From Christiangramia sabulilitoris (GTDB lineage: Bacteria > Bacteroidota > Bacteroidia > Flavobacteriales > Flavobacteriaceae): a stretch of DNA of 64,000 bases. Where the stretch lies: positions 407,500-471,499 of the forward strand of contig NZ_VHSF01000003.1 of the NCBI RefSeq assembly GCF_007050985.1, written 5' to 3'. The notes under the pieces are model-generated. The model did no database searches and was not told the origin of the DNA. It worked only from the letters and a program-made list of their open reading frames with translations. Each line of letters starts with the position of its first letter. The first letter of the stretch is position 1. The position numbers and the translations under genes were made by a program. Shown piece by piece: positions 1 to 64,000 of the stretch.

Positions 1-656
1 TTGATCCCTAAAGTCTGGGCAAGACCTATTAAAGAGATCTGGATCTGGTTATCTGCGACGATCATGCGCTGTTTTTCATCTGCAATGGTTGCCTGGATCT
101 CCAGAAGGTCTCCCTGGGGCAAAACACCTGCCTCCACAAGGTCTCGGGTTCTAACTAACTGTTGCTGGGTCACTTCGTTCTGAGCCTTTAACACCTCCAG
201 GTTTTGTTTACTGAACAACACCTGTAAGTAAGCATCTGCAACGAACAGGGCTATATCATCTTTCATCTTATCCAGAGAATATTCACTGGCTATTCTTGAA
301 ATTCTTGCCCGCTGTAATTGTTTGAAATTTCTCAGCCCATCATAAAGGGTTAAACCGGCGGTTACACCGGCAGAGAAGTTTCTGGTAGTCTGATTTTGTA
401 AAATTCCGGTAGTTACGTTTTGGGTAAGACCTGTATTCCAGGCATTGGTCGCCTGGCCATTTATACTAGGTATAAAATTACCCAGGGCATCACGTTTTTC
501 TATATCTGAAAGCTCTACCTCAAGTTCAGATTGTTTTACCTGGATGTTATTATCTAAAGCGTAATTAACGCATTCTTCCAGGGTCCATTCCTTTTGCTGC
601 GCAGTAAGCAGGCTGGAAAAAAGCAATAGGGTGACTAGTAAACTATAATTCTTCAT
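1..656 (-). CDS. TolC-family outer membrane efflux protein (3' end cut by window edge)
   Basis: The reading frame starts at an ATG at 656 and stays open to the left edge, giving about 218 N-terminal residues. It begins with a signal peptide (MKNYSLLVTLLLFSSLLTA) and the WTLEECVNYALDNN motif typical of TolC/OEP proteins, followed by helices such as SELEVELSDIEKRDALGNFIPS, the usual coiled-coil half-barrel region. It would be the outer-membrane channel for the exporter encoded by the next four genes and is the last gene of that operon seen here. A full-length member would have about 430-450 residues, so roughly half is missing outside the window. Family assignment is firm; the substrate is unknown. 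Confidence 0.85.
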   Translation of the reverse strand, partial: MKNYSLLVTLLLFSSLLTAQQKEWTLEECVNYALDNNIQVKQSELEVELSDIEKRDALGNFIPSINGQATNAWNTGLTQNVTTGILQNQTTRNFSAGVTAGLTLYDGLRNFKQLQRARISRIASEYSLDKMKDDIALFVADAYLQVLFSKQNLEVLKAQNEVTQQQLVRTRDLVEAGVLPQGDLLEIQATIADEKQRMIVADNQIQISLIGLAQTLGI

Positions 657-717
657 AATAAGATTCTGTATGATATGTCTGTAAAAGATGGATGTTGTTA
701 CACTAGGAATAAAAATT

Positions 718-1836
718 CTAATTTTGAGCAAGATTCATAGGAGCCTTGAGCTGGTTCCAAACCTTTATCTTATCTCCTTTTTCCAAGCCGCTAAGCACCT
801 CTACATTTATACCATCACTCACCCCAAGCTCTACATCGCGCTTTTCGAATTCCTGGTCTCCGGTCATAATTTCCACGAAAGGCTCCTTAGTTTCCGGATC
901 GAACTGAACCAAAGCCTCTTTAATAGCCAGCACACTATCTGCACGCGCCAGGATGATCGAGGCATTTGCACTTAAGCCGGCACGAATAAACGTGGTATCT
1001 GCTTTATCTAAAGTTCCTTTTATTTCAAATTGAATTGCCCCGTTATCCTCGACCCCTTTTGGAGCTATATAATCCAGGACAGCATTAAATGTTTTATTTT
1101 CTATAGCTCCCACGGTCACCTCTAGTGGAAGATCTTCCTTAATTTTTCCTACTTCACTTTCATCCACCTTACCTTCAAAGATCATTTCATTTACATCGGC
1201 TAAAGTTGCGATGGTGGTACCATCATTAAAGTTGTTACTCTCAATTACCTGGTTCCCTGCTTTCACCGGAACATCCAGCACCATACCTTCTACGGTAGAC
1301 CGGATAAGGGTGTTCGCTGCACTCCCAATCCCACTGGTGGTACCTGTTCTCACAATCTCATAATTCTGCTGAGCAGACTTATAATTTTGTTCTGCTCTTT
1401 TATAGCTTACCTCTGCAGCATCAAAATCGTTCGCCGAAATCACTCCTTTATCAAAAAGCGCTTTTTGTCTTTCAAAAACTTTCTTTTCATTTTCCAGGTT
1501 AATTTTTGCAGTGGCTACCGCATCCTTTGCACTCTGCAGGGAAGAAACATTTGGGATTACCCTGATTTTTGCGATCAGATCACCCGCCTTGATCCTGTCC
1601 CCGGCTTCAATATAGATCTCATCGATAATACCCGAAATATTTGGTTTAATAAGCACCTCTTCTTTAGGAACAATTTTCCCTGTAGCAACGGTTTTCTTAA
1701 TGATGGTTTGTTCTGTAGGCTCTTCAGTTTGATAAACTACTGGATCTTCCTGATTCTTTTGATATAGATAATACAGAGCTCCCACGAAGGTCACCGCTAT
1801 AAAAACTAAGATTCCGATGGTTACAAATTTTTTCAT
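718..1836 (-). CDS. HlyD/MacA-type periplasmic adaptor of an efflux pump
   Basis: This 372-residue protein has one N-terminal membrane anchor (about residues 5-25), then a biotinyl-lipoyl-like half (GKIVPKEEVLIKPNISG), a coiled-coil hairpin (about residues 100-165), the second lipoyl half and a beta-barrel domain. This order is that of membrane fusion proteins that join an inner-membrane pump to a TolC channel. It sits between two ABC permease genes and a TolC-like gene, so it most likely works with the MacB-like permeases rather than with an RND pump. Spacing to the permease upstream is 27 bases. The substrate cannot be told from sequence. Confidence 0.85.
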   Translation of the reverse strand: MKKFVTIGILVFIAVTFVGALYYLYQKNQEDPVVYQTEEPTEQTIIKKTVATGKIVPKEEVLIKPNISGIIDEIYIEAGDRIKAGDLIAKIRVIPNVSSLQSAKDAVATAKINLENEKKVFERQKALFDKGVISANDFDAAEVSYKRAEQNYKSAQQNYEIVRTGTTSGIGSAANTLIRSTVEGMVLDVPVKAGNQVIESNNFNDGTTIATLADVNEMIFEGKVDESEVGKIKEDLPLEVTVGAIENKTFNAVLDYIAPKGVEDNGAIQFEIKGTLDKADTTFIRAGLSANASIILARADSVLAIKEALVQFDPETKEPFVEIMTGDQEFEKRDVELGVSDGINVEVLSGLEKGDKIKVWNQLKAPMNLAQN

Positions 1837-1863
1837 TTTTAGATTGTATTAGTTTTAAAGGTA

Positions 1864-3126
1864 TTATTCTGTTCTTAAAGCATCTACGGGTTTCACCCTG
1901 ATCGCTTGTTGCGCCGGTATAAGCCCGGCAAGCAATCCTGAAATAATTAAAATTGAAAGAGCGATCATAACCACTCCAAGGTTAACGGAAGGGTTAAGGA
2001 ACATCATTTCTGAAGTATCCATTCCACTCAACTGAATATTCACCAGCCAGATCACCGCCGTAGCAAGTATAATCCCCGCCATTCCAGAAATAATGGTTAA
2101 AAAAACAGACTCCATTAATATCTGCCCCCTAATAGACCATGGGGTTGCACCCAGGGCACGTCGCACTCCTATTTCATTTGTTCTTTCTTTGACCACGATA
2201 AGCATAATATTACTAATCCCGATAATTCCCGAAAGTAGAACCAGCACCCCTACAAAATAGGCCACCGCTTTTAGCGCAATAAAAAGCCCATTCACTTTGC
2301 TGAATTCCTGGTAAAGGTCAAAGTTCCCGATGGCGCGATCGTCTTCGGGATGTATCGTATGCCGTGTTTTCACGATATCTATGATATTTTCTTTCAACTC
2401 GGTTATAGAATATCCATCCCTGGCAGTTATCGCCATCCAGCCTACTTTATCCCCTCTGTTAAAAGCCTGGGAAAATGCCGTAAAAGGAACGAAGATCTGT
2501 TTTTGCCCTTCCTCTATGTCTCCACCCTGACTTTTTTTCTTATAGGTACCAATTACCATAAAATTCACTCCATTAATTTTAATGTAGGTTCCTAAGGGAT
2601 CTTCTCCTGAATCATATAAGGTCGTTTTTACTCCCTCGCCGATGACTGCCACCTTGCGTTTATCGTTAATGTCTGAATAATTGATAAAACGTCCGGTGGT
2701 GATATCCATAGGCTCCTGCTGAATGATCTCAGGATAATCTCCATAGACATTAAAAGCACCTGTATTTAGACCTCGAACCACGTTATTTGCACCACCAAAA
2801 CCTCCTAACTGATTTCTGGGAGATACAAATCTTAATCCGGGAACCTGATCTTTTATAGCGGTGACATCATCCATATCATAGCTAAAACGACGCCCCTTAG
2901 GCATTCCCTTATATGGTTTGGAAGCAACCTGGGTCCACATGAACATGGTATTGGTTGCGATCCCGCTAAACCCTTGCTTGACACCATTTTCCAGACCCTT
3001 TCCTGCAGCCAGCAGGATCACCAGAATAAATATCCCCCATAATACCCCGAAAGCAGTTAGAACAGTCCTGAACCAATTGGCGGTCAGGGCTTCAATGATT
3101 TCACTCCAACGATCTCTGCTAAACAT
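1864..3126 (-). CDS. MacB-like ABC transporter permease (FtsX family), second copy
   Basis: The 420-residue protein has the MacB architecture without a fused ATPase: one N-terminal transmembrane helix (about residues 18-42), a large periplasmic MacB-PCD domain, then three C-terminal helices in an FtsX domain containing the conserved KERTNEIGVRRALGATPWSI loop that contacts the ATPase. It is paralogous to the gene just upstream, which ends one base before it begins, so the two probably form a heterodimer driven by the ATPase at 4365-5066. Such pumps act from the periplasm in a mechanotransmission manner; the cargo (peptide, lipid or antibiotic) is not predictable. Confidence 0.88.
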   Translation of the reverse strand: MFSRDRWSEIIEALTANWFRTVLTAFGVLWGIFILVILLAAGKGLENGVKQGFSGIATNTMFMWTQVASKPYKGMPKGRRFSYDMDDVTAIKDQVPGLRFVSPRNQLGGFGGANNVVRGLNTGAFNVYGDYPEIIQQEPMDITTGRFINYSDINDKRKVAVIGEGVKTTLYDSGEDPLGTYIKINGVNFMVIGTYKKKSQGGDIEEGQKQIFVPFTAFSQAFNRGDKVGWMAITARDGYSITELKENIIDIVKTRHTIHPEDDRAIGNFDLYQEFSKVNGLFIALKAVAYFVGVLVLLSGIIGISNIMLIVVKERTNEIGVRRALGATPWSIRGQILMESVFLTIISGMAGIILATAVIWLVNIQLSGMDTSEMMFLNPSVNLGVVMIALSILIISGLLAGLIPAQQAIRVKPVDALRTE

Positions 3127-3127
3127 A

Positions 3128-4372
3128 TTATTCGTCTCTTAATGCGTTAATAGGTCTTATTCTCGCTGCGCGCCAGGCCGGAAAAAATCCTGCCAGGGCG
3201 CCTGCCAGTACCAGGATCACTACTGTATTTATTGCAACCGTAAAATTCACGGTGGGATTATAGATATACTGTGTTTCAATAAGTGGACCTACAAACTCAA
3301 GCAGGGCGAGACTAAAAATAAGGCCAAGGAATCCGGCTATCGCGGTTACGAAAATAGACTCGTGCAGGATCATCCCTATAATGGAGATTGGCTGGGCACC
3401 CAGCGCTTTTCTTATTCCTATTTCCCGGGTTCTTTCCTTAACAATTATTAGCATGATATTGCTTACTCCTACCACTCCCGCTATGATCGTACATATCCCA
3501 ACTCCCCAGAAAAATAATCTAATCATATCCATAAGAGTGAAAAACCTTTTAGCATTTTCCAGGTAGTTATTTATCCGGATCGCACTGTCGTCATCTGGTG
3601 CAATAGTGTGTCTCATTTTTAGAAATTGCTCCAGTTCTTCAGAAAACTGACTGGAAGCGGCAACCGCTGCATCAAAATTATCTTCCGGTTTCAGGGTAAG
3701 ATAGAGCCGGTTAATATTATTTCCACCACCAAAAGCTTTCTGCGCGGTGGTTATGGGAATTACCGCCCTTGTTTCCTCACGTTCTCCGCCCGGATCTGTA
3801 TAAACCCCCACCACTTTAAAGTTGACTCCTGAAACCTGTACGATCTTTCCAATCGCATCTTCCTCTTTGAACAAATCCAGTTTTAACCTGTTCCCTATTA
3901 CCATGGTTTTTTCAGAATTCGAAAGATCATTGAAATCTATAAACCTGCCAGATGTGAGAGAGATATTTTCAAGTTCCTGGTAGGCGGGAAAAGTTCCGCG
4001 CAGATCATAAGAGCCCGATTCTTTGCCGTAATTGAGAACCTGCCCCCAGTTTTGATAAACCGAAGAAGCTTTATCAAGCTTTTCTCCATATAATCTTAAG
4101 ATCTGGTCGTAATCCTCGTTCTTTAACTGAATCCTTCTTCCCGGGTTTAGACCGTTGTGCTCTTTAGAAGTAACCCCGGGAAACACAAAGATCAGGTTAG
4201 AAGCATCCTGTTCAAATTCCCGGGCAATACCGTTGCGCATACCTTCTCCAATTCCCAAAAGGATCACCAGGATAAAAATCCCTGAAGCTACAGACAAGCC
4301 GGTAAGAAACGTTCGTAATTTGTTCTTACGAATTGTTTCGAATATTTCGTCCCATCTGTCTAAATCAAACAT
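3128..4372 (-). CDS. MacB-like ABC transporter permease (FtsX family), first copy
   Basis: This 414-residue protein has an N-terminal transmembrane helix (about residues 20-42), a MacB-type periplasmic domain and three C-terminal helices with the conserved coupling loop KERTREIGIRKALGAQPISI. It overlaps the ATPase gene upstream by 8 bases, which implies translational coupling, and is followed at once by a second permease of the same family. The separate ATPase plus two unlike permeases is a common arrangement in Bacteroidota, in place of a single MacB polypeptide. Confidence 0.88.
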   Translation of the reverse strand: MFDLDRWDEIFETIRKNKLRTFLTGLSVASGIFILVILLGIGEGMRNGIAREFEQDASNLIFVFPGVTSKEHNGLNPGRRIQLKNEDYDQILRLYGEKLDKASSVYQNWGQVLNYGKESGSYDLRGTFPAYQELENISLTSGRFIDFNDLSNSEKTMVIGNRLKLDLFKEEDAIGKIVQVSGVNFKVVGVYTDPGGEREETRAVIPITTAQKAFGGGNNINRLYLTLKPEDNFDAAVAASSQFSEELEQFLKMRHTIAPDDDSAIRINNYLENAKRFFTLMDMIRLFFWGVGICTIIAGVVGVSNIMLIIVKERTREIGIRKALGAQPISIIGMILHESIFVTAIAGFLGLIFSLALLEFVGPLIETQYIYNPTVNFTVAINTVVILVLAGALAGFFPAWRAARIRPINALRDE

Positions 4373-5066
4373 TTTGCGCAGCCCTATTCTGTGAAATCAG
4401 AGTATCTTCTATTATAACACCATCCTTAAGATTAACGATCCTTTTCGTCATTTGTGCGATGTCATGTTCATGGGTTACCACTAAAATGGTACGTCCTTCG
4501 TCGTTTATTTCCTGGATAAGCTCCATCACTTCATAAGAGGTTTTTGTATCAAGAGCCCCGGTAGGTTCATCTGCAAGTAATACTTTAGGATCACTGGCCA
4601 GCGCCCTGGCGATAGCCACCCGCTGTTTCTGCCCTCCTGAAAGTTCATTAGGAAGATGAGAAGCCCAGTCTGCCAGACCCACTTTTTCCAGGTAACTCAT
4701 AGCCCTGTCCATTCTTTCCCCGCGGGCCATCCCCTGGTAATAGAGTGGCAGAGCTACATTATCTAAGGCATTTTTATAACCAATAAGATTAAAAGACTGG
4801 AAGATAAACCCGAGAAATTTATTCCGGTATTTGGCCGCCAGTTTTTCACTAAGATTTTTAATATGGACTCCGTCAAGGATATAAGAACCTTCATCGGCTT
4901 CATCCAGCATTCCCAGGATATTTAAAAGTGTGGATTTTCCGGATCCCGACGATCCCATGATAGACAGCAGCTCACCTTCAGCTACCTTAAAATTTATCCC
5001 TTTTAATACGTGCAAGGAATTAGCACCCATCTTATAGGATTTGTGAAGATTTGAAATTTCAATCAT
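4365..5066 (-). CDS. ABC transporter ATP-binding protein (MacB/LolD type)
   Basis: The 233-residue protein is a complete nucleotide-binding domain: Walker [11 protein letters not shown]-loop FIFQSFNLI, signature [15 protein letters not shown], Walker [13 protein letters not shown] and the switch histidine in VVTHEHD. Its length and closest motif pattern are those of the LolD/MacB-ATPase group that powers FtsX-type permeases. It is the first gene of the five-gene export operon running to the left edge of the window and overlaps the first permease by 8 bases. Confidence 0.93.
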
Positions 5067-5188
5067 GAGTGATGGTTATTACGCAGAGAAATGACTCCCT
5101 ACCTAATAAGACTGTTAAAAAATTAAATTGTTACAGTCTAATTTTAAAAACCATTAAGACTATGATCGAAAAAACCGAAAAAGAATGA

Positions 5189-5428
5189 TCAGGAAGTACT
5201 TTTCTTTTTTCTGCGAGATCTGTAAATGAAATAACCCACGCCTCCAACGAGCAGATAAGGAAAGATCATAAGAAAAAGAATACCATCATTAATGCCTTTA
5301 GCAGTACTTTGATCTGCTTCACTCTCCAGTACAGCACGGCACATGGAACATTGCGCAGCCGCCAAATCCGAACTCAAAAACAATATCAAAAATAATACTC
5401 CTGCTACACCGACATTTTTCATCTTCAT
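5189..5428 (-). CDS. small membrane protein with CSMC motif
   Basis: I do not recognise a named family. The 79-residue protein starts with a signal-peptide-like helix ending near AAAQ, has a CSMC pair directly after it, then an acidic stretch and a second hydrophobic helix (about residues 48-68) with a basic RSRRKKK end. This predicts a small inner-membrane protein with the two cysteines on the outer face. It lies 41 bases after a DUF420 gene and an SCO gene, so a role in copper handling for the oxidase is possible but is only a guess from context. Confidence 0.7.
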   Translation of the reverse strand: MKMKNVGVAGVLFLILFLSSDLAAAQCSMCRAVLESEADQSTAKGINDGILFLMIFPYLLVGGVGYFIYRSRRKKKSTS

Positions 5429-5469
5429 TTTTCTTTGATCACTTTAAAATTAAGAATTTATCCGCATAA

Positions 5470-6009
5470 CTAATAATATGGCATCATAAACAGGAATACC
5501 AGAACTCCTGTAACTGCTACATATAACCAAATAGGGAACGTCCATCTGGCAATTTTCGCATGCTTTTCATATTCCCCCTTTAAACCCCTGTACATGGTAA
5601 AAAGAACTAACGGAACTATTATTCCCGAAAGTACGATATGCGTAATGAGAATAAAGAAATATACATACCTGAACATACCTTCGCCCCCGTATGGGACCGG
5701 CTCATTACTGATCTTGGATAACACATAACTTACCAGAAATATTACAGAAAGTCCAAAAGCCGCGATCATGGTATTTCTATGCTGAATATATTTCTGAACA
5801 CTCATAAAAAAATAACCAATGATCAATAACACGGCAGTAAGAAAATTCAAAATACCATGAAACAATGGAAAGGTAATCGCCTCAGCACCAAAAATATTAT
5901 ATCGCTCCGGGAGCAACATAAGCACAAGAACTATTACAGGAACCGCAATAGATAAAGCTATAATAACCGGAACGGCTACTTTGTCTGAAGTGTTTAAAGT
6001 CGTTTTCAA
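5470..6009 (-). CDS. DUF420 family membrane protein
   Basis: The 179-residue protein has about five hydrophobic helices and matches the DUF420/YozB family, which is found beside cytochrome oxidase and SCO genes in many bacteria. Conserved-looking polar residues lie in helices 2 to 4 (FHGILNF, QKYIQHRN, ITHIVLSG), including histidines that could bind metal or heme. Its start overlaps the SCO gene stop by 4 bases. The biochemical role of the family is not established; involvement in oxidase assembly is inferred from the neighbourhood. Confidence 0.8.
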   Translation of the reverse strand: MKTTLNTSDKVAVPVIIALSIAVPVIVLVLMLLPERYNIFGAEAITFPLFHGILNFLTAVLLIIGYFFMSVQKYIQHRNTMIAAFGLSVIFLVSYVLSKISNEPVPYGGEGMFRYVYFFILITHIVLSGIIVPLVLFTMYRGLKGEYEKHAKIARWTFPIWLYVAVTGVLVFLFMMPYY

Positions 6010-6740
6010 AGTAAATTGTTTATATCCTCTATTAGAATTTCGATTTGCGGTTCTTCTTCCCCACGAGCAACGCTCTTATTTCTTTCTACTGAACCACGGT
6101 AGTAAATAAGGGGATTTCCAAATTTATCTTTTCTGGACCTGATAAACCCATCCTTGTCCACCAAAGCAAACAGACCCTGGTGGGCAAAACCTCCTGCTGC
6201 GTTTTTATCTTCGCCCGCATACAGTCCAAATCCCTGGTTAGCCAATGCATAGATCTCCTCACGGTCACCGGTCATGAGGTTCCAGCCGGGACTGGTAATA
6301 TTATACTGGGAAGCATATTCAGAAAGGACTTCTGGGGTATCATGCACAGGATCTATAGAAAAAGAGGCAATACCAAAATCTTTACGATCGTCAAACACTT
6401 CCTGGATCTCTACAAGATTTTTATTCATTATAGGGCAGATGGTGGGACAGGTCGTAAAAAAGAATTCAACCACGTATACCTTTCCTTTATAATCTTCATT
6501 AGAGATCGTATCACCGTTCTGATTAATAAACTCGAACTGCGGTGCTCTTTTCTTTTCCCCATCCAGAACAATATAAGAAAGAGGTTCATCGCTCTTTTTA
6601 AGAGTATGCTCTTTCTTCTGATTCAGCCGGTTGGAAGAAACAATTTCATTATCGCTTATCCGGTCTATGATCTTTGGAATAAAAATAATTCCGAAAATCA
6701 GAATTACCAATGAGATCCCTACGTATGAGTAGTTTTTCAT
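6006..6740 (-). CDS. SCO1/SenC family copper-chaperone-like protein
   Basis: The 244-residue protein has an N-terminal membrane anchor (about residues 5-25) and a thioredoxin-like domain with the copper-binding TTCPTICP motif near residue 96 and the distal histidine in GGFAHQG near residue 187. These three ligands define SCO proteins, which deliver copper to, or keep reduced, the CuA cysteines of oxidase subunit II. It follows the cysteine-less homologue at 6742-7386 after one base and overlaps DUF420 by 4 bases, so the three are one transcription unit. Confidence 0.93.
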   Translation of the reverse strand: MKNYSYVGISLVILIFGIIFIPKIIDRISDNEIVSSNRLNQKKEHTLKKSDEPLSYIVLDGEKKRAPQFEFINQNGDTISNEDYKGKVYVVEFFFTTCPTICPIMNKNLVEIQEVFDDRKDFGIASFSIDPVHDTPEVLSEYASQYNITSPGWNLMTGDREEIYALANQGFGLYAGEDKNAAGGFAHQGLFALVDKDGFIRSRKDKFGNPLIYYRGSVERNKSVARGEEEPQIEILIEDINNLL

Positions 6741-6741
6741 T

Positions 6742-7386
6742 TTATTTTTTTCTTTCAGGATTATTCCTTTTCAAAGCAAGACGATATTCGGCCAGAATAA
6801 CCTTTACATCATCATTCATTTTATTGTTCAGCTCAGCGACATCTCTTGAGTCATACCCAAAGAGCTTACCGTAATCTTCATCATCGTCCCTTCCGCGTAG
6901 ATTTGCGTCTTTATCCACGATAAAAACATAAGGAGTATGATCATTCTCATCCAGTTCGTGCGGCGTATTAAAACTTGAAAATACTTCCTGTACTTCCTTA
7001 CTGCTGCCATAAGCGATCTTCCATTTGGAAGATTCACTTATTTTTTTGAATTCCTCCACAAAATCGCTGGTTTCATTCCTTGCTTCTTCCGGAAGGATAA
7101 GCACAAATTGAAAGTCATCAAAATCGTAGTATTTTTCCAGGATCTTCTTGTCCAGGTTAAAGGTATTGCCTTTGATGTTTTCAAGATCTGAACCAAAGAA
7201 GGCCACCACGCTTATATGATCTTTGAAGCTAATGATACTGTCAGTGTTTGTATCGAAACTGCCAATATCCTGAACGTTTTGAGTAAGCACAGGTAATTTG
7301 GCAAAATTGTTTTTACCGGATGCAAAGAACAGGTAAGCAGTAATAGGAAGAGCGAATAAAATTCCAAGTACCAGAAACTTTTTCAT
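6742..7386 (-). CDS. cysteine-less thioredoxin-fold (SCO-like) membrane-anchored protein
   Basis: The 214-residue protein has an N-terminal anchor (about residues 4-22) and then a domain with thioredoxin-like spacing: a strand-loop VVAFFGSDLENIKG where SCO has its CxxxC, and a later PYVFIVDKDANLRG that matches the SCO segment before the beta hairpin. It has no cysteine at all, so it cannot bind copper in the SCO way or do disulfide exchange. I therefore call it SCO-like by context and fold pattern only. It lies directly before the true SCO gene and after a transcription terminator that separates it from oxidase subunit IV. Confidence 0.6.
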   Translation of the reverse strand: MKKFLVLGILFALPITAYLFFASGKNNFAKLPVLTQNVQDIGSFDTNTDSIISFKDHISVVAFFGSDLENIKGNTFNLDKKILEKYYDFDDFQFVLILPEEARNETSDFVEEFKKISESSKWKIAYGSSKEVQEVFSSFNTPHELDENDHTPYVFIVDKDANLRGRDDDEDYGKLFGYDSRDVAELNNKMNDDVKVILAEYRLALKRNNPERKK

Positions 7387-7422
7387 AAGTATAAATCCAG
7401 TTTTACTAAGGGTTACAAAAAT

Positions 7423-7447
7423 AAAAAGACGGTTTTATAAAACCGCC
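7423..7447 (-). terminator. intrinsic terminator after oxidase subunit IV gene
   Basis: On the minus strand a stem GGCGGTTTT / AAAACCGTC (7428-7447, one G-U pair) is followed by five T. It lies between the subunit IV gene and the SCO-like gene and should end the cyoE-coxIII-coxIII-coxIV transcript. Confidence 0.75.
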
Positions 7448-7473
7448 TTTTCCTATGCATTTAACTTTTGTTG

Positions 7474-7836
7474 TTAGAAGTCCCAGGCAACATGCCCGCC
7501 CTTGTAAATATCATATATATATCCACCTTCTGTAAGAAGGATAAAAATAAGGTAGCTTACAAGGAAGATCGAAGTCCAAACGATCGCTCTTCTCAAACCT
7601 TTGCTCTCATGCTCAAGGTGCATAAAAGCCCAGGCTATATAGTATGCCTTATAAATTGTAAGGATTATAAAGATCCAGTTAAGCAATCTCATTCCTAAGA
7701 AATTGGTATCGGTTAAGAATTCCGGTTTAATGATCCCCAGAATCACCTCTACTATAGTTACTACAGAAAGTATTGCGAAAACTATCCAGATCCTTTTGGT
7801 TGCAGATCCGTGATGTTGTGTAGTATCGTGAGCCAT
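7474..7836 (-). CDS. cytochrome c oxidase subunit IV family protein
   Basis: The 120-residue protein has three hydrophobic helices (about residues 15-37, 44-70 and 80-105) with the sequence pattern of prokaryotic oxidase subunit IV (Cox4/CyoD-like), including the central YYIAWAFMHLEHESKGLR. It is the last gene before the terminator and follows the 326-residue subunit III gene by 18 bases. It probably stabilises the oxidase rather than taking part in catalysis. Confidence 0.85.
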   Translation of the reverse strand: MAHDTTQHHGSATKRIWIVFAILSVVTIVEVILGIIKPEFLTDTNFLGMRLLNWIFIILTIYKAYYIAWAFMHLEHESKGLRRAIVWTSIFLVSYLIFILLTEGGYIYDIYKGGHVAWDF

Positions 7837-7854
7837 AATAATTTTATTTCTGAA

Positions 7855-8835
7855 TTATACCAGGTAAAAGAAAGTAAATACAAATACCCATACCAGGTCT
7901 ACAAAGTGCCAGTAAAGTCCAACTTTCTCAACCATTTCATAACTTCCGCGACGATCATAGGTTCCTATGATCACGTTAAAGAAGATGATGATGTTGATGA
8001 TCACTCCTGAAAATACGTGGAACCCGTGAAAACCTGTAATAAAGAAAAAGAAATCGGCAAACAAAGGAGCGCCATATTCATTTTCGGTAAGGTTTGCACC
8101 TTCTACAGTTCCAATAGCCTCAGTATTTAATTTCAGCAACGACTCGTCTCTAGAAAGAATTGTTTTCTGACCATCTTCTGTAAGGGTCTGAGTTCTGATT
8201 AGCAAATCTTCATTTTGAATGAACCCTGCTTTAATTTCTTCAAGACTATAAGTAGGAAGTTCTTCGCCAGAATCGAACCAGATACCATTATTGGCATCAT
8301 GTTCCACACGAACACCTTCAATTGGCACAGCGATTTCTGAAAGAGCTACTCGTTCACCTTCGGCATCTACGAACTGAAGAATGTTACCTCCTGCAGTTTT
8401 AACCGCACCATATTCACCACTAATAAAGTTCTTCCACTCCCACGCCTGAGATCCTACGAAAATAAGACCCCCAATAATGGTAAGGAACATATAAATTGTC
8501 ACTTTTCCTTTCTTCATATGATGACCTGCATCTACTGCAAGTACCATTGTAACCGAAGAAAAAATAAGGATAAACGTCATCAATGCCACGTAGTACATCG
8601 GGGCATCTACTCCATGCAAAAACGGGAAGTGATTGAACACCTCATCTGCGATTGGCCATGAATCGATGAATTTAAATCTTGAAAAACCATAAGCGGCAAG
8701 GAATCCTGAAAAGGTCAAAGCATCGGAAAGAATGAAGAACCACATCATCATTTTTCCGTAACTTGCTTTTAGTGGTTCATTACCACCACCCCAGGTTTTT
8801 CCTTCTGTGCCTGTTCTAACGACAGTAGCCTCCAT
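7855..8835 (-). CDS. heme-copper oxidase subunit III with a large inserted loop
   Basis: The 326-residue protein has helices typical of oxidase subunit III (MMMWFFILSDALTFSGF at the start; FFFFITGFHGFHVFSG and YWHFVDLVWVFVFTFFY near the end, the last being the family signature). Usual subunit III lengths are about 200-270; here residues of about 141-258 form an acidic, polar insertion between the fourth and fifth helices that should be a domain outside the membrane. It lies between another subunit III gene (8881-9462) and subunit IV. Functional assignment is firm; the role of the insertion is unknown. Confidence 0.9.
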   Translation of the reverse strand: MEATVVRTGTEGKTWGGGNEPLKASYGKMMMWFFILSDALTFSGFLAAYGFSRFKFIDSWPIADEVFNHFPFLHGVDAPMYYVALMTFILIFSSVTMVLAVDAGHHMKKGKVTIYMFLTIIGGLIFVGSQAWEWKNFISGEYGAVKTAGGNILQFVDAEGERVALSEIAVPIEGVRVEHDANNGIWFDSGEELPTYSLEEIKAGFIQNEDLLIRTQTLTEDGQKTILSRDESLLKLNTEAIGTVEGANLTENEYGAPLFADFFFFITGFHGFHVFSGVIINIIIFFNVIIGTYDRRGSYEMVEKVGLYWHFVDLVWVFVFTFFYLV

Positions 8836-8880
8836 AGAAGTATTTTAATGTTAAAGGATGCGCAAAAATACGCTTTTTTA

Positions 8881-9462
8881 TTATCTATAGAAATAGAAAA
8901 ACAAAATCAAAAATATCCAAAGCGCATCTACAAAATGCCAAAAGGTCTCACCCAGCTCAAAGCCAAGCATTTGCCCTGCTTTGTAGCGTTGTTTAAAATG
9001 GTTATAAATTAAGACCAAAAGCACAATGATACCCGCTAAAAGGTGCGCTAAGTGCACACATACAAGAATATAAATGAAAGATGTGGTCACCGTACTTTCT
9101 GCACCGGTAAACCAATATCCCTGATTTAATATTTCTGTGAATCCATAAATCTGAAAAACTATAAATAGAATGGCCAGGATAAGTGTACCTATTAAAAGTG
9201 CACTGGCATTCCTGCGGTTTCCACCCTGGATCATTTTCTTACTGAAATGCAGGGTAATACTACTGGCGGTGATCACTATAGTACTCCAGAGAAATGCTAC
9301 AGGCAATTCAAAATCATTCAGCCAGTCTGGCCTGTTTTTACTGACCACATAAGCACTCATCAACCCGGCGAAGGTCATGGTCATACTTATCATCCCAAAC
9401 CAGAGCATCATTTTCTTTGCCCGGCCGTGTTTCATCTCATCAGATCCCTGAGTTAAATCCAT
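8881..9462 (-). CDS. heme-copper oxidase subunit III family protein (short form)
   Basis: The 193-residue protein has five predicted helices and ends with ETFWHFVDALWIFLILFFYF, the subunit III signature. It lacks the first two helices of the classical seven-helix form, as CyoC-like members do. Its ATG lies 10 bases inside the end of the cyoE-like gene, pointing to coupled translation. Two subunit III-type proteins in a row is usual in Flavobacteriaceae; together they probably supply the helices of one oxidase. Confidence 0.88.
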   Translation of the reverse strand: MDLTQGSDEMKHGRAKKMMLWFGMISMTMTFAGLMSAYVVSKNRPDWLNDFELPVAFLWSTIVITASSITLHFSKKMIQGGNRRNASALLIGTLILAILFIVFQIYGFTEILNQGYWFTGAESTVTTSFIYILVCVHLAHLLAGIIVLLVLIYNHFKQRYKAGQMLGFELGETFWHFVDALWIFLILFFYFYR

Positions 9463-10355
9463 TGTCTAATAAATTTATCCATTACGTAAACTATTTGCAG
9501 CAGAGTTATATAAGAAACACTGGCAAACATTAATTTTTTTGCAGCCTCAGCTGTCTTCTCCTTATAAAGTCTTATCGCGTAATAAAGCATTCCCAGCCCA
9601 AGCAGAAGTATGATCACCCCGGAAACCGGAGTCAGATATAATTTCCCGGTTACACCAAATACAGGTACAAGCGACACTAAAATCGTCCAACAGGTATATA
9701 AAATAACCTGGACGGCTGTTCCCCTGTCCCTTTTACCGGTTGGCAGCATAAAAAAACCTCCCTTTTTATAATCATCATACAACCACCAGCCAATAGCCCA
9801 GAAATGTGGGAATTGCCAGAAAAACTGTATCATAAATAGTGTTCCGGGCTCAATGCTGAAACTACCTGTTGCTGCCACCCATCCCAGCATAAAGGGTATG
9901 GCGCCCGGGAAGGCACCTACAAATACTGAAAGCGGGGTTTTTGTTTTTAATGGGGTATATATACTAACGTAGAGAAATATACTTATCGCCCCGAACATAG
10001 CAGTTTTTGGATTGATCACATATAACACCGCCAATCCCAGGACCGTAAAGATGCTTGCTATAGTGAATGCCACCGTATTGGTCATCCTCCCTGCAGGCAA
10101 TGGACGATTTTTGGTACGGTCCATCAAAGCATCCAGATTTTTCTCTATTATCTGGTTATAGGCGTTAGACGCCCCAACCATAAGGTAACCACCAACTGCC
10201 AGCAGGGTGACTACGACAAAATCTATATTATCTGCTCCTAAAAAATAACCTGCGACCGAAGAAAAGACTACACTAATAGCCAATCTCATCTTGGTTATTT
10301 CCTTGAAATCTGAAAGAATGGAAGCGCTGGAATTATGTACGCGAGTGTTGCTCAA
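9453..10355 (-). CDS. ctaB: protoheme IX farnesyltransferase (heme O synthase)
   Basis: The 300-residue integral membrane protein has the UbiA/CyoE prenyltransferase motifs: NAYNQIIEKNLDALMDRTKN with its aspartates for Mg-diphosphate binding, and the second site around YDDYKKGGF. It transfers a farnesyl group to heme b to make heme O, the precursor of heme A for the aa3 oxidase. The start used is a TTG at 10355 (MSNTRVHNS); no in-frame ATG gives a better N-terminus. It is the first gene of the oxidase subunit III/III/IV unit. Confidence 0.93.
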   Translation of the reverse strand: MSNTRVHNSSASILSDFKEITKMRLAISVVFSSVAGYFLGADNIDFVVVTLLAVGGYLMVGASNAYNQIIEKNLDALMDRTKNRPLPAGRMTNTVAFTIASIFTVLGLAVLYVINPKTAMFGAISIFLYVSIYTPLKTKTPLSVFVGAFPGAIPFMLGWVAATGSFSIEPGTLFMIQFFWQFPHFWAIGWWLYDDYKKGGFFMLPTGKRDRGTAVQVILYTCWTILVSLVPVFGVTGKLYLTPVSGVIILLLGLGMLYYAIRLYKEKTAEAAKKLMFASVSYITLLQIVYVMDKFIRQWI

Positions 10356-10443
10356 AAAAGCTTTTTTTTAACTGGCGCAAAGATACTTCTTAATTAGGTT
10401 TTAACAAGGAAGGCAATGTGTTAATTTTCAGTGTTGAAAATCA

Positions 10444-12570
10444 CTAATAGTCAAAGTACCAGTTAAAAATATCTGTTCTCAACCCAAAATTGATCCAGGT
10501 TGTAGAATTATCGAAGTTCACTACCGTATTTGTCTGCACATCAAAATCACGGTAGATAAAACTTGCGAAAAGCTTTAGATTGGTTGAAGGATTTACAATA
10601 TAACCTGCTTCCAGTTCTGTATAAAAAGAATTAGTTGTATTTCCCTGGCCTATTTTCACACCGCTCTCAAAAGGACGATCATCTTCTGTGCGATAAATAT
10701 CCTGCCCGTAATTGGATTTAGAACCAAAATTTGAAAAATCAAAACCTCTCTCTCCAACAATGAATTTGGTAGAACCAAACCACCTGTCCCTTTTATACCT
10801 GGCAATCCCGACAAACTCTCTGAAGTTAGCGCCCCAAAGATGCGCCATAGATTGATTGTTATGGCCGTAATTGAGCGTTATTGAATTATGGGAATAGGTA
10901 TATGGCCTCACCTGGTTATATTCGGCCTGCAGGAAAAGATTATGAATTTTAAAGGCATCAAAATATTTGAATCCTGCCTGGAATCCTAATTTATTTTTCC
11001 AGCTACCTTCTCCGCCAAAAACATCAGTGGATGAAAATTCATCTATAAGCCATTGACCATAAGCGTAAACCTGGTCTGAGAATTTGTATTTCCCTGTAAG
11101 TCCTATAATTGCATTCCCACCATCAGCACCGGTAGCAAATTCAATAGCACGGTAAAAGATCACCGGATTAAGATAATTAATATCAAAGCCACGGTCATTA
11201 TCATTTTCCCACATCACCGACTCAAAGAAACCTAGATTAAGTCTTTTGGTCACATTAAGGCTCAGATAATGATTAGCGATATACTTGGTTCGGTAGGAAC
11301 CGCTGTTAACCACCGCTGGCCGCACATCCCGCAAGGACATCCAGGTATTGGTATATTTTAATTTCCAGAAATTCGTATTTAATTTCAAATAAGGATAAGG
11401 CGAAGCATTATCACTTAAGACCAGGGAGCGGTATCCATCCCCAATAAAATTCTTTCCATGACCAAACTGAATATTGATAAATTCAGCAGGCGTAAAAGAT
11501 AAATAACCTTCTGCCACGGGATAATCATAACCCTCGTCCATAAAGGTTTTTGCAACTCCCCTTCCCGGGACAATCGCGGGGTCACCTCCCGCTGGCCTTA
11601 TAGATTCCGCATAGCGATTATAATATTCAGCAAATCTTCCCTGGCTTTCGTAAACCACAGAGTAAAAATTAAAATTCTTACCCAAACCACCCTGGACTAT
11701 AAACTGCCGGCCATTGTTATAGGTGAAATCATGAGAAGTCTGCTCAAAATCTTTCCCTATCTGAAGATCAAAACCTGGATCCAGCGTGAACCAGTATTTA
11801 TCTGTCTGGAACCTGACTAAATGTTCATTCCAAAGTTTTCTACCGGCATAAGTAGAGCGATCCTGCATCAATTGCTCATGTTGATCCTCAAAATCATAAT
11901 ACCTGTTTACCTCGTCAAACATCAGGGGTTTTGAAGCGGAATGTGTATTTGTGCCAATTCTATTAAATTCCTTATCAAAGCGGGCGTAGTATTCGTGAGA
12001 AAGTGGAATGTTGATCTGGCTGCTAAACCTGGGATGAGTAAATTCTTCAGATTTAATTTTTTCATATTCATTGATAATATTATCCTCAGGATCCTTGTCT
12101 TTTTCCTCCGCTTTCAAGGTGATTTCTTCTTCCTGCGGAACAGGCTGAATACCAGAATTCGCCTGAAGCGGAATTCGCAGAGGCATTTTAAACTGCATAT
12201 GAACGGGACGGCCATTATATTTTGCCGGCTCTATAACCGGTAGAGCATTAAAAACCCTTTTTATTTCCTCTTTTAACTCATCATAAGCGGCATCGAGGTA
12301 GATCACCTGAAACTTACCCTCCTCGTCCACTTCAAAAATTATAGTAAGCTGCCCCTCATAATTTTCTTCCAGGACCACTTCGGGAACTTTGAAGCCGGAA
12401 GTAATGTAATCTACCAGGGTAGTATTAAAACATTCCTGCTGCTCTTTGTAATCTACACTTTCACATTGAGGAAATTCAGGATAAATTTCTGAAGAAAGAT
12501 TAATATCCTGGGCACTGATTTGAATACTTAAAAATAAAACTGGAAGAAGTAACATATACTTCATACGCAT
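10444..12570 (-). CDS. remB: RemB-like gliding motility outer-membrane protein (TonB C-terminal-like domain plus Wzi-type barrel)
   Basis: The 708-residue protein has a signal peptide ending near ISAQ, a first domain (about residues 20-160) with the pattern of a TonB C-terminal domain (EFPQC, a second cysteine, FEVDEEGKFQVIYL, PLRIPL) and then a long beta-strand-rich region resembling Wzi-type outer-membrane barrels (GRQFIVQGGLGKNFNFYS, HGKNFIGDGYRSL, NLGFFESVMWEN). This two-part layout fits RemB of Flavobacterium johnsoniae, known to affect gliding, and in that species remB also lies a few genes from sprA. It directly follows a TonB gene whose own C-terminal domain is similar. The symbol rests on architecture and synteny. 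Confidence 0.72.
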   Translation of the reverse strand: MRMKYMLLLPVLFLSIQISAQDINLSSEIYPEFPQCESVDYKEQQECFNTTLVDYITSGFKVPEVVLEENYEGQLTIIFEVDEEGKFQVIYLDAAYDELKEEIKRVFNALPVIEPAKYNGRPVHMQFKMPLRIPLQANSGIQPVPQEEEITLKAEEKDKDPEDNIINEYEKIKSEEFTHPRFSSQINIPLSHEYYARFDKEFNRIGTNTHSASKPLMFDEVNRYYDFEDQHEQLMQDRSTYAGRKLWNEHLVRFQTDKYWFTLDPGFDLQIGKDFEQTSHDFTYNNGRQFIVQGGLGKNFNFYSVVYESQGRFAEYYNRYAESIRPAGGDPAIVPGRGVAKTFMDEGYDYPVAEGYLSFTPAEFINIQFGHGKNFIGDGYRSLVLSDNASPYPYLKLNTNFWKLKYTNTWMSLRDVRPAVVNSGSYRTKYIANHYLSLNVTKRLNLGFFESVMWENDNDRGFDINYLNPVIFYRAIEFATGADGGNAIIGLTGKYKFSDQVYAYGQWLIDEFSSTDVFGGEGSWKNKLGFQAGFKYFDAFKIHNLFLQAEYNQVRPYTYSHNSITLNYGHNNQSMAHLWGANFREFVGIARYKRDRWFGSTKFIVGERGFDFSNFGSKSNYGQDIYRTEDDRPFESGVKIGQGNTTNSFYTELEAGYIVNPSTNLKLFASFIYRDFDVQTNTVVNFDNSTTWINFGLRTDIFNWYFDY

Positions 12571-12631
12571 AAGGGGGCCATGGTTTGTGGGTCTAATATA
12601 CAGTTTTTATAAAATTGAATTTATATAAAAT

Positions 12632-12660
12632 AAAAAATCCCCTGCTAAAAGCAGGGGATT
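12632..12660 (-). terminator. intrinsic terminator after tonB
   Basis: Minus-strand stem AATCCCCTGC / GCAGGGGATT with a short loop, followed by a T run (12632-12640). It separates the tonB gene from the RemB-like gene, so the latter needs its own promoter or readthrough. Confidence 0.85.
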
Positions 12661-12684
12661 CGAATTATATATAGTTGTAATTTC

Positions 12685-13407
12685 TTAGTCCTGTACTTTA
12701 AAAGCAATAGGAAGAGAGTACATTACCCCTACCGGCTTACCACGTTGTTTACCAGGCTTCATTTTAGGAAGACTGTTAATCACTCTGGCAGCTTCCTGCT
12801 CCAGCCTTGGGTGTGGAGCACGTGCTCTTACCTGGCCAATATTACCTTTTTCATCAATTCTAAACTGAACGATTACACGGTTTATACCGCTCAATCCAAG
12901 CTCAGCTCCAAGATCTGTATCAAACTCTTTGTTCACATACTTAGAGATCTTTTCACTCATACACTTTTTACGTTCATCGTTGTTTCTCAGGTTATCACAA
13001 CCTGGAAAAATAGGTACATCTTCAATTACCGCAAACGGAACATCTGCTACCTCTTCTTCTTCAGGAGCCTCAACAACCTCTTCCACTTCTACGATCTCAT
13101 CAAGATTGGTTTCAGTAGACTGGATTTCATCTTCTTCCACTTCTTCCTCATCTTCCACAACTTCGATCACCTCTGGTGCCGGTGGTGGCGGTGGCGGTGG
13201 CGGTGGAGTATTCTGCATTTCAGTAATTGGCACATCCTCTTCATCAAGGGCGTCCATATTTACCTGTCCTATATCGATATTGTCCGGGTCATAAGTTTTC
13301 CATTCGATCGCCCTCCAGGTGATGAACAGAACTACTACAAGACCAAGCTGAAGAAACAATACTCTGTTTCTGTTCAAATTAGCCTTTGGATTTTTCTTAG
13401 GTTCCAT
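12685..13407 (-). CDS. energy transducer TonB
   Basis: The 240-residue protein has a cytoplasmic basic N-terminus, one transmembrane helix (about residues 17-31), a run of nine prolines near residue 68, a very acidic spacer (about residues 77-120) instead of the usual alternating Pro-Glu/Pro-Lys, and a C-terminal TonB domain with GINRVIVQFRIDEKGNIG. Members transmit proton-motive force from ExbBD to outer-membrane receptors. No exbB or exbD lies in the window. In F. johnsoniae some TonB paralogues also matter for surface processes; a link with the adjacent RemB-like protein is inference. Confidence 0.88.
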   Translation of the reverse strand: MEPKKNPKANLNRNRVLFLQLGLVVVLFITWRAIEWKTYDPDNIDIGQVNMDALDEEDVPITEMQNTPPPPPPPPPAPEVIEVVEDEEEVEEDEIQSTETNLDEIVEVEEVVEAPEEEEVADVPFAVIEDVPIFPGCDNLRNNDERKKCMSEKISKYVNKEFDTDLGAELGLSGINRVIVQFRIDEKGNIGQVRARAPHPRLEQEAARVINSLPKMKPGKQRGKPVGVMYSLPIAFKVQD

Positions 13408-13856
13408 AATGCGTTATATTGTTAAGGGTTGCTAAAATAAAGATTTTTTCTAAAAAACTAAATATATATGAGATAATAAGTAATTAAAACTAAAGTAAAT
13501 CTGTAAACCACTCACTATCATTCCTGAGATTAAAATGTAACAGGAATTGTATATGATACGAGAACAAATCTACCTACTCTTAACCTGGCTTCATTTGAGG
13601 TGATTCAGCTATCATGGTATGGCTTATTTCTCTAATCCGGAACTTGGCGTTCTGATCGGATTCTAATTAGACCCTGCATTCATAAACCAATACAAATACC
13701 ACCACCACAAGATTCGTACCAGTAAATATTAATTGAATTGCATCTTAAATGAATTGGGGCATCAATCAACCAATGCTGGTATTTTAAGAAAACCTATCCA
13801 AGCCTGAAAAGGTAATCAACGACCGAAAGATAAATCCAGTTTCTAATCTTATTTAG
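13408..13856. other. 449-base non-coding stretch
   Basis: No open frame with coding character, RNA gene or clear repeat is visible. The 60 bases next to tonB are AT-rich and should hold its promoter; on the minus strand a TATTTTAG (7 of 8 to TAnnTTTG) lies about 25 bases before the start. The remainder shows nothing I can name. Confidence 0.5.
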
Positions 13857-14255
13857 CTAAGCAACTTTCTGCTTCAGCCTTTTAACCGTTGGAGCCATGA
13901 CCATAAAAAATAAAACAGCGAGTACAACCCCGGTCGAATTCGCAACTACATCCCACCAATCTGGAGTTCTGTAACTGGTTAGAGTTCCCTGTAAAACTTC
14001 GATTAACATCCCGAATAAAAAGGAAGCGAATGCCACCCACAAAAGATTGGCGGTATATCGCTGAAAATCGGAATGCTTAAATAAAAAATACAGCTTCCAC
14101 AAGCCTGCTAAAAACAAATATGCCCCGGCATGGAGCATTTTGTCTGTAGGGTCAAATCCGGCCACACTTACCTTAAAATCCATTACTATTAAAGAAAAAT
14201 AGGTAATGGCCCCGGTATAGGTAACCGCAAGAAATAAAAATATTTTAGCTACCAA
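13857..14255 (-). CDS. VanZ family membrane protein
   Basis: The 132-residue protein has four hydrophobic helices and the VanZ-family pattern: [16 protein letters not shown] in helix 2, [14 protein letters not shown] in helix 3 and [20 protein letters not shown] in helix 4. The start is a TTG at 14255 that overlaps the end of gcvH by 11 bases, suggesting coupled translation. VanZ homologues beside gcvH are common in Flavobacteriaceae; their biochemical role is unknown outside teicoplanin resistance in enterococci, which should not be inferred here. Confidence 0.85.
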
Positions 14256-14625
14256 CTACTTCTTTATATTCGTCTGCAGATAACAAAGAATCTACTTCTG
14301 AGGTATCAGACATTTTAATTTTTATCATCCATCCGGCTCCGTAAGGATCTTCATTTACTTTCTCCGGCTCATCTTCCAGGCTATCATTGAACTCAATGAT
14401 CTCACCAGATAACGGCATAAATAGATCTGAAACCGTCTTTACAGCTTCTACCGTCCCGAAAACTTCTTCTTTCTCCAAAGTTTCGTCCAGGGTTTCTACC
14501 TCAACATATACGATATCCCCAAGTTCGCCCTGAGCAAAATCTGTAACTCCAATGGTAGCGGTATCGCCTTCTATCTTAACCCACTCGTGGTCTTTAGTGT
14601 ACTTTAATTCTTGTGGAATATTCAT
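14245..14625 (-). CDS. gcvH: glycine cleavage system H protein
   Basis: The 126-residue protein matches GcvH over its full length: [22 protein letters not shown] at the start, the lipoylation lysine in [10 protein letters not shown] near residue 64, and the conserved [14 protein letters not shown] near the end. It shuttles the aminomethyl group between the P, T and L proteins of glycine cleavage. None of its partner genes is nearby; it lies in the sprA cluster, 62 bases after sprA, a placement known from other flavobacteria. Confidence 0.97.
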
Positions 14626-14687
14626 AGTTTAGATTTAATAAGACCGCAAAGTTAGTTTTTTACTCGAATTCTTCAAACAAGCCTCGA

Positions 14688-17600
14688 TTAATTTCCGAAA
14701 TTATAAATAAGGGTAAACCCAGACCTGATCGTAGTCTGTGGAAATGCCGTGGAGACAGCATATTCTGAGAAGGTATGGTCATAATAGAACCTGGCCGTAA
14801 GGTTTCTGGTAAAGGCATAATCTGCATTAAAATTGATAGACCAGATGTCCTGACCCGATATGGTTTGTGCATTGGCCAGGTCCAGATATCTTACAATAGT
14901 ACGGTTCTTCCTGTACGATACATCTGCCCTGAAATTAAGATCACTGCTCAAAACTCTTCTTCTACCCCCAATCGCAGTAGCGATTTTAAAATCCTTTATA
15001 CGGTAACCGGTACCAAGGGTATATTCGTTCCCGCTATATTCTGTAAGCAGGTTATTATCAAAACTGAAAGCCAAGGAGCGATCTTTCGCTATTTCTGCCA
15101 GGATCTGAATGTTTCCCTTGGTTTCGAAATCTATTCTGGCTAATGGCGTGAAAAGTTCTGTCAATACAAGATTTGAAAAAAGAACAGGATTCTTAAAATC
15201 TCCTGCCTGGTTCAATTCTTCAGGATCTGAAGGGTTATAATCAAGGTTGGTCTGGAATTGATTCAGGGTATAATCTGATCTGTATCCATGTAGTACAGAA
15301 AATCTCCTGAATTTTTCCCTGAACCAGCCAAGGCGCATTAGCCCGGTATATTTTACATTCCAGTTAGGAATAGGAAAATCCCTGAAAGCACCAAGCTTCA
15401 CCTTCCCGGCATCCTTTCCGGAATATGCCGCGATAAAAGCAGGAAGTAACACCGCCTGGTTTGTTTTTCCGATTCCGCGGGGGAATCCTTCTTCATCCAC
15501 ATCTGTTGGGTCTAACCCCCTTTGCTCAGCAATTCTTCGGGCAACTTCCAGCCTGTTTTCCCTGAAAGTTTCAAATGTTTCAGAACTTACTTCGGTGGAA
15601 TTATTAAAAGCTGTGCGCAACAGGATCGTAGAAATATTGAAATTACCATAGGTATATGGTGTGAGGGATTGATATTCCAGAGTAACCGGTTCTACTTTGT
15701 AATTTTCTGAATAATTTTCAGCAAAATTCCTTCGCCCGGTTAGCTCTATGGTCATATCAGGAAGAATATCAAGGCCGGCCTGGTAATCCAGTTGCTCATT
15801 TTTTATCGCGGTATACTGCTGGTTAAAATTCTGGAACAAGGTTAACCATCCTCTTTCCGCAGCCATATGGCGTATATCATCCTGAAATCCAAAGGTGAAG
15901 CCGGTAGTGGGTTTAAAAGTTCCCATAAAACCAATTCCCTGGGTATAACCCGGCAAAAATATACCACGGCTGTTCCGGTAATTTACCTGGAAGGTTTTAA
16001 GACCAGTGACCACATTAATAAACGTATTATATGCCTGGTATCTTTTTGGTTTTGGCTGTTCTTCCTGGTCTTCCTCCTTTGCATCTGGAGGACCCAGTGT
16101 GGGCACTCCTCTGCTTCTTTCCTGAATGCTTTTACCTTTATTCGTCGCTTTCTTCTCCACCAGACCGGCATAATTATACAGATCCTGCATATTGAGGCTG
16201 GCGTTGATCTGATGCGTATTCGAATTCTGAACACTATTCCCGATAGCCGGGATCCCTTCCAGTTGCTGGAAAACACGAGAACCCCGTTGCCACTGGAAAT
16301 CTCCAGTATAAGAATAGGTAGCGTTAATGAATTTCAATACCGGAATCTTGCTGAACGGCAGCTGATAATTTACCTGCAAGGTTTGAAAATGCAGATTAGG
16401 ATCACCTACATTAAAGAAGTCATCCCAGAGACCTATACTGTTATCTGCAAAACCTTCCTCATCGATATAGTTTCTAATGATCCTGTTATTACTGGCATTA
16501 AAGGAGAAATTCAGGGACCGGGTTAAGTTATAATTGATCCCGTACTGCCAGTCAAAAAGATAATTTCTTTGGTAGAGGGTTGGTATCCCGATATCATTTT
16601 CGCTTAGATCCAGTGAGCGGAATTTCTGCTCATTATATTGCCTGAAAATATTGGAACTTGCATTGATATTGGAAGGCAGATAATTAAAATTAAAATCCTT
16701 GAAAAGGGCAAAATAATCACTGCTGTCCAGCACCGCTATATTCTTTAAAGGCTCCAGAGTTTTATCAGGGAAATTGAATTCATAAGTTCCACCCACTCTT
16801 ACACTTTGATCCAGACTTTCTTCGATCTCAAAATCCCGATGATCTATCTGGTTATAAGAAGTTGAAAAGGCGAAATTTTCGATATCATAAGGCATAGGCG
16901 TTTTTTCGCCCACCCTTTCTTTTCGGAGCCCGATCACATTTATACTTTCCCTCCTGGTATAGGATTGAGACTGCTTTTCTATTGTTTCTCTTTCTTGCGG
17001 ATCTTCGATACTTTCAAGCCTGGTATCAAGATCTATGTCCAGAAATTCCTGATCGAACTTTGGAGTAATTAATTCTTCTCCCCGGCTATAGTTCACCGGG
17101 ATCTTCACACCCCAGGTTTGCGGCAGGAGTTGACCCATGTTCACGTTGGTAACCACATCATATTGCTGCAGGTCTTCAAGACTACGTTGATTTGGACCCT
17201 GCTCGATACTTCCAAAGCCAATGGTGCTTTGTCTTCCGGTCGCCGAAATATTGGCAAAATCTGCCAGGTTGGTGTCCATACTAAGTACGCCGGCCCAACC
17301 TCCTTCATTCTTCAGTCCGGAGAGTCTTAGTTCATTAAACCAGACTTCCCCGCACAACTCAGTAACACCATCTACCCGGGTTCCATTCTTTACCCCAACC
17401 ATCAATAGCCTTACATTACCAAAACTCGGGTTTCCCTTTACTCCAAGTCTTAACTGCCCCATATCGTAGGTAGCCTCTGCATCTATAGGCTGAAGATCTT
17501 CAGTAAAGAAATTTAATTCTGTAGATATAAGCGATGGATCACCCAAAACGGCAGTCTTGATTCTTTGAAGCAGGTCCAGCTCAAGATCCAGCCTGTTAAT

Positions 17601-20600
17601 TTCTGGCCAGATATCTTCCGGGGAGGTAGCACCAAATAAAGTTGGTGAAAGAGGGATCTCCACCTGGTAGAAGTTATCACTAAAATCTGTTCCTATCCTA
17701 ACAAATGCAACGAGTTGCCCGTCTTTGAGTGGCGGTTTATTTATAAAGGATTCTGCATGCAGGAACATCTCAAGATTCTTATACTGCCGCATATCGATCT
17801 GGAAGTTCTTATACACTGCTCGGGCATCCTGTGGCTCAAGCTCGCAAACCCTTAAAGACAGGGATTGTTCATTCTGCCTGATATTAGAGTTGCTCTGGAA
17901 CAGCTCTTCCCTTTGTACTCCCGGAGGCAGTACATAAGGAACAGGCTGCCTGTTCTCGTTCTCTTCTATATTCACCGCATTCACTTCAAAAAGTGTATTC
18001 GGGTTTTCAACCTGGTTACGATCTTCGAAAAGGCTCTGGGTATACCTCCGGTAATCTCCCCTAACCAGGTCCATCGTACCAAATCTTAATATGGTTGGAT
18101 CCTGGAAATCTGTCAGGAACATTCTAATAAATCTAATCGACCTGAAATCTGCAATTCCACCTACAGCATTAGTAGGTTCAAAGATCGGAATTTTAAACTG
18201 CAGCCATCTTACCGGCAATTCCTGGCCATTTCTCAAGGTGGTAGTCAGCTCTTTTACATCGGTGATATACCGGTTATTATCAATATTCATTCCCTGGAAA
18301 AAAGGGATTTCGTATTCAAAATAACTATTAATGGTATTCATGGTATTATCCCTGTTGATATCCTCTGTAGTAGGCAGAGTTGAGTTACCACGGTTAGTGT
18401 CTGTTACTTCTGTAGGTGAGTTTCCCTGTGTTCCGTTATAATTCTGATATCTTTCTACAATACTACCATCGGTATTCAGGAAATACTGATAATTATCTGC
18501 AGATGGATCTGGAAGAGCAGCAAAACTGGAAAATTTCGCAGCTTCTTCTGCATCCAGGAGTCCGTCGAAGCCCGCATCCTGCAACTGCCTGGCAGCACCT
18601 TCAGTATCAAAGGCATAAACCAGTGAATTATCTGCCGGAACCTGCCCGTAAGAAGTAGTTAAAGTATTGGCATCGCCTTCCCCTTCCGGAAGTCCGTTTT
18701 CGTATTGTTTTCTACCATCCTTAAGTACATCTTCAGATATATTACCTAGGTTGAAATTAATGGTCCCGCCGGCACGACCTGAATTTTCAGGATAAATATA
18801 AGGATCCATCACCCAGAACTGAATGTACTCAACATTTGATTGTTCAAAATTGGTGGTATTAATGGACCTCATGATGCCCCCAAAATTGTCCTGCGGATTA
18901 GGAAGATTATTCCCGCCTAGTGCGTTAGGATTATAATTGTATGGCCCCCTTTCAGCCGGATTATAAGAGACATCCATGGTATATACCACCTGCGATTGTC
19001 CCTGGACCACGTCAATATTCGGGAAGATCTCGCTTAAAGCTACCCTTCTGGCAGCGTAGGTTGAAATATCTGAATCACTGATTCCCGCCGGCCTGTTATT
19101 ACTATAAAAGATAGGATCTATGGTATACCAGGCCATTTTTGCCCTTTTGTATCCCGCGGCCAGATCACCATTGGCGAGCTCACCTCCAAACCCAATAGGT
19201 ACACTGGACAGTTCCCAGCTTAAAGGATTGTTTATATCTATAGTGGTTTGCGCCGCCTCAAAATCATCAATATAGGTCGTTGCCCTGCCATTAAAATCAT
19301 CTGAATCTGGTGTTCCGGGAATTAAATAAGCAAATTCACCACGTACAGAAACATTAGATTTAACATCGGTATCTATATTGGGCAGTTTATTTACCAGCCT
19401 GGTAAGAAACGGTACTTCAGTGCTGTAATTAAAATTTAATCCAAGAATGGTATTGTTTATAGGCTCGTAACCATAATTCGCTTTTTGCGTCAATGGTCTT
19501 TCTTTAAGATTGATAAAAGTACCACCTAAAAGAAAATTCTCATTGAACTGATGCTCTACGTTGATCCCGGTAAACCTCTTGGTTTGCTGACCAAATAGGG
19601 CATTATTTTCTGTATTTACCTGGATTGGAATATCTGACGCCAGCAAAGCTTCATCAAGGATCTGCACCCTCCCCAATTCATAATTCACCACATAATCCAC
19701 CCCTTCCTGGAGTATTCGGCCTCCGGCAGTCACCGTAACTGAACCCGGGGGAAGGTTGAAACCTATAGGGATCCCCTCAATTTCGGCCGACTTATATCTA
19801 CCTTTTAGCTGGAACTTATTTTTATCTGCTTCTTCCTGTTCGGCCTGGATCTTGGTTGTTCTATACATAGACCTGAAAACGTAACGCCGCTGGTTCTCAT
19901 TCCAGGTTTCGGGAATCGAGTAATTTTCCGGTCCGCTGTTAGGTGTAGGATCGAGTTTATTAAATAAATGACTTCCAAAAGGCTCTACCGTGGTGAAAAT
20001 AATATTACCGTTTTGAGGATCTATAGTAAGCTGGGGTACATAATCAAAAAAGCCGTCCCCGCCATTTATAGGGTCACCATTCACGTTTAATTGATCCAGA
20101 TTAAAAACCCTCAATAAAGGAGTATCTGCCACGTCATCTGGCAGGGTGGTACCTTCCACCGGCTGAATATAGTTTAAAGGCTGGGGGTCTGTATAAAGAA
20201 TATTCATCCTGAAATCCTGGCGTTCCAGTTGGTAAGCACCAAGACTATAGATATTCTTCATCATAAGGTCCCATACCGGTTCATTTACATTGATGATCGT
20301 GCTTTTCAGCATTTTCACCACCAGGTTCTGACTCGCCCTGGTATTCACCCCGGTATCAGGGTTTTCTGCCGGCTGGCTATTGTTTGCATTCACACCATCA
20401 TTGGCAAATTCACCAACCTGGTAAACTTCACCGTTAATGGTAAACTGGAAAGCAACTCCAAGAACCTCATCATTGCTGAGACGTTGGTTCAGGGAGATAT
20501 ACCCTAACTGGGTATTTAAAGTATATTCAGAAGGGTTTAACTGTCTTGCATTCTCCAGGATAGCATAATCTATTCCTTCAGAAACTGTCACACTTCCAAA

Positions 20601-21842
20601 ACCACGGTCCACGGTAGCGATATCACGTATAGACTGGTTAAGTATCGACTGGGTTGGACCGGTTATTCCCAGTGGGTTAAAATCGTTGTTCAGGTTATCT
20701 GGAAAAGCGCCCGGTGGTTCATTAAAAAACCCTGCCGGCGGGGTATCCAATCCTATATTCCCGGGTACATTGGTTTCTCCCAGATCCTGGATCGCCACAA
20801 TATTCCGGGTGTTCTGGATATTCTGAATATTATTGGTACGATTGGTCACCCAAACCTCAATTCTTTTGATCTGGATATTGGTATTGATAAAGGGATAATT
20901 CTCCAGAGCCCTGTCATAGGTATCCCTGAAATAATGTGCTAAAAAGAAGTGCCTGTCCTGGTCATAATCCAGCGCAAACTTTTCAAAATCCTCAACGGTA
21001 GCCCCACCTTCCACATTTACGGTTCTTCGTTCTGATTGCTGTTCAGAGAAAACCCCGGTCACCCTTGTTTTCCCGAATTGTAATTCGGTTTTAAAACCAA
21101 ATAGACTCTGGGCTCCCTGGATCAGGGCATTGCTTAAAGGCATATTCACATTACCCACTTCAATCTTCTGGACGATATCATCCTCATTGGGAGTATATTC
21201 CAGTTTTAACTGATTCTGAAAATCAAAAGTGGATTCGGTATCGTAATTCGCTGTAATCTGTAAGCGCTCACCAACCTGTCCCAGTAAACTAAGGCTTATA
21301 CGCTGATCGAAATCAAAAGAGAGATTTCTCCGGTTCCTGGGCGAGAAAGCAGGATTATCCTGTTTAGTATACAATAAGCCCAGATCCAGTTCTACAGATC
21401 CCTGAGGAAGGATATTGATCTCTGACCCGCCAAATATTGTTTCGAAAAAATTACTGTTTACGTAAAAATCGGGTAACAGGTCTTTCTGTATATCTTCAGA
21501 ACCTTCTTTTCTTCCGGAAAGGGCGTCATTCTTGAGTTTAAAATAATTCCGCATTTCTTCCTGAAGAACGAGTTCTTCAAATTCCTGAGGAGTAAGAACC
21601 AGTGGTAAGCCCAGATTGATCTCTCCAAGGCTCTCATTATAGAAATAACGGTTAAGGATGGGGTCATACTCATATTTGAAAACTATGCTTTCTGGATCGG
21701 GAAGGCTGATATCACCAAGTACATAGCCCGTTGCCGTGGTATCCTGAGGCGTTTCCTGAGCCACAGAGTCCACTGAAAACACCAGTATTAACAGGAAGCT
21801 AAGGTATACCGGTAAATACAATTTAGAGTAATTGTTCCTCAA
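14688..21842 (-). CDS. sprA: SprA, outer-membrane translocon of the type IX secretion system
   Basis: This 2384-residue protein is the largest in the window. It has a signal peptide ending near DSVAQ, then many tandem beta-strand blocks (for example GSVELDLGLLYTKQDNPAFS, FDQRISLSLLGQVGERLQI, RFYYDHTFSEYAVSTAFPQ) and ends with a strand finishing in phenylalanine-rich YNFGN, as expected for a very large barrel. Length and composition are those of SprA/Sov, known as the single-polypeptide pore of the type IX secretion system that exports SprB-type adhesins and enzymes. The start is a TTG at 21842, five bases after ruvA stops; it gives an immediate signal peptide, so I prefer it to downstream ATGs. 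Other type IX genes are not in the window. Confidence 0.96.
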   Translation of the reverse strand: MRNNYSKLYLPVYLSFLLILVFSVDSVAQETPQDTTATGYVLGDISLPDPESIVFKYEYDPILNRYFYNESLGEINLGLPLVLTPQEFEELVLQEEMRNYFKLKNDALSGRKEGSEDIQKDLLPDFYVNSNFFETIFGGSEINILPQGSVELDLGLLYTKQDNPAFSPRNRRNLSFDFDQRISLSLLGQVGERLQITANYDTESTFDFQNQLKLEYTPNEDDIVQKIEVGNVNMPLSNALIQGAQSLFGFKTELQFGKTRVTGVFSEQQSERRTVNVEGGATVEDFEKFALDYDQDRHFFLAHYFRDTYDRALENYPFINTNIQIKRIEVWVTNRTNNIQNIQNTRNIVAIQDLGETNVPGNIGLDTPPAGFFNEPPGAFPDNLNNDFNPLGITGPTQSILNQSIRDIATVDRGFGSVTVSEGIDYAILENARQLNPSEYTLNTQLGYISLNQRLSNDEVLGVAFQFTINGEVYQVGEFANDGVNANNSQPAENPDTGVNTRASQNLVVKMLKSTIINVNEPVWDLMMKNIYSLGAYQLERQDFRMNILYTDPQPLNYIQPVEGTTLPDDVADTPLLRVFNLDQLNVNGDPINGGDGFFDYVPQLTIDPQNGNIIFTTVEPFGSHLFNKLDPTPNSGPENYSIPETWNENQRRYVFRSMYRTTKIQAEQEEADKNKFQLKGRYKSAEIEGIPIGFNLPPGSVTVTAGGRILQEGVDYVVNYELGRVQILDEALLASDIPIQVNTENNALFGQQTKRFTGINVEHQFNENFLLGGTFINLKERPLTQKANYGYEPINNTILGLNFNYSTEVPFLTRLVNKLPNIDTDVKSNVSVRGEFAYLIPGTPDSDDFNGRATTYIDDFEAAQTTIDINNPLSWELSSVPIGFGGELANGDLAAGYKRAKMAWYTIDPIFYSNNRPAGISDSDISTYAARRVALSEIFPNIDVVQGQSQVVYTMDVSYNPAERGPYNYNPNALGGNNLPNPQDNFGGIMRSINTTNFEQSNVEYIQFWVMDPYIYPENSGRAGGTINFNLGNISEDVLKDGRKQYENGLPEGEGDANTLTTSYGQVPADNSLVYAFDTEGAARQLQDAGFDGLLDAEEAAKFSSFAALPDPSADNYQYFLNTDGSIVERYQNYNGTQGNSPTEVTDTNRGNSTLPTTEDINRDNTMNTINSYFEYEIPFFQGMNIDNNRYITDVKELTTTLRNGQELPVRWLQFKIPIFEPTNAVGGIADFRSIRFIRMFLTDFQDPTILRFGTMDLVRGDYRRYTQSLFEDRNQVENPNTLFEVNAVNIEENENRQPVPYVLPPGVQREELFQSNSNIRQNEQSLSLRVCELEPQDARAVYKNFQIDMRQYKNLEMFLHAESFINKPPLKDGQLVAFVRIGTDFSDNFYQVEIPLSPTLFGATSPEDIWPEINRLDLELDLLQRIKTAVLGDPSLISTELNFFTEDLQPIDAEATYDMGQLRLGVKGNPSFGNVRLLMVGVKNGTRVDGVTELCGEVWFNELRLSGLKNEGGWAGVLSMDTNLADFANISATGRQSTIGFGSIEQGPNQRSLEDLQQYDVVTNVNMGQLLPQTWGVKIPVNYSRGEELITPKFDQEFLDIDLDTRLESIEDPQERETIEKQSQSYTRRESINVIGLRKERVGEKTPMPYDIENFAFSTSYNQIDHRDFEIEESLDQSVRVGGTYEFNFPDKTLEPLKNIAVLDSSDYFALFKDFNFNYLPSNINASSNIFRQYNEQKFRSLDLSENDIGIPTLYQRNYLFDWQYGINYNLTRSLNFSFNASNNRIIRNYIDEEGFADNSIGLWDDFFNVGDPNLHFQTLQVNYQLPFSKIPVLKFINATYSYTGDFQWQRGSRVFQQLEGIPAIGNSVQNSNTHQINASLNMQDLYNYAGLVEKKATNKGKSIQERSRGVPTLGPPDAKEEDQEEQPKPKRYQAYNTFINVVTGLKTFQVNYRNSRGIFLPGYTQGIGFMGTFKPTTGFTFGFQDDIRHMAAERGWLTLFQNFNQQYTAIKNEQLDYQAGLDILPDMTIELTGRRNFAENYSENYKVEPVTLEYQSLTPYTYGNFNISTILLRTAFNNSTEVSSETFETFRENRLEVARRIAEQRGLDPTDVDEEGFPRGIGKTNQAVLLPAFIAAYSGKDAGKVKLGAFRDFPIPNWNVKYTGLMRLGWFREKFRRFSVLHGYRSDYTLNQFQTNLDYNPSDPEELNQAGDFKNPVLFSNLVLTELFTPLARIDFETKGNIQILAEIAKDRSLAFSFDNNLLTEYSGNEYTLGTGYRIKDFKIATAIGGRRRVLSSDLNFRADVSYRKNRTIVRYLDLANAQTISGQDIWSINFNADYAFTRNLTARFYYDHTFSEYAVSTAFPQTTIRSGFTLIYNFGN

Positions 21843-21847
21843 TTTAC

Positions 21848-22429
21848 TTACAGCTTTTTAAGAGCCAGTTTTATAATAGATTCAACGGTGGATTCAGGGA
21901 CGTCTTTCAAAATCTTCTCTACAACCTTAACAGCCTGACGCCTGTTATAACCCAAGATCTCTAATGCTGATAACGCTTCTTCCTTGTTAGTATTGTTCTG
22001 AGAGACGAAAACTTCGTCGTCTCCAAGCACTTTCAGGACCTTATCTTTCAGATCTAAAATCACTCTTTGAGCCGTTTTGGCTCCAATACCTTTTACACTC
22101 TGGATGGTAGGAACATCTCCCTTGGCTATTGCCTCTGTAACTTCCCGTGGCTGCAGGGAAGATAACATCATTCTGGCAGTGCTCGTACCAACCCCCGAAA
22201 CCGAGATCAACAACTTGAAGATCTCACGTTCAGACTTCTCTACAAATCCATAAAGCGTATGCGAGTCTTCCTTCACCTGCAAATAAGTGTACAGGTTTAC
22301 AGCTTCAGATTCCGGTATTAGCGAATAAGTATGCAGAGAAATGTTTACGGTGTATCCAATACCGTTGCATTCTATAACAACGTAGGTTGGATTTTTTTCA
22401 ATTAACTGGCCCTTTAAGTGGTGGATCAT
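21848..22429 (-). CDS. ruvA: Holliday junction branch migration protein RuvA
   Basis: The 193-residue protein aligns with RuvA throughout: the N-terminal OB domain (MIHHLKGQLIEKNPTYVVIE), the two helix-hairpin-helix motifs (LLISVSGVGTSTARMML and IQSVKGIGAKTAQRVILDLK) and the C-terminal UBA-like domain that regulates RuvB. It clamps Holliday junctions for RuvB, which is encoded 10 kb away at 32792-33814. It is the first gene of the ruvA-sprA-gcvH-vanZ unit. Confidence 0.97.
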   Translation of the reverse strand: MIHHLKGQLIEKNPTYVVIECNGIGYTVNISLHTYSLIPESEAVNLYTYLQVKEDSHTLYGFVEKSEREIFKLLISVSGVGTSTARMMLSSLQPREVTEAIAKGDVPTIQSVKGIGAKTAQRVILDLKDKVLKVLGDDEVFVSQNNTNKEEALSALEILGYNRRQAVKVVEKILKDVPESTVESIIKLALKKL

Positions 22430-22451
22430 GAAAAAGAATTGGGTTCAATCT

Positions 22452-22482
22452 CAAATGTAGTAAAATAAACCAAAGGCAGAAA
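22452..22482 (-). promoter_or_regulatory. probable promoter of ruvA-sprA
   Basis: On the minus strand TACATTTG (22452-22459) is a perfect match to the Bacteroidota -7 element TAnnTTTG. Nineteen bases upstream is TTTC (22479-22482), one base off the TTTG -33 element. The -33 part lies inside the terminator hairpin of the malic enzyme gene. The predicted start of transcription is about 15-20 bases before the ruvA ATG. Confidence 0.5.
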
Positions 22483-22495
22483 CGATGTTTCTGCC
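22475..22495 (-). terminator. intrinsic terminator after the malic enzyme gene
   Basis: Perfect 9-base-pair stem GGCAGAAAC / GTTTCTGCC with a three-base loop, followed on the minus strand by TTTGGTTTATTTT. It ends the malic enzyme transcript before ruvA. Confidence 0.7.
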
Positions 22496-22514
22496 TGTTC
22501 CTTGAGAGTTATGA

Positions 22515-24806
22515 TTATTGTTTTTTCTGTCTTTTTTCTTTTTCCTGGGCATCCACAACCGCTACCGCCGCCATGTTCACAATTTCCTCCACACTGGCAC
22601 CAAGCTGCAGGATATGAACAGGCTTCTTCATGCCCATCATAATTGGGCCTATAGAATCTACGTCATTAAGCTCCTTTATTAACTTATAAGTGCTGTTGGC
22701 TGAATCCAGATCTGGATAAATCAGGGTATTTACCTTCATCCCCGCTAACTTGGAAAATGGAAATTTATTCTGAAGCATCTCCCGGTTAAGGGCAAAATCT
22801 GCCTGAAGTTCACCATCTACCTTAAGCTCCGGCTGAAATCTATGCAGATATGAAACGGCATCCCTGACCTTTCTGGCTCTTGGATCCTTGGAGGAACCAA
22901 AGTTAGCGTAGGAGATCATGGCTATTACAGGTTCCATCCCGAATAACTGTACCGTACGGGCGGTCATTTGCGCGATCTTAGCCAGGTCTTTAGCCGGAGG
23001 ATCTATATTGATAGACGTATCACTAATAAACAAAGGACCCCTGGAGGTATTCATCACATTGGTGGCAGCCACCCGGGTAACCCCTTTGGCCATACCAATA
23101 AGTTCGAGCATGGGTTTGACCACGGTAGGATAGGCCCTGGAATATCCTGAAAGTAATGCATCTGCATCACCCTCATTCACCATCATGGCCGCAAAATAAT
23201 TCCGTTCGCGGAGCAGCTTTTCAGCATCATATTTGGTAACCCCGTTTCTATGCCTGGTTTCCCAGTATTTATGCGCATAATTATTACGATGTTCCTCTTC
23301 CTCATCAGATTTTGGATCGATGATCAACACATCATCATCTTCAAAATCGATTTCGCCCATCAACTCTTTTATAACCTCTCTTCTTCCTAACAAGATTGGC
23401 ATCCCTATGCCTTCATCCTTTACGATTTGCGCTGCTTTAAGTACATCTAAATGGTCTGCCTCGGCAAAAACGATACGCTTGGGGTTGGTTTTTGCACGGT
23501 TAATGAGCAACCTGGTGATCTTATTCTCATTCCCCATTCTTTCCAGCAGTTCATCCTCATATTTCTGCCAGTCCTGAATACCTTCTCGGGCCACACCGCT
23601 CTCCATAGCCGCTCTGGCCACCGCCGGAGGAACTTTAGCGATCAACCTTGGATCGAAAGGTTTTGGAATGATATAATCCGGGCCAAAATTAAGACGGGTC
23701 TCGCCATAGGCAATATTAACCTGCTCCGGTACCGCCTCCTTGGCCAGTTCGGCCAGGGCTTTTACCGCGGCTTTTTTCATTTCCTCATTGATCTTGGTCG
23801 CCCTTACATCCAGCGCTCCCCTGAAAATAAAAGGAAACCCAAGAACGTTGTTTACCTGGTTAGGATGATCACTCCGGCCGGTAGCCATTATGATATCTTT
23901 ACGGGTCTTCATGGCCAGATCATAATCGATCTCGGGATTGGGATTCGCCATAGCGAAAACGATCGGCCTTTTGGCCATACTTTTCAGCATCTCCGGAGTT
24001 ACAATATTGGCAATGGAAAGACCTACAAAAACGTCTGCGTTTTTCATAGCCTCCTCCAGGGTATCTATTTTCCTGGCCGTAGCAAATTCTTCCTTCTCTT
24101 CCGATAGATTTGGGCGATCTTTCCTGATCACTCCTTTACTATCCAGCATGACAATGTTTTCTGCCTTTGCGCCAAAAGACTTATATAACTTGGTACAGGA
24201 TACGGCCGCAGCACCCGCACCACTTATTACGATCTTTACTTTTTCTATCTTTTTCTTCGCCAGTTCCAGAGAGTTCAGCAATGCGGCCGCCGAAATAATA
24301 GCCGTACCATGCTGATCATCGTGCATCACCGGGATATCCAGTTCTGCTTTGAGCCTGCGCTCTATTTCAAAAGCTTCCGGTGCCTTTATATCTTCAAGGT
24401 TGATTCCGCCGAAAGTCGGTGCGATATTCTTGACCGTCTCTATAAACTTATCTACATCTTTGGTATCTACTTCGATATCAAATACATCAATATCTGCAAA
24501 GATCTTAAACAGCAATCCTTTACCTTCCATGACGGGTTTGGATGCTTCCGGCCCAATGTCTCCAAGACCAAGCACAGCAGTACCGTTAGAGATCACTGCA
24601 ACCAGGTTTCCTTTGGTTGTATATTTATAAGCGTTTTCCTTATCTTTTTCTATTTCCAGGCAGGGCTCGGCCACACCGGGCGAATAGGCCAGAGAGAGAT
24701 CTCTTTGAGTTGCATATTTTTTGGTAGGTACGACTTCAATTTTTCCTGGCTTAGGTTTAGCATGATAAACCAGGGCCTCTCTTCTCTTTCTGGAAGTATT
24801 ACTCAT
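22515..24806 (-). CDS. maeB: NADP-dependent malic enzyme fused to a phosphotransacetylase-like domain
   Basis: The 763-residue protein has two parts. Residues of about 10-410 form the malic enzyme (YSPGVAEPC near the active site, catalytic lysine region, dinucleotide fold VVISGAGAAAVSC), which converts malate to pyruvate and CO2 with NADPH formation. Residues of about 430-760 resemble phosphate acetyltransferase (RIVFAEADHLDVLKAAQI, VARVAATNVMNTSRGPLF), the regulatory, non-catalytic C-terminal half of MaeB-type enzymes. It is transcribed alone, between promoter elements at 24830-24860 and a terminator at 22475-22495. Confidence 0.95.
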   Translation of the reverse strand: MSNTSRKRREALVYHAKPKPGKIEVVPTKKYATQRDLSLAYSPGVAEPCLEIEKDKENAYKYTTKGNLVAVISNGTAVLGLGDIGPEASKPVMEGKGLLFKIFADIDVFDIEVDTKDVDKFIETVKNIAPTFGGINLEDIKAPEAFEIERRLKAELDIPVMHDDQHGTAIISAAALLNSLELAKKKIEKVKIVISGAGAAAVSCTKLYKSFGAKAENIVMLDSKGVIRKDRPNLSEEKEEFATARKIDTLEEAMKNADVFVGLSIANIVTPEMLKSMAKRPIVFAMANPNPEIDYDLAMKTRKDIIMATGRSDHPNQVNNVLGFPFIFRGALDVRATKINEEMKKAAVKALAELAKEAVPEQVNIAYGETRLNFGPDYIIPKPFDPRLIAKVPPAVARAAMESGVAREGIQDWQKYEDELLERMGNENKITRLLINRAKTNPKRIVFAEADHLDVLKAAQIVKDEGIGMPILLGRREVIKELMGEIDFEDDDVLIIDPKSDEEEEHRNNYAHKYWETRHRNGVTKYDAEKLLRERNYFAAMMVNEGDADALLSGYSRAYPTVVKPMLELIGMAKGVTRVAATNVMNTSRGPLFISDTSINIDPPAKDLAKIAQMTARTVQLFGMEPVIAMISYANFGSSKDPRARKVRDAVSYLHRFQPELKVDGELQADFALNREMLQNKFPFSKLAGMKVNTLIYPDLDSANSTYKLIKELNDVDSIGPIMMGMKKPVHILQLGASVEEIVNMAAVAVVDAQEKEKRQKKQ

Positions 24807-24829
24807 AATTTAATTTTTTGGCTGACTAG

Positions 24830-24860
24830 CAAAGGTAACAAGGCTGGACTTAATTAGAAA
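24830..24860 (-). promoter_or_regulatory. probable promoter of the malic enzyme gene
   Basis: Minus-strand TACCTTTG (24830-24837) matches TAnnTTTG exactly; TTTC (24857-24860) lies 19 bases upstream as a near -33 element. The arrangement is the same as at ruvA. Predicted start of transcription is close to 24823, about 17 bases before the ATG. Confidence 0.5.
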
Positions 24861-24861
24861 T

Positions 24862-25788
24862 CTATTCTTTTAAAAAGCTGATATTTCTTTTCAAGCCTTC
24901 AAACTTGGTACGTTTCACGGCAGATTTGCGGAATATTTCATTAAAAGTTTCCCTGGTAATCTCTTCCCAGTCCTTCTTTTCATTTTCCAGTAGATCTGGA
25001 TGGGGATTAAAAAGTGGTTCGTTATGGGGTTTAGAAAAACGATTCCAGGGGCATACGTCCTGGCATACATCACAGCCAAACATCCAGTCGTCGAACTTAT
25101 CCTTATATGATGATGGCAGTTCGTCCTTCAGCTCGATGGTAAAATAGGAAATACATTTACTGCCGTCCACCTTGTAGGGTTCTACAATGGCTTGGGTTGG
25201 GCAGGCATCTATACAGGCCGTACAGGAACCGCAATGATCGGTCACGGGGGTGTCATATTCCAGGTCCAGGTCTACGATAAGTTCTGCAATAAAATAGAAA
25301 GAGCCGGTTTTCTTTGACAGTAAATTTGAATGCTTACCAATCCAGCCGAGTCCGCTTTTTGCAGCCCAGGCTTTATCAAGGACAGGAGCCGAATCTACAA
25401 ATGCCCGCCCATGAAAATCACCAATTTCATCCTGAAGGCTGGATAATAATTCTTTCAGTTTATCCTTGATCACAAAGTGATAGTCTCTGCCATAGGCATA
25501 CTTACTGATCTTATATGCATCTTTATTCTGAAATTCATGCGGATAATAATTCAGCAGTAAGGAGATCACACTTTTAGAGCCGGGCACCAGTTTGGTAGGA
25601 TCCAGACGCTTATCGAAATAGTTTTCCATATAGCGCATTTCCCCATGCATATTATTATTCAGCCAGTTCTCCAACCGCGGCGCTTCCTCTTCCAAAAACT
25701 CAGCTTTAGAGATTCCGCAAGAAAGAAAGCCGAGGCGTTTAGCTTCGGCTTTGATAATTTCTGAATATTTATTCGCTGTTGTATTCAA
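24862..25788 (-). CDS. queG: epoxyqueuosine reductase QueG
   Basis: The 308-residue protein shows the QueG pattern: cobalamin-binding N-terminal domain with [20 protein letters not shown], and two 4Fe-4S cluster motifs, [16 protein letters not shown] and [11 protein letters not shown]. It reduces epoxyqueuosine to queuosine at the wobble base of tRNAs for Asp, Asn, His and Tyr. The chosen start is a TTG at 25788; no in-frame ATG exists close upstream and the next residues match the family N-terminus. The C-terminal HEAT-like region of long forms is absent, as in many Bacteroidota. It may be cotranscribed with nothing, as the malic enzyme has its own promoter. Confidence 0.95.
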
Positions 25789-25832
25789 AATTGAACTTTC
25801 AGCAGCTAATTTAAAGAAATAATGTCTGGATT

Positions 25833-26393
25833 TTAATCTTCTTCGAGCAGAACTGGATTATATGCTGCAAAAACACCATCTGGATTCTCTAAACCTACCC
25901 AGGCGTGCAAAGTCCATCCTCCAGGACCCGCATAGCAGTTTACACTCCACTCATCCTGCCCTCCCAGAAATCCTTCTGGAGCATCAGGATATTCACTAAG
26001 GTTAAAACAATCTGGAATTACATACAGATATTCTGCAGCAACAAATTGCATATCACCATTCTCGTCCGGGTGATAAACAAGAATTTCGGGTTTTAGAAGA
26101 TCGAATTGCATATCGACATAATCGAATTTGGCATAATGGATACCCATTCCGGAAACTAATGGACTTACGGGAACATACCCCTGGGCAATCGCGACCTCAA
26201 AATTATGAAATCTCCTCATGGCCTTAGTTAGGATTTCAATTTGATCCTCCCAGCTCTCTGCTTTTTCGAGTTTGAAATCATAGGTTTCCAGAGTATCGGT
26301 TTCTACTAATGGATCATTGCTACAAGAGAGAATTGCAAAAAATAATGTAAGTGCCACAGCACTTTTGAAAATTTGGTTGAACTGATTTTTCAT
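25833..26393 (-). CDS. putative lipoprotein of unknown function
   Basis: I do not recognise a characterised family. The 186-residue protein has a lipoprotein signal (FFAILSC, cysteine near residue 24). The middle has a helix around [20 protein letters not shown], and the end has [23 protein letters not shown], a pattern I associate with uncharacterised secreted proteins in several phyla. It follows the cupin gene by 26 bases and could be cotranscribed with it under the control of the divergent TetR protein. Confidence 0.75.
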
Positions 26394-26419
26394 TTCTATA
26401 GGATTGGTTAATAAATTAT

Positions 26420-26860
26420 TTACTTATTCATTTGAATCTTCATATCATAATCAGCAGCGGTTTCCAGAACCTGCCGTAAAATTTCCGGTGAAACAGATTT
26501 TGTCATCGCTTCAGTTTCATTTTCAGCAATCCCATACTTTTCAAAAAATTCAGAAAAACCTTTTGGACTATGTATATTTACCCATTTGCAAACCTTAGAA
26601 CCTGAATTTTTAAAAGTATGCAAGGTCCCTGGCGGGATATCCACCGTTTCTCCCGTTCTAATTTTCTTTGATTTGCCATTAATGATGAAATCCATTTCTC
26701 CTTCTATGATATAAAAAGATTCATGATACTTTTCGTGAAGATGTGGTGGTGGACCGGGAACATCTGTCTGCGATTCTCCAATGGCTAGATCATAATCGGC
26801 AGATATTTTTTGCGGAGCAACCTTGTGTCCCAAAACCCACATTTTCAATACATTATTCAT
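26420..26860 (-). CDS. cupin-domain protein
   Basis: The 146-residue protein carries both cupin motifs: PPHLHEKYHESFYIIEGEM (two histidines and a glutamate as metal ligands) and PPGTLHTFKNSG (third histidine). It is a single-domain cupin with a short C-terminal helical tail. The substrate is unknown. It is transcribed away from a TetR-type regulator across a 72-base spacer with two matching palindromes, so it is probably the regulator's target. Confidence 0.88.
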   Translation of the reverse strand: MNNVLKMWVLGHKVAPQKISADYDLAIGESQTDVPGPPPHLHEKYHESFYIIEGEMDFIINGKSKKIRTGETVDIPPGTLHTFKNSGSKVCKWVNIHSPKGFSEFFEKYGIAENETEAMTKSVSPEILRQVLETAADYDMKIQMNK

Positions 26861-26863
26861 CTT

Positions 26864-26881
26864 ATGAGATTTTTGTCTCGT
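26864..26881. promoter_or_regulatory. putative TetR operator 1
   Basis: ATGAGATTTTTGTCTCGT is an imperfect palindrome four bases from the cupin ATG. It shares 14 of 18 positions with the palindrome at 26917-26934, consensus ATrAGAnnTTTGTCTCrT. Position next to the cupin promoter's -7 box fits repression by the divergent TetR protein. Confidence 0.55.
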
Positions 26882-26911
26882 AAATATATTTTTAAATTTT
26901 ATAATTACAAA
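26881..26911 (-). promoter_or_regulatory. possible cupin promoter
   Basis: On the minus strand TTTG (26908-26911), a 19-base spacer and TATATTTA (26881-26888, 7 of 8 to TAnnTTTG) form a plausible Bacteroidota promoter immediately before operator 1. Confidence 0.4.
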
Positions 26912-26916
26912 ATTTT

Positions 26917-26934
26917 ATAAGACATTTGTCTCAT
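26917..26934. promoter_or_regulatory. putative TetR operator 2, overlapping the regulator's start codon
   Basis: ATAAGACATTTGTCTCAT contains the perfect inverted repeat AGACA-TT-TGTCT and matches operator 1. It runs into the ATG of the TetR gene at 26933, which suggests autoregulation by blocking initiation or elongation. Confidence 0.55.
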
Positions 26935-27523
26935 GAAAGGGAAGTATTTAGGAACAGGCAGAAGAGATCAAAAGCTAAAAACAAGAGATAGAATTCTTGC
27001 AAGCACCCAGGATATAATTGGGAAGAAAAAAGAGTTTACTCTGGAAGATGTTGCTAAGCAAGCAAATATTTCCCGTGCTACTATTTACAGGTATTATTCA
27101 AGCATCGATATTCTTACTGCAGAAGCGGTTCTGGATCTCAACACAAAAAGTTCTGAAGAGATTATTGAAGAAGTGAAAAATCTCAATTTAAAACAGGCTA
27201 TTCTGGCTATTCAGGAATACTACAATAATTTAACGATAGATCATGAAGCTGGTTTTAGAAAATATATGAGTGTGGTATTAAATGCCGAACAAAGCACGAA
27301 AATGAGAGGAGCCCGTAGAAAGAAAACTCTTCTAATGCTACTTCAGGATAGAAGAAAAGATATGAGCCCTGAGCAGATGGAGAAATTAGCAAACATGGCT
27401 ACCATTTTAATGGGAATCGAACCATTTGTGGTCACGAAAGACGTTTGTCATCTTGATAACGAGCAATCAAAGGAAATTCTAAGCTGGAGTCTTGACAGGA
27501 TTCTAGATACAGTGCTTACATAG
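26933..27523 (+). CDS. TetR/AcrR family transcriptional regulator
   Basis: The 196-residue protein has the TetR helix-turn-helix at about residues 17-62 (RDRILASTQDI, FTLEDVAKQANISRATIYRYY) and a divergent, all-helical C-terminal ligand domain. It is the only plus-strand gene in this section and is divergent from the cupin gene. The ATG lies inside a palindromic operator and no ribosome binding site precedes it, so translation may depend on an AT-rich leader or be leaderless. The ligand cannot be predicted; the controlled set is probably itself plus cupin and lipoprotein. Confidence 0.9.
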   Translation: MKGKYLGTGRRDQKLKTRDRILASTQDIIGKKKEFTLEDVAKQANISRATIYRYYSSIDILTAEAVLDLNTKSSEEIIEEVKNLNLKQAILAIQEYYNNLTIDHEAGFRKYMSVVLNAEQSTKMRGARRKKTLLMLLQDRRKDMSPEQMEKLANMATILMGIEPFVVTKDVCHLDNEQSKEILSWSLDRILDTVLT

Positions 27524-27546
27524 CTGGCTTACCCAGGTTCGAATTC

Positions 27547-27701
27547 AATATTGCATTTTTAATTTTCAGCGTTATCAATGCTTTAATCTCTATCTCTTTT
27601 TTAACAGTAAGGAATTTATAACGAGCTAACAGCCCGGTAACGGCGACAATCATCTTGAACCTGTGCTCCTATAATCTACAAAAACAATAGAGGTCATCAA
27701 A
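27547..27701 (-). pseudogene. decayed cytochrome P450 3' end, copy 2 (most distal)
   Basis: Translated on the minus strand, 38 codons ending at 27547 align without gaps to the last part of the intact P450 at 30412-31755, with about 24 identities (for example ARYKFLTVKKEIEIKALITL against RRYKIIPVNKEIEIKPLITL). Upstream the frame passes an in-frame TAG and a degraded heme-loop in which a TGT cysteine codon is still visible. The conserved FxxGxRxC pattern is otherwise lost. It abuts the 3' end of the TetR gene. No complete P450 gene accompanies it. Confidence 0.75.
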
Positions 27702-27736
27702 TAAAGGTTAATAAGTTAAAGGTTCGATGTAATAAA

Positions 27737-27760
27737 GAATGCCCTGAACTCAGGGCATTC
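27737..27760 (-). terminator. hairpin after lipoprotein gene, shared copy A
   Basis: GAATGCCCTG-aact-CAGGGCATTC is a perfect 10-base-pair stem followed on the minus strand by TTTATTAC. An identical hairpin lies at 29258-29281 after a different gene; the sequence around both is about 90 bases of near-identical DNA. Confidence 0.75.
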
Positions 27761-27780
27761 TAACTATTAACTATAATTTT

Positions 27781-28461
27781 TTAATTCACTGGAGAGAAAA
27801 TAGCGACTTCAATATCACCACATTCTCCCATCTCATCCGGAATTTCGGTAAAAGGTGGAAATTCAAAAGGATTATCACAACCTCCCTCGTAACTACCAAT
27901 CTGGTCAGATATCATACCTGGTCTCGCCGGACCGTGACTTCTTAAAACCAAATGGATTTCTGAACTAAAGGTTTTGCCTTGCTGGAGTCCTCCCGCATAT
28001 GGTAACCCAAACAGGTCATTGATTGTACCTGAATCATCCCCTACATTTAAATGTCCTCCAAAATAACCTTTCCCGCTACTGCCTACCACGTGCCCGGTGC
28101 CGGTCATTACTTCAACTTGAGTGAGATCTGCCCTCGCAAAATCGGTGTCTATACAGGCTCCTGGAATAGCACATTCCTGAGGGTTATTCCATACTACAAG
28201 CCAAACAGTATAAGCATAACCCGGCGTAAGAGCATTAGATTTATAGGTATAGGAAAAGCCCTTTTCATTTCTAAGTAATGTCGCCGAGCCTACTACCTCG
28301 CCTAAAATAGGATTAAATACATCTACCGTACTTCGGTCAGGTTTCATTTTTTCATAGGTGAGATCAAAATCGGAAATCTCTCCATCGCTCATGGCATCTT
28401 TCTCGCATGAACAATACAACATTAAAATAACGCAGCTTAAAAATTTAATTAAAGTTTTCAT
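27781..28461 (-). CDS. putative lipoprotein of unknown function
   Basis: The 226-residue protein has a lipoprotein-type signal (ILMLYCSC, cysteines at residues 18 and 20). The rest is beta-rich, with GYAYTVWLVVWNNPQECA followed by a cysteine-containing loop, TGTGHVVGSSGKGYFGGHL, and HLVLRSHGPARPG. I have seen this layout as a widespread uncharacterised secreted family but cannot name a function. Its last codons (SPVN then stop) and the hairpin behind them are shared with the unrelated gene at 29302-29859. Confidence 0.75.
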   Translation of the reverse strand: MKTLIKFLSCVILMLYCSCEKDAMSDGEISDFDLTYEKMKPDRSTVDVFNPILGEVVGSATLLRNEKGFSYTYKSNALTPGYAYTVWLVVWNNPQECAIPGACIDTDFARADLTQVEVMTGTGHVVGSSGKGYFGGHLNVGDDSGTINDLFGLPYAGGLQQGKTFSSEIHLVLRSHGPARPGMISDQIGSYEGGCDNPFEFPPFTEIPDEMGECGDIEVAIFSPVN

Positions 28462-28866
28462 TTTTTATAATTTTGGTTAATAACAATTTGTAAATCAACT
28501 ACTAAATGAGATTATAAGAAGGTATAGAAAACAGATACAGGAGGGGACCGGCACTTAAGAGGAGTCGTTCAAACTTGATAAATTTCTAAATTATCTTATG
28601 TCGCAGGTAGAATCATTTCAGTTATATGATGCTTTGACCCTTTCCTTTCCTACAACTATCAGGGAAATCACATAAGCTCCATCATGATATAAGGTTTTAG
28701 CGCAGCAAAACAATCCATCCTTATTAATTTTTTTCTTAGATCAATACTCCATTTTCCATGGTTTTATAATTTCTGGGTAGAAAAAAATTACTATTTAACA
28801 CAGCAAGGAATGGCCATTATCATGGTGACACCTATTTGAATGAAGATCTTTTTTCCAGATCTTTCA
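28462..28866. other. non-coding spacer upstream of the lipoprotein gene
   Basis: About 400 bases, AT-rich, with no convincing open frame on either strand. The part next to the gene should hold its promoter. A hairpin-like GAAGATCtttttttccAGATCTTTC occurs near 28842-28863. Nothing else can be named. Confidence 0.45.
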
Positions 28867-29039
28867 GATTTAACTTATAAAGCCAATAGGTGAAAAAATC
28901 AGGTAGGTAGGAAACCCTGTTTACAAGGCAGGTTCTATTAATAGAGACTTAGAACCGAAGTACGAAGTACGGCAAATTCAACGCGAAAAAAAATAGGGGT
29001 AAACCAGCTATTTGGTATAAAACCTACTTTAATGCTATA
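28867..29039 (-). repeat. direct repeat of the region downstream of the P450 gene (copy 1)
   Basis: This block matches 30241-30411, the sequence just after the stop codon of the intact P450 gene, almost base for base with a few indels (for example the shared AACCAGCTATTyGGTATAAA and GAGACTTAGAACCGAA segments). With the P450 fragment at 29040-29235 it forms one continuous duplicated block of about 370 bases. Confidence 0.85.
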
Positions 29040-29235
29040 TTTACTGGCGTTTCTCTTTTCAAATCGTAAAACAGCATTCTTTGGTTTTAAAGTTATAAGC
29101 GGTTTGTTCTCGATTTCTATAATAATGGTAACGATTTTATAAAGAACTTATAGCCCGGTAATGGCGACAATCTTCTTGAACCTCTGCTCTTATAATCCAT
29201 AAAAACGATAGAGGCCATCAAATAAATGCTAAAAA
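29040..29235 (-). pseudogene. decayed cytochrome P450 3' end, copy 1
   Basis: On the minus strand the last 25 codons read KPLITLKPKNAVLRFEKRNA, nearly identical to the C-terminus of the intact P450, and its stop codon has become AAA. Further upstream the codons still align in frame (FKKIVAITGL against FEMIIAVAEI) but contain two stops (TAA), and the heme-ligand cysteine codon is replaced by TAT. It lies after the hairpin that follows the SnoaL-like gene and before the duplicated downstream block. It is clearly dead and clearly derived from the neighbouring P450 or a close relative. Confidence 0.85.
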
Positions 29236-29257
29236 GTTAAAGGCTCGATGTAATAAA

Positions 29258-29281
29258 GAATGCCCTGAACTCAGGGCATTC
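29258..29281 (-). terminator. hairpin after SnoaL-like gene, shared copy B
   Basis: Same perfect stem GAATGCCCTG / CAGGGCATTC as at 27737-27760, followed by TTTATTAC on the minus strand. It should end transcription of the SnoaL-like gene. Confidence 0.75.
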
Positions 29282-29301
29282 AAAACTATTAATTACATTT
29301 T

Positions 29302-29859
29302 TTAATTCAATGGAGAATGATGTTCGTGAACTATTTTCCATTCACCTTTAGTTTTCACAAAAAGTAACGAGGTTTGTTCTCTAACTTGAGCAAGGTTATC
29401 TCCAAACATCAACTGGAAATCAGCGTGAAATGTCATAATAGCCACATTTCCATTATAGACACCAATCTTTATGTCCTGGGCGTCCAATTTAATTACCTCG
29501 GTTACCGAGCCAAAAACGGCTCGTTCATAAGCTTCATTTTCTTCAGCGCCATTTCTAAGCTCACCATTTTTGAATTCGGTAAATTTTGGACCATAGGCAT
29601 GAAAAGAGATCAATTTATCAATATCTCCCTCAATAACACTTTCCTTAATTGCTTCCCATGTTTCCAGAACTTCTTGCTGGGCCTGGGGAAAAGTCTGGGA
29701 GGTTACAGCAGATCCCTTGTCTGATGTTGATGAAGCCATCGATGCAGATGCATTTTTCGAAATTAAATTGGAATCATTTACATTTTCATCATTTTCTGAA
29801 CATCCAACCAGGAATAAAAAGGATGTAAGAATTACGGCATATACTCGTGTTGATCTCAT
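29302..29859 (-). CDS. lipoprotein with a SnoaL/NTF2-like domain
   Basis: The 185-residue protein has a lipoprotein signal (FLFLVGC, cysteine near residue 20), a serine-rich linker and an NTF2-like fold from about residue 60: VLETWEAIKESVIEGDIDKL, FHADFQLMF, and the closing TSLLFVKTKGEWKIVHEHHS strand pair. Such domains bind small hydrophobic molecules or act as ketosteroid-isomerase-like enzymes or stress proteins; the activity here is unknown. Its last codons (SPLN-stop), terminator and downstream DNA are shared with the unrelated lipoprotein gene at 27781-28461. Confidence 0.82.
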   Translation of the reverse strand: MRSTRVYAVILTSFLFLVGCSENDENVNDSNLISKNASASMASSTSDKGSAVTSQTFPQAQQEVLETWEAIKESVIEGDIDKLISFHAYGPKFTEFKNGELRNGAEENEAYERAVFGSVTEVIKLDAQDIKIGVYNGNVAIMTFHADFQLMFGDNLAQVREQTSLLFVKTKGEWKIVHEHHSPLN

Positions 29860-30240
29860 AATATTTATATTTATTTGAATATTAATTTTTTAAACTTGAT
29901 TGATTTCTTCTGACTTTACAATTAAAAGGAATTCATATAGCCAATCGTTTGGAATAATTTTAAGGCGTTGGTGTTAGGAGTATTAAACTTACACCCTAAA
30001 TTAGTATGATCACGGCACGCCTTTTATTGGACAGATAAATCCAGAGAAAGTCTCTATACTATCTCATTTATTCAAAATTGTTCTGGTGTATTTACCAGGT
30101 TTTCAGAAAACACACGTCAGAGCTTTCTTCTGATAAAAACTTTTGTCATAGAAAGAATTATTGAACAGGGACTGCTCCTTTTCAGGAATTACTTTTACTG
30201 GCTATGCTATCTATAAAAGATATTTTATAAAGATCTCCTT
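29860..30240. other. non-coding spacer upstream of the SnoaL-like gene
   Basis: About 380 AT-rich bases with no credible gene on either strand. It does not resemble the spacer at 28462-28866, although the sequences on both of its sides are duplicated. It should contain the SnoaL-like gene's promoter. Confidence 0.45.
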
Positions 30241-30411
30241 GATTAAAATTAAGGGCCAAGGGAAAAAAAATCAGGCGGGTAGGAAAACCTGTTTTAAGAC
30301 AGGTTCTAACAATAGAGACTTAGAACCGAAATACGAAGTACTGCAAATTCAGCGCGAAAAAAAATGGGGGTAAACCAGCTATTCGGTATAAAACTTACTT
30401 TAATGTAAATA
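30241..30411 (-). repeat. direct repeat downstream of the intact P450 gene (copy 2)
   Basis: This block follows the P450 stop codon and matches 28867-29039. It contains a stem AACCTGT / ACAGGTT at 30286-30305 that may act as a terminator for the P450 gene; the same hairpin is seen with changes in the other copy. Confidence 0.85.
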
Positions 30412-31755
30412 TTAACTGCCGTTTCTCTTTTCAAATCGCAAAGCAGCATTCTTGGGTTTTAAAGTTATAAGCGGTTTGATCTCGATTTCCTTATTAACCG
30501 GGATGATCTTATACCTGCGAATGATTTCTGCCACGGCAATGATCATTTCGAACATGGCAAAATTATTACCTATACATTTTCTGGGGCCGGCGCCAAAGGG
30601 GAAATACTGGGAGGAAAATTTTTTCCCGCCATCAGCGAACCTTTCTGGTTTAAAATCATCGGGATCTTCCCATAATTCAGGATGGCGATGAACTTCATGT
30701 AAGGAAAACAATAGATTTGACCCAGACTCAAAATACTTACCTTCAAATTCATCAGGCTCCAGATTCACCCGGTCTATAAAATAAGCCGGCGGATACATCC
30801 TCATGGATTCTTCTATCACCTGCTGGGTTATTTTCGCTTTGGTAACAAAACCCATTAGATCTGTTTCTTCCCGTTCCAGGATTTCTATCTCATTAAATAT
30901 ATTCTCCTGCCATACCGGATTTAAAGCAAGTAATTGAGCTGTAAAGGTCAATGAATTTGAAGTAGTTTCATGCCCCGCAGTAAAAAGGATAAGGATCTCA
31001 TCGATGAGTTGCTCTTCATCCATAAAATTACCATCATCATATTTCGCTTCCAGGAGCATATCCAGAAGATCATCATAACGTTCTCCGGAACTTCTTCGCT
31101 CCTGCACCATAGCTTTTAAAATTGTCCGGGCTTCCCTGGTCAATTTAAGATAACTTTCTATCTTCCCGCTTAGATTGAACCACCAACCCAAATAGGGCTG
31201 TCGCAGCTCCTTTACCAGCATCTTCTGGGTCTCTTCGGTAATGAATTGTAACCTGTTGATCTCCTCTTGGTTCGCTGCACTACTAAAAAGAGATTTTACC
31301 ACGGTTTGAAAGGCAAGATCGTTATACACAGGAAAGATATCCAGTTCTTTTCCCGGGGTTATCCGGGAATATTCAGACAGGATCGCTTGTTTTATGGAGT
31401 CCATTAAATTCGCCAGCTGTTTTTTGTGAAATGCCGGCTGGATGAGTTTTCGTTGTCTTTTCCAGTGCTCCCCTTCTGAAGTTAAAAGTCCTTCTCCAAC
31501 ATACTTCACCAGATCTTTAGTCTGGATCTCAGATTTCACATAATTTCGCTGGTTCTTCTGGAGTACATACTCCACCAGGCCTGCGTCGCGAGAAAATATC
31601 ACAGATTTATTAAAGCCAATGTTCAGCCGGAAAGTATCCCCTTTCTCCTCGAAATTACGATGATGAAAAGGCAATGGATTCTTTAAGATATTAGCAGAAT
31701 GCATTAAGAATTTGAGAATAGATACTTCGGGGATATTATCTTCTGTTTTTTTCAT
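30412..31755 (-). CDS. cytochrome P450
   Basis: The 447-residue soluble protein has all P450 landmarks: I-helix oxygen-binding FTAGHETTSN near residue 262, EESMR (ExxR) near residue 317, PERF near residue 370 and the heme loop FPFGAGPRKCIG near residue 388 with the thiolate cysteine. The overall pattern resembles CYP102-like/CYP4-like bacterial fatty-acid or terpenoid hydroxylases, but the substrate is not predictable and no redox partner gene is adjacent. Degraded copies of its 3' end lie at 29040-29235 and 27547-27701. Confidence 0.95.
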   Translation of the reverse strand: MKKTEDNIPEVSILKFLMHSANILKNPLPFHHRNFEEKGDTFRLNIGFNKSVIFSRDAGLVEYVLQKNQRNYVKSEIQTKDLVKYVGEGLLTSEGEHWKRQRKLIQPAFHKKQLANLMDSIKQAILSEYSRITPGKELDIFPVYNDLAFQTVVKSLFSSAANQEEINRLQFITEETQKMLVKELRQPYLGWWFNLSGKIESYLKLTREARTILKAMVQERRSSGERYDDLLDMLLEAKYDDGNFMDEEQLIDEILILFTAGHETTSNSLTFTAQLLALNPVWQENIFNEIEILEREETDLMGFVTKAKITQQVIEESMRMYPPAYFIDRVNLEPDEFEGKYFESGSNLLFSLHEVHRHPELWEDPDDFKPERFADGGKKFSSQYFPFGAGPRKCIGNNFAMFEMIIAVAEIIRRYKIIPVNKEIEIKPLITLKPKNAALRFEKRNGS

Positions 31756-31825
31756 CTTTATTAAGACTTATCAATTGGCAAGATAACTCATAGGTTTCCA
31801 AAACCCGGGAGTTTTATTAAATGAG

Positions 31826-31955
31826 ATGCTTAAAAAAGTTCAGCATGATGTTGGTTCGCAAATGAAGCGCAAATGCTAAAGTAAATATAATAAACAGTAG
31901 GGCACTTTGAGTTAAGGTCAATTACAGGAGATGCTGAAACTAGTTCAGCATGACG
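31826..31955. repeat. two copies of a short palindromic repeat (ATGCTGAA family)
   Basis: At 31931-31955 the unit is ATGCTGAA-actag-TTCAGCAT plus GACG, a perfect 8-base-pair stem. A degenerate copy lies at 31826-31850. Other copies occur at 32522-32546 (partial) and 32695-32719. They occupy the otherwise empty 31756-32104 spacer between the P450 and GIY-YIG genes. Confidence 0.8.
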
Positions 31956-32055
31956 TCATTGAATTAATAGCCACAAATGCCCTAATATTCTAAAGTTCCA
32001 GGTCAATCCTAAATGCTAATTTTAAAAATTTAAAAGAGACTTCTCACAATATGGA

Positions 32056-32103
32056 AAATTACAGCTGTCACACTGTCCCGAGGAGTCGGGAGCAGTCGAA
32101 GTG
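32056..32103. repeat. 48-base repeat with stem, copy A
   Basis: This 48-base unit ends one base before the stop codon of the GIY-YIG gene and is repeated at 32639-32686 with eight differences. The central stem reads TCCCGA / TCGGGA here and TCCCAA / TTGGGA in the other copy, so both arms changed together. Confidence 0.8.
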
Positions 32104-32104
32104 C

Positions 32105-32422
32105 TTATTCACCTGGATTATATTTATAATGCGTCGCATTTCTACACTCTGCCAGCATTTGCAACATATCACAATCACCCATTATTAAAGCCATCTTTTT
32201 TGATCTGGTCCATCCCTTGATTTGTTTTTCGAAATAGATAGCCTGCAAAACATCATTAAATTCCTCGTAGAATTTTAGGCTTATTGGCCTCCTTCTATAT
32301 GTATAACTTTGCTTATCTAAACCATCCTTATGTTCATTTATTCGTCTTTCCAGATCGTTAGTAATTCCCGTATAATAGGATTTATCTGAACATTTTAATA
32401 TGTAAACAAAATACTTATGCAT
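32105..32422 (-). CDS. GIY-YIG nuclease family protein (YhbQ/UPF0213-like)
   Basis: The 105-residue protein is a stand-alone GIY-YIG domain: VYILKC and YYTGITNDLERRINEHK give the two tyrosines, the glycine and the catalytic arginine, and YFEKQIKGWTRSKK gives the metal-binding glutamate. No DNA-binding domain is fused. A C-terminal tail (LAECRNATHY) is similar to tails I recall from Bacteroidota members. The gene is placed inside a cluster of short palindromic repeats, with its stop codon next to one. DNA cleavage is the family expectation; a cellular role is not established. Confidence 0.9.
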   Translation of the reverse strand: MHKYFVYILKCSDKSYYTGITNDLERRINEHKDGLDKQSYTYRRRPISLKFYEEFNDVLQAIYFEKQIKGWTRSKKMALIMGDCDMLQMLAECRNATHYKYNPGE

Positions 32423-32456
32423 ATTAGAGAATCACAAAGGCTATTTAAACCAGTCC

Positions 32457-32546
32457 AGAGGCTTCGACTGCGCTCAGCCTGACATACAATATAGATTTAT
32501 TCAATTATTCAAACCAACGAAATGCTAATTTAGGTTCAGCATGAGG
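32457..32546. repeat. palindromic repeats upstream of the GIY-YIG gene
   Basis: 32457-32484 contains GGCTTCGACTGCGCTCAGCC, a motif of a repeat family common in Bacteroidota spacers, and 32522-32546 is a partial ATGCTGAA-type unit. They lie within the 369-base spacer 32423-32791, where I see no gene. Confidence 0.7.
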
Positions 32547-32638
32547 TATAATCTGGGAATGCCACCCTTGCCTTCGAATTCATCTAAATCAGTCCTTCGT
32601 ATCGCCGATTAATATGTAAAGGACGAGAACAAAATTTA

Positions 32639-32719
32639 AAATTACGGCTGTCACACTGTCCCAATGGTTTGGGAGTAGTAGAAGTGTTTTTAAGATGCTG
32701 AAACAAGTTCAGCATGACG
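32639..32719. repeat. 48-base repeat copy B followed by an ATGCTGAA palindrome
   Basis: 32639-32686 is the second copy of the 48-base unit; 32695-32719 is ATGCTGAA-acaag-TTCAGCAT plus GACG. The order in the reverse direction resembles that on the other side of the GIY-YIG gene. Confidence 0.8.
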
Positions 32720-32791
32720 TCGTTAAATAAAATGCTCTGATTGCACTAATAAATATTAATCCCGGGTCTAATGCGGACTCAATTATAAACT

Positions 32792-33814
32792 CTAAAACAG
32801 CCCGCCCTGAGTGCTTCCTTTGATGCGTCCCAGGTGTTTATAGGCATGCTCGGTTACTTCCCTACCCCGCGGAGTTCTGTAAATGAATCCCTGCTGGATT
32901 AGGAAAGGCTCATAGACCTCTTCAATGGTCTCAGCACTTTCACTTACCGCCGTGGCCAGGGTAGTGATCCCAACCGGGCCACCTTTAAATTTATCGATGA
33001 TCGTGGCCAGGATCTTGTTGTCCATTTCATCCAGACCGTGAGCGTCAACATTCAGCGCCTTAAGTCCAAATCTGGCGATCTCAATATCTATTTTTCCATT
33101 CCCTTTTATCTGGGCGAAATCACGCACCCTTCTTAGAAGGGCATTAGCAATTCTGGGTGTACCCCGGCTTCTACCTGCGATCTCGATAGCCGCTTCCTGA
33201 GTAATAGGCACTTTTAAGATATCTGAACTTCGTTCCACGATTCCTGAAAGTAATTCGGTAGTATAATATTGCAGCCTGCTGGAGATACCAAATCTTGCTC
33301 TCATAGGCGCCGTAAGCAATCCAGATCTGGTGGTCGCACCAATGAGCGTAAATGGGTTTAGATTGATCTGTACCGTACGGGCATTTGGCCCGGTTTCGAT
33401 CATGATATCAATCCGGTAATCCTCCATGGCCGAATACAAATACTCTTCCACAATAGGGCTCAATCTGTGGATCTCGTCAATGAACAGTATATCCCTTTCG
33501 TCGAGATTGGTAAGCAAACCGGCAAGATCCCCGGGCTTATCCAACACCGGACCCGAAGTGATCTTAATACCAACATTCAGCTCGTTAGCCAAAATATGGG
33601 CCAGGGTGGTCTTTCCCAACCCGGGAGGACCATGAAATAAGGTATGATCCAGTGCCTCACCTCTTAAATTAGCCGCCTGTACAAAAACCTGAAGATTTTC
33701 CAGCACCTGTTCCTGACCGGCAAAATCATCAAAGCTTAGCGGCCTTAATGCTCTTTCTATATCAAATTCTTCCGGAGAAAAATTATCTCCGCTGGCATCG
33801 AGGTTTTCGTTCAT
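32792..33814 (-). CDS. ruvB: Holliday junction branch migration helicase RuvB
   Basis: The 340-residue AAA+ protein matches RuvB over its full length: Walker [13 protein letters not shown] near residue 63, Walker [12 protein letters not shown] near residue 112, sensor 1 GATTRSG and the arginine-finger region, then the C-terminal winged helix with [15 protein letters not shown]. It drives branch migration of Holliday junctions with RuvA. It is transcribed away from the oxidase operon's end in the same direction but separated from it by a terminator, so it is probably an independent unit. Confidence 0.98.
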
Positions 33815-33890
33815 AATAAAATCTGTTATCCGGATTAATATAAGAAATAATTGGTGAGAACTCCGGAGAATTTCGAGATCAAAGATAATT

Positions 33891-33923
33891 AAAAAAGCCT
33901 CTTCCGGGTGGGAAAAGGCTTTT
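33891..33923 (-). terminator. intrinsic terminator after ctaD
   Basis: The minus strand reads AAAAGCCTTTTCC, a short loop and GGAAGAGGCTTTTTT, a long stem with one G-U pair followed by T residues. It closes the ACIII-oxidase operon. Confidence 0.8.
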
Positions 33924-33950
33924 CAAATCTCTTATAAGGGAAGGTCTTGC

Positions 33951-35774
33951 TTAATGATTAAGCTCTTCTTCACCTTCCTGGAGAGGTACGACCTGAGAGA
34001 CAAAATCCTGCCCCTTGATCACGTATTCTCCATTTTCACCGGTCTTGGAATAATCATATGCCCAACGGTATACTGAAGGTATTTTACCTGGCCAGTTTCC
34101 GTGGATATGCTCCACCGGAGTAGTCCATTCCAAGGTATTCGATTTCCATGGATTCTGAGTAGCCTTTTTTCCGAAGAAAATAGAACTAAAGAAATTATAA
34201 AGGAATACCAACTGAATCAATGCGGTGATGATCGCTGCAACGGTAATAATAACGTTCACATCTGCATAGTCATCAAAGTATGGGAAATTTGTATTGGTAT
34301 AATAACGTCTTGGAAGACCTGCTATCCCGATAAAGTGCATTGGGAAAAACACCCCGTAAGCACCAACCGCAGTTACCCAGAAATGGATATAACCAAGGTT
34401 TTTATTCATCATTCTACCAAACATCTTAGGGAACCAGTGGTAAACACCGGCAAATAGTCCATAAAGTGCTGAGATACCCATTACCAGGTGGAAGTGAGCA
34501 ACCACGAAGTAAGTATCATGAACGTTGATATCAAGGGTTGAATCCCCAAGGATAATTCCTGTTAGACCACCTGTAATGAAAGTAGAGACCAAACCGATAG
34601 AAAACAGCATAGCCGGGTTCATCTGCAGGTTACCCTTCCATAAGGTTGTGATATAGTTAAATGCTTTTACCGCTGAAGGGATCGCGATCAACAATGTAGT
34701 AAAGGTAAATACAGAACCAAGGAACGGGTTCATACCTGAAATAAACATATGGTGACCCCACACGATAGTTGAAAGGAAAGCGATCGCAAGTATTGAAGCA
34801 ACCATCGCACGATATCCAAAGATCGGTTTACGAGAGTTAGTTGCAATAATTTCTGAAGTTATACCAAGGGTCGGCAATAGTACGATATATACCTCCGGGT
34901 GTCCAAGGAACCAGAATAAATGTTCAAATAATACCGGTGAACCACCCTGGTGACTTAAAACTTCTCCCTGAATAAATATATCACTAAGGAAAAACGAAGT
35001 TCCAAAACTACGGTCCATGATAAGCAGTAATGCTGCTGAAAGTAAAACCGGGAAGGAAACCACCCCAATTATAGCAGTCACGAAGAAAGCCCAGATAGTA
35101 AGTGGAAGCCTGGTCATAGACATTCCCTCTGTTCTTAAATTGATCACCGTAACGATATAGTTAAGAGAACCAAGTAAAGAAGAGGCAATAAAAATAGCCA
35201 TAGAAACCAGCCATAAGGTCATCCCTGTACCAGAACCACTAATAGCCTGTGGCAACGCACTTAAAGGCGGATAGATCGTCCAACCGGCCATAGCAGGTCC
35301 AGACTCTACAAATAATGATGCCAGCATGATAACACTGGATAGGAAAAACAACCAGTAAGAAACCATGTTAAGGAATCCTGAGGCCATATCTCGTGCACCG
35401 ATCTGCAACGGAATTAATAAGTTTGAGAATGTACCACTCAATCCTGCCGTAAGTACAAAGAATACCATGATGGTACCATGTATGGTAACCAGGGCCAGAT
35501 AAATACTTGGAGACATTACCCCGTCTGGAGCCCATCGCTCACCAAGCAATGCCTCGAACACCCAGAAAGACTGTTCCGGCCATGCCAGCTGGATACGGAA
35601 AAGGATCGACATTGCGATACCAATTACCCCCATGATTAGTCCGGTAATAAGATATTGCTTGGCAATCATCTTATGATCCTGACTAAAAATATACTTTGTT
35701 ATAAAAGTCTCCTTGTGATGATGTCCGTGATCATCGTGGTGATCGTGAGCCGGTGCTGTTGCAATTGCTGACAT
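33951..35774 (-). CDS. ctaD: cytochrome c oxidase subunit I
   Basis: The 607-residue protein has 12 core helices with the heme-copper signature: WFLGHPEVYIVLLP (CuB histidine and the cross-linked tyrosine), VWGHHMFISG (CuB histidines) and HFHLVMGISALYG (heme a and a3 histidines). It is the catalytic, proton-pumping subunit that reduces oxygen. The N-terminus has an unusual histidine cluster (AHDHHDDHGHHH, residues 9-20). It is the last gene of the act operon and starts 9 bases after subunit II. Confidence 0.96.
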   Translation of the reverse strand: MSAIATAPAHDHHDDHGHHHKETFITKYIFSQDHKMIAKQYLITGLIMGVIGIAMSILFRIQLAWPEQSFWVFEALLGERWAPDGVMSPSIYLALVTIHGTIMVFFVLTAGLSGTFSNLLIPLQIGARDMASGFLNMVSYWLFFLSSVIMLASLFVESGPAMAGWTIYPPLSALPQAISGSGTGMTLWLVSMAIFIASSLLGSLNYIVTVINLRTEGMSMTRLPLTIWAFFVTAIIGVVSFPVLLSAALLLIMDRSFGTSFFLSDIFIQGEVLSHQGGSPVLFEHLFWFLGHPEVYIVLLPTLGITSEIIATNSRKPIFGYRAMVASILAIAFLSTIVWGHHMFISGMNPFLGSVFTFTTLLIAIPSAVKAFNYITTLWKGNLQMNPAMLFSIGLVSTFITGGLTGIILGDSTLDINVHDTYFVVAHFHLVMGISALYGLFAGVYHWFPKMFGRMMNKNLGYIHFWVTAVGAYGVFFPMHFIGIAGLPRRYYTNTNFPYFDDYADVNVIITVAAIITALIQLVFLYNFFSSIFFGKKATQNPWKSNTLEWTTPVEHIHGNWPGKIPSVYRWAYDYSKTGENGEYVIKGQDFVSQVVPLQEGEEELNH

Positions 35775-35783
35775 ATCTTATTC

Positions 35784-36944
35784 TTAGTTTTTTTCGTTAT
35801 CTACTACAGCCACTGCTTCACTTTCCTGTGGCTCCTCTGTTTCCATATCTTCTGAAGGTGCTGCAGGCGCCTGGTCCTGATTGCTACCCTCCATAGTGCT
35901 CGCAAAAGTAGGTTGTTCTGCCAACCATGCTTCATAATCTTCTTCAGATTCAACTATGATCTTCATTTGCATGTTGTAGTGAGCCTGCCCACATATTTTG
36001 TTACAAAGAAGGAAATAATCGAATTCGTAAGGATCAAGTGTAGGTTCCCCGGCAGCGATAAGATCTTCATTACGCTCTTTTCTCTCCTCGTTTACACTTT
36101 TTACTTTATCTACCATATACTCGCTTTCACGCATCTCTTCAGTAGTGATCGTTGGTGTAAAACCAAACTGAGTGATCATACCAGGCACAACATTCATTTG
36201 TGCTCTAAAGAATGGGAAATAGGCTGAGTGTAGGACATCCTGAGATCTGAATTTGAATAATACCGGTCTGTTCACAGGTAAATGCAGTTCAGTTACGATC
36301 TTATCATCATCTCCATAAGAATCAGATTCATCCACACCTAACTGGTTTACACCTTCGATAAATCGAACATTGGCTTTTCCAAGGGTATTATCTTCACCGG
36401 AATATCTTGCTCTCCAGTCGAACTGGTAGGCATAGATCTCGATCACTAAAGGATCTTCTTCCTCGTTGATATTCATAATATCACTCCAGGTAAATAATCC
36501 GTAGATGATCAATCCCGCAAGGGTGATCACCGGGATGATTGTCCAGATGAATTCCAGTTTATCATTATCTGCGTAGAATAATGCTTTCTGTGTCTTTTTC
36601 CCTTTATACTTATAGGCGAAGTAGTGTAATAATCCCTGGGTAATGATCTGTACAAACATGATCAACCCAAGAGAGATAAACATAAGGTTATCATACTCAC
36701 TACCATGCTCGGCAGCAGCTTCAGGCAGATAGAATCTACCATATTCCCAGAAGCAGTAAATTGTAATTACATAAAGGAAAATAACAAACGCCAGCATCAA
36801 AATTCCATTCCAGCGGTTATCATTGTCATTTGCCACCTGAGAAGTATCGCCATCCGGTTTTTTGGATAACTCAAATATCTTAGAGATCTGCCAACCTGTA
36901 ACGGCCAGAAGTGCAAGTACTATGATTACTAAAAATACGGTCAT
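35784..36944 (-). CDS. ctaC: cytochrome c oxidase subunit II with CuA site
   Basis: The 386-residue protein has three predicted helices near the N-terminus (one more than usual), then a cupredoxin domain with CuA ligands in LCNKICGQAHYNMQM and the aromatic electron-entry patch IEIYAYQFDWRA. There is no fused cytochrome c domain, so electrons must arrive from a c heme of the ACIII complex. A segment of about 25 charged residues (VKSVNEERKERNEDL) lies before the CuA loop, and the C-terminus is an acidic tail. It lies between actF and ctaD. Confidence 0.94.
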   Translation of the reverse strand: MTVFLVIIVLALLAVTGWQISKIFELSKKPDGDTSQVANDNDNRWNGILMLAFVIFLYVITIYCFWEYGRFYLPEAAAEHGSEYDNLMFISLGLIMFVQIITQGLLHYFAYKYKGKKTQKALFYADNDKLEFIWTIIPVITLAGLIIYGLFTWSDIMNINEEEDPLVIEIYAYQFDWRARYSGEDNTLGKANVRFIEGVNQLGVDESDSYGDDDKIVTELHLPVNRPVLFKFRSQDVLHSAYFPFFRAQMNVVPGMITQFGFTPTITTEEMRESEYMVDKVKSVNEERKERNEDLIAAGEPTLDPYEFDYFLLCNKICGQAHYNMQMKIIVESEEDYEAWLAEQPTFASTMEGSNQDQAPAAPSEDMETEEPQESEAVAVVDNEKN

Positions 36945-36977
36945 TTTATAAGTTCTTCTTTAAACAATCAATCTTTA

Positions 36978-38384
36978 TTAATAATGGTAATGCTTACTTT
37001 CCTTAAGGAAAGGATTGCCTTTCACCAGCAGTGGTGCCTTGGTGAGCGCGTTGAATACAATAAAAGTAAACAAGCCTCCAAACAATAGTACCGCACTAAT
37101 TTCAGGTATTCCAATAAACCATGATTCTCCAACAGTCGCCGGCATCACCATAACATATACATTAAGATAGTGACCACATAAGATCACAATCCCGGTCATA
37201 ATCACGAACCAGTTCACTCTCTTGTAATCACTGTTCATTAATAACAATACAGGGAAAAGGAAATTGGTGATCAACATACCAAAGAATGGTAATTGATAAT
37301 CTTCCATTCGCTGGATGAAGTATACCACCTCTTCAGGGATATTCGAGTACCAGATCAACATGAACTGAGAGAACCACAGGTAGGTCCAGAAAATACTGAT
37401 CCCGAACATGAATTTCGCCAGGTCATGAATATGACTGTCGTTCACAAATTCAAGATATCCTCTTGATTTAAGGTATATACTGATAATGGCAATAGTAGTA
37501 ATTCCAGATACAAATAAGCTGGCAAAAACAAACCATCCAAATAAGGTACTAAACCAGTGCGGATCCAGACTCATGATCCAGTCCCATGACATCATAGATT
37601 CTGTCACGATAAAGAATACAAGGAATCCTGCCGATAGTTTAAAGTTCTTTTTAAAGTAGGTAAGATCTGTGGAATCATCCATCTTAAGAGAGTTCTTTCT
37701 AAGCAGGTGTCTGAAGAAAATCCAACCACCTAAATAGATTGCAGCTCTAATAAGAAAGAAAGGCACATTTAAGTAAGCCGTCTTAGCCTGAATGATCTCA
37801 TCATGTGCTACTACTTCAGGATCCATCCAAATAAATAAATGATTTAGATGCAGACCTGAAAGAACCAGTAGTACAAATACAATAATCCCTCCTGGTAACA
37901 AATATGCGGTGATCGCTTCCATTACTCTGAAGAGTACCGGAGACCAGCCCGCCTGGGCAGCATACTGGATCGCATAGAATGCGAGCACTCCAAGAGATAT
38001 CATAAAGAAAAAGAAAGCCGCTACATATAAGGCAGCCCATGGTTTATTCTGCAATTGGTGCAGGATGTGCTCGTAGTGCTCATTCTCGTGTGAAGCTTCT
38101 TCCCCATGACCGGCTTCAGCGTGAGCTTCATCCCCATGAGATACTTCACTTTCGTATCCTGAAATATCTTCGGTTTCAACATTATCTCCTCCCGGAAGCT
38201 GTTCCACATTAATACCTGTAGTATTCTCTTCTGCATGCTCTTCACCATGATGTTCTGAAGCCATCATTTCTTTCACATCCTCTACGGTTTCCGGTGCAGC
38301 GATGAATCCATAAATGAGACCTACAGCCCCAACAATCATAAAAATGATTGCTGTTAATTTTAATTTACTGGATAGCGTATACAT
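36978..38384 (-). CDS. actF: ActF-like membrane subunit of alternative complex III
   Basis: The 468-residue membrane protein has about ten helices and matches the quinol:cytochrome c oxidoreductase subunit related to the NrfD-like ActC. Between helix 1 and helix 2 (about residues 40-112) it has an acidic, histidine-rich insertion with about ten histidines (for example HGDEAHAEAGHGEEASHENE). In ACIII, ActF packs against ActC and forms part of the membrane arm, without a known cofactor. It follows actE by 18 bases and precedes subunit II by 33. Confidence 0.9.
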   Translation of the reverse strand: MYTLSSKLKLTAIIFMIVGAVGLIYGFIAAPETVEDVKEMMASEHHGEEHAEENTTGINVEQLPGGDNVETEDISGYESEVSHGDEAHAEAGHGEEASHENEHYEHILHQLQNKPWAALYVAAFFFFMISLGVLAFYAIQYAAQAGWSPVLFRVMEAITAYLLPGGIIVFVLLVLSGLHLNHLFIWMDPEVVAHDEIIQAKTAYLNVPFFLIRAAIYLGGWIFFRHLLRKNSLKMDDSTDLTYFKKNFKLSAGFLVFFIVTESMMSWDWIMSLDPHWFSTLFGWFVFASLFVSGITTIAIISIYLKSRGYLEFVNDSHIHDLAKFMFGISIFWTYLWFSQFMLIWYSNIPEEVVYFIQRMEDYQLPFFGMLITNFLFPVLLLMNSDYKRVNWFVIMTGIVILCGHYLNVYVMVMPATVGESWFIGIPEISAVLLFGGLFTFIVFNALTKAPLLVKGNPFLKESKHYHY

Positions 38385-38402
38385 ATCGATAGATCTAAAT
38401 CT

Positions 38403-39107
38403 TTATTCTTGAATTTCGGTTTGGTTCTTTTCGTTGGACTGCCCAGATTCCACATCATCTGCATCGTCATAGATATTCGCATCTGCTCTTGAAGGGAGCA
38501 GATTTTCCTGCGCTCCGGCTTCTTCGAATTCTCTTTCGGGTTTACCCTCCAACTTGTCTTTAAGGCTCATCACATAGTGATCTATCTGCCAACGCTCTTC
38601 TGTACTGGTCTGAGAAGCATAAGATCCCATGTTATTGATTCCGTAATACATCACGTGATATACACTTCCCTCTGTAATGGCACGACCTGCGTCATCATAA
38701 GAAGGTACACCAAGTATCTTTTCACGCTCCACCAGGATCCCTTTACCGTCTCCCTTGTCACCGTGACAAACCGCGCAATATATAGTATAAAGTTGCTTAC
38801 CTTCTGCATGGTTATCCATGGTATAGGCAAGTGGATTTTTAAGATTCGCTTTCGCATCTGCAGCTCCCTGAGGAGTATCCTGATACTCGTAAGGCAACCA
38901 GCCTCTTGGTACAGTTTCCTCTACAGGTAACTTAGCTTCCTGACCGTTCTGAAATACCTCGTACTCCCCATAGGTTTCGTAACCTACAGATTCATACATA
39001 TCTGGCATGTACTGATAGTTTGGATCCTCCTTGTCTTGGCAGGAAACAACTGCCAAGCCCAGCAGACAAAATCCTATAGTTTTATGGAACAAACTTCTCA
39101 TTATCAC
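38403..39107 (-). CDS. actE: ActE-like monoheme cytochrome c lipoprotein of alternative complex III
   Basis: The 234-residue protein has a lipoprotein signal (LLGLAVVSC), a region rich in tyrosine and acidic residues, and one cytochrome c domain with YCAVCHGDKGDGKG near residue 114 and a candidate methionine ligand in YVMSLKD. The C-terminal tail is acidic. In known ACIII structures ActE is lipid-anchored and carries one heme c. Its ATG shares one base with the stop of actD. Confidence 0.92.
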   Translation of the reverse strand: MIMRSLFHKTIGFCLLGLAVVSCQDKEDPNYQYMPDMYESVGYETYGEYEVFQNGQEAKLPVEETVPRGWLPYEYQDTPQGAADAKANLKNPLAYTMDNHAEGKQLYTIYCAVCHGDKGDGKGILVEREKILGVPSYDDAGRAITEGSVYHVMYYGINNMGSYASQTSTEERWQIDHYVMSLKDKLEGKPEREFEEAGAQENLLPSRADANIYDDADDVESGQSNEKNQTEIQE

Positions 39108-39634
39108 TATTTATTATCTATTAATTTAATTTCAGAAGCTCCGGTCTTATATAAAAAGTCCGTTAGGTCTTCCACGTTATGGTTGGCAGCATCTACCTCC
39201 ATTAGGAACACATCATCTGTTGTTCTTACATCAGGGTTCTCAGCGCTTTTAAATGGCCATAATCTACTTCTCATATAGAAGGTGATCACCATTAAGTGAG
39301 CTGCAAAGAATACAGTTAATTCGAACATAATTGGCACAAATGCCGGCATGTTCTGGAAGAAACTGAAACTTGGTTTACCACCAATATCCTGCGGCCAGTC
39401 TTCGATCATGATAAAGTTCATCATCGCAACTGCAACAGATAAACCAACAATACCATACATGAACGAGGTGATGGCCAGTCTGGTTGGAGCTAATCCCATT
39501 GCCTTGTCCAGTCCGTGAACCGGGAACGGGCAATAAACCTCTCCAATATGATAGCGTGCTTCACGAATCTGCTTTACAGCCTGTAAAAGCAGATCGTCAT
39601 CTCGGTAAATAGCGTGTAAAACTTTAGATGCCAT
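39107..39634 (-). CDS. actD: ActD-like subunit of alternative complex III (DUF3341)
   Basis: The 175-residue protein begins with a soluble segment (KVLHAIYRDDDLLLQAVKQI) and has two transmembrane helices (about residues 55-78 and 92-118) with the DUF3341 motif PFPVHGLDKAMGL. It carries no cofactor and helps hold ACIII together. It starts 5 bases after actC. Confidence 0.93.
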   Translation of the reverse strand: MASKVLHAIYRDDDLLLQAVKQIREARYHIGEVYCPFPVHGLDKAMGLAPTRLAITSFMYGIVGLSVAVAMMNFIMIEDWPQDIGGKPSFSFFQNMPAFVPIMFELTVFFAAHLMVITFYMRSRLWPFKSAENPDVRTTDDVFLMEVDAANHNVEDLTDFLYKTGASEIKLIDNK

Positions 39635-39639
39635 CCTGA

Positions 39640-41454
39640 TTATTTATTTTTTAGTTTGTTTGCCTGCTCGATCCATCCAGCCCTGTTCTCCTGAATAGGG
39701 AAGTTCTCGATCACTTCATCAAGCAATTCAAAATCCTGTTCTGTTAATTTACTTACCTGGTCAAATAAGTAGATACCTACCTGATGTAAATGCTGCTGAA
39801 GTAGCGGCCCTACATTCTTAAGTTTCGTAAGATCATCTGCATCCTGAGTTTTTGGATCGTAAGTTCCAATTCTGGAAAGCATTTCGTCGATACGATCTTT
39901 GGTAACCTCAGATACCACCATGCCGTCTACATTTACAGTTTCCTCGTGAGGATGATCTGCTTCTTTTCTTGTAGTATGCTCTGTATCTTCTATCTTATGG
40001 TGAATTCCTGCTTCTTCATTCTGAAGTGGATTTCTACCTACAGCCTGTGGATCGTAATGCAATGCATCATCTCCATGCTCCTCTCTAAGTTTCTTATATT
40101 TTTCTCCGGAAGCCTTTAGAATTGTCTTCACCTCTGCCTGGGCGATCACCGGGAACGAACGGGCATAAAGAAGGAACAATACAAAGAAGAATCCTATGGT
40201 ACCAATGAATATCCCGATATCTACAAATGTTGGCGAGAACATTGTCCATGAAGATGGAAGGTAATCACGGTGCAATGAAGTCACGATAATTACAAAACGC
40301 TCGAACCACATCCCGATGTTTACCACGATCGAAATAAAGAATGAGAACATGATACTGGTACGCAGTTTCTTGAACCACATGAACTGTGGAGAGAACACGT
40401 TACAGGTCATCATACTCCAGTATGCCCACCAGTAAGGTCCGGTAGCCCTGTTAAGGAATGCATACTGTTCGTATTCCACCCCGGAATACCATGCGATCAC
40501 CAACTCGGTAATATATGCAGTACCAACGATAGAACCCGTGATCATGATCACGATGTTCATCAATTCGATATGCTGAATAGTAATATAGTCTTCAAGATTA
40601 GAAACCTTTCTCATGATGATAAGCAGGGTGTTTACCATGGCAAATCCAGAGAAGATAGCTCCCGCAACGAAGTAAGGAGGGAAAATGGTGGTATGCCATC
40701 CCGGTATTACCGAAGTTGCGAAGTCAAAAGATACAATGGTGTGTACAGAAAGTACAAGTGGTGTTGCCAATCCGGCAAGTACCAGAGATACTTCTTCAAA
40801 ACGCTGCCAGTCCTTGGCACGTCCACTCCATCCAAATGAAAGTATTCCGTAAACTCTTTTTGTGAAAGGCGTAATTGCCCTATCACGAATCATTGCAAAA
40901 TCAGGTAATAAACCAGTCCACCAGAATACCAGCGATACCGACAGGTAGGTTGAAATTGCAAATACATCCCAAAGAAGCGGTGAGTTAAAGTTCACCCAAA
41001 GAGATCCAAACTGGTTAGGGATTGGAAGTACCCAGTATGCCAGCCATGGACGCCCCATGTGAATTAAAGGGAAAAGACCCGCCTGCATTACAGAGAAGAT
41101 CGTCATAGCCTCTGCAGACCTGTTGATCGCCATTCTCCATTTTTGACGGAATAAAAGTAATACGGCCGAGATCAGTGTACCGGCGTGACCAATACCTACC
41201 CACCATACGAAGTTGGTAATATCCCAGGCCCAACCTACTGTTTTATTTAATCCCCAGGTACCTATACCTGTAGAAATCGTGTATACTATACATCCAACAC
41301 CCCAAAGAAAGGCAACAAGGGCGATAGAAAAAACTATCCACCAGGTTTTATTCGCCCTTCCTTCAACCGGAGCAGCAACATCCACTGTCACATCGTGATA
41401 GCTTTTGTTCCCGGTAACTAGAGGCTTTCGTATAGGTGCTTCGTAATGAGACAT
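39640..41454 (-). CDS. actC: ActC-like NrfD/PsrC membrane subunit of alternative complex III, with a C-terminal helix-hairpin-helix domain
   Basis: The 604-residue protein has ten helices of the NrfD/PsrC type (WAWDITNFVWWVGIGHAGTL in the quinol-site region) over about residues 1-440, which bind menaquinol. It then has a charged linker of about 80 residues and, at about residues 527-604, a helix-hairpin-helix-like domain (LTKLKNVGPLLQQHLHQVGI) of a kind normally seen in DNA-binding or ribosomal proteins. ActC of about 450-480 residues would be expected, so the tail is an addition. The gene lies between actB and actD. Confidence 0.93.
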   Translation of the reverse strand: MSHYEAPIRKPLVTGNKSYHDVTVDVAAPVEGRANKTWWIVFSIALVAFLWGVGCIVYTISTGIGTWGLNKTVGWAWDITNFVWWVGIGHAGTLISAVLLLFRQKWRMAINRSAEAMTIFSVMQAGLFPLIHMGRPWLAYWVLPIPNQFGSLWVNFNSPLLWDVFAISTYLSVSLVFWWTGLLPDFAMIRDRAITPFTKRVYGILSFGWSGRAKDWQRFEEVSLVLAGLATPLVLSVHTIVSFDFATSVIPGWHTTIFPPYFVAGAIFSGFAMVNTLLIIMRKVSNLEDYITIQHIELMNIVIMITGSIVGTAYITELVIAWYSGVEYEQYAFLNRATGPYWWAYWSMMTCNVFSPQFMWFKKLRTSIMFSFFISIVVNIGMWFERFVIIVTSLHRDYLPSSWTMFSPTFVDIGIFIGTIGFFFVLFLLYARSFPVIAQAEVKTILKASGEKYKKLREEHGDDALHYDPQAVGRNPLQNEEAGIHHKIEDTEHTTRKEADHPHEETVNVDGMVVSEVTKDRIDEMLSRIGTYDPKTQDADDLTKLKNVGPLLQQHLHQVGIYLFDQVSKLTEQDFELLDEVIENFPIQENRAGWIEQANKLKNK

Positions 41455-41490
41455 ATCCTTATTAGATTGATTCTTAGTTATTCGTTATTA

Positions 41491-44400
41491 TTAAGCTTCG
41501 GAAGTATTTCTAACTTTCGTCTGGTACATCACATTTGGTTTTGTACCTACATACTCAAGCAGATGATACATCCTGTCATCATTTTTCTTTTCCAGAATTT
41601 TTGCTCCTTCATCATTCACATCTCCAAAGACCATAGCGCCTTTATCACATGCTGCAGAACAAGCCGTATGGAATTCACCATCCTTGATCGTTCTACCTTC
41701 ACGCTTGGCATCAAGGATCGTTTTCTGAGTTAACTGGATACACATAGAACATTTTTCCATAACCCCTCTGGAACGTACAGTAACATCTGGGTTAAGTACC
41801 ATTCTACCAAGGTCATTGTTCATATGGTAATCAAATTCATCGTTCTGGGCATAGTTGAACCAGTTGAAACGACGAACTTTATAAGGACAGTTGTTCGCAC
41901 AATATCTTGTACCAACACACCTGTTATAGATCATTTGGTTTTGACCCTGTCTACCATGGGAAGTTGCCGCAACAGGACAAACAGTCTCACAAGGAGCATG
42001 GTTACAATGCTGACACATCACCGGCTGGAATACAACCTGTGGGTTACCTGCAGGCTCTTCCAGTTCTCCGAATTCAGAAAGGGAACTTCCAAGGCCACCA
42101 ATATTTTCTTTTTTATCAAGATCTGCAGTAAAGGATTCTTCAGAAGAGAAATAACGGTCTATACGCAACCAGTGCATATCTCTTGATCTTCTTACTTCGT
42201 TCTTACCTACTACAGGAACGTTATTTTCTGAATGACATGCAATCACACAAGCTCCACAACCGGTGCAGGCATTAAGATCTATACTCAGGTTAAAGTGTGG
42301 ACCCGTAGTCCTGTCAAAGCTCTCCCAGATATCTACTTCCGGAGAAGTTACAGGAGTTTCCTGGTGATCTAAAGATACTTCCGGAGTCTTATTCCATACG
42401 TGAGCATCTTTAGTATTGAACACCTCTAAAGTGGTTTCCTTGATGATATCACCTCTACCCATTAAGGTATTATGAAGCTGCACACAGGCAAATTCATGTA
42501 CCCCGGCAGTTTTCTCCATTTTCACCTTCTGTACAGAACTAAAGTTCCTGTACAAAGGATAGGCATTCACCCCGGTTTGCATTTCTTCCTGTATCCCGGC
42601 TTTTCTACCATAACCAAGCGCAAGACCAATAGATCCCTTCGCCTGTCCTGGCATAATATATACCGGTACATTTTTAAGAACCGTATCCCCTAATCCAAGA
42701 TTTACATGGCTACCATTTAAACCTCCGTTTGCATCATGCCAGTTTTCAAGACCAAGCTCTTCAGCATCGGCTTCAGAAACAGTTACATAATTATCCCAGC
42801 TCGCTCTGGTAAGCGGATCTGGCATTTCCTGCAACCACGGGTTATTAAATTGCTGACCGTCTCCCATGGACACTTTCGTGTAAAGAGAAAGCTCAAATCC
42901 TTCTCCTTCAAGATTATCCTCTAATGAAGATGATCTGGAACCGGAAAGGCTTTCAGACCCTGCAGCGATAGCTACCGGAGAAGTCGCCTCGAAAGCGCCG
43001 TCATGAAGTGCTTTTGAAAATGGCTGACCTCCGAAATCTGAAGACCAAGTTTCTTTTATATAATCAAGATAAGACACATTATTACCGGCCCATTTCAGTA
43101 AAGTATCCTGAAATTGTCTCGTATCGAATAAAGGTCTTATCGTTGGCTGCATTAAACTGAAAGATCTTTCATTGAACTGAATATCTCCCCAGCTCTCCAG
43201 GTAATGTGGAGTGGCAGCTACATATTTACTAACTTCTGAAGTCTCATCGGCTCTGGTAGTAAAATCTACTACGGTTTCAACCTTTTTAAGACCTTCAATA
43301 AATTCTTCTCTGTTTGGAAGGGTATGAACAGGGTTTAGACCGGCGATCAAAAGAGCACCAACACTACCGTTATTCATATCTTCAACCAACTGCATTACTT
43401 CTGCAGCGTTACCCTGACGAATAACCCTGGCGTTAGAAGTATCCATCACCTGGCTTCCAAGTGCTTCGTTGATCTCCAATGCCCAGGTCTGAGCCTCCAT
43501 ATCTGGAATGCCACAGGCAACCACAGCACCACTCCCTGCTTTACGCAATTCTCGTGCTGCCTTCACCACTGCATCGTCTATGTTTGAAGGAAGATCACTG
43601 GTAGAAGAACCACCTGCGATATAACCTCTTAAAGCAGACATCACTGCTTTTTGCTCAGAAGGCTTTAAAGGAACACGCTTATCTGCGTTAGCCCCGGTAA
43701 GAGACATATTAGACTCAAACTGAATATGACGGGACATTTTACCATCCTTCGGAATTCTTGTTTTGGCATAAGCAGCATCGTAGCCACCTCCCTGCCAGTC
43801 TGCAAGAAAATCTGCACCAACCCCAACCACGGTCTTCACTTTCGAGAAATCATAGTTTGGCAAGGCACGACGACCATATTTAGCCTGAAAAGCATTCAGG
43901 GCTGCATCTTCAGAAACTGTATCATACACGATGTGACGTACATTCCCGTATTTAGATGAAAAATCCTGAATTAATTTTGAAGTCGAAGGACTCGCGAATG
44001 TCTGCGTAAGAAGAACCACATCTCCGCTGGCATTATCCAGTGCAGAAGTAACCTCACGGTCAAACTCTTCCCAGGAAACATTCCTTCCTTCGATCATTGG
44101 GCGTTTCACCCTTTTTGTATCATACAATGAAAGTACCGAAGCATGTACACGCGCATTTACACCGCCTTTGAACTTCGAAAGATCATTATTTTCAATTTTG
44201 ATAGGACGACCCTCACGAGTTTTTACCAAAACACTTGCGAAGTCGAAACCATCAGCAATAGTAGATGCGTAATAATCGGCAACCCCGGGTACGATCCTGT
44301 CTGGCTGTACCACGTAAGGAATAGATTTTACCACCGGGCCTTCACAGGCGGCCAGTGAAGCAGCTGCTGTACTGAATCCAACATACTTAAGGAAGTCCCT

Positions 44401-44556
44401 TCTTGAAGTCTTTGAATCTTCAAGATTTTGCTTATCCCCAAGAAAATCCTCTACCGGGATATTCTCAGCGAATTCCTTTTGTTGGAGCGCCTCAACAACA
44501 GAGCTGTTTTCATTTAGCTCTTCAACACTTTTCCAGTATTTCTTGTTTGATGACAT
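41491..44556 (-). CDS. actB: ActB-like iron-sulfur subunit of alternative complex III (molybdopterin-oxidoreductase fold)
   Basis: The 1021-residue protein has a Tat-like signal at residues of about 50-75 (SRRDFLKYVGFSTAAASLAAC), a large domain with the molybdopterin-oxidoreductase fold that in ACIII holds no molybdenum, and a C-terminal ferredoxin-like domain with four cysteine clusters: CTGCGACVIAC, CQHCNHAPCETVCP, CVGTRYCANNCP and CSMCIQLT with a distant CSAACD. These should hold three 4Fe-4S and one 3Fe-4S cluster. It receives electrons from quinol oxidation at ActC and passes them to ActA. It is preceded by actA with 49 bases between. Confidence 0.94.
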   Translation of the reverse strand: MSSNKKYWKSVEELNENSSVVEALQQKEFAENIPVEDFLGDKQNLEDSKTSRRDFLKYVGFSTAAASLAACEGPVVKSIPYVVQPDRIVPGVADYYASTIADGFDFASVLVKTREGRPIKIENNDLSKFKGGVNARVHASVLSLYDTKRVKRPMIEGRNVSWEEFDREVTSALDNASGDVVLLTQTFASPSTSKLIQDFSSKYGNVRHIVYDTVSEDAALNAFQAKYGRRALPNYDFSKVKTVVGVGADFLADWQGGGYDAAYAKTRIPKDGKMSRHIQFESNMSLTGANADKRVPLKPSEQKAVMSALRGYIAGGSSTSDLPSNIDDAVVKAARELRKAGSGAVVACGIPDMEAQTWALEINEALGSQVMDTSNARVIRQGNAAEVMQLVEDMNNGSVGALLIAGLNPVHTLPNREEFIEGLKKVETVVDFTTRADETSEVSKYVAATPHYLESWGDIQFNERSFSLMQPTIRPLFDTRQFQDTLLKWAGNNVSYLDYIKETWSSDFGGQPFSKALHDGAFEATSPVAIAAGSESLSGSRSSSLEDNLEGEGFELSLYTKVSMGDGQQFNNPWLQEMPDPLTRASWDNYVTVSEADAEELGLENWHDANGGLNGSHVNLGLGDTVLKNVPVYIMPGQAKGSIGLALGYGRKAGIQEEMQTGVNAYPLYRNFSSVQKVKMEKTAGVHEFACVQLHNTLMGRGDIIKETTLEVFNTKDAHVWNKTPEVSLDHQETPVTSPEVDIWESFDRTTGPHFNLSIDLNACTGCGACVIACHSENNVPVVGKNEVRRSRDMHWLRIDRYFSSEESFTADLDKKENIGGLGSSLSEFGELEEPAGNPQVVFQPVMCQHCNHAPCETVCPVAATSHGRQGQNQMIYNRCVGTRYCANNCPYKVRRFNWFNYAQNDEFDYHMNNDLGRMVLNPDVTVRSRGVMEKCSMCIQLTQKTILDAKREGRTIKDGEFHTACSAACDKGAMVFGDVNDEGAKILEKKNDDRMYHLLEYVGTKPNVMYQTKVRNTSEA

Positions 44557-44605
44557 ATTATATCTAGATATTAGCTTCTTAATTTGTTACCTGAACTTCA
44601 GGATT

Positions 44606-45961
44606 TTAATAGTGACACTTACCGCATTCCAACCCACCCATCTGGGCAGCTGTTAGCTCTTCTACACCATATTTTTTAGATAACTCCTCGTGGATCTTCT
44701 CGTAATATTCATTACCCTCGATCCTGATATTCGTTTCACGGTGACAGTTAATACACCATCCCATGGTAAGAGGAGCATTTTGATATACAATCTCCATTTC
44801 CTCGATTGGACCATGACATTTCTGACATTCGATCCCGGCCACAGTTACGTGTTGCGAGTGGTTAAAGTATGCAAAATCTGGAAGGTTATGAATACGCACC
44901 CATTTCACAGGCTTCTCTTCTCCAGAATAAGTTCTGGTAGCAGGATCCCATCCGGTTGCTTCATAAAGCTTCGCGATCTCGTTATCGTAAAATTCTTTTG
45001 AGTATTCTTCTGTAGCCGTTTCAGGAGCCACTTCAGCGATCGCCTTGTGACAATTCATACAAACATTAAGCGATGGAATCCCTGAATGTTTGGAGACCCT
45101 GGCTGAAGAGTGACAATACTTACACTCTATCTGGTTCTCACCGGCATGAATCCTGTGTGAGTAATGTATTGGCTGAATTGGCTGATAGCCCTGGTCAACA
45201 CCTACCTGCATCATCCATCCGTAAGCGAAATAACCCACAGCCAAAAGAACAAATATCGAGCTTACAAGCACCAGGAATTGATTTTCCACGAATGCCTTAT
45301 AGATCGGTTTTCTTTTTGGCTTTTCAGGAATTACAATTCCGGAAGCATCAGCAAAATTTCTAAGGGTTTTGTTCACAAGGAAAAGAACCAGCAGAAGCAT
45401 CGCCAACACAAAAACAAGAATCCCCAGGATCACATCTGTAGAAACCCCACCAGATCCTCCGGCAGCACCAGCTTCTCCACCAGCAGTAGCAGCAGCAGGC
45501 GGCTCCGGCTTAGGCTGTTCAACGTAAGCGAGTATGTTATCTATTTCGTTATTGCTCAACTGCGGGAATGCCGGCATTGCGGTTTGACCCCACTCGTTGT
45601 AGATCTCGTTAGCCTGAGCATCACCGCTGGCTATTAAAGCAGCAGAATTTTTGATCCAGGAATAGATCCACTCCATATCACGTCTTTCAGTCACCCCATG
45701 AAGAGCCGGACCAATCGAATTTGAATATGGTTTATGACAGGCTGCACACAAAGAATTAAATAACTCTTTACCTGCAGACACATCACCAAGGTCTGAACCT
45801 CCATCATCTGCCGCAGCAGCTTCCTGTCCGGCTTCTGCCTGAGCAGTCGCATCCTGCGCCGCCTGAGCCTGCGTGATCCCGGATAGGGTGAAGGTAAATA
45901 AAAATGCTACGCTTAATAGTAGTTGTCGCGAAGTTGAATGGCGGAAAATCACCTTTTTCAT
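44606..45961 (-). CDS. actA: ActA-like multiheme cytochrome c of alternative complex III, with an added N-terminal heme domain
   Basis: The 451-residue protein has a signal peptide, a cytochrome c domain with CAACHKP near residue 72, a transmembrane helix (about residues 175-197), a second helix (about residues 228-250) and then five CxxCH motifs: CKYCH, CMNCH, CQKCH, CINCH and CGKCH, the last close to the C-terminus. The five C-terminal motifs are those of pentaheme ActA; the sixth, N-terminal one belongs to a separate monoheme domain joined by a transmembrane helix. It is the first gene of the act-cta operon. Confidence 0.93.
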   Translation of the reverse strand: MKKVIFRHSTSRQLLLSVAFLFTFTLSGITQAQAAQDATAQAEAGQEAAAADDGGSDLGDVSAGKELFNSLCAACHKPYSNSIGPALHGVTERRDMEWIYSWIKNSAALIASGDAQANEIYNEWGQTAMPAFPQLSNNEIDNILAYVEQPKPEPPAAATAGGEAGAAGGSGGVSTDVILGILVFVLAMLLLVLFLVNKTLRNFADASGIVIPEKPKRKPIYKAFVENQFLVLVSSIFVLLAVGYFAYGWMMQVGVDQGYQPIQPIHYSHRIHAGENQIECKYCHSSARVSKHSGIPSLNVCMNCHKAIAEVAPETATEEYSKEFYDNEIAKLYEATGWDPATRTYSGEEKPVKWVRIHNLPDFAYFNHSQHVTVAGIECQKCHGPIEEMEIVYQNAPLTMGWCINCHRETNIRIEGNEYYEKIHEELSKKYGVEELTAAQMGGLECGKCHY

Positions 45962-46055
45962 ATTATAAGTTCGATTAACGTCTAAACTTTGGTACGGTTT
46001 TTACACACAGTATTTTAGGGCTAAAAACCTAAAAAGGTACCTTTAAATTCGTGCA

Positions 46056-46063
46056 CAAAAGTA
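46056..46063 (-). promoter_or_regulatory. candidate promoter -7 box of the actA operon
   Basis: TACTTTTG on the minus strand matches TAnnTTTG exactly and lies about 95 bases before the actA start. I see no clear -33 element, so confidence is moderate. Confidence 0.4.
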
Positions 46064-46161
46064 ATACATACAGACGATTTTAGGAATCTTACAGAAGTGT
46101 TAATAGGTAATTTATATTAGTTCTAAATAATAAATTATAACCTGTTTAAGTTATTTAATTT

Positions 46162-46169
46162 TACATTTG
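46162..46169 (+). promoter_or_regulatory. candidate promoter -7 box of the SPOR-protein gene
   Basis: TACATTTG matches TAnnTTTG exactly and lies 18 bases before the ATG at 46188. It includes the upstream in-frame TTG at 46167, which argues against that TTG as a start codon. Confidence 0.5.
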
Positions 46170-46187
46170 TCAAAAAGCCAAAATATC

Positions 46188-46577
46188 ATGAGAAAACCCA
46201 ACTCCCTGCTTCTTTTTACAACTGCAGCTTTCATGTTCTTTTTCACCCTGGAAATCAGTGCCCAGGAAGGGAATGTGAACATTCAACAAAACCGGAAGAT
46301 CGAAAAATTAATGGAGGTTAAAAAGGAGCTGAATAAAAACAACCAGATAAGGGATCGTTATGTGATTCAGCTTTTTTACGGGGACAACGGAAAAGCCAAC
46401 GAAGTGATCCAGAAATACAGGACTTTATACCCATACAGCTCACAAATTACTTACGAGGCCCCAAATTACAAGGTTTGGGTAGGTAACTTCAGAAACCGCC
46501 TGGAAGCAGACAGAGCGCTTCTAAAGATCAAGGAAAATTTTCCGGCAGCATTTATCCCGAAGCCCCTTAGAAAATAA
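46188..46577 (+). CDS. SPOR-domain protein
   Basis: The ATG at 46188 gives a 129-residue protein with a signal peptide ending near EISAQ and a C-terminal SPOR domain (DRYVIQLFYGD, YKVWVGNFRNRLEADRALLKIK). An alternative TTG seven codons upstream falls inside a promoter box and would spoil the signal peptide. SPOR domains bind denuded peptidoglycan glycan strands, often at the septum. It is divergent from the actA operon and stands alone; a role in cell division or envelope remodelling is likely from the domain. Confidence 0.87.
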   Translation: MRKPNSLLLFTTAAFMFFFTLEISAQEGNVNIQQNRKIEKLMEVKKELNKNNQIRDRYVIQLFYGDNGKANEVIQKYRTLYPYSSQITYEAPNYKVWVGNFRNRLEADRALLKIKENFPAAFIPKPLRK

Positions 46578-46685
46578 ATTAACACATCTCTGCGAACTTA
46601 CTTCTGCCATTACCGGTTATCCCGGATGGGCAATAACAGAAGTTAAAAATAAAAGGCATTACATTTTTCACATAATGCTTCAAAC

Positions 46686-46713
46686 AAAAAAAAGCGACTG
46701 ATCTCTCAGTCGC
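46686..46713 (-). terminator. intrinsic terminator of the rimP-nusA-infB operon
   Basis: Perfect 8-base-pair stem GCGACTGA / TCAGTCGC with a four-base loop, then eight T on the minus strand, 25 bases after the infB stop. Confidence 0.9.
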
Positions 46714-46737
46714 ATTTTTAATTTATAACAGTTTCTC

Positions 46738-49512
46738 TTATTTAAGAGTTTTCTTAACCTCAACTTCTCTGAAGGCTTCCAGCACATCACCTTCTCTAAT
46801 ATCGTTGTAGTTCTTCACCTGCATACCACAGTCGTAACCTTTCTTAACTTCTTTTACATCGTCCTTGAAACGCTTCAAGGAAGCAAGTTCTCCTGTGTAT
46901 ACCACCACACCATCTCTAATAAGGCGTATACCGGCACTTCTGTAAATAGTTCCTGAAGTTACCATACAACCTGCGATCGTACCGATCTTGGATATCTTGA
47001 AGGTCTCCCTGATCTCTGCCGTACCGGTGATCTCCTCCTTCAATTCTGGAGAAAGCATTCCTTCCATGGCATCTTTAAGATCATTGATCGCATCATAGAT
47101 GATCGAGTATGTTCTGATATCGATTTCTTCCTTATCGGCAACCTGTCTTGCATTTCCTGCAGGACGAACGTTAAACCCGATAATAACCGCATCAGAGGCC
47201 GAAGCAAGCAGCACATCACTTTCAGTAATTGCACCTACTCCTTTGTGTATGATATTTACCTGAATCTCTTCAGTAGAAAGTTTCTGGAAACTATCTGTAA
47301 GCGCTTCCACAGAACCATCCACATCACCCTTCAGGATAATATTAAGCTCTTTAAAGTCTCCAAGAGCAATACGTCTTCCAATTTCATCCAGCGTAATGTG
47401 ACGCTGAGTTCTAACATTCTGCTCACGTTGTAACTGAGTACGTCTGGCTGCGATATCTTTCGCTTCACGCTCATCTTCCATCACCTTGAAGGTATCACCG
47501 GCCTGTGGCGCACCATCAAGACCAAGTATGGATACCGGTGTAGATGGACCAGCTTCTTTAACGTCGTTACCACGTTCATCCTGCATCGCCTTCACCTTAC
47601 CGCTATTTCTACCGGCAAGTACATAGTCTCCAACTTTAAGCGTACCACCCTGAACCAGGATCGTAGCCACATATCCACGACCTTTGTCAAGGAATGCTTC
47701 TACTACGGTACCCTTAGCCAGTTTTTTAGGATTCGCTTTTAATTCCAGGATCTCTGCTTCAAGAAGCACTTTTTCAAGTAATTCCTTAACTCCCATTCCT
47801 GTTTTAGCAGAAATATCGTGCGACTGAATCTTACCACCCCAGTCTTCTACAAGAAGATCCATGGAAGCAAGTTTTTCCTTGATCTTCTCAGGGTTTGCCG
47901 TTGGAAGATCAGATTTGTTGATCGCAAAAATAATTGGCACTCCCGCCGCCTGAGCGTGAGAGATCGCCTCTTTTGTTTGCGGCATCACATCATCATCTGC
48001 TGCGATCACAATGATCGCAATATCTGTAACCTGTGCACCACGAGCACGCATCGCCGTAAAGGCTTCGTGACCGGGAGTATCCAGGAATGCTATCTTTTGT
48101 CCGCCTTCGAGTTTCACCCCGTAGGCACCAATATGCTGTGTAATTCCACCACTTTCGCCTGCGATCACATTCTCCTTACGAACGTAATCAAGTAGGGAAG
48201 TTTTACCGTGGTCAACGTGACCCATTACGGTTACGATCGGAGCTCTTGTTTCAAGATCTTCCGGATTTTCTTCTACTTCTTCAACAGTCTCTTCAACATC
48301 GGCAGTAGTAAACTCAACTTCATAACCAAACTCTTCAGCTACGATCGTTAAGGTCTCCGCATCCAGACGCTGGTTCATGGTTACCATCATTCCAAGTGAC
48401 ATACACGCTGAAATAATTTTAGTTACCGGAACATCCATCATGGTTGCAACCTCACTTACCGTTACGAATTCAGTAACTTTTAAGATCTTTTCGTCAGATT
48501 CCTGTTGAGCCAGATCGTCTGCAGAACGCTGTCTGTGTTCATCACGTTTCTGCCTTCTGTATTTTGCTCCTTTACCTTTAGAAGATTTACCCTGAAGTTT
48601 TTCAAGCGTTTCACGCACTTGTTTTTGTACTTCCTCCTCAGTAGGCTCCTCCTTGGTAATAGGTTTACTTCTTTTTCTTCCAGCTCCGGCTCCGGTACCT
48701 TTAACACGAGGCCCACCGCCACCACCTTTCACATCTTTGCTGATGCGGCGACGACGCTTTTTGCGCTTATCCTTATCATCCTTCTTATCGTCTTTCTTCT
48801 CTTCCTTCTTCTTAACAGGTTTCTTGAATTGAGAAAGATCGATCTTTTTACCGGTAAAGTTAGGACCGCTAAGCTTGGTATACTTGGTTTCTATAGTACT
48901 GGATTCCTCCTTTTCCCATTCTTCAGCAGCAGCAGGAGCAGCCTCTTCTTTCTTAGGCTCTTCTTCCTTAGCCTTCTCAGGTTCAGGTTTCTTCTCCTCT
49001 ACTTTAGGCTCCTCTGCTTTTTCCTCGGCTTTCGCCGCTGGTTTTTCAGGTTGCTTAGTCTCTTCAGCTTCTTGGACAGGTTCTTCCACTGGAGTTTCTT
49101 TGGCTTTTTCTTCAGGCTTGGCTTCTTCTGCCGGCTTTGGCTTTTCACCAGGCTTCGCGCCCAGGTCTATTTTACCAACAGTTTTTGGTCCTTCGAGTTT
49201 GGCTCTGGATGAGATCGTCTCTTCTTCCTTCTCCTTTTTCACCTCTTCAGCCTTACGTTTTTCCTCGATTTCCTTGCGCAGCTCTTCCTTCTCTTTCTTA
49301 CGCTCTTCACCAACTTCTTTAGAAGCTCTTTTCTTACTCTTGTCGGTTTCGAACTCGTCAGAAAGCACCTCGTAGATTTCTCCCGAGATCTTGGTAGTTG
49401 GACGTGCGTCTATCTCGTAGCCTTTGGAATTAAGATATTCCACAGCCCTGTCTAACGAGATATTGAACTCACGTAGAACTTTATTTAATCGCGTTGTTTT
49501 CGCTTCTGCCAT
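46738..49512 (-). CDS. infB: translation initiation factor IF-2
   Basis: The 924-residue protein has an IF2-N domain ([20 protein letters not shown]), a long Lys/Glu/Pro-rich linker (about residues 80-340), a second IF2-N copy near residue 345-400, and the G domain beginning with G1 [12 protein letters not shown] near residue 429, G3 DTPGHEAF, G4 NKSDL, followed by domains 2, 3 and the fMet-tRNA-binding C2 domain. It brings initiator tRNA to the ribosome. It is the third gene of rimP-nusA-infB, 51 bases after nusA. Confidence 0.98.
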
Positions 49513-49563
49513 AAATTGCCCTCTAAATTACTCTCTTTAATTGTATTCTGTATTCTAAAAATA

Positions 49564-50796
49564 TTATTCCTCAAATTCAGATCGAAGCACAGACATTACA
49601 TCTTTAATAGTCTCTTCTTCCAGATCTGTACGACGAACAAGATCATCTACATCCTGCTCCAACACAGCTTTTGCTGTATCCAGACCGATCTTTGAAAATT
49701 CGGCGATCACCCAATCTTCGATCTCATCTGTAAATTCTTTCAGCTCAACATCTTCTTCAACACCTTCACGGTACACATCTATTTCATAGCCGGTCAATTG
49801 TCCTGCCAATCTAATATTATGCCCACCTCTACCAATCGCTTTAGAAACTTCTTCCGGCTTAAGCATTACCTCAGCCGTTCTCGCTTCCTCATCCATTTTA
49901 ATGGAAGTTATTTTCGCCGGGCTTAGAGCTCTGGTGATAAATAACTGTTCATTATTGGTGAAATTAATCACATCTATGTTCTCATTCCCCAGTTCGCGAA
50001 CGATACTGTGAATACGGGAACCTTTCATACCTACACAGGCACCAACAGGATCTATCCTGTCATCATAAGAATCTACCGCTACTTTCGCCTTTTCACCAGG
50101 AACACGAACTACTTTCTTGATAGTGATCAAACCATCAAAAACCTCAGGGATCTCCTGTTCGAATAATTTCTCAAGGAAACCTGGTGCGGTTCTGGACATT
50201 ATGATTGTAGGCTTGTTACCTTTTAATTCGACGCTTTCTATGATCCCCCTTACATTTTCTCCTTTTCTGAAGAAATCTGAAGGAATCTGGCGGTCCTTTG
50301 GAAGCACTATTTCATTCCCTTCATCATCCAGCAAAATGATCGCTCTGTGTCTTATATGATGAACCTCAGCCGTATAAATCTCTCCTTCAAGATCTTTAAA
50401 CTGCTTGTAAATATTCGTGTTATCATGCTCATGGATCTTTGAAATAAGATTCTGGCGCAGGGCCAGGATCGCTCTTCTTCCAAGATCTACCAGCTTTACT
50501 TCTTCTGAAACATCTTCACCAACCTCAAAATCGGGTTCGATTTTGCGGGCCTGGGTAAGAGATATTTCCCTGTTAGAGTCCTCTACTTCACCATCTGCCA
50601 CTACGATCCGGTTTCTCCAGATCTCAAGATCTCCCTTATCAGGGTTTACAATAATATCAAAATTATCGTCTTCTCCATACTTTTTCTTTAAAGCATTTCT
50701 AAAAACATCCTCCAGGATCGCCATCAGGGTGACACGATCTATAAGTTTATCGTCTTTAAACTCTGAGAATGACTCAATCAACGCGATATTTTCCAT
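49564..50796 (-). CDS. nusA: transcription termination/antitermination factor NusA
   Basis: The 410-residue protein has the N-terminal polymerase-binding domain (residues 1-125), an S1 domain (about 130-205), and KH1/KH2 domains with VGACVGMKGSRIHSIVREL and AIGRGGHNIRLAGQLTG. The C-terminal acidic repeats found in E. coli are absent, replaced by one short helical segment, as usual in Bacteroidota. It affects pausing, termination and antitermination. It follows rimP by 12 bases. Confidence 0.97.
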   Translation of the reverse strand: MENIALIESFSEFKDDKLIDRVTLMAILEDVFRNALKKKYGEDDNFDIIVNPDKGDLEIWRNRIVVADGEVEDSNREISLTQARKIEPDFEVGEDVSEEVKLVDLGRRAILALRQNLISKIHEHDNTNIYKQFKDLEGEIYTAEVHHIRHRAIILLDDEGNEIVLPKDRQIPSDFFRKGENVRGIIESVELKGNKPTIIMSRTAPGFLEKLFEQEIPEVFDGLITIKKVVRVPGEKAKVAVDSYDDRIDPVGACVGMKGSRIHSIVRELGNENIDVINFTNNEQLFITRALSPAKITSIKMDEEARTAEVMLKPEEVSKAIGRGGHNIRLAGQLTGYEIDVYREGVEEDVELKEFTDEIEDWVIAEFSKIGLDTAKAVLEQDVDDLVRRTDLEEETIKDVMSVLRSEFEE

Positions 50797-50808
50797 ATCA
50801 ATATGTGA

Positions 50809-51270
50809 TTAAAATGTTATTTTAACTTTTGCTTCCACAATTTCAGTATAAGGCAAAACGGCCTCTTTCTGAACTGTAATCTTACCCTTACCTACCGGCT
50901 TGGGCTCTCTCGCTTTCCAGGAAAGCTTTATTTCATTATCGTCTGCAGCGATAAGATCTCCATCGAACTTATCATTTGCGGTTTTCACCTTTAACCTGCG
51001 ACCTAAATTCTTTTTGAATTGTCTCGGCATGGTAAGAGGCTCAGAGACCCCGGCCGAAGTAACTTCCAGAGAAAAATCTTCCTCCTCCCTGTCCAGGTTG
51101 TGCTCTATGGCACGACTTACCGTGATACAGTCATTTACTGAAACTCCCTTGTCCCCGTCCAACACTATCTTGATATGATTGGCGGAGTTCACTTCAAGGC
51201 TGATTAAAAATAAGGAATTATTTTCTTCGAATGCCTTCTCTGCTAATTTTTCTACCTTCTCCTTCAGCAT
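50809..51270 (-). CDS. rimP: ribosome maturation factor RimP
   Basis: Starting from the ATG at 51270 ([16 protein letters not shown]) gives 153 residues, the usual RimP length, with the N-terminal alpha/beta domain ([24 protein letters not shown]) and the SH3-like C-terminal domain. A frame open to an ATG at 51351 exists, but those 27 extra codons run through a promoter box and a strong hairpin, so I reject the longer start. RimP is needed for 30S maturation. It leads the rimP-nusA-infB operon. Confidence 0.95.
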
Positions 51271-51283
51271 ATAATTATAAAAA

Positions 51284-51303
51284 GAGGGGACTTCTGTCCC
51301 CTC
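51284..51303 (-). promoter_or_regulatory. terminator-like leader hairpin of rimP-nusA-infB
   Basis: GAGGGGAC-agaa-GTCCCCTC is a perfect 8-base-pair stem followed on the minus strand by five T and an AT-rich stretch, ending 13 bases before the rimP ATG. In shape it is an intrinsic terminator lying inside the leader, so it may act as an attenuator or as an mRNA structure that sets translation of rimP. Confidence 0.65.
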
Positions 51304-51329
51304 GCTGTACTTTTTTAGTTTCAACGCTG

Positions 51330-51337
51330 CAAATATA
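51330..51337 (-). promoter_or_regulatory. candidate promoter -7 box of rimP-nusA-infB
   Basis: TATATTTG on the minus strand matches TAnnTTTG exactly. The predicted transcript would start near 51322 and carry a leader of about 50 bases with the hairpin at 51284-51303. No good -33 element is seen. Confidence 0.5.
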
Positions 51338-51518
51338 GCAATATTTTCCAAGTATAAAAACGTGATTATAAATGAAATGAGTGATCACATAAAATCAGTG
51401 TCATCGTGGCACTCTGCGCTAAAATTCCTATCCCATAAAAAGTGAAATATTTAAGAACACCTAAAATATTCTTCGTAATTTTAATAGATAACTGATTTAC
51501 AACTATTTACCTTCAGTC

Positions 51519-52346
51519 ATGAAACATATTCTCGTCCCTACAGACTTTAGTGAACAGGCTGAGAAAGCCCTGAAAGTAGCCGCACAACTTGCACGAAAAT
51601 TCGACGGTGACATTTACCTGTTGCATATGCTGGAATTACCCCTGCAGCTTATAGATCCCGTAGGTGGCGGAAGCCAGAACCTGCCCGAGGCTATCTTCTT
51701 TATGAAACTGGCTCACCAGAGATTTAACAGGATCATGAAAGAACCCTACCTCCAAGGCATCAAAGTCCATGAAGTGGTGGAATTTCACCGGGCCTTTGAA
51801 GGTATTATGGAAATTGGCAAGGAAAAGAATTGCGACCTTATCGTGATGGGTTCCCATGGCGCCCGTGGTTTCCAGGAAATGTTCATTGGTTCCAATACAG
51901 AAAAAGTGGTAAGACACTCAGAGATCCCGGTGCTGGTGATCAAGAATGAAATTGAAGATTTTGTAATTAATCATTTTGTTTTCGCCACAGATGCGAATCC
52001 ATCCCATAAAAATGTACTTCGAAAGGCGGTTAATTTTTCAAACAGCATGCAGGCTACCATGCATTTATTATTCGTTAATACCCCCAATGACTTTGTGACC
52101 ACCAAAGAAGCTCATCAGAAAATAAAGGAATTCCTCAAAGATGTTGAAATTGAAAAACATAAGATCCATATTTATAATGATGTAAGTGTGGAACAGGGTA
52201 TTCTGAATTTTGCAAAAAAGGTCAACGCCAGCTTAATAGGTATTGGCACACATGGAAGAAAAGGCCTTGCCCATTTCTTTAATGGCAGTATTAGCGAGGA
52301 CCTGGTAAATCATGCCAACAAACCAGTCATCACTTTCAAGATCTAA
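51519..52346 (+). CDS. universal stress protein (tandem UspA domains)
   Basis: The 275-residue protein has two UspA domains: residues 1-145 with ILVPTDFSEQAEKALKVAA and the ATP-binding-type GSHGARGFQEMFIGSNTEKVVRHS, and residues 150-275 with GIGTHGRKGLAHFFNGSISEDLVNHA. Both glycine-rich loops are intact, so nucleotide binding is likely. Its stop codon overlaps the stop of the opposite-strand gene at 52343 by three bases, a tight convergent pair. Confidence 0.93.
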   Translation: MKHILVPTDFSEQAEKALKVAAQLARKFDGDIYLLHMLELPLQLIDPVGGGSQNLPEAIFFMKLAHQRFNRIMKEPYLQGIKVHEVVEFHRAFEGIMEIGKEKNCDLIVMGSHGARGFQEMFIGSNTEKVVRHSEIPVLVIKNEIEDFVINHFVFATDANPSHKNVLRKAVNFSNSMQATMHLLFVNTPNDFVTTKEAHQKIKEFLKDVEIEKHKIHIYNDVSVEQGILNFAKKVNASLIGIGTHGRKGLAHFFNGSISEDLVNHANKPVITFKI

Positions 52347-53872
52347 AGGAAGGCTTTCAAAGCCCCGTTCTTAATCAGGTTCCAGAGATAATTCCAGAAA
52401 GATTTTGTTTTATCACGCGTAAAGCTAATGTCCTTATGATTGGCTTTATCATTCAAAGCCTTGTTCTTAACAATAAGATTGGCCAGCGCAGAAACGAATT
52501 TGTTTTTCTTCTTTCCATCCTTGCGCATCACCTGCACCTTAAAATCCTTATACTCCAGTCTCATGTCACCGCTCGCGGTAGTATTGTTACCGTAAAAATT
52601 AAAGTACATATCCAGGATTTCCCCGGTGGCTTCAACATTCATCGCCGGCTGCAGGAATTTATTCATTTCGCTGGCAGCGAGCCTCCCCATACTACCCGAT
52701 ATCTGGAAGGCATCTGCCGTGTTACTTATATCAAATTCCCAGTCCACATGCAAAGGAGCGCTTTTCATAAAGTCTGCATCTATGCTGATCAGGGTTTTCG
52801 GAAAGTCTTTTCTATCCAGGTCCAGGTTGGTGATATTTTTAATACTGGCGTTCAGGTTGGAAAATTCCACTATCCCGGTTTCTTTATCGGGATGAATATT
52901 CTCTTCATATTTAATATAGGCATCGGTAATCTTAAGACTGTCCAGCGAAAGGTGCACCGGCATATTCCTTATCTGCCTGCTATACATATACTTGGCACTG
53001 TTATCTTCCGGCTGCAGTTTATCACGGTAAATTTTTAGATCGACTCCACTGAACCTGGTAAATGGATTCTCCAGTTTTAAGGTATCATTCTGCAAACTCC
53101 AGTTGATATCGCTCATATAAACTGAATCGATCGTAAGGTCGTAGCGGTCTTTCTGAACACTAATGGTATTTTGATGAGCTTCTTTGGAATATTTCGGTAA
53201 TATTCTAAAACCGGTAATATTTAACTCATTATTATCAATCACCAGATCTCTAACTGAAAGTTCCTGCTGCGCATTCAGGTCATAGAATAAACTATCTATA
53301 TTTAACAGGATAAGGTCATAATTAAAGGGAACGGTCTCCTTTAAAGTTTCCGCATTAATGCGCAGCTGTTCCATTTCCAGACTTTTCAACTGTGCATATA
53401 AGCGGTGCATGGAAGTATCTTCCTCAAAGATCTGGAAAGTCCCCCTTTTCACCTTCACCCTTTTTACCAGTATCTTATTTTTAAATTCTGAAGAGGTTTT
53501 ATCCTTTTGGGTTCTGGTAGTGTCCTTAACTGTATCGTTCCTGAAAAATTTTACCACCGGGCCTGAGACCTCAAGATCACCGACGATGATATCCTTATTA
53601 CTTATATAATCCCACAGATGGATATTATTCAACTTGATAGTATCCACGCTCAGGGTTTTGCCTTTGATCCTCGCAAAGGGCTGAATCACTTCAGCACTGC
53701 GGTCGAGTAGCTTTACATCTACTTTCTTAAAAGTGACTTTCGCCCTGCTAAGATTATCTTCTATTGCCTTTTTTATCTTTTTCTCCAGAATATTATTAGC
53801 GACCAGCAGGGCAATTAAAAAGGTGAGGATCCCAATTAATATGCCCAGGCCAATTTTCTTTTTCTTATTCAA
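52343..53872 (-). CDS. AsmA/DUF748-like membrane-anchored protein
   Basis: The 509-residue protein has one N-terminal transmembrane helix (about residues 8-26) and a long beta-rich periplasmic part with repeated short strands (VDVKLLDRSAEVIQPFARIKG, GDLEVSGPVVKFFRND, MNVEATGEILDMYFNFYGN). This matches the AsmA/TamB/DUF748 class, now viewed as bridges or carriers for lipid transport between membranes. The C-terminus is basic (FWNYLWNLIKNGALKAFL). It is a single gene. Function is inferred from class only. Confidence 0.7.
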   Translation of the reverse strand: MNKKKKIGLGILIGILTFLIALLVANNILEKKIKKAIEDNLSRAKVTFKKVDVKLLDRSAEVIQPFARIKGKTLSVDTIKLNNIHLWDYISNKDIIVGDLEVSGPVVKFFRNDTVKDTTRTQKDKTSSEFKNKILVKRVKVKRGTFQIFEEDTSMHRLYAQLKSLEMEQLRINAETLKETVPFNYDLILLNIDSLFYDLNAQQELSVRDLVIDNNELNITGFRILPKYSKEAHQNTISVQKDRYDLTIDSVYMSDINWSLQNDTLKLENPFTRFSGVDLKIYRDKLQPEDNSAKYMYSRQIRNMPVHLSLDSLKITDAYIKYEENIHPDKETGIVEFSNLNASIKNITNLDLDRKDFPKTLISIDADFMKSAPLHVDWEFDISNTADAFQISGSMGRLAASEMNKFLQPAMNVEATGEILDMYFNFYGNNTTASGDMRLEYKDFKVQVMRKDGKKKNKFVSALANLIVKNKALNDKANHKDISFTRDKTKSFWNYLWNLIKNGALKAFL

Positions 53873-54025
53873 ATCTTACAATTTTGCAAACCAATTTACA
53901 ATTCCGAAAGCTTCACCACCCGCGGTTTAAGAATTTTTAACTTAAAAGATTGTAAGACAGAAGTTCGCAAAGTTAAATTTCTGTCAAACTTTATTCGGCA
54001 GAATAGTGGTCCGGTATTTGGAAGT

Positions 54026-54033
54026 TATATTTG
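54026..54033 (+). promoter_or_regulatory. candidate promoter -7 box of a small membrane-protein gene
   Basis: TATATTTG matches TAnnTTTG exactly and lies 18 bases before the ATG at 54052. An in-frame TTG at 54031 falls inside it and is therefore an unlikely start. Confidence 0.45.
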
Positions 54034-54051
54034 CTCAGAATCAAGAAAGAG

Positions 54052-54264
54052 ATGTTTTTAAAAGTAGGTATTAAAGTTTTATTCATTGTAGTCGAGATCT
54101 TCCTTGGCTTTTATAGCCTGGTAGTTAGCGAAAGCTTGCTGGTGAAGTTTATATTTTTCGCAGTGACTGCTTCTTTGATCGCTTTTGGAATGTTGAAAAC
54201 CATAAATAAAATATTACCTGCAGATAAACTGAACGATCTCCAGGTAGATGAAGGAGATAAATAA
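54052..54264 (+). CDS. small two-helix membrane protein of unknown function
   Basis: With the ATG at 54052, preceded by a purine-rich AAGAAAGAG, the protein has 70 residues: helix 1 at about residues 5-25, helix 2 at about residues 30-52, then a charged tail (ADKLNDLQVDEGDK). I recognise no family. It is monocistronic, with its own promoter box and a strong terminator. Confidence 0.7.
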   Translation: MFLKVGIKVLFIVVEIFLGFYSLVVSESLLVKFIFFAVTASLIAFGMLKTINKILPADKLNDLQVDEGDK

Positions 54265-54283
54265 TTTACAGAGCAATCTATCA

Positions 54284-54315
54284 AATCCGTTGACACACTC
54301 AACGGATTTTTTTTT
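54284..54315 (+). terminator. intrinsic terminator
   Basis: AATCCGTTGA-cacac-TCAACGGATT is a perfect 10-base-pair stem followed by a run of T, 19 bases after the small membrane-protein gene. Confidence 0.92.
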
Positions 54316-54347
54316 GCCTATTTTGCAGTTATTGAAAACCAGATAAC

Positions 54348-54965
54348 ATGAAGCTCATCTGCCTGGCCGATACCCATAATCTGCACCATGAGATCCCCAT
54401 CCCACATGGAGATATTTTAATTCATGCAGGAGATTGCACAGATGGAGGGACACGAAATGAGACCAGTAATTTTCTTGAATGGTTTTCTTCCCAGCCACAT
54501 AACCATAAGATCCTTATTCCCGGCAATCATGATTTCTTTTTTGAAAAACAACAAAACCTGGATAAAGTTCCTGCCAATATTCATGTCCTTATAGATAAAG
54601 GAATAAAACTGGAAGGGATCAATTTCTGGGGGTCACCCGTCACCCCGGGATTACACAACTGGGCGTTCAATAAAGAACGCGGCGAGGCAATCAGGAAACA
54701 CTGGAACCTTATCCCTGCGAAAACCGATGTTCTTATTACGCATACCCCTCCATTTGGAATTCTTGACGAGATCGACGGCAGGAATCACCTCGGCTGTGAA
54801 GAATTGCGAGAATTTTTAACAATTGTCAAGCCTAAATTCCACTTGTTTGGACATATTCACCAGGCTGCAGGCTCGACTACGCGTAACGGAATTCAATTTT
54901 ACAACCTCTCAATTCTAGACAAACGCCTGCGGATCATACACTCCCCGATCACGCTTAAAATATAG
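54348..54965 (+). CDS. calcineurin-like metallophosphoesterase
   Basis: The 205-residue protein has the full set of metal-binding motifs: LADTHN, HAGDCTDGG, PGNHDFF, THTPPFG and FGHIHQAAG. It starts at the ATG at 54348 and lacks a signal peptide, so it is cytoplasmic. Size and the THTPPFGILD motif place it with the small phosphoesterases related to eukaryotic UPF0046/MPPED proteins; the substrate is unknown. Confidence 0.9.
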   Translation: MKLICLADTHNLHHEIPIPHGDILIHAGDCTDGGTRNETSNFLEWFSSQPHNHKILIPGNHDFFFEKQQNLDKVPANIHVLIDKGIKLEGINFWGSPVTPGLHNWAFNKERGEAIRKHWNLIPAKTDVLITHTPPFGILDEIDGRNHLGCEELREFLTIVKPKFHLFGHIHQAAGSTTRNGIQFYNLSILDKRLRIIHSPITLKI

Positions 54966-55075
54966 TGTTTCCGGAATTTTAAAATTTATGTAAGGGAAGT
55001 TAAAAAAATATTAATCCGGAAAGTATTACATTTTTTTTAACAGCTTTTACCCTGTCTAATAGTAATTTAGCCCCG

Positions 55076-55429
55076 ATGATAATGATGAAACAGGAATCTA
55101 TGAACAAAATTACACTCCCGGAAATTCTCGACGATGTTAAAAGTCTGATCTCTTACAGTATTGCTAATAAAGATCAGGATAATTCTAATTTCCAGATGAT
55201 GCACCGCGCGATCATTAAGAAGTATTTTGAGGCAAAGCATGTGAATATTAATTATGCTGAACAAACAGTAGATCTTAAATTACCTGTTGGGCATAAGAAA
55301 TATACCAGTATCACCTTTGAATGCCAGGATCTGGAGCGTTTTATTAAATCCTGTCTTAAGAAAGACGATAAAAGCATCTTTTTTTATCAAAGTCTGCTGA
55401 ATCACTATAATGTGATTTCCGCAGCTTAA
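55076..55429 (+). CDS. hypothetical protein
   Basis: I recognise no family. The frame opens with several methionines (MIMMKQESM), so the start could be at 55076, 55085 or 55100. The product of about 110-117 residues is soluble, with an N-terminal helix (LPEILDDVKSLISYSI) and an amphipathic C-terminal helix (DLERFIKSCLKK). It is convergent with the response-regulator gene, and the two share the terminator at 55463-55490. Confidence 0.65.
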   Translation: MIMMKQESMNKITLPEILDDVKSLISYSIANKDQDNSNFQMMHRAIIKKYFEAKHVNINYAEQTVDLKLPVGHKKYTSITFECQDLERFIKSCLKKDDKSIFFYQSLLNHYNVISAA

Positions 55430-55462
55430 GAAGAAACAATTCTCAATTACTAACTACAATCT

Positions 55463-55490
55463 AAACCTGGTCCCTACACCGGGTTTTTTT
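55463..55490. terminator. terminator between convergent genes
   Basis: AAACCTGGT-ccctac-ACCGGGTTT forms a 9-base-pair stem with one G-U pair, followed by seven T on the plus strand. It serves the hypothetical gene at 55076-55429. The stop codon of the response regulator (55474) lies in its loop. Confidence 0.8.
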
Positions 55491-55875
55491 CTTTTATATG
55501 CTCTCCTATTTTCTTCAGGGTCTCCACAGAAACGGGTTTAGATAAAAATGAACAAATCTCTGGGATACTCTCTGCCCTTTCCTTATCTGAATATGCTATA
55601 GAAGAGGATACGATATAGATCTCTGTACGTTGAATATGATCTGGGTATAAGCTCTTTAATTTTTGTATAAACTGCCAGCCATCCATAAATGGCATATTAA
55701 TATCCAGCAAAATGACGTCTGGTAGGAAGACGCGGCTATTTTCCAGATCTTCAAAGACCTGGTGGGTACATTTATAGTATGCCTGCTCCCCAAAGACTTC
55801 AGACCTTTTGATCAACTTTTTGATGATCATCTGGTAGATCTGGTCATCATCTATCACCCAAACACTTTTTCTCAT
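55474..55875 (-). CDS. stand-alone response regulator (REC domain)
   Basis: The 133-residue protein is a single receiver domain: acidic pocket VIDDDQIY, phosphorylated aspartate in VILLDINMPFMDGW near residue 57, switch serine in IVSSS and lysine in FLSKPV. No output domain is present, so it works by protein contact or as a phosphate relay. Its ATG overlaps the histidine kinase stop by four bases, making the kinase its probable partner. Confidence 0.93.
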   Translation of the reverse strand: MRKSVWVIDDDQIYQMIIKKLIKRSEVFGEQAYYKCTHQVFEDLENSRVFLPDVILLDINMPFMDGWQFIQKLKSLYPDHIQRTEIYIVSSSIAYSDKERAESIPEICSFLSKPVSVETLKKIGEHIKEKNPV

Positions 55876-58211
55876 TTGAACATAACTTTAAAAGTAGTCC
55901 CAACATCGGGTGTACTTTCCACGCTCACCGTTCCTCCCATGGCAGTGATCTGGTTTTTGGTAATAAATAAGCCCACCCCGCGGGAACCCTTTCTGTCTGT
56001 AAAGGTCTTATATAGGCCAAAGACCTTATCCCCGTGTTGCTCCAGGTCTATGCCTATCCCATTGTCCCGAATCTCCAGGACCCAGCGACCATAGTCCTGG
56101 TAACCCAGCAGTTCTATTTCAGGTTTCCTGCCTGCAGCACTATACCTCAGCGCATTGGTGAGGAAGTTGAGCAAAATACTTTCCAGGTAGGAAGAGTTGA
56201 AAAGTATCCGCATTTCTGCAGGCACCCGGTTAATTATATTAGCCTCTTTATTATTGATCTGAAGCTTAAGTACATCCAGCGTATTTTTCAGATATTCTGA
56301 AACGCTGAGCATTTCCACATTAATATCGAGGTTATTATTTATACTTACCACCTCATTAAGATCGTGCAGGGATTGATTCAGATTATCTGAAACATTCTGC
56401 AAAAGGGAAATATAGGTTTGTCTTTCTTCTTCAGAATCCTCGGTATTGTATAGCTCCAGGATAGATTCAAAATTACTGGAATGCGAACGCAGGTTATGTG
56501 ATACGATATAGGCGAAATTCAGCAGGCGCTTATTTTGCTCCATCACAAAATCATAAGACTTGATCAGGTTAAGCTCTGCCTCACGTTTGGCGGTAACATC
56601 ACGGAAATTTACCACATACCCGCCAATGCTTTCCTCATGGCAAAGATTGGTAAGGGTCACCTCGACCCACAGAGCCTCCATTGACCTGCTGTAAATACGT
56701 GTATTTATGCCAGAAACAGCTTTACCGGGATTATTCCGGGATTCTTTAAACTTCTTTATCACCCCGGCGGCATCCTCCGGGTGTACCAGAGAAAAGATTT
56801 CGTTTTCGGCAATCTGTAATTGTTTATACCCGGTGATCCTTTCCAGCGAAGGAGTTGCATATTTTGCCCTGCCTTCAGAATCTATGATCAGAATGACCTC
56901 ACTGGAATGTTCCACCAGCGATTTAAAACGCTTCTCATTGGCTTCACGTTCCTCCTTTGCCCTTACCCTTGCTGAAATATCTTCCACCAGGGCAATATGA
57001 GAAGTGGCCTTTTCCCCTTCAGACCATAAAGCGGATACATTCAGCTTGATCCAGATGATCTCTCCATCCTTTTTTACCAGTCTCTTCTTTAGATTGTATT
57101 CCCGTATTTCGTTATTGCGCAATTTCTCCATCAGCTCAATATTAGGCTTACGGTCTTCAGGATAAGATATGGCGATATGATCTTTCTGGTTTAGTTCTGC
57201 ATTGCTATACCCCAGCAATTCCTGAAATTTATTATTGGTTTCCAGGATCATTCCTGTATTGGAATCCACCCGGGCCATCCCTATAGCCGCCTGGTTAAAA
57301 ATAGTCCTGAACTGAAGTTCACTCTTGGCCAGATCACCTGCCTGTTTTTTCACTTTCGCAGCAAGTATCGCCGGCTGCTTCATGGTATTGAAAATGATCC
57401 AGCCCATAGCTGCGGAGAAAACCAGGATAAGCAATCCCACGGGGATGATGGCATAAAAAGGTTCCAGCGGATTCACCGGAATTATATAGATCTTCCAGTC
57501 TCCGTCCGGCAATAACACCTCTTCTGAGTAGGCTTCCTTTAGTTCGCTGGTTTCTTGCAGGAAAAATTGCTCCTTCCCGCTCACTGGATCTGTCTTGGAA
57601 AACTGGAATTTATATTTATCTGAAGCCAGGTCCCTTATCCCCGACTGGTCTATAAGATTTTCGAAATAGATTAGCACGGCCGCGAAACCCCAGAAGTCAT
57701 TTTCAATGAATACCGGGAGTCTGCCTACGATCGCCAGGCCACCCTGTTTTAACTGCAGCGGACCGGCAAAATACATCTTCCGGCTTTCTATAGCCTTTAG
57801 TGCTTCTTCCCGTGTTTTTGGCTCATTAAGTATATCATAATTTAATGCAGCCTGATGCTCCTTATAGGGATATACTTTGGTGATCACCCCGTTGGGGACG
57901 ATCTGTATGGCATCTATATTAGGGTTACTGTCTACCAGCTGGGCGGCAATAGTGTCGAAATTCTCGATCTTTCCGTTCTCATCTATTTGCAAGGCGAGGG
58001 ATAGAACGGCCGAGTAACTGTATTTTAAGGATTGTTCAATATTCTGTTCTACCAGCTCGATAATTCCGGCCATCTCAGACTGCCTGTTTTCCAGCAGGAT
58101 CTGGTAGCGCTGCCAGAGCATAAAGAACCCCAGCGCAAGGAAAAGCAAGGCTGCAAGAAGACCCACTAACAGCGGCTTCCTTGTGGATGTAGGGTTAAGG
58201 TTGTCGGTCAT
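55872..58211 (-). CDS. CHASE-PAS-PAS sensor histidine kinase
   Basis: The 779-residue protein has transmembrane helices at about residues 15-33 and 255-275 enclosing an extracytoplasmic CHASE-like sensor domain (VYPYKEHQAALNYDIL, YFAGPLQLKQGGLAIVGRLP). Two PAS domains with PAC motifs follow (about residues 295-415 and 425-545), then a HisKA-like helix with the phospho-histidine in YIVSHNLRSH and a HATPase domain (NFLTNALRYS, IRDNGIGID, GVGLFITKNQI). CHASE domains bind small extracellular ligands such as cytokinin-like or peptide signals; the signal is unknown here. It pairs with the response regulator at 55474-55875. Confidence 0.92.
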   Translation of the reverse strand: MTDNLNPTSTRKPLLVGLLAALLFLALGFFMLWQRYQILLENRQSEMAGIIELVEQNIEQSLKYSYSAVLSLALQIDENGKIENFDTIAAQLVDSNPNIDAIQIVPNGVITKVYPYKEHQAALNYDILNEPKTREEALKAIESRKMYFAGPLQLKQGGLAIVGRLPVFIENDFWGFAAVLIYFENLIDQSGIRDLASDKYKFQFSKTDPVSGKEQFFLQETSELKEAYSEEVLLPDGDWKIYIIPVNPLEPFYAIIPVGLLILVFSAAMGWIIFNTMKQPAILAAKVKKQAGDLAKSELQFRTIFNQAAIGMARVDSNTGMILETNNKFQELLGYSNAELNQKDHIAISYPEDRKPNIELMEKLRNNEIREYNLKKRLVKKDGEIIWIKLNVSALWSEGEKATSHIALVEDISARVRAKEEREANEKRFKSLVEHSSEVILIIDSEGRAKYATPSLERITGYKQLQIAENEIFSLVHPEDAAGVIKKFKESRNNPGKAVSGINTRIYSRSMEALWVEVTLTNLCHEESIGGYVVNFRDVTAKREAELNLIKSYDFVMEQNKRLLNFAYIVSHNLRSHSSNFESILELYNTEDSEEERQTYISLLQNVSDNLNQSLHDLNEVVSINNNLDINVEMLSVSEYLKNTLDVLKLQINNKEANIINRVPAEMRILFNSSYLESILLNFLTNALRYSAAGRKPEIELLGYQDYGRWVLEIRDNGIGIDLEQHGDKVFGLYKTFTDRKGSRGVGLFITKNQITAMGGTVSVESTPDVGTTFKVMFK

Positions 58212-58339
58212 TTAACTAATTAGTAGGCCTGATAGTTAAGGACGATCAGATTTTTTCGGACGCGCAAATATAAGTTAATTATTTGTTAACATGCAAGTTA
58301 TCGCCAGGCTTTGAATGCTAATTTTTGGCGGGAAAAAGA

Positions 58340-58397
58340 GCTGTAGGCTGTAGGCTGTAGGCTGTAGATCGCTGCACTGCGTTCGTGATCAGGGGGT
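58340..58397. repeat. GCTGTAG tandem repeat and GATC palindrome, copy 1
   Basis: Four head-to-tail GCTGTAG units (58340-58367) are followed by ATCGCTGCACTGCGTTCGTG and GATCAGGGGGTGAT. The same sequence with two units lies at 62691-62735 on the far side of the polysaccharide genes. Confidence 0.85.
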
Positions 58398-58479
58398 GAT
58401 CGGAGATATTGTTTATTGTTTGTTGTTCGTTGAAGTTTACGTGTAATTTTGTATGAATGCAGAAGTATCGGGACGACAG

Positions 58480-59050
58480 ACTTCTCGATACATTTTCCTG
58501 CAATTTGCATTGCTGGAAAACACTCGAAGTGACGGTCACGTTTCTCCTAATATTGGCACTCACGTCTGTTCGAGTGGATTCGAAGATGCGCAAGCAGATT
58601 CGAATCTGTATTAAGAACTGCTCGGATAACTGCAAACAAATTGCCGGACTGAGCCTGTCGAAGGCCGAATGATAATTGTTTATTGTTCATTGCGTATTGT
58701 TTATTGTGCTTCCGAAGAAGCGCAGTGACTAAACTTCTCGATACGATTTTATCTCAATTCTTTCGACAAAATCACTCGAAGTGACGATCACATCACCCTT
58801 AATATTGTTACCCCCGTCAGTTCGAGTGAATTTAAAGATGCGGAAGCAGATTTAAATTTGTATCGAGAACTGCTCTGTGTTATTTCATATGAAGACTTCT
58901 CGATACATTTTCCTGCAATTTTCATTGCTGGAAAACACTCGAAGTGACGGATACCCGCTTTAACCTTGCTGTCATTTCGAAGGAGGGCATCGACTGACTT
59001 CTCGATACAATTTTATCTCAATTCTTTCGATTAGATCACTCGAGGTGACG
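58480..59050. repeat. array of hairpin repeats, left array
   Basis: Four units begin ACTTCTCGATAC and end CACTCGAAGTGACG (58480-58535, 58733-58786, 58895-58950, 58997-59050) and two units begin GTCnGTTCGAGTG and end near GAACTGCTC (58564-58625, 58815-58872). Each encloses an inner palindrome that differs between units but remains self-complementary, for example TTTTCCtGCAAT / ATTGCtGGAAAA, GATTTTaTC / GAcAAAATC, GATTCGAA / TTCGAATC and AATTTAAA / TTTAAATT. No gene is present in the 58212-59422 spacer. Confidence 0.9.
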
Positions 59051-59084
59051 TGAGTTCCTTTTTTACACAACGGACAATAGACAA

Positions 59085-59351
59085 CCCTTCGACAGGCTCA
59101 GGGTCAACAGACAACAGGCAACAGAGAACCCTTCGACAGGATCAGGATGCCCTGTCAGACATACGGACTAAAGTATACATTATACAATTCAGAGGCTCTG
59201 AATCCCGAACTACGAACTACAAACAACAGGCAACAGATAACCCACAATAAACACCCTTCGACATGTTCAGGGTCAACAGACAACCCACAACAGAGAACAG
59301 AAAACAGGCAACAGACAACCCACAACCCTTCGACAGGCTCAGGGTCAACAG
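59085..59351. repeat. CCCTTCGACAGGCTCAGG repeats in a CAACAGACAAC-rich tract
   Basis: Four units (59085-59109, 59129-59146, 59253-59277, 59326-59351) carry CCCTTCGACAnGnTCAGG, three of them followed by GTCAACAGAC. They are separated by low-complexity CAACAG/CAACAC DNA. An inverted copy (GAGCCTGTCGAAGG) lies near 58651-58664. Confidence 0.85.
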
Positions 59352-59373
59352 ACAACAGATAAACCCTAAAAAC

Positions 59374-59395
59374 AAAAAACCCGGCGAAGGCCGGG
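59374..59395 (-). terminator. intrinsic terminator of the wza-wzc unit
   Basis: Minus-strand stem CCCGGC-cttc-GCCGGG followed by six T. It lies 28 bases after the stop codon of the tyrosine kinase gene. Confidence 0.9.
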
Positions 59396-59422
59396 CGGTG
59401 TTAGTATATTTAAATGCAAGTT

Positions 59423-61813
59423 CTACCAGAAGGCAGCTTTGTTTCGTAGCTTTTTCCAGAAACTTTCTTCCTCGGCGCCATAGCTATAGCCGTATTTATT
59501 TCCATAGCCAAAGTTAGACAGCTCCACATCATTAAGAACGAATCCTACATCATGCAGCTTTCCATCCCTTTTCGCATCGAGGGCAAATTCCTGTAATTTC
59601 TTTTCGGTATATCCGGCTCTAACCATATAAAGAGTAAGATCGGCATATTTGTTTATTAGGAAGGTATCTGCTACCAGCATGGACGGTGCGGTATCCACGA
59701 TCACATAATCGAAGGCTGCTTCCAGCTCATCAAATAAACGGCCGGCCTTATCCTGTCTCCATAATTCTGCAGGGTTGGGTGGTATACTTCCCGATGCCAG
59801 AAGAAACATGTCCGGATGTAATTTCGAAGGTTTTATCAGGTCATCCAGTCTCAGGCTGTCATTTACCAGGTAATCACTCACCCCCATCATGGATCTGGTC
59901 TGCGCCTCATATCTCTGTAACTGCGGATTCCTGAGGTCTCCCCCAACCACGACCACTTTCTTCCCGGTATTGGCCAGGGTGATGGCGAGGTTAAAGGCAG
60001 TAAAGGTCTTCCCCTCTCCTTTTACGGTAGAGGTGATAAAGATCTTGATGCCGGTCTTTTTATCACTGCTGTTCACCAACAGGTACTGCAGGTTTGTATG
60101 CAAAATCCTGAAAGCCTCGGCCAGGATACTCCGGTCACTTTTTTCGATAATATCTTTTTGATTACCGGTAACTTTCGGTACTTCTCCCACAATAGGGATC
60201 TCCTTAGCTGCCCTTTCGATATCAGCACGGTCCCGAACCTTATTGTTTAAAAGATTCTTAATATAGATCACCATAAAAGGGATCAACATTCCCAGGATCA
60301 GGGCCGCTAATAAAATAATTTTCGGCTTGGGGGAAACCGGGATCCTTGAACTATAGGCACGGTCTACGATCTTGGCCTTGGGAGCGGTAACTGCCAGGCT
60401 AAGTGAATTCTCCTCTCTTTTCTGTAAAAGGAATAAATATAGAGCCTCTTTGATATTCTGCTGGCGTTCTATCCCGCGATATTGTCTTTCTTTAGAAGGT
60501 ACCGCAGATATCTTTGATCCCAGCACTTCGCTTTGACGATCCAGGTCCTTTTGAGCAATCCTTAAATTGGAACGCATCCTTTCCAGGCTTTGCAGAACAT
60601 TGGCCTTGATCTGGGCTATCTGGGAATTCAAACGGATCACAATAGGGTTCTTTTCAGTGGAACCACTTAAGATCCTGTTTCTCTCCAGTACCAGCTGGTT
60701 ATATTCCTGGATACTGCTATTTACCGCAGTTTCTTCAATACCGAGATTTGCCGGCAGCAAGTCGGTCGACGAACCGGAGTTTAAATATTCGATCATGGCA
60801 TTGGCCAGCTCCAGTTGGGTACCTACCTCCTGCTGCCTCTTGTTATACTCGCTGGCATTTTCAATAAACAGGCTCGATTCTGCCTGTATATCGGTAAGGC
60901 TGTTGGCCTCTTTGAACTCTTCCTTCCCGGTCTCCACCGAGTCCAGTTCCTCGTTGATGATACTCAAACGGTCATCAATGAATTCAGCCGTATTCCTGGC
61001 CACAAGGTTCTTATCTTCTATGGCCTCACGGTTATATTCCAGCACCAGCTGGTCCAGGATATCGCGTGCCTTTTCCCTTACCGGGTCCTCCAGGCCTAAT
61101 TCTATCAGGCTGGAATTCTTATCGGTTAGATTTACCTGTAGTTTTTCCTTATAATTTGAAGCTACCCCATCTATAGTAGCAAAGCTCACCAAAATATCTG
61201 CTGCCGTTGATTCGGCCGCATTGGGATTCTTATTGATCACGATATCGCCGAAACCGATATTTACAGGCACTCCAATTCTGGTTTTAAAACTTTTCCCGGT
61301 CTCTGTATTGCTTAAGATAAGCTCTTCGCCATTCTCAGAAATACTGAAGGTGTTACCTTCTTCCGCAGTTCTGTATTCAAGGGCATTTTCATCTAGCTGT
61401 AAAACCTGCACCAAATAAGGAGAATCAAAATAGATCTCCCGCGGGTAAAAACCGGAATCATCAAAATACCTGATATTAAGATTCAGGGCTTTGGAGACAT
61501 TGGTCATCATCCTGCGCGACCTTAACAGGCCAATCTCATTTTCTATTGAATTGGTTCCCATCCCCGATAACAGACCCATATCTACAAATGCTGCCATATC
61601 TGAAGACGGTCCTTTGCTTTCTTCATCTTTGATGATGATGGTCGCGGTAGTATTATAGGTAGGGATGGTTACTTTAAGGTAAGCCACGGCTAGCAGGATA
61701 CAGATCACTACCCCCGCCACGAACCAGGGCCAGTACCTTAAATACTTTTCTACCTCTTCCCTTAAATTGATCTCTTCTTCCTGAGGTCTCTGGGTATAAT
61801 GTTGTTGTGACAT
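59423..61813 (-). CDS. Wzc-type polysaccharide co-polymerase and tyrosine autokinase
   Basis: The 796-residue protein has helices at about residues 30-50 and 495-515 that enclose a Wzz domain with a long coiled coil (about residues 280-460), then a cytoplasmic BY-kinase domain: Walker A STVKGEGKTFTAFN near residue 595, Walker A' VVVVGGDLRNPQ and Walker B DYVIVDTAPSMLVAD. A tyrosine cluster (FGYGNKYGYSYG) lies near the C-terminus for autophosphorylation. Walker A' usually reads D-x-D; here the first aspartate is glycine. It controls chain length and export of an exopolysaccharide or capsule with the Wza-like protein encoded 3 bases upstream. Confidence 0.93.
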   Translation of the reverse strand: MSQQHYTQRPQEEEINLREEVEKYLRYWPWFVAGVVICILLAVAYLKVTIPTYNTTATIIIKDEESKGPSSDMAAFVDMGLLSGMGTNSIENEIGLLRSRRMMTNVSKALNLNIRYFDDSGFYPREIYFDSPYLVQVLQLDENALEYRTAEEGNTFSISENGEELILSNTETGKSFKTRIGVPVNIGFGDIVINKNPNAAESTAADILVSFATIDGVASNYKEKLQVNLTDKNSSLIELGLEDPVREKARDILDQLVLEYNREAIEDKNLVARNTAEFIDDRLSIINEELDSVETGKEEFKEANSLTDIQAESSLFIENASEYNKRQQEVGTQLELANAMIEYLNSGSSTDLLPANLGIEETAVNSSIQEYNQLVLERNRILSGSTEKNPIVIRLNSQIAQIKANVLQSLERMRSNLRIAQKDLDRQSEVLGSKISAVPSKERQYRGIERQQNIKEALYLFLLQKREENSLSLAVTAPKAKIVDRAYSSRIPVSPKPKIILLAALILGMLIPFMVIYIKNLLNNKVRDRADIERAAKEIPIVGEVPKVTGNQKDIIEKSDRSILAEAFRILHTNLQYLLVNSSDKKTGIKIFITSTVKGEGKTFTAFNLAITLANTGKKVVVVGGDLRNPQLQRYEAQTRSMMGVSDYLVNDSLRLDDLIKPSKLHPDMFLLASGSIPPNPAELWRQDKAGRLFDELEAAFDYVIVDTAPSMLVADTFLINKYADLTLYMVRAGYTEKKLQEFALDAKRDGKLHDVGFVLNDVELSNFGYGNKYGYSYGAEEESFWKKLRNKAAFW

Positions 61814-61816
61814 AAA

Positions 61817-62623
61817 TTATCTTGTTAAAAGTACCGCCAGGGAAATTAGAACAGAAGCTATGGAAATATAAACCCCGGCATTACGGTTGTAACTGGCCGA
61901 TTGTCTTTGAGCGCCATTAGGCTCCACATAAACCACATCATTTTGCTGTAAATAATAAAAAGGGGAATCCAGGATCTCGGGATCGGTTAGATCCAGATAC
62001 TCATGGATCTTTTTCCCATTCTCCTCCCGCATCACCAGGACATTCTTTCGTTCACCATAAATAGAAAGATCTCCCGCTAATCCCAAAGCTTTGGGAAGGC
62101 TCAAATATTCATCCCTTATATCGAAAGTACCTGGACGGTTCACTTCACCCAGCACACTAACCTGGAAATTCACCAAACGTACATTCACAATAGGATCCTG
62201 CACATACTCACTGATCTCTTTTTTTAGTTTAGCTGAAAGTTCTTTGGTTCGTAAACCTTCCACCACGATATCTCCCAAAACCGGGAATTCAATGGTACCG
62301 TCGTTTGCTACCAGGTAAGTTTGCATTTGCTGCCGGCCCTGTACCGTAAGTGAGACATCCAGACCGCCACCCTGTGGCATTCCTACCACGGGTAAATTAA
62401 AAGGCATCGCTGCTTCCTGTTCCGGGGCAGAAACGTTTATGGTTAATAGATCATTGGGTTTTATAGTCAGATTTTTATTCTGGTTCTGGGCTAAACGCTC
62501 ACCGGCTTCTTCCAGTCCCTGGAAATAAACGATCTCTTTTCGGGAAACGCAGGAACTTAACAAAAGTGCGCAAAGCACTACCTGTAAGACTTTAACGATT
62601 TGGGGTCGCTTCATTTTGGTCAT
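61817..62623 (-). CDS. Wza-like polysaccharide export lipoprotein
   Basis: The 268-residue protein has a lipoprotein signal (LCALLLSSC, cysteine near residue 25), a Poly_export domain (NKNLTIKPNDLLTINVSAPE, FPVLGDIVVEGLRTKELSAKL) and an SLBB domain (FQVSVLGEVNRPGTFDI). A C-terminal hydrophobic helix (VYISIASVLISLAVLL) is typical of the Bacteroidota members and differs from the amphipathic helix of E. coli Wza. It forms the outer-membrane export channel acting with the Wzc-like kinase. Confidence 0.92.
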   Translation of the reverse strand: MTKMKRPQIVKVLQVVLCALLLSSCVSRKEIVYFQGLEEAGERLAQNQNKNLTIKPNDLLTINVSAPEQEAAMPFNLPVVGMPQGGGLDVSLTVQGRQQMQTYLVANDGTIEFPVLGDIVVEGLRTKELSAKLKKEISEYVQDPIVNVRLVNFQVSVLGEVNRPGTFDIRDEYLSLPKALGLAGDLSIYGERKNVLVMREENGKKIHEYLDLTDPEILDSPFYYLQQNDVVYVEPNGAQRQSASYNRNAGVYISIASVLISLAVLLTR

Positions 62624-62690
62624 TCTGATTTGGCTGCGAATATAAGGTAGATTCCTAAAAAATTCACAATAATTTAACGTTTATAATTGA

Positions 62691-62735
62691 GCTGTAGGCT
62701 GTAGATCGCTTCACTGCGTTCGCGATCAGGGGTGA
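62691..62735. repeat. GCTGTAG repeat and GATC palindrome, copy 2
   Basis: Two GCTGTAG units followed by ATCGCTTCACTGCGTTCGCG and GATCAGGGGTGAT, matching 58354-58397 in the same orientation. Confidence 0.85.
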
Positions 62736-62783
62736 TAGGAGTAATTGTCATTTTGATGAAGTTCCGAAGTGACGGTACGATAA

Positions 62784-63162
62784 ACTTCTCGATACATTTT
62801 CCTGCAATTTTCATTGCCGGAAAACACTCGAAGTGACGGTTTACTCCCCTGAAAATTCTATTCTACGTCAGTTCGAGTGGATTCGAAGATGCGTTAGTAG
62901 ATTCGAATTTGTATCGAGAACCGACTGGTTTCATTACGAACGCAGACTTCTCGATACAATTTTATCTCAATTCTTTCGATAAAATCACTCGAGGTGACGG
63001 TTTAATCCCCTGAAAATTCTATTCCACGTCAGTTCGAGTGGATTCGAAGATGCGTTAGCAGATTCGAATTTGTATCGAGAACCGACTGGTTTCATTAGGA
63101 ACAAAGACTTCTCGATACATTTTCCCGCAATTTGCATTGCTGGAAAACACTCGAAGTGACGG
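62784..63162. repeat. array of hairpin repeats, right array
   Basis: Three ACTTCTCGATAC...CACTCGAAGTGACGG units (62784-62839, 62945-63000, 63107-63162) alternate with two CGTCAGTTCGAGTG...TATCGAGAACCG units (62866-62923, 63027-63083). They are the same families as in the array at 58480-59050. The remaining part of the 62624-63370 spacer has TTGTTTATTG-type low-complexity DNA (about 63170-63195 and 63300-63365) and no gene. Confidence 0.9.
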
Positions 63163-63370
63163 ATGACTGCTAATTGTTTATTGTGCATTGTCAATTGTCA
63201 CTCTGAAAGCAGTGAAGAGTCTCGACATTAGACTTTAAACCCAGAATTCATAAAATTCTTCATCCCGCACAGGACGGACAACCGACAACTGACAACGGAT
63301 AACTGTTTATTGTTTATTGCTAATTGATTATTGTTGATTGATCCAACTCATTGTTTCATTGTTTCATTAA

Positions 63371-64000
63371 TCAATTAATCAATTTATTTATCCAGGCTTC
63401 ATTATAATTCCTTAGCAGATCTGCAAGTCGGGGCATGCCAATCCTGAACTGCTGCGCCACGGGGGATTCGTTATTATAAGTGTATTCCCACCTGAATTCC
63501 TCGGTGGTGCGCAACTCCATTTTCTTACCGCGTAGTATTTTCCCGGGGAATAGTGCAAAAGCGAACTGGAATCCGCCGGTGGTGCCATTCTCTGTGCGGG
63601 CAGCGAAAAGCCCCAGCTCGGCAGCGGCGAATTGCTTGATCAGGTCAAGGCGTACGCCTTTATCTTCATAGAGAAACTGACCTGCGGTCAACTTAAGGCT
63701 GGTATGCTCTATACCCGTTCTCCATTCCACATCGGCTACGGCATAAAGGTCATCCATAGGTTCATTATAATATTCCAGGCCATAAAGCCGATAGAATCCG
63801 GTCACTCCCCCGGCCAGGCCAAAACTCCATGGCGAATCCAGGCGGGCGTACCTGTATTCGAGGTCCAGCCCGTAGCGGTCATTATAGAAAGTTCCCGCGC
63901 TCAGGCTTATAAAATGTGAATTAACCGGCTGGGCAAAATAATGCAACATACTGGGTGCCGCCCTTAATTTCATGCCATGGTTATCCAGGTTGTTGGAGAC
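63371..64000 (-). CDS. YjbH-like outer-membrane protein (5' end cut by window edge)
   Basis: The frame is open from the right edge (210 visible residues), so the ATG at 63973 is probably internal. The visible part is beta-rich: LRAAPSMLHYFAQPVNSHFI, GTFYNDRYGLDLEYRYARLD, SPWSFGLAGGVTGFYRLYG, GGFQFAFALFPGKI, consistent with the C-terminal barrel half of the YjbH family, which accompanies exopolysaccharide genes. The last residues (RWEYTYNNESPVAQQFRIGM) do not end in the usual terminal strand. Its link with wza and wzc is by family knowledge and proximity, although the repeat array lies between them. Confidence 0.65.
   Translation of the reverse strand, partial: VSNNLDNHGMKLRAAPSMLHYFAQPVNSHFISLSAGTFYNDRYGLDLEYRYARLDSPWSFGLAGGVTGFYRLYGLEYYNEPMDDLYAVADVEWRTGIEHTSLKLTAGQFLYEDKGVRLDLIKQFAAAELGLFAARTENGTTGGFQFAFALFPGKILRGKKMELRTTEEFRWEYTYNNESPVAQQFRIGMPRLADLLRNYNEAWINKLIN

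Follow-up and report, generated by a model that had tools for sequence, protein, structure and literature searches.

The window, i.e. the whole 64,000-nucleotide stretch of Christiangramia sabulilitoris DNA analysed here (contig NZ_VHSF01000003.1, positions 407,500 to 471,499), contains an intact cytochrome P450 gene on the minus strand and, downstream of it, two fragments resembling P450 3′ ends, copy 1 and copy 2, with other genes between. From the P450 onwards the features are the following.

30412..31755, minus strand: cytochrome P450, intact, 447 aa (PF00067, E 5.2e-69), in a conserved RuvB-P450-QueG context
30412..30493, minus strand: part of the P450 3′ end common to copy 1, from about the E-I-E-I-K-P codons to the stop (mosaic switch between P450 positions 30501 and 30493)
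30217..30411, minus strand: D0, spacer that follows the P450 stop and recurs after copy 1 (84% over 300 bp, tail included)
29302..29859, minus strand: cargo 1, SnoaL/NTF2-like lipoprotein (PF13474, E 1.2e-12)
29181..29316, minus strand: T1, hairpin terminator-like flank common to T2, starting in the last codons of cargo 1 (T1/T2 comparison)
29040..29180, minus strand: copy 1, mosaic P450 tail fragment, copy-2-like upstream of 29129 and current-P450-like downstream of 29121
28843..29039, minus strand: D1, repeat of the spacer downstream of the P450 (sequence match to D0)
27781..28461, minus strand: cargo 2, gene for a probable secreted protein or lipoprotein, unmatched in Pfam and NCBIfam
27660..27795, minus strand: T2, second copy of the hairpin terminator-like flank (T1/T2 comparison)
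27543..27659, minus strand: copy 2, 39 in-frame codons of a probably older P450 3′ end (FKMIVAVTGLLARYKFLTVKKEIEIKALITLKIKNAILN), adjoining the TetR stop (profile match)
26933..27523, plus strand: TetR-family regulator, convergent with the P450 (PF00440, E 2.3e-6)
24862..26860, minus strand: cupin, ORF186 and QueG, the right-hand side of the hotspot described below, with QueG as conserved anchor (domain matches and locus comparison)

The anchor gene is one that we take to be QueG, and cargo 2 is tentatively called spondin-like.

A profile built from the P450 tails of 22 other genomes, the window's own being left out, was run on the window in six frames. The P450 gene itself scored 144.8 bits, copy 1 (29180-29052) 35.6 bits (E 2.5e-12) and copy 2 (27659-27543) 34.5 bits (E 5.4e-12), against a top score of 3.6 bits in 50 order-1 Markov shuffles of the window. 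Chance similarity is thereby ruled out as the source of the fragments, and the two minus-strand 3′-end fragments reported in an earlier note on this DNA are confirmed, including the more distant one. That note saw stops in both: copy 1 does carry one, but the P450-like stretch of copy 2 is free of internal stops, and a same-frame stop lies just upstream of it. Copy 1 and D1 match the P450 end at 84% over 300 bp and extend ~195 bp beyond the stop, slightly more than the ~170 first described. Both fragments are partial only and differ in history, and, as had been proposed, they are not remnants of whole-gene duplication: one P450 of this kind per genome was found in the 23 genus genomes with a match (24 searched). 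In G021 this gene is broken up by contig ends, and a further P450 of G010, 29% identical, is found on a different contig. The relatives were checked for full-length tandem P450 genes and had none, which excludes such genes as the source of the fragments. Within 10 kb downstream (less at contig ends), no further P450 tail was seen in 80 named loci.

A second repeat, which the earlier note did not have, is formed by T1 and T2, which are 82% identical over 244 bp including the fragment and 89% over 144 of 146 bases. It begins inside the final codons of two unrelated genes, and the 3′ ends of the cargo genes share an 11/12-base microhomology at their last codons. Cargo 1 DNA shares homology with G002 between 29892 and about 29312; compared with G021, homology holds until TCTCCATTGAAT and then changes to the flank common to cargo 2. 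Homologues of cargo 2 are found at the same P450-QueG hotspot in G001, G003 and locus L053. In the bacterium's own genome, the D and T regions match nowhere beyond this locus, which rules out a repeated mobile sequence present elsewhere, and across 24 genus genomes D0 matches only itself, D1 and 24 bases in G016. Neither a set of 125 loci nor the 24 genus genomes yielded a donor for D or T of the window, the sole matches in the 125-locus comparison being those of copy 2 to P450 tails. Short matches (24 bases in G016, 38-40 bases in G011) and a 26-base self-match on the opposite strand at the hairpin were put down to chance or to the hairpin itself. Given this lack of a D or T donor, the status of the window's P450 tail as a newcomer rests on synteny and on a parallel case, both described below.

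From 27597 to 25775, the window is colinear with G016, starting inside the intact P450 tail of that genome and running through TetR, cupin and ORF186 to QueG (75% identity over 1839 columns). Copy 2 is found where G016 has its intact P450 3′ end, next to the convergent TetR gene; in 6 relatives the TetR end lies at most 6 bp from the P450 stop. Identities to G016 are 79% for TetR, 79% for cupin and 82% for QueG, near the 82% of RuvB on the other flank, as would be expected of resident DNA. ORF186, at 67%, is below its neighbours, and this counts against a displacement reading. By its position at the P450-TetR junction, copy 2 would most simply be the displaced original tail, and the newcomer would be the tail of the present gene, i.e. 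its 3′ part at 30412..30493. Copy 2 DNA agrees with the window's P450 at 69/117 bases, which ranks 18th of the 23 P450s compared, and with P450s of other species at up to 78/117. It thus appears only moderately nearer to the tails of other species than to the current tail, and the amino acids (24/39 with the window P450, best among P450s 25) do not discriminate.

Copy 1 has a different composition. Its switch lies just ahead of the EIEIKP codons: on the left, 31 of 34 informative sites are copy-2-like, and on the right 39 of 44 are P450-like; this split score of 70/78 was reached in 0 of 20000 permutations. The downstream half matches the current P450 tail at 53/60 bases, the next best relative at 45. 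Judged from these sites, copy 1 is a recombinant of copy 2 and the current tail, and no independent duplicate.

The interval between P450 and QueG is an insertion hotspot. In the genus, 19 of 23 loci are occupied by varying genes, with gaps of 15-5464 bp, whereas outside Christiangramia and Salegentibacter QueG lies at most 136 bp from the P450 stop in 53 of 64 loci. The P450 tail is conserved across 23 loci, and on the genus tree, which places the window's genome with a support of only 0.664, the TetR block has a patchy distribution. Tail fragments were detected in only 2 of the 19 occupied loci, so that displacement need not be the usual route. We found no paper on this P450/QueG hotspot in titles and abstract openings.

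The second locus with a fragment, in G007, shows this layout independently, in a second species. There, a ~3-kb segment made of a replacement P450 tail and two genes is 85% identical to the distant species G002, and an older tail is stranded on its far side (L040:5761-5844); the DNA into which it continues is colinear with G023 at the P450 end and spacer of that genome. Identity to G002 is 70.5% in the P450 body, 54% in the 67 bases just before the switch and 80% in RuvB, against 79% in the tail, 87%, 89% and 80% in the noncoding spacers, and 83% and 87% in the cargo genes. The switch falls inside the P450, a sign of recombination in the flanking core gene. This left switch, the right junction in G007 and the mosaic switch in the window are all at, or a few codons from, EI(E/D)IKP. 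Copy 2 has its upstream edge at the FKM codons, ~60 bases ahead of the other junctions, which counts against displacement. A chimeric origin of the P450 in the window was also sought by comparing body and tail identities, and was discarded, no clear donor being seen; the other reference genomes of this comparison, G000, G004 and G010, gave no clear donor either, and G020 was left out of it, a frame problem in its P450 giving ~30% identity. The tail, spacer and AraC gene common to G004 and G010 were rejected as evidence of exchange, the P450 bodies being equally close.

We consider that the fragments probably record insertional displacement at the 3′ end of a core P450 gene. The incoming DNA would bring a homologous P450 3′ end together with a spacer and one or two cargo genes, and would recombine into the resident gene; the newcomer's tail would heal the gene, and the resident tail would come to lie past the cargo and decay there. 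In the window, a first unit [tail - D - cargo - T] would have entered, leaving copy 2, this lineage's own old tail, beside TetR. A later exchange between two tails, with the sister chromosome or donor DNA, may then have produced copy 1 and a second unit, and the cargo of one of the two units would have been switched at the 11-of-12-base microhomology in the genes' last codons. The engine would be host homologous recombination of the RecA type through the conserved P450 3′ end, with no recombinase, and possibly with circles as proposed for Rhs. The conserved tail is ~65 bp long and about 61-83% identical between species, which is weak for RecA recombination across distant species. ComEC- and DprA-type families are present in the genome, but of 14 control genomes 10 and 11 match them too, which makes them weak evidence of natural competence.

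The alternative that survives best, unlikely as we hold it, is site-specific accretion of decayed integrative or cis-mobilizable (CIME-like) units having their attachment site in the P450 3′ end and their integrase in trans, copies 1 and 2 being att sites. The three junctions near the same codons, which also count against the displacement model, speak for it, and so does a layout of tandem units parted by gene-end repeats, which is that of CIME/IME in the part of PMC5704250 considered here. However, the cargo consists of ordinary genes, and HTH domains aside no recombinase catalytic domain was seen among the families displayed for the 76 cargo ORFs of the occupied loci (21 with a full family listing, 55 with 25 of 26 matched families; ORFs <90 aa, or <105 aa in extra loci, left out). 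Recombinase names came from HTH-only matches, HTH_7 (resolvases) in 6 ORFs and HTH_Tnp_1_2 in 1, and the HTH_7 match displayed in detail is the HTH of a TetR protein. Nor was any relaxase or conjugation family among those displayed. The 4 Phage_integrase matches of the genome are all on other contigs, with none on the contig of the window, and no exact core repeat was noticed by eye in the junction alignments, although decay could mask one.

Quite unlikely in our view is an import from the right, in which a donor [P450 tail - TetR - cupin - ORF186 - QueG] entered through QueG homology and copy 2 is a hitch-hiking foreign tail. The patchy TetR block would fit, as would copy 2 being slightly nearer to the tails of other species than to that of the host, but TetR, cupin and QueG are about as close to G016 as RuvB is, and in G007 the foreign-like identity is in the new-tail segment and not on the old-tail side. 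As for a plain tandem partial duplication in line with the earlier note's view, the present P450 3′ end being copied downstream twice by slippage or unequal exchange and without incoming DNA, the source clearly shared by the downstream half of copy 1 with D1 and the current tail with D0 favours it, but it is very unlikely, and a double duplication of the present tail is at best an incomplete account: copy 2 sits beside TetR at the P450-TetR junction seen in relatives and is no closer to the host P450 than to others, copy 1 is by its sites a recombinant, different cargo genes separate the repeats, and G007 bears an interspecies signature.

Beyond displacement itself, it is conceivable, though we would give it a small chance, that the P450 3′ end is used over and over for docking and excision, with tail-spacer-cargo units passing as integrase-free circles among marine Flavobacteriaceae through the conserved EIEIKPLITLKPKNA-coding stretch and healing the gene at each entry. 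If true, this would amount to integron-like cassette exchange by host recombination alone, in a housekeeping-type gene.

Several known systems resemble the locus in part. Tandem units parted by gene-end repeats, with the intact gene restored, recall the CIME/IME accretion presented in the relevant part of PMC5704250; unlike there, no integrase was seen here among the cargo families displayed, and no att core was noticed. The pairing of an extended homologous side (tail/D) with an 11-of-12-base microhomology at the cargo 3′ end recalls homology-assisted illegitimate recombination, as outlined in parts of PMC2884548 and PMC3240628, but here the process is deduced from sequence, and tail displacement would also need a circle or a duplication. 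Many gene-turnover hotspots are devoid of recognisable mobile elements, and in the sections of Oliveira et al. 2017 (PMC5635113) drawn on here such hotspots of horizontal transfer exchange genes through the flanking core genes. Small variable cargo between the core genes P450 and QueG, with no recombinase recognised, is in keeping with this; unlike in those hotspots, breakpoints inside a core gene leave displaced tails, which a simple double crossover would not. DNA entry into such hotspots is mostly deduced from flanking-gene statistics, whereas displaced tails and mosaic junctions would here record single events and put the crossover inside a core enzyme gene, in a stretch that is short and conserved. 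For annotation, the warning is that such fragments can be a gene's old ends rather than duplicates. A close precedent is the displacement of Rhs C-terminal tips. According to excerpts of Jackson et al. 2009 (PMC2935791), former 3′ ends of an Rhs gene come to lie, silent, downstream of the intact gene with other genes in between, and homologous recombination with a circle bearing a piece of the conserved part is put forward as the cause, the circle being a proposal there too. The P450 locus likewise has displaced 3′ ends beyond its intact gene, with genes between, but as against the Rhs tips of those excerpts the P450 tail is conserved across species, and the variable part is the cargo past the stop. 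With displacement at the P450, a process known from Rhs genes would reach an enzyme gene that keeps its product intact.

Contig C17 of a 3.2 Mb genome holds the window. Among named relatives, Salegentibacter and Christiangramia/Gramella are the closest. P450, SnoaL, TetR, cupin and GIY-YIG are named from Pfam matches, while RuvB, QueG, MaeB, RuvA and 'spondin' are names that we presume for the other genes. In minus-strand order the locus reads:

RuvB
32105-32422, GIY-YIG gene
30412-31755, intact P450
SnoaL-like lipoprotein
29040-29180, minus strand, copy 1 (P450 3'-end fragment)
spondin-like gene
27543-27659, minus strand, copy 2 (P450 3'-end fragment)
25833-27523, TetR (opposite strand), cupin, ORF186
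QueG
malic enzyme
RuvA

The P450 3'-end fragments described in the earlier note are real. A P450-tail profile built without the window's genome scored 35.6 bits at copy 1 and 34.5 bits at copy 2, against at most 3.6 bits in 50 shuffled windows, so even the farther fragment stands above chance. As also claimed, copy 1 keeps DNA from downstream of the P450 stop, since it is 84% identical to the current tail and spacer over a 300 bp alignment. With their upstream flanks, copies 1 and 2 are 82% identical over 244 bp. Copy 1 is in fact a mosaic of copy-2-like and current-P450-like parts. Among 78 informative sites, counted from 29205 downstream, the best split leaves 34 sites on the left (31 copy-2-like, 3 P450-like) and 44 on the right (5 copy-2-like, 39 P450-like); its score of 70 was reached by none of 20000 permutations. 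The switch point, at 29129-29121, falls a few codons ahead of the EIEIKP codons of the tail.

Where did copy 2 come from? A convergent TetR gene ends at most 6 bp past the P450 stop in 6 of 22 relatives' loci (G012, G017, G014, G022, G016 and G015). The alignment with G016 (C. sediminis) runs in one piece from window position 27597 rightward, from inside the intact P450 tail of that genome across TetR, cupin and ORF186 and as far as QueG. Identities of TetR (79%), cupin (79%) and QueG (82%) are near the 82% found on the RuvB side, and that of ORF186 (67%) is lower. Copy 2 shows no special closeness to the host P450, which at 69 of 117 bases ranks 18th among 23 P450s (best, 78); amino acids do not discriminate (host 24/39, best 25). 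Given the position of the P450 end in relatives, the colinearity and identity with G016 and this lack of special closeness, the best reading of copy 2 is that it is the original P450 tail, displaced. The TetR-cupin-ORF186 block is patchy over the genus tree, yet always directly before QueG where present, and may itself have been exchanged or often lost.

In 53 of the 64 loci from genera other than Christiangramia and Salegentibacter, QueG lies no more than 136 bp past the P450 stop, and adjacency of the two genes is therefore probably ancestral. Gaps in nine of the remaining 11 span 454-5537 bp, the L076 contig ends after 799 bp, and no QueG is seen within 10 kb in L083. The genus set comprised 23 loci, the window and 22 relatives, a 24th genome (G019, 73% complete) having given no P450. 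The gap is 15-220 bp in 4 of the 23 and occupied in 19, by the TetR block alone in six; the G020 and G021 loci run past the stretch compared for gaps (G021 continues in L063), and the QueG of G002 (Gramella sp. AN32) is a weak partial match. Tail fragments were detected in 2 of the 19 occupied loci. None was significant in 80 named loci (best E 8.5), a set that includes at least eight genomes of the genus set, G007 being outside it. In Salegentibacter a SnoaL gene fills the gap in 4 of 5 loci, and the gap is 3 bp in one. Genes between P450 and QueG (cargo) come from a recurring set of SCO4226/AraC, SnoaL, di-haem peroxidase, FAD oxidoreductase, ScyD/E-type, spondin-like and cupin proteins, whose distribution looks scattered on a flanking-gene tree of 20 genomes with several weak nodes. 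The hotspot extends beyond Christiangramia, since a di-haem cytochrome c peroxidase (PF03150, 5/5) fills the gap in L064, L089, L102, L115 and L122, loci that carry the labels Psychroserpens, Algicola and Arcticiflavibacter. In Psychroserpens sp. SPM9, a reverse-transcriptase gene (PF00078, L083:12978-13808) with small adjacent ORFs lies past a peroxidase-like gene at this P450 end and may be a retron-type unit.

The second locus with a tail fragment, G007, is a parallel case independent of the window. Its P450 is followed by a SCO4226/AraC-type gene, an FAD oxidoreductase and then the fragment, detected by protein profile (L040:5761-5844, i-E 3e-4) and DNA profile (L040 5786-5847, E 3.2e-6); the DNA beyond matches G023 colinearly over its P450 end and spacer. 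G007 and G002 are 84.7% identical over 3082 columns across the segment that opens with the last ~68 bp of the P450 and closes at the fragment. Identity is 70.5% in the P450 body, 54% in the 67 bases ahead of the switch and 79% in the tail, then 87% in the noncoding spacer after the stop, 83% and 87% in the cargo genes, 89% between them and 80% in the right-hand spacer, compared with 80% for RuvB. The combination of two spacers more alike than a core gene with a diverged P450 body next to them points to transfer of a segment carrying its own P450 tail. The P450-QueG spacer of G023 (L038, oriented 2802-3022), which gives two flanking alignments with G007, resembles what an internal deletion would leave of the NlpE/META-domain gene that G007 keeps intact.

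Another junction is visible in the window, where the SnoaL gene closely tracks that of G021 up to TCTCCATTGAAT and then changes abruptly to a flank that also trails the spondin-like gene (end, TCTCCAGTGAAT). The two share 11 of 12 bases at this point, as expected if homology-assisted illegitimate recombination had joined them. Among the Pfam families listed for 76 cargo ORFs (all matches for 21, 25 of 26 matched families for the other 55; ORFs of at least 90 aa, or 105 aa in the extra loci, apart from some on the opposite strand), no integrase, transposase or resolvase catalytic domain was found. HTH_7, the helix-turn-helix of resolvases, matched six ORFs and HTH_Tnp_1_2 one; the HTH_7 match with listed details overlaps TetR_N in a TetR protein, and the others are presumed to be TetR-type as well.

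Towards RuvB, the 105 aa GIY-YIG nuclease gene lies within 32092-32471, flanked by inverted GCAGTCGAAG repeats (32092-32101, plus; 32462-32471, minus), a pair seen in none of 100 shuffles. A longer form of the repeat has 14 genome copies with at most one mismatch, 6 of them exact (control, 0), and 11 GIY-YIG matches were counted genome-wide. The gene may represent a small mobile unit. In Gelidibacter (L093, L120) a relative sits between P450 and QueG, on the opposite side of the P450 from that in the window.

Event ages can be ranked only roughly, not dated. Copy 1 and its spacer differ from the current tail and spacer by 16%, and the terminator-like flanks of the two copies (T1 and T2) differ by 18% (11% over the T part), against 18-20% for flanking core genes compared with G016, G005 and G011. 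Since noncoding DNA usually changes faster, the second event probably followed the split from the sampled relatives. Divergence between copy 2 and the present tail is about that seen between the tails of separate species.

An old tail that is displaced yet kept calls for insertion, not replacement, and tail repeats would in turn permit units to pop out as circles. As the homology is short and diverged and the junctions lie near one codon, we leave room for a site-specific mechanism. In the Rhs proposal of Jackson et al. (PMC2935791), circles with part of a gene's conserved region recombine with that gene, and the old Rhs end is shunted downstream along with any intervening genes. By analogy, such a scheme would account for both the window and G007.
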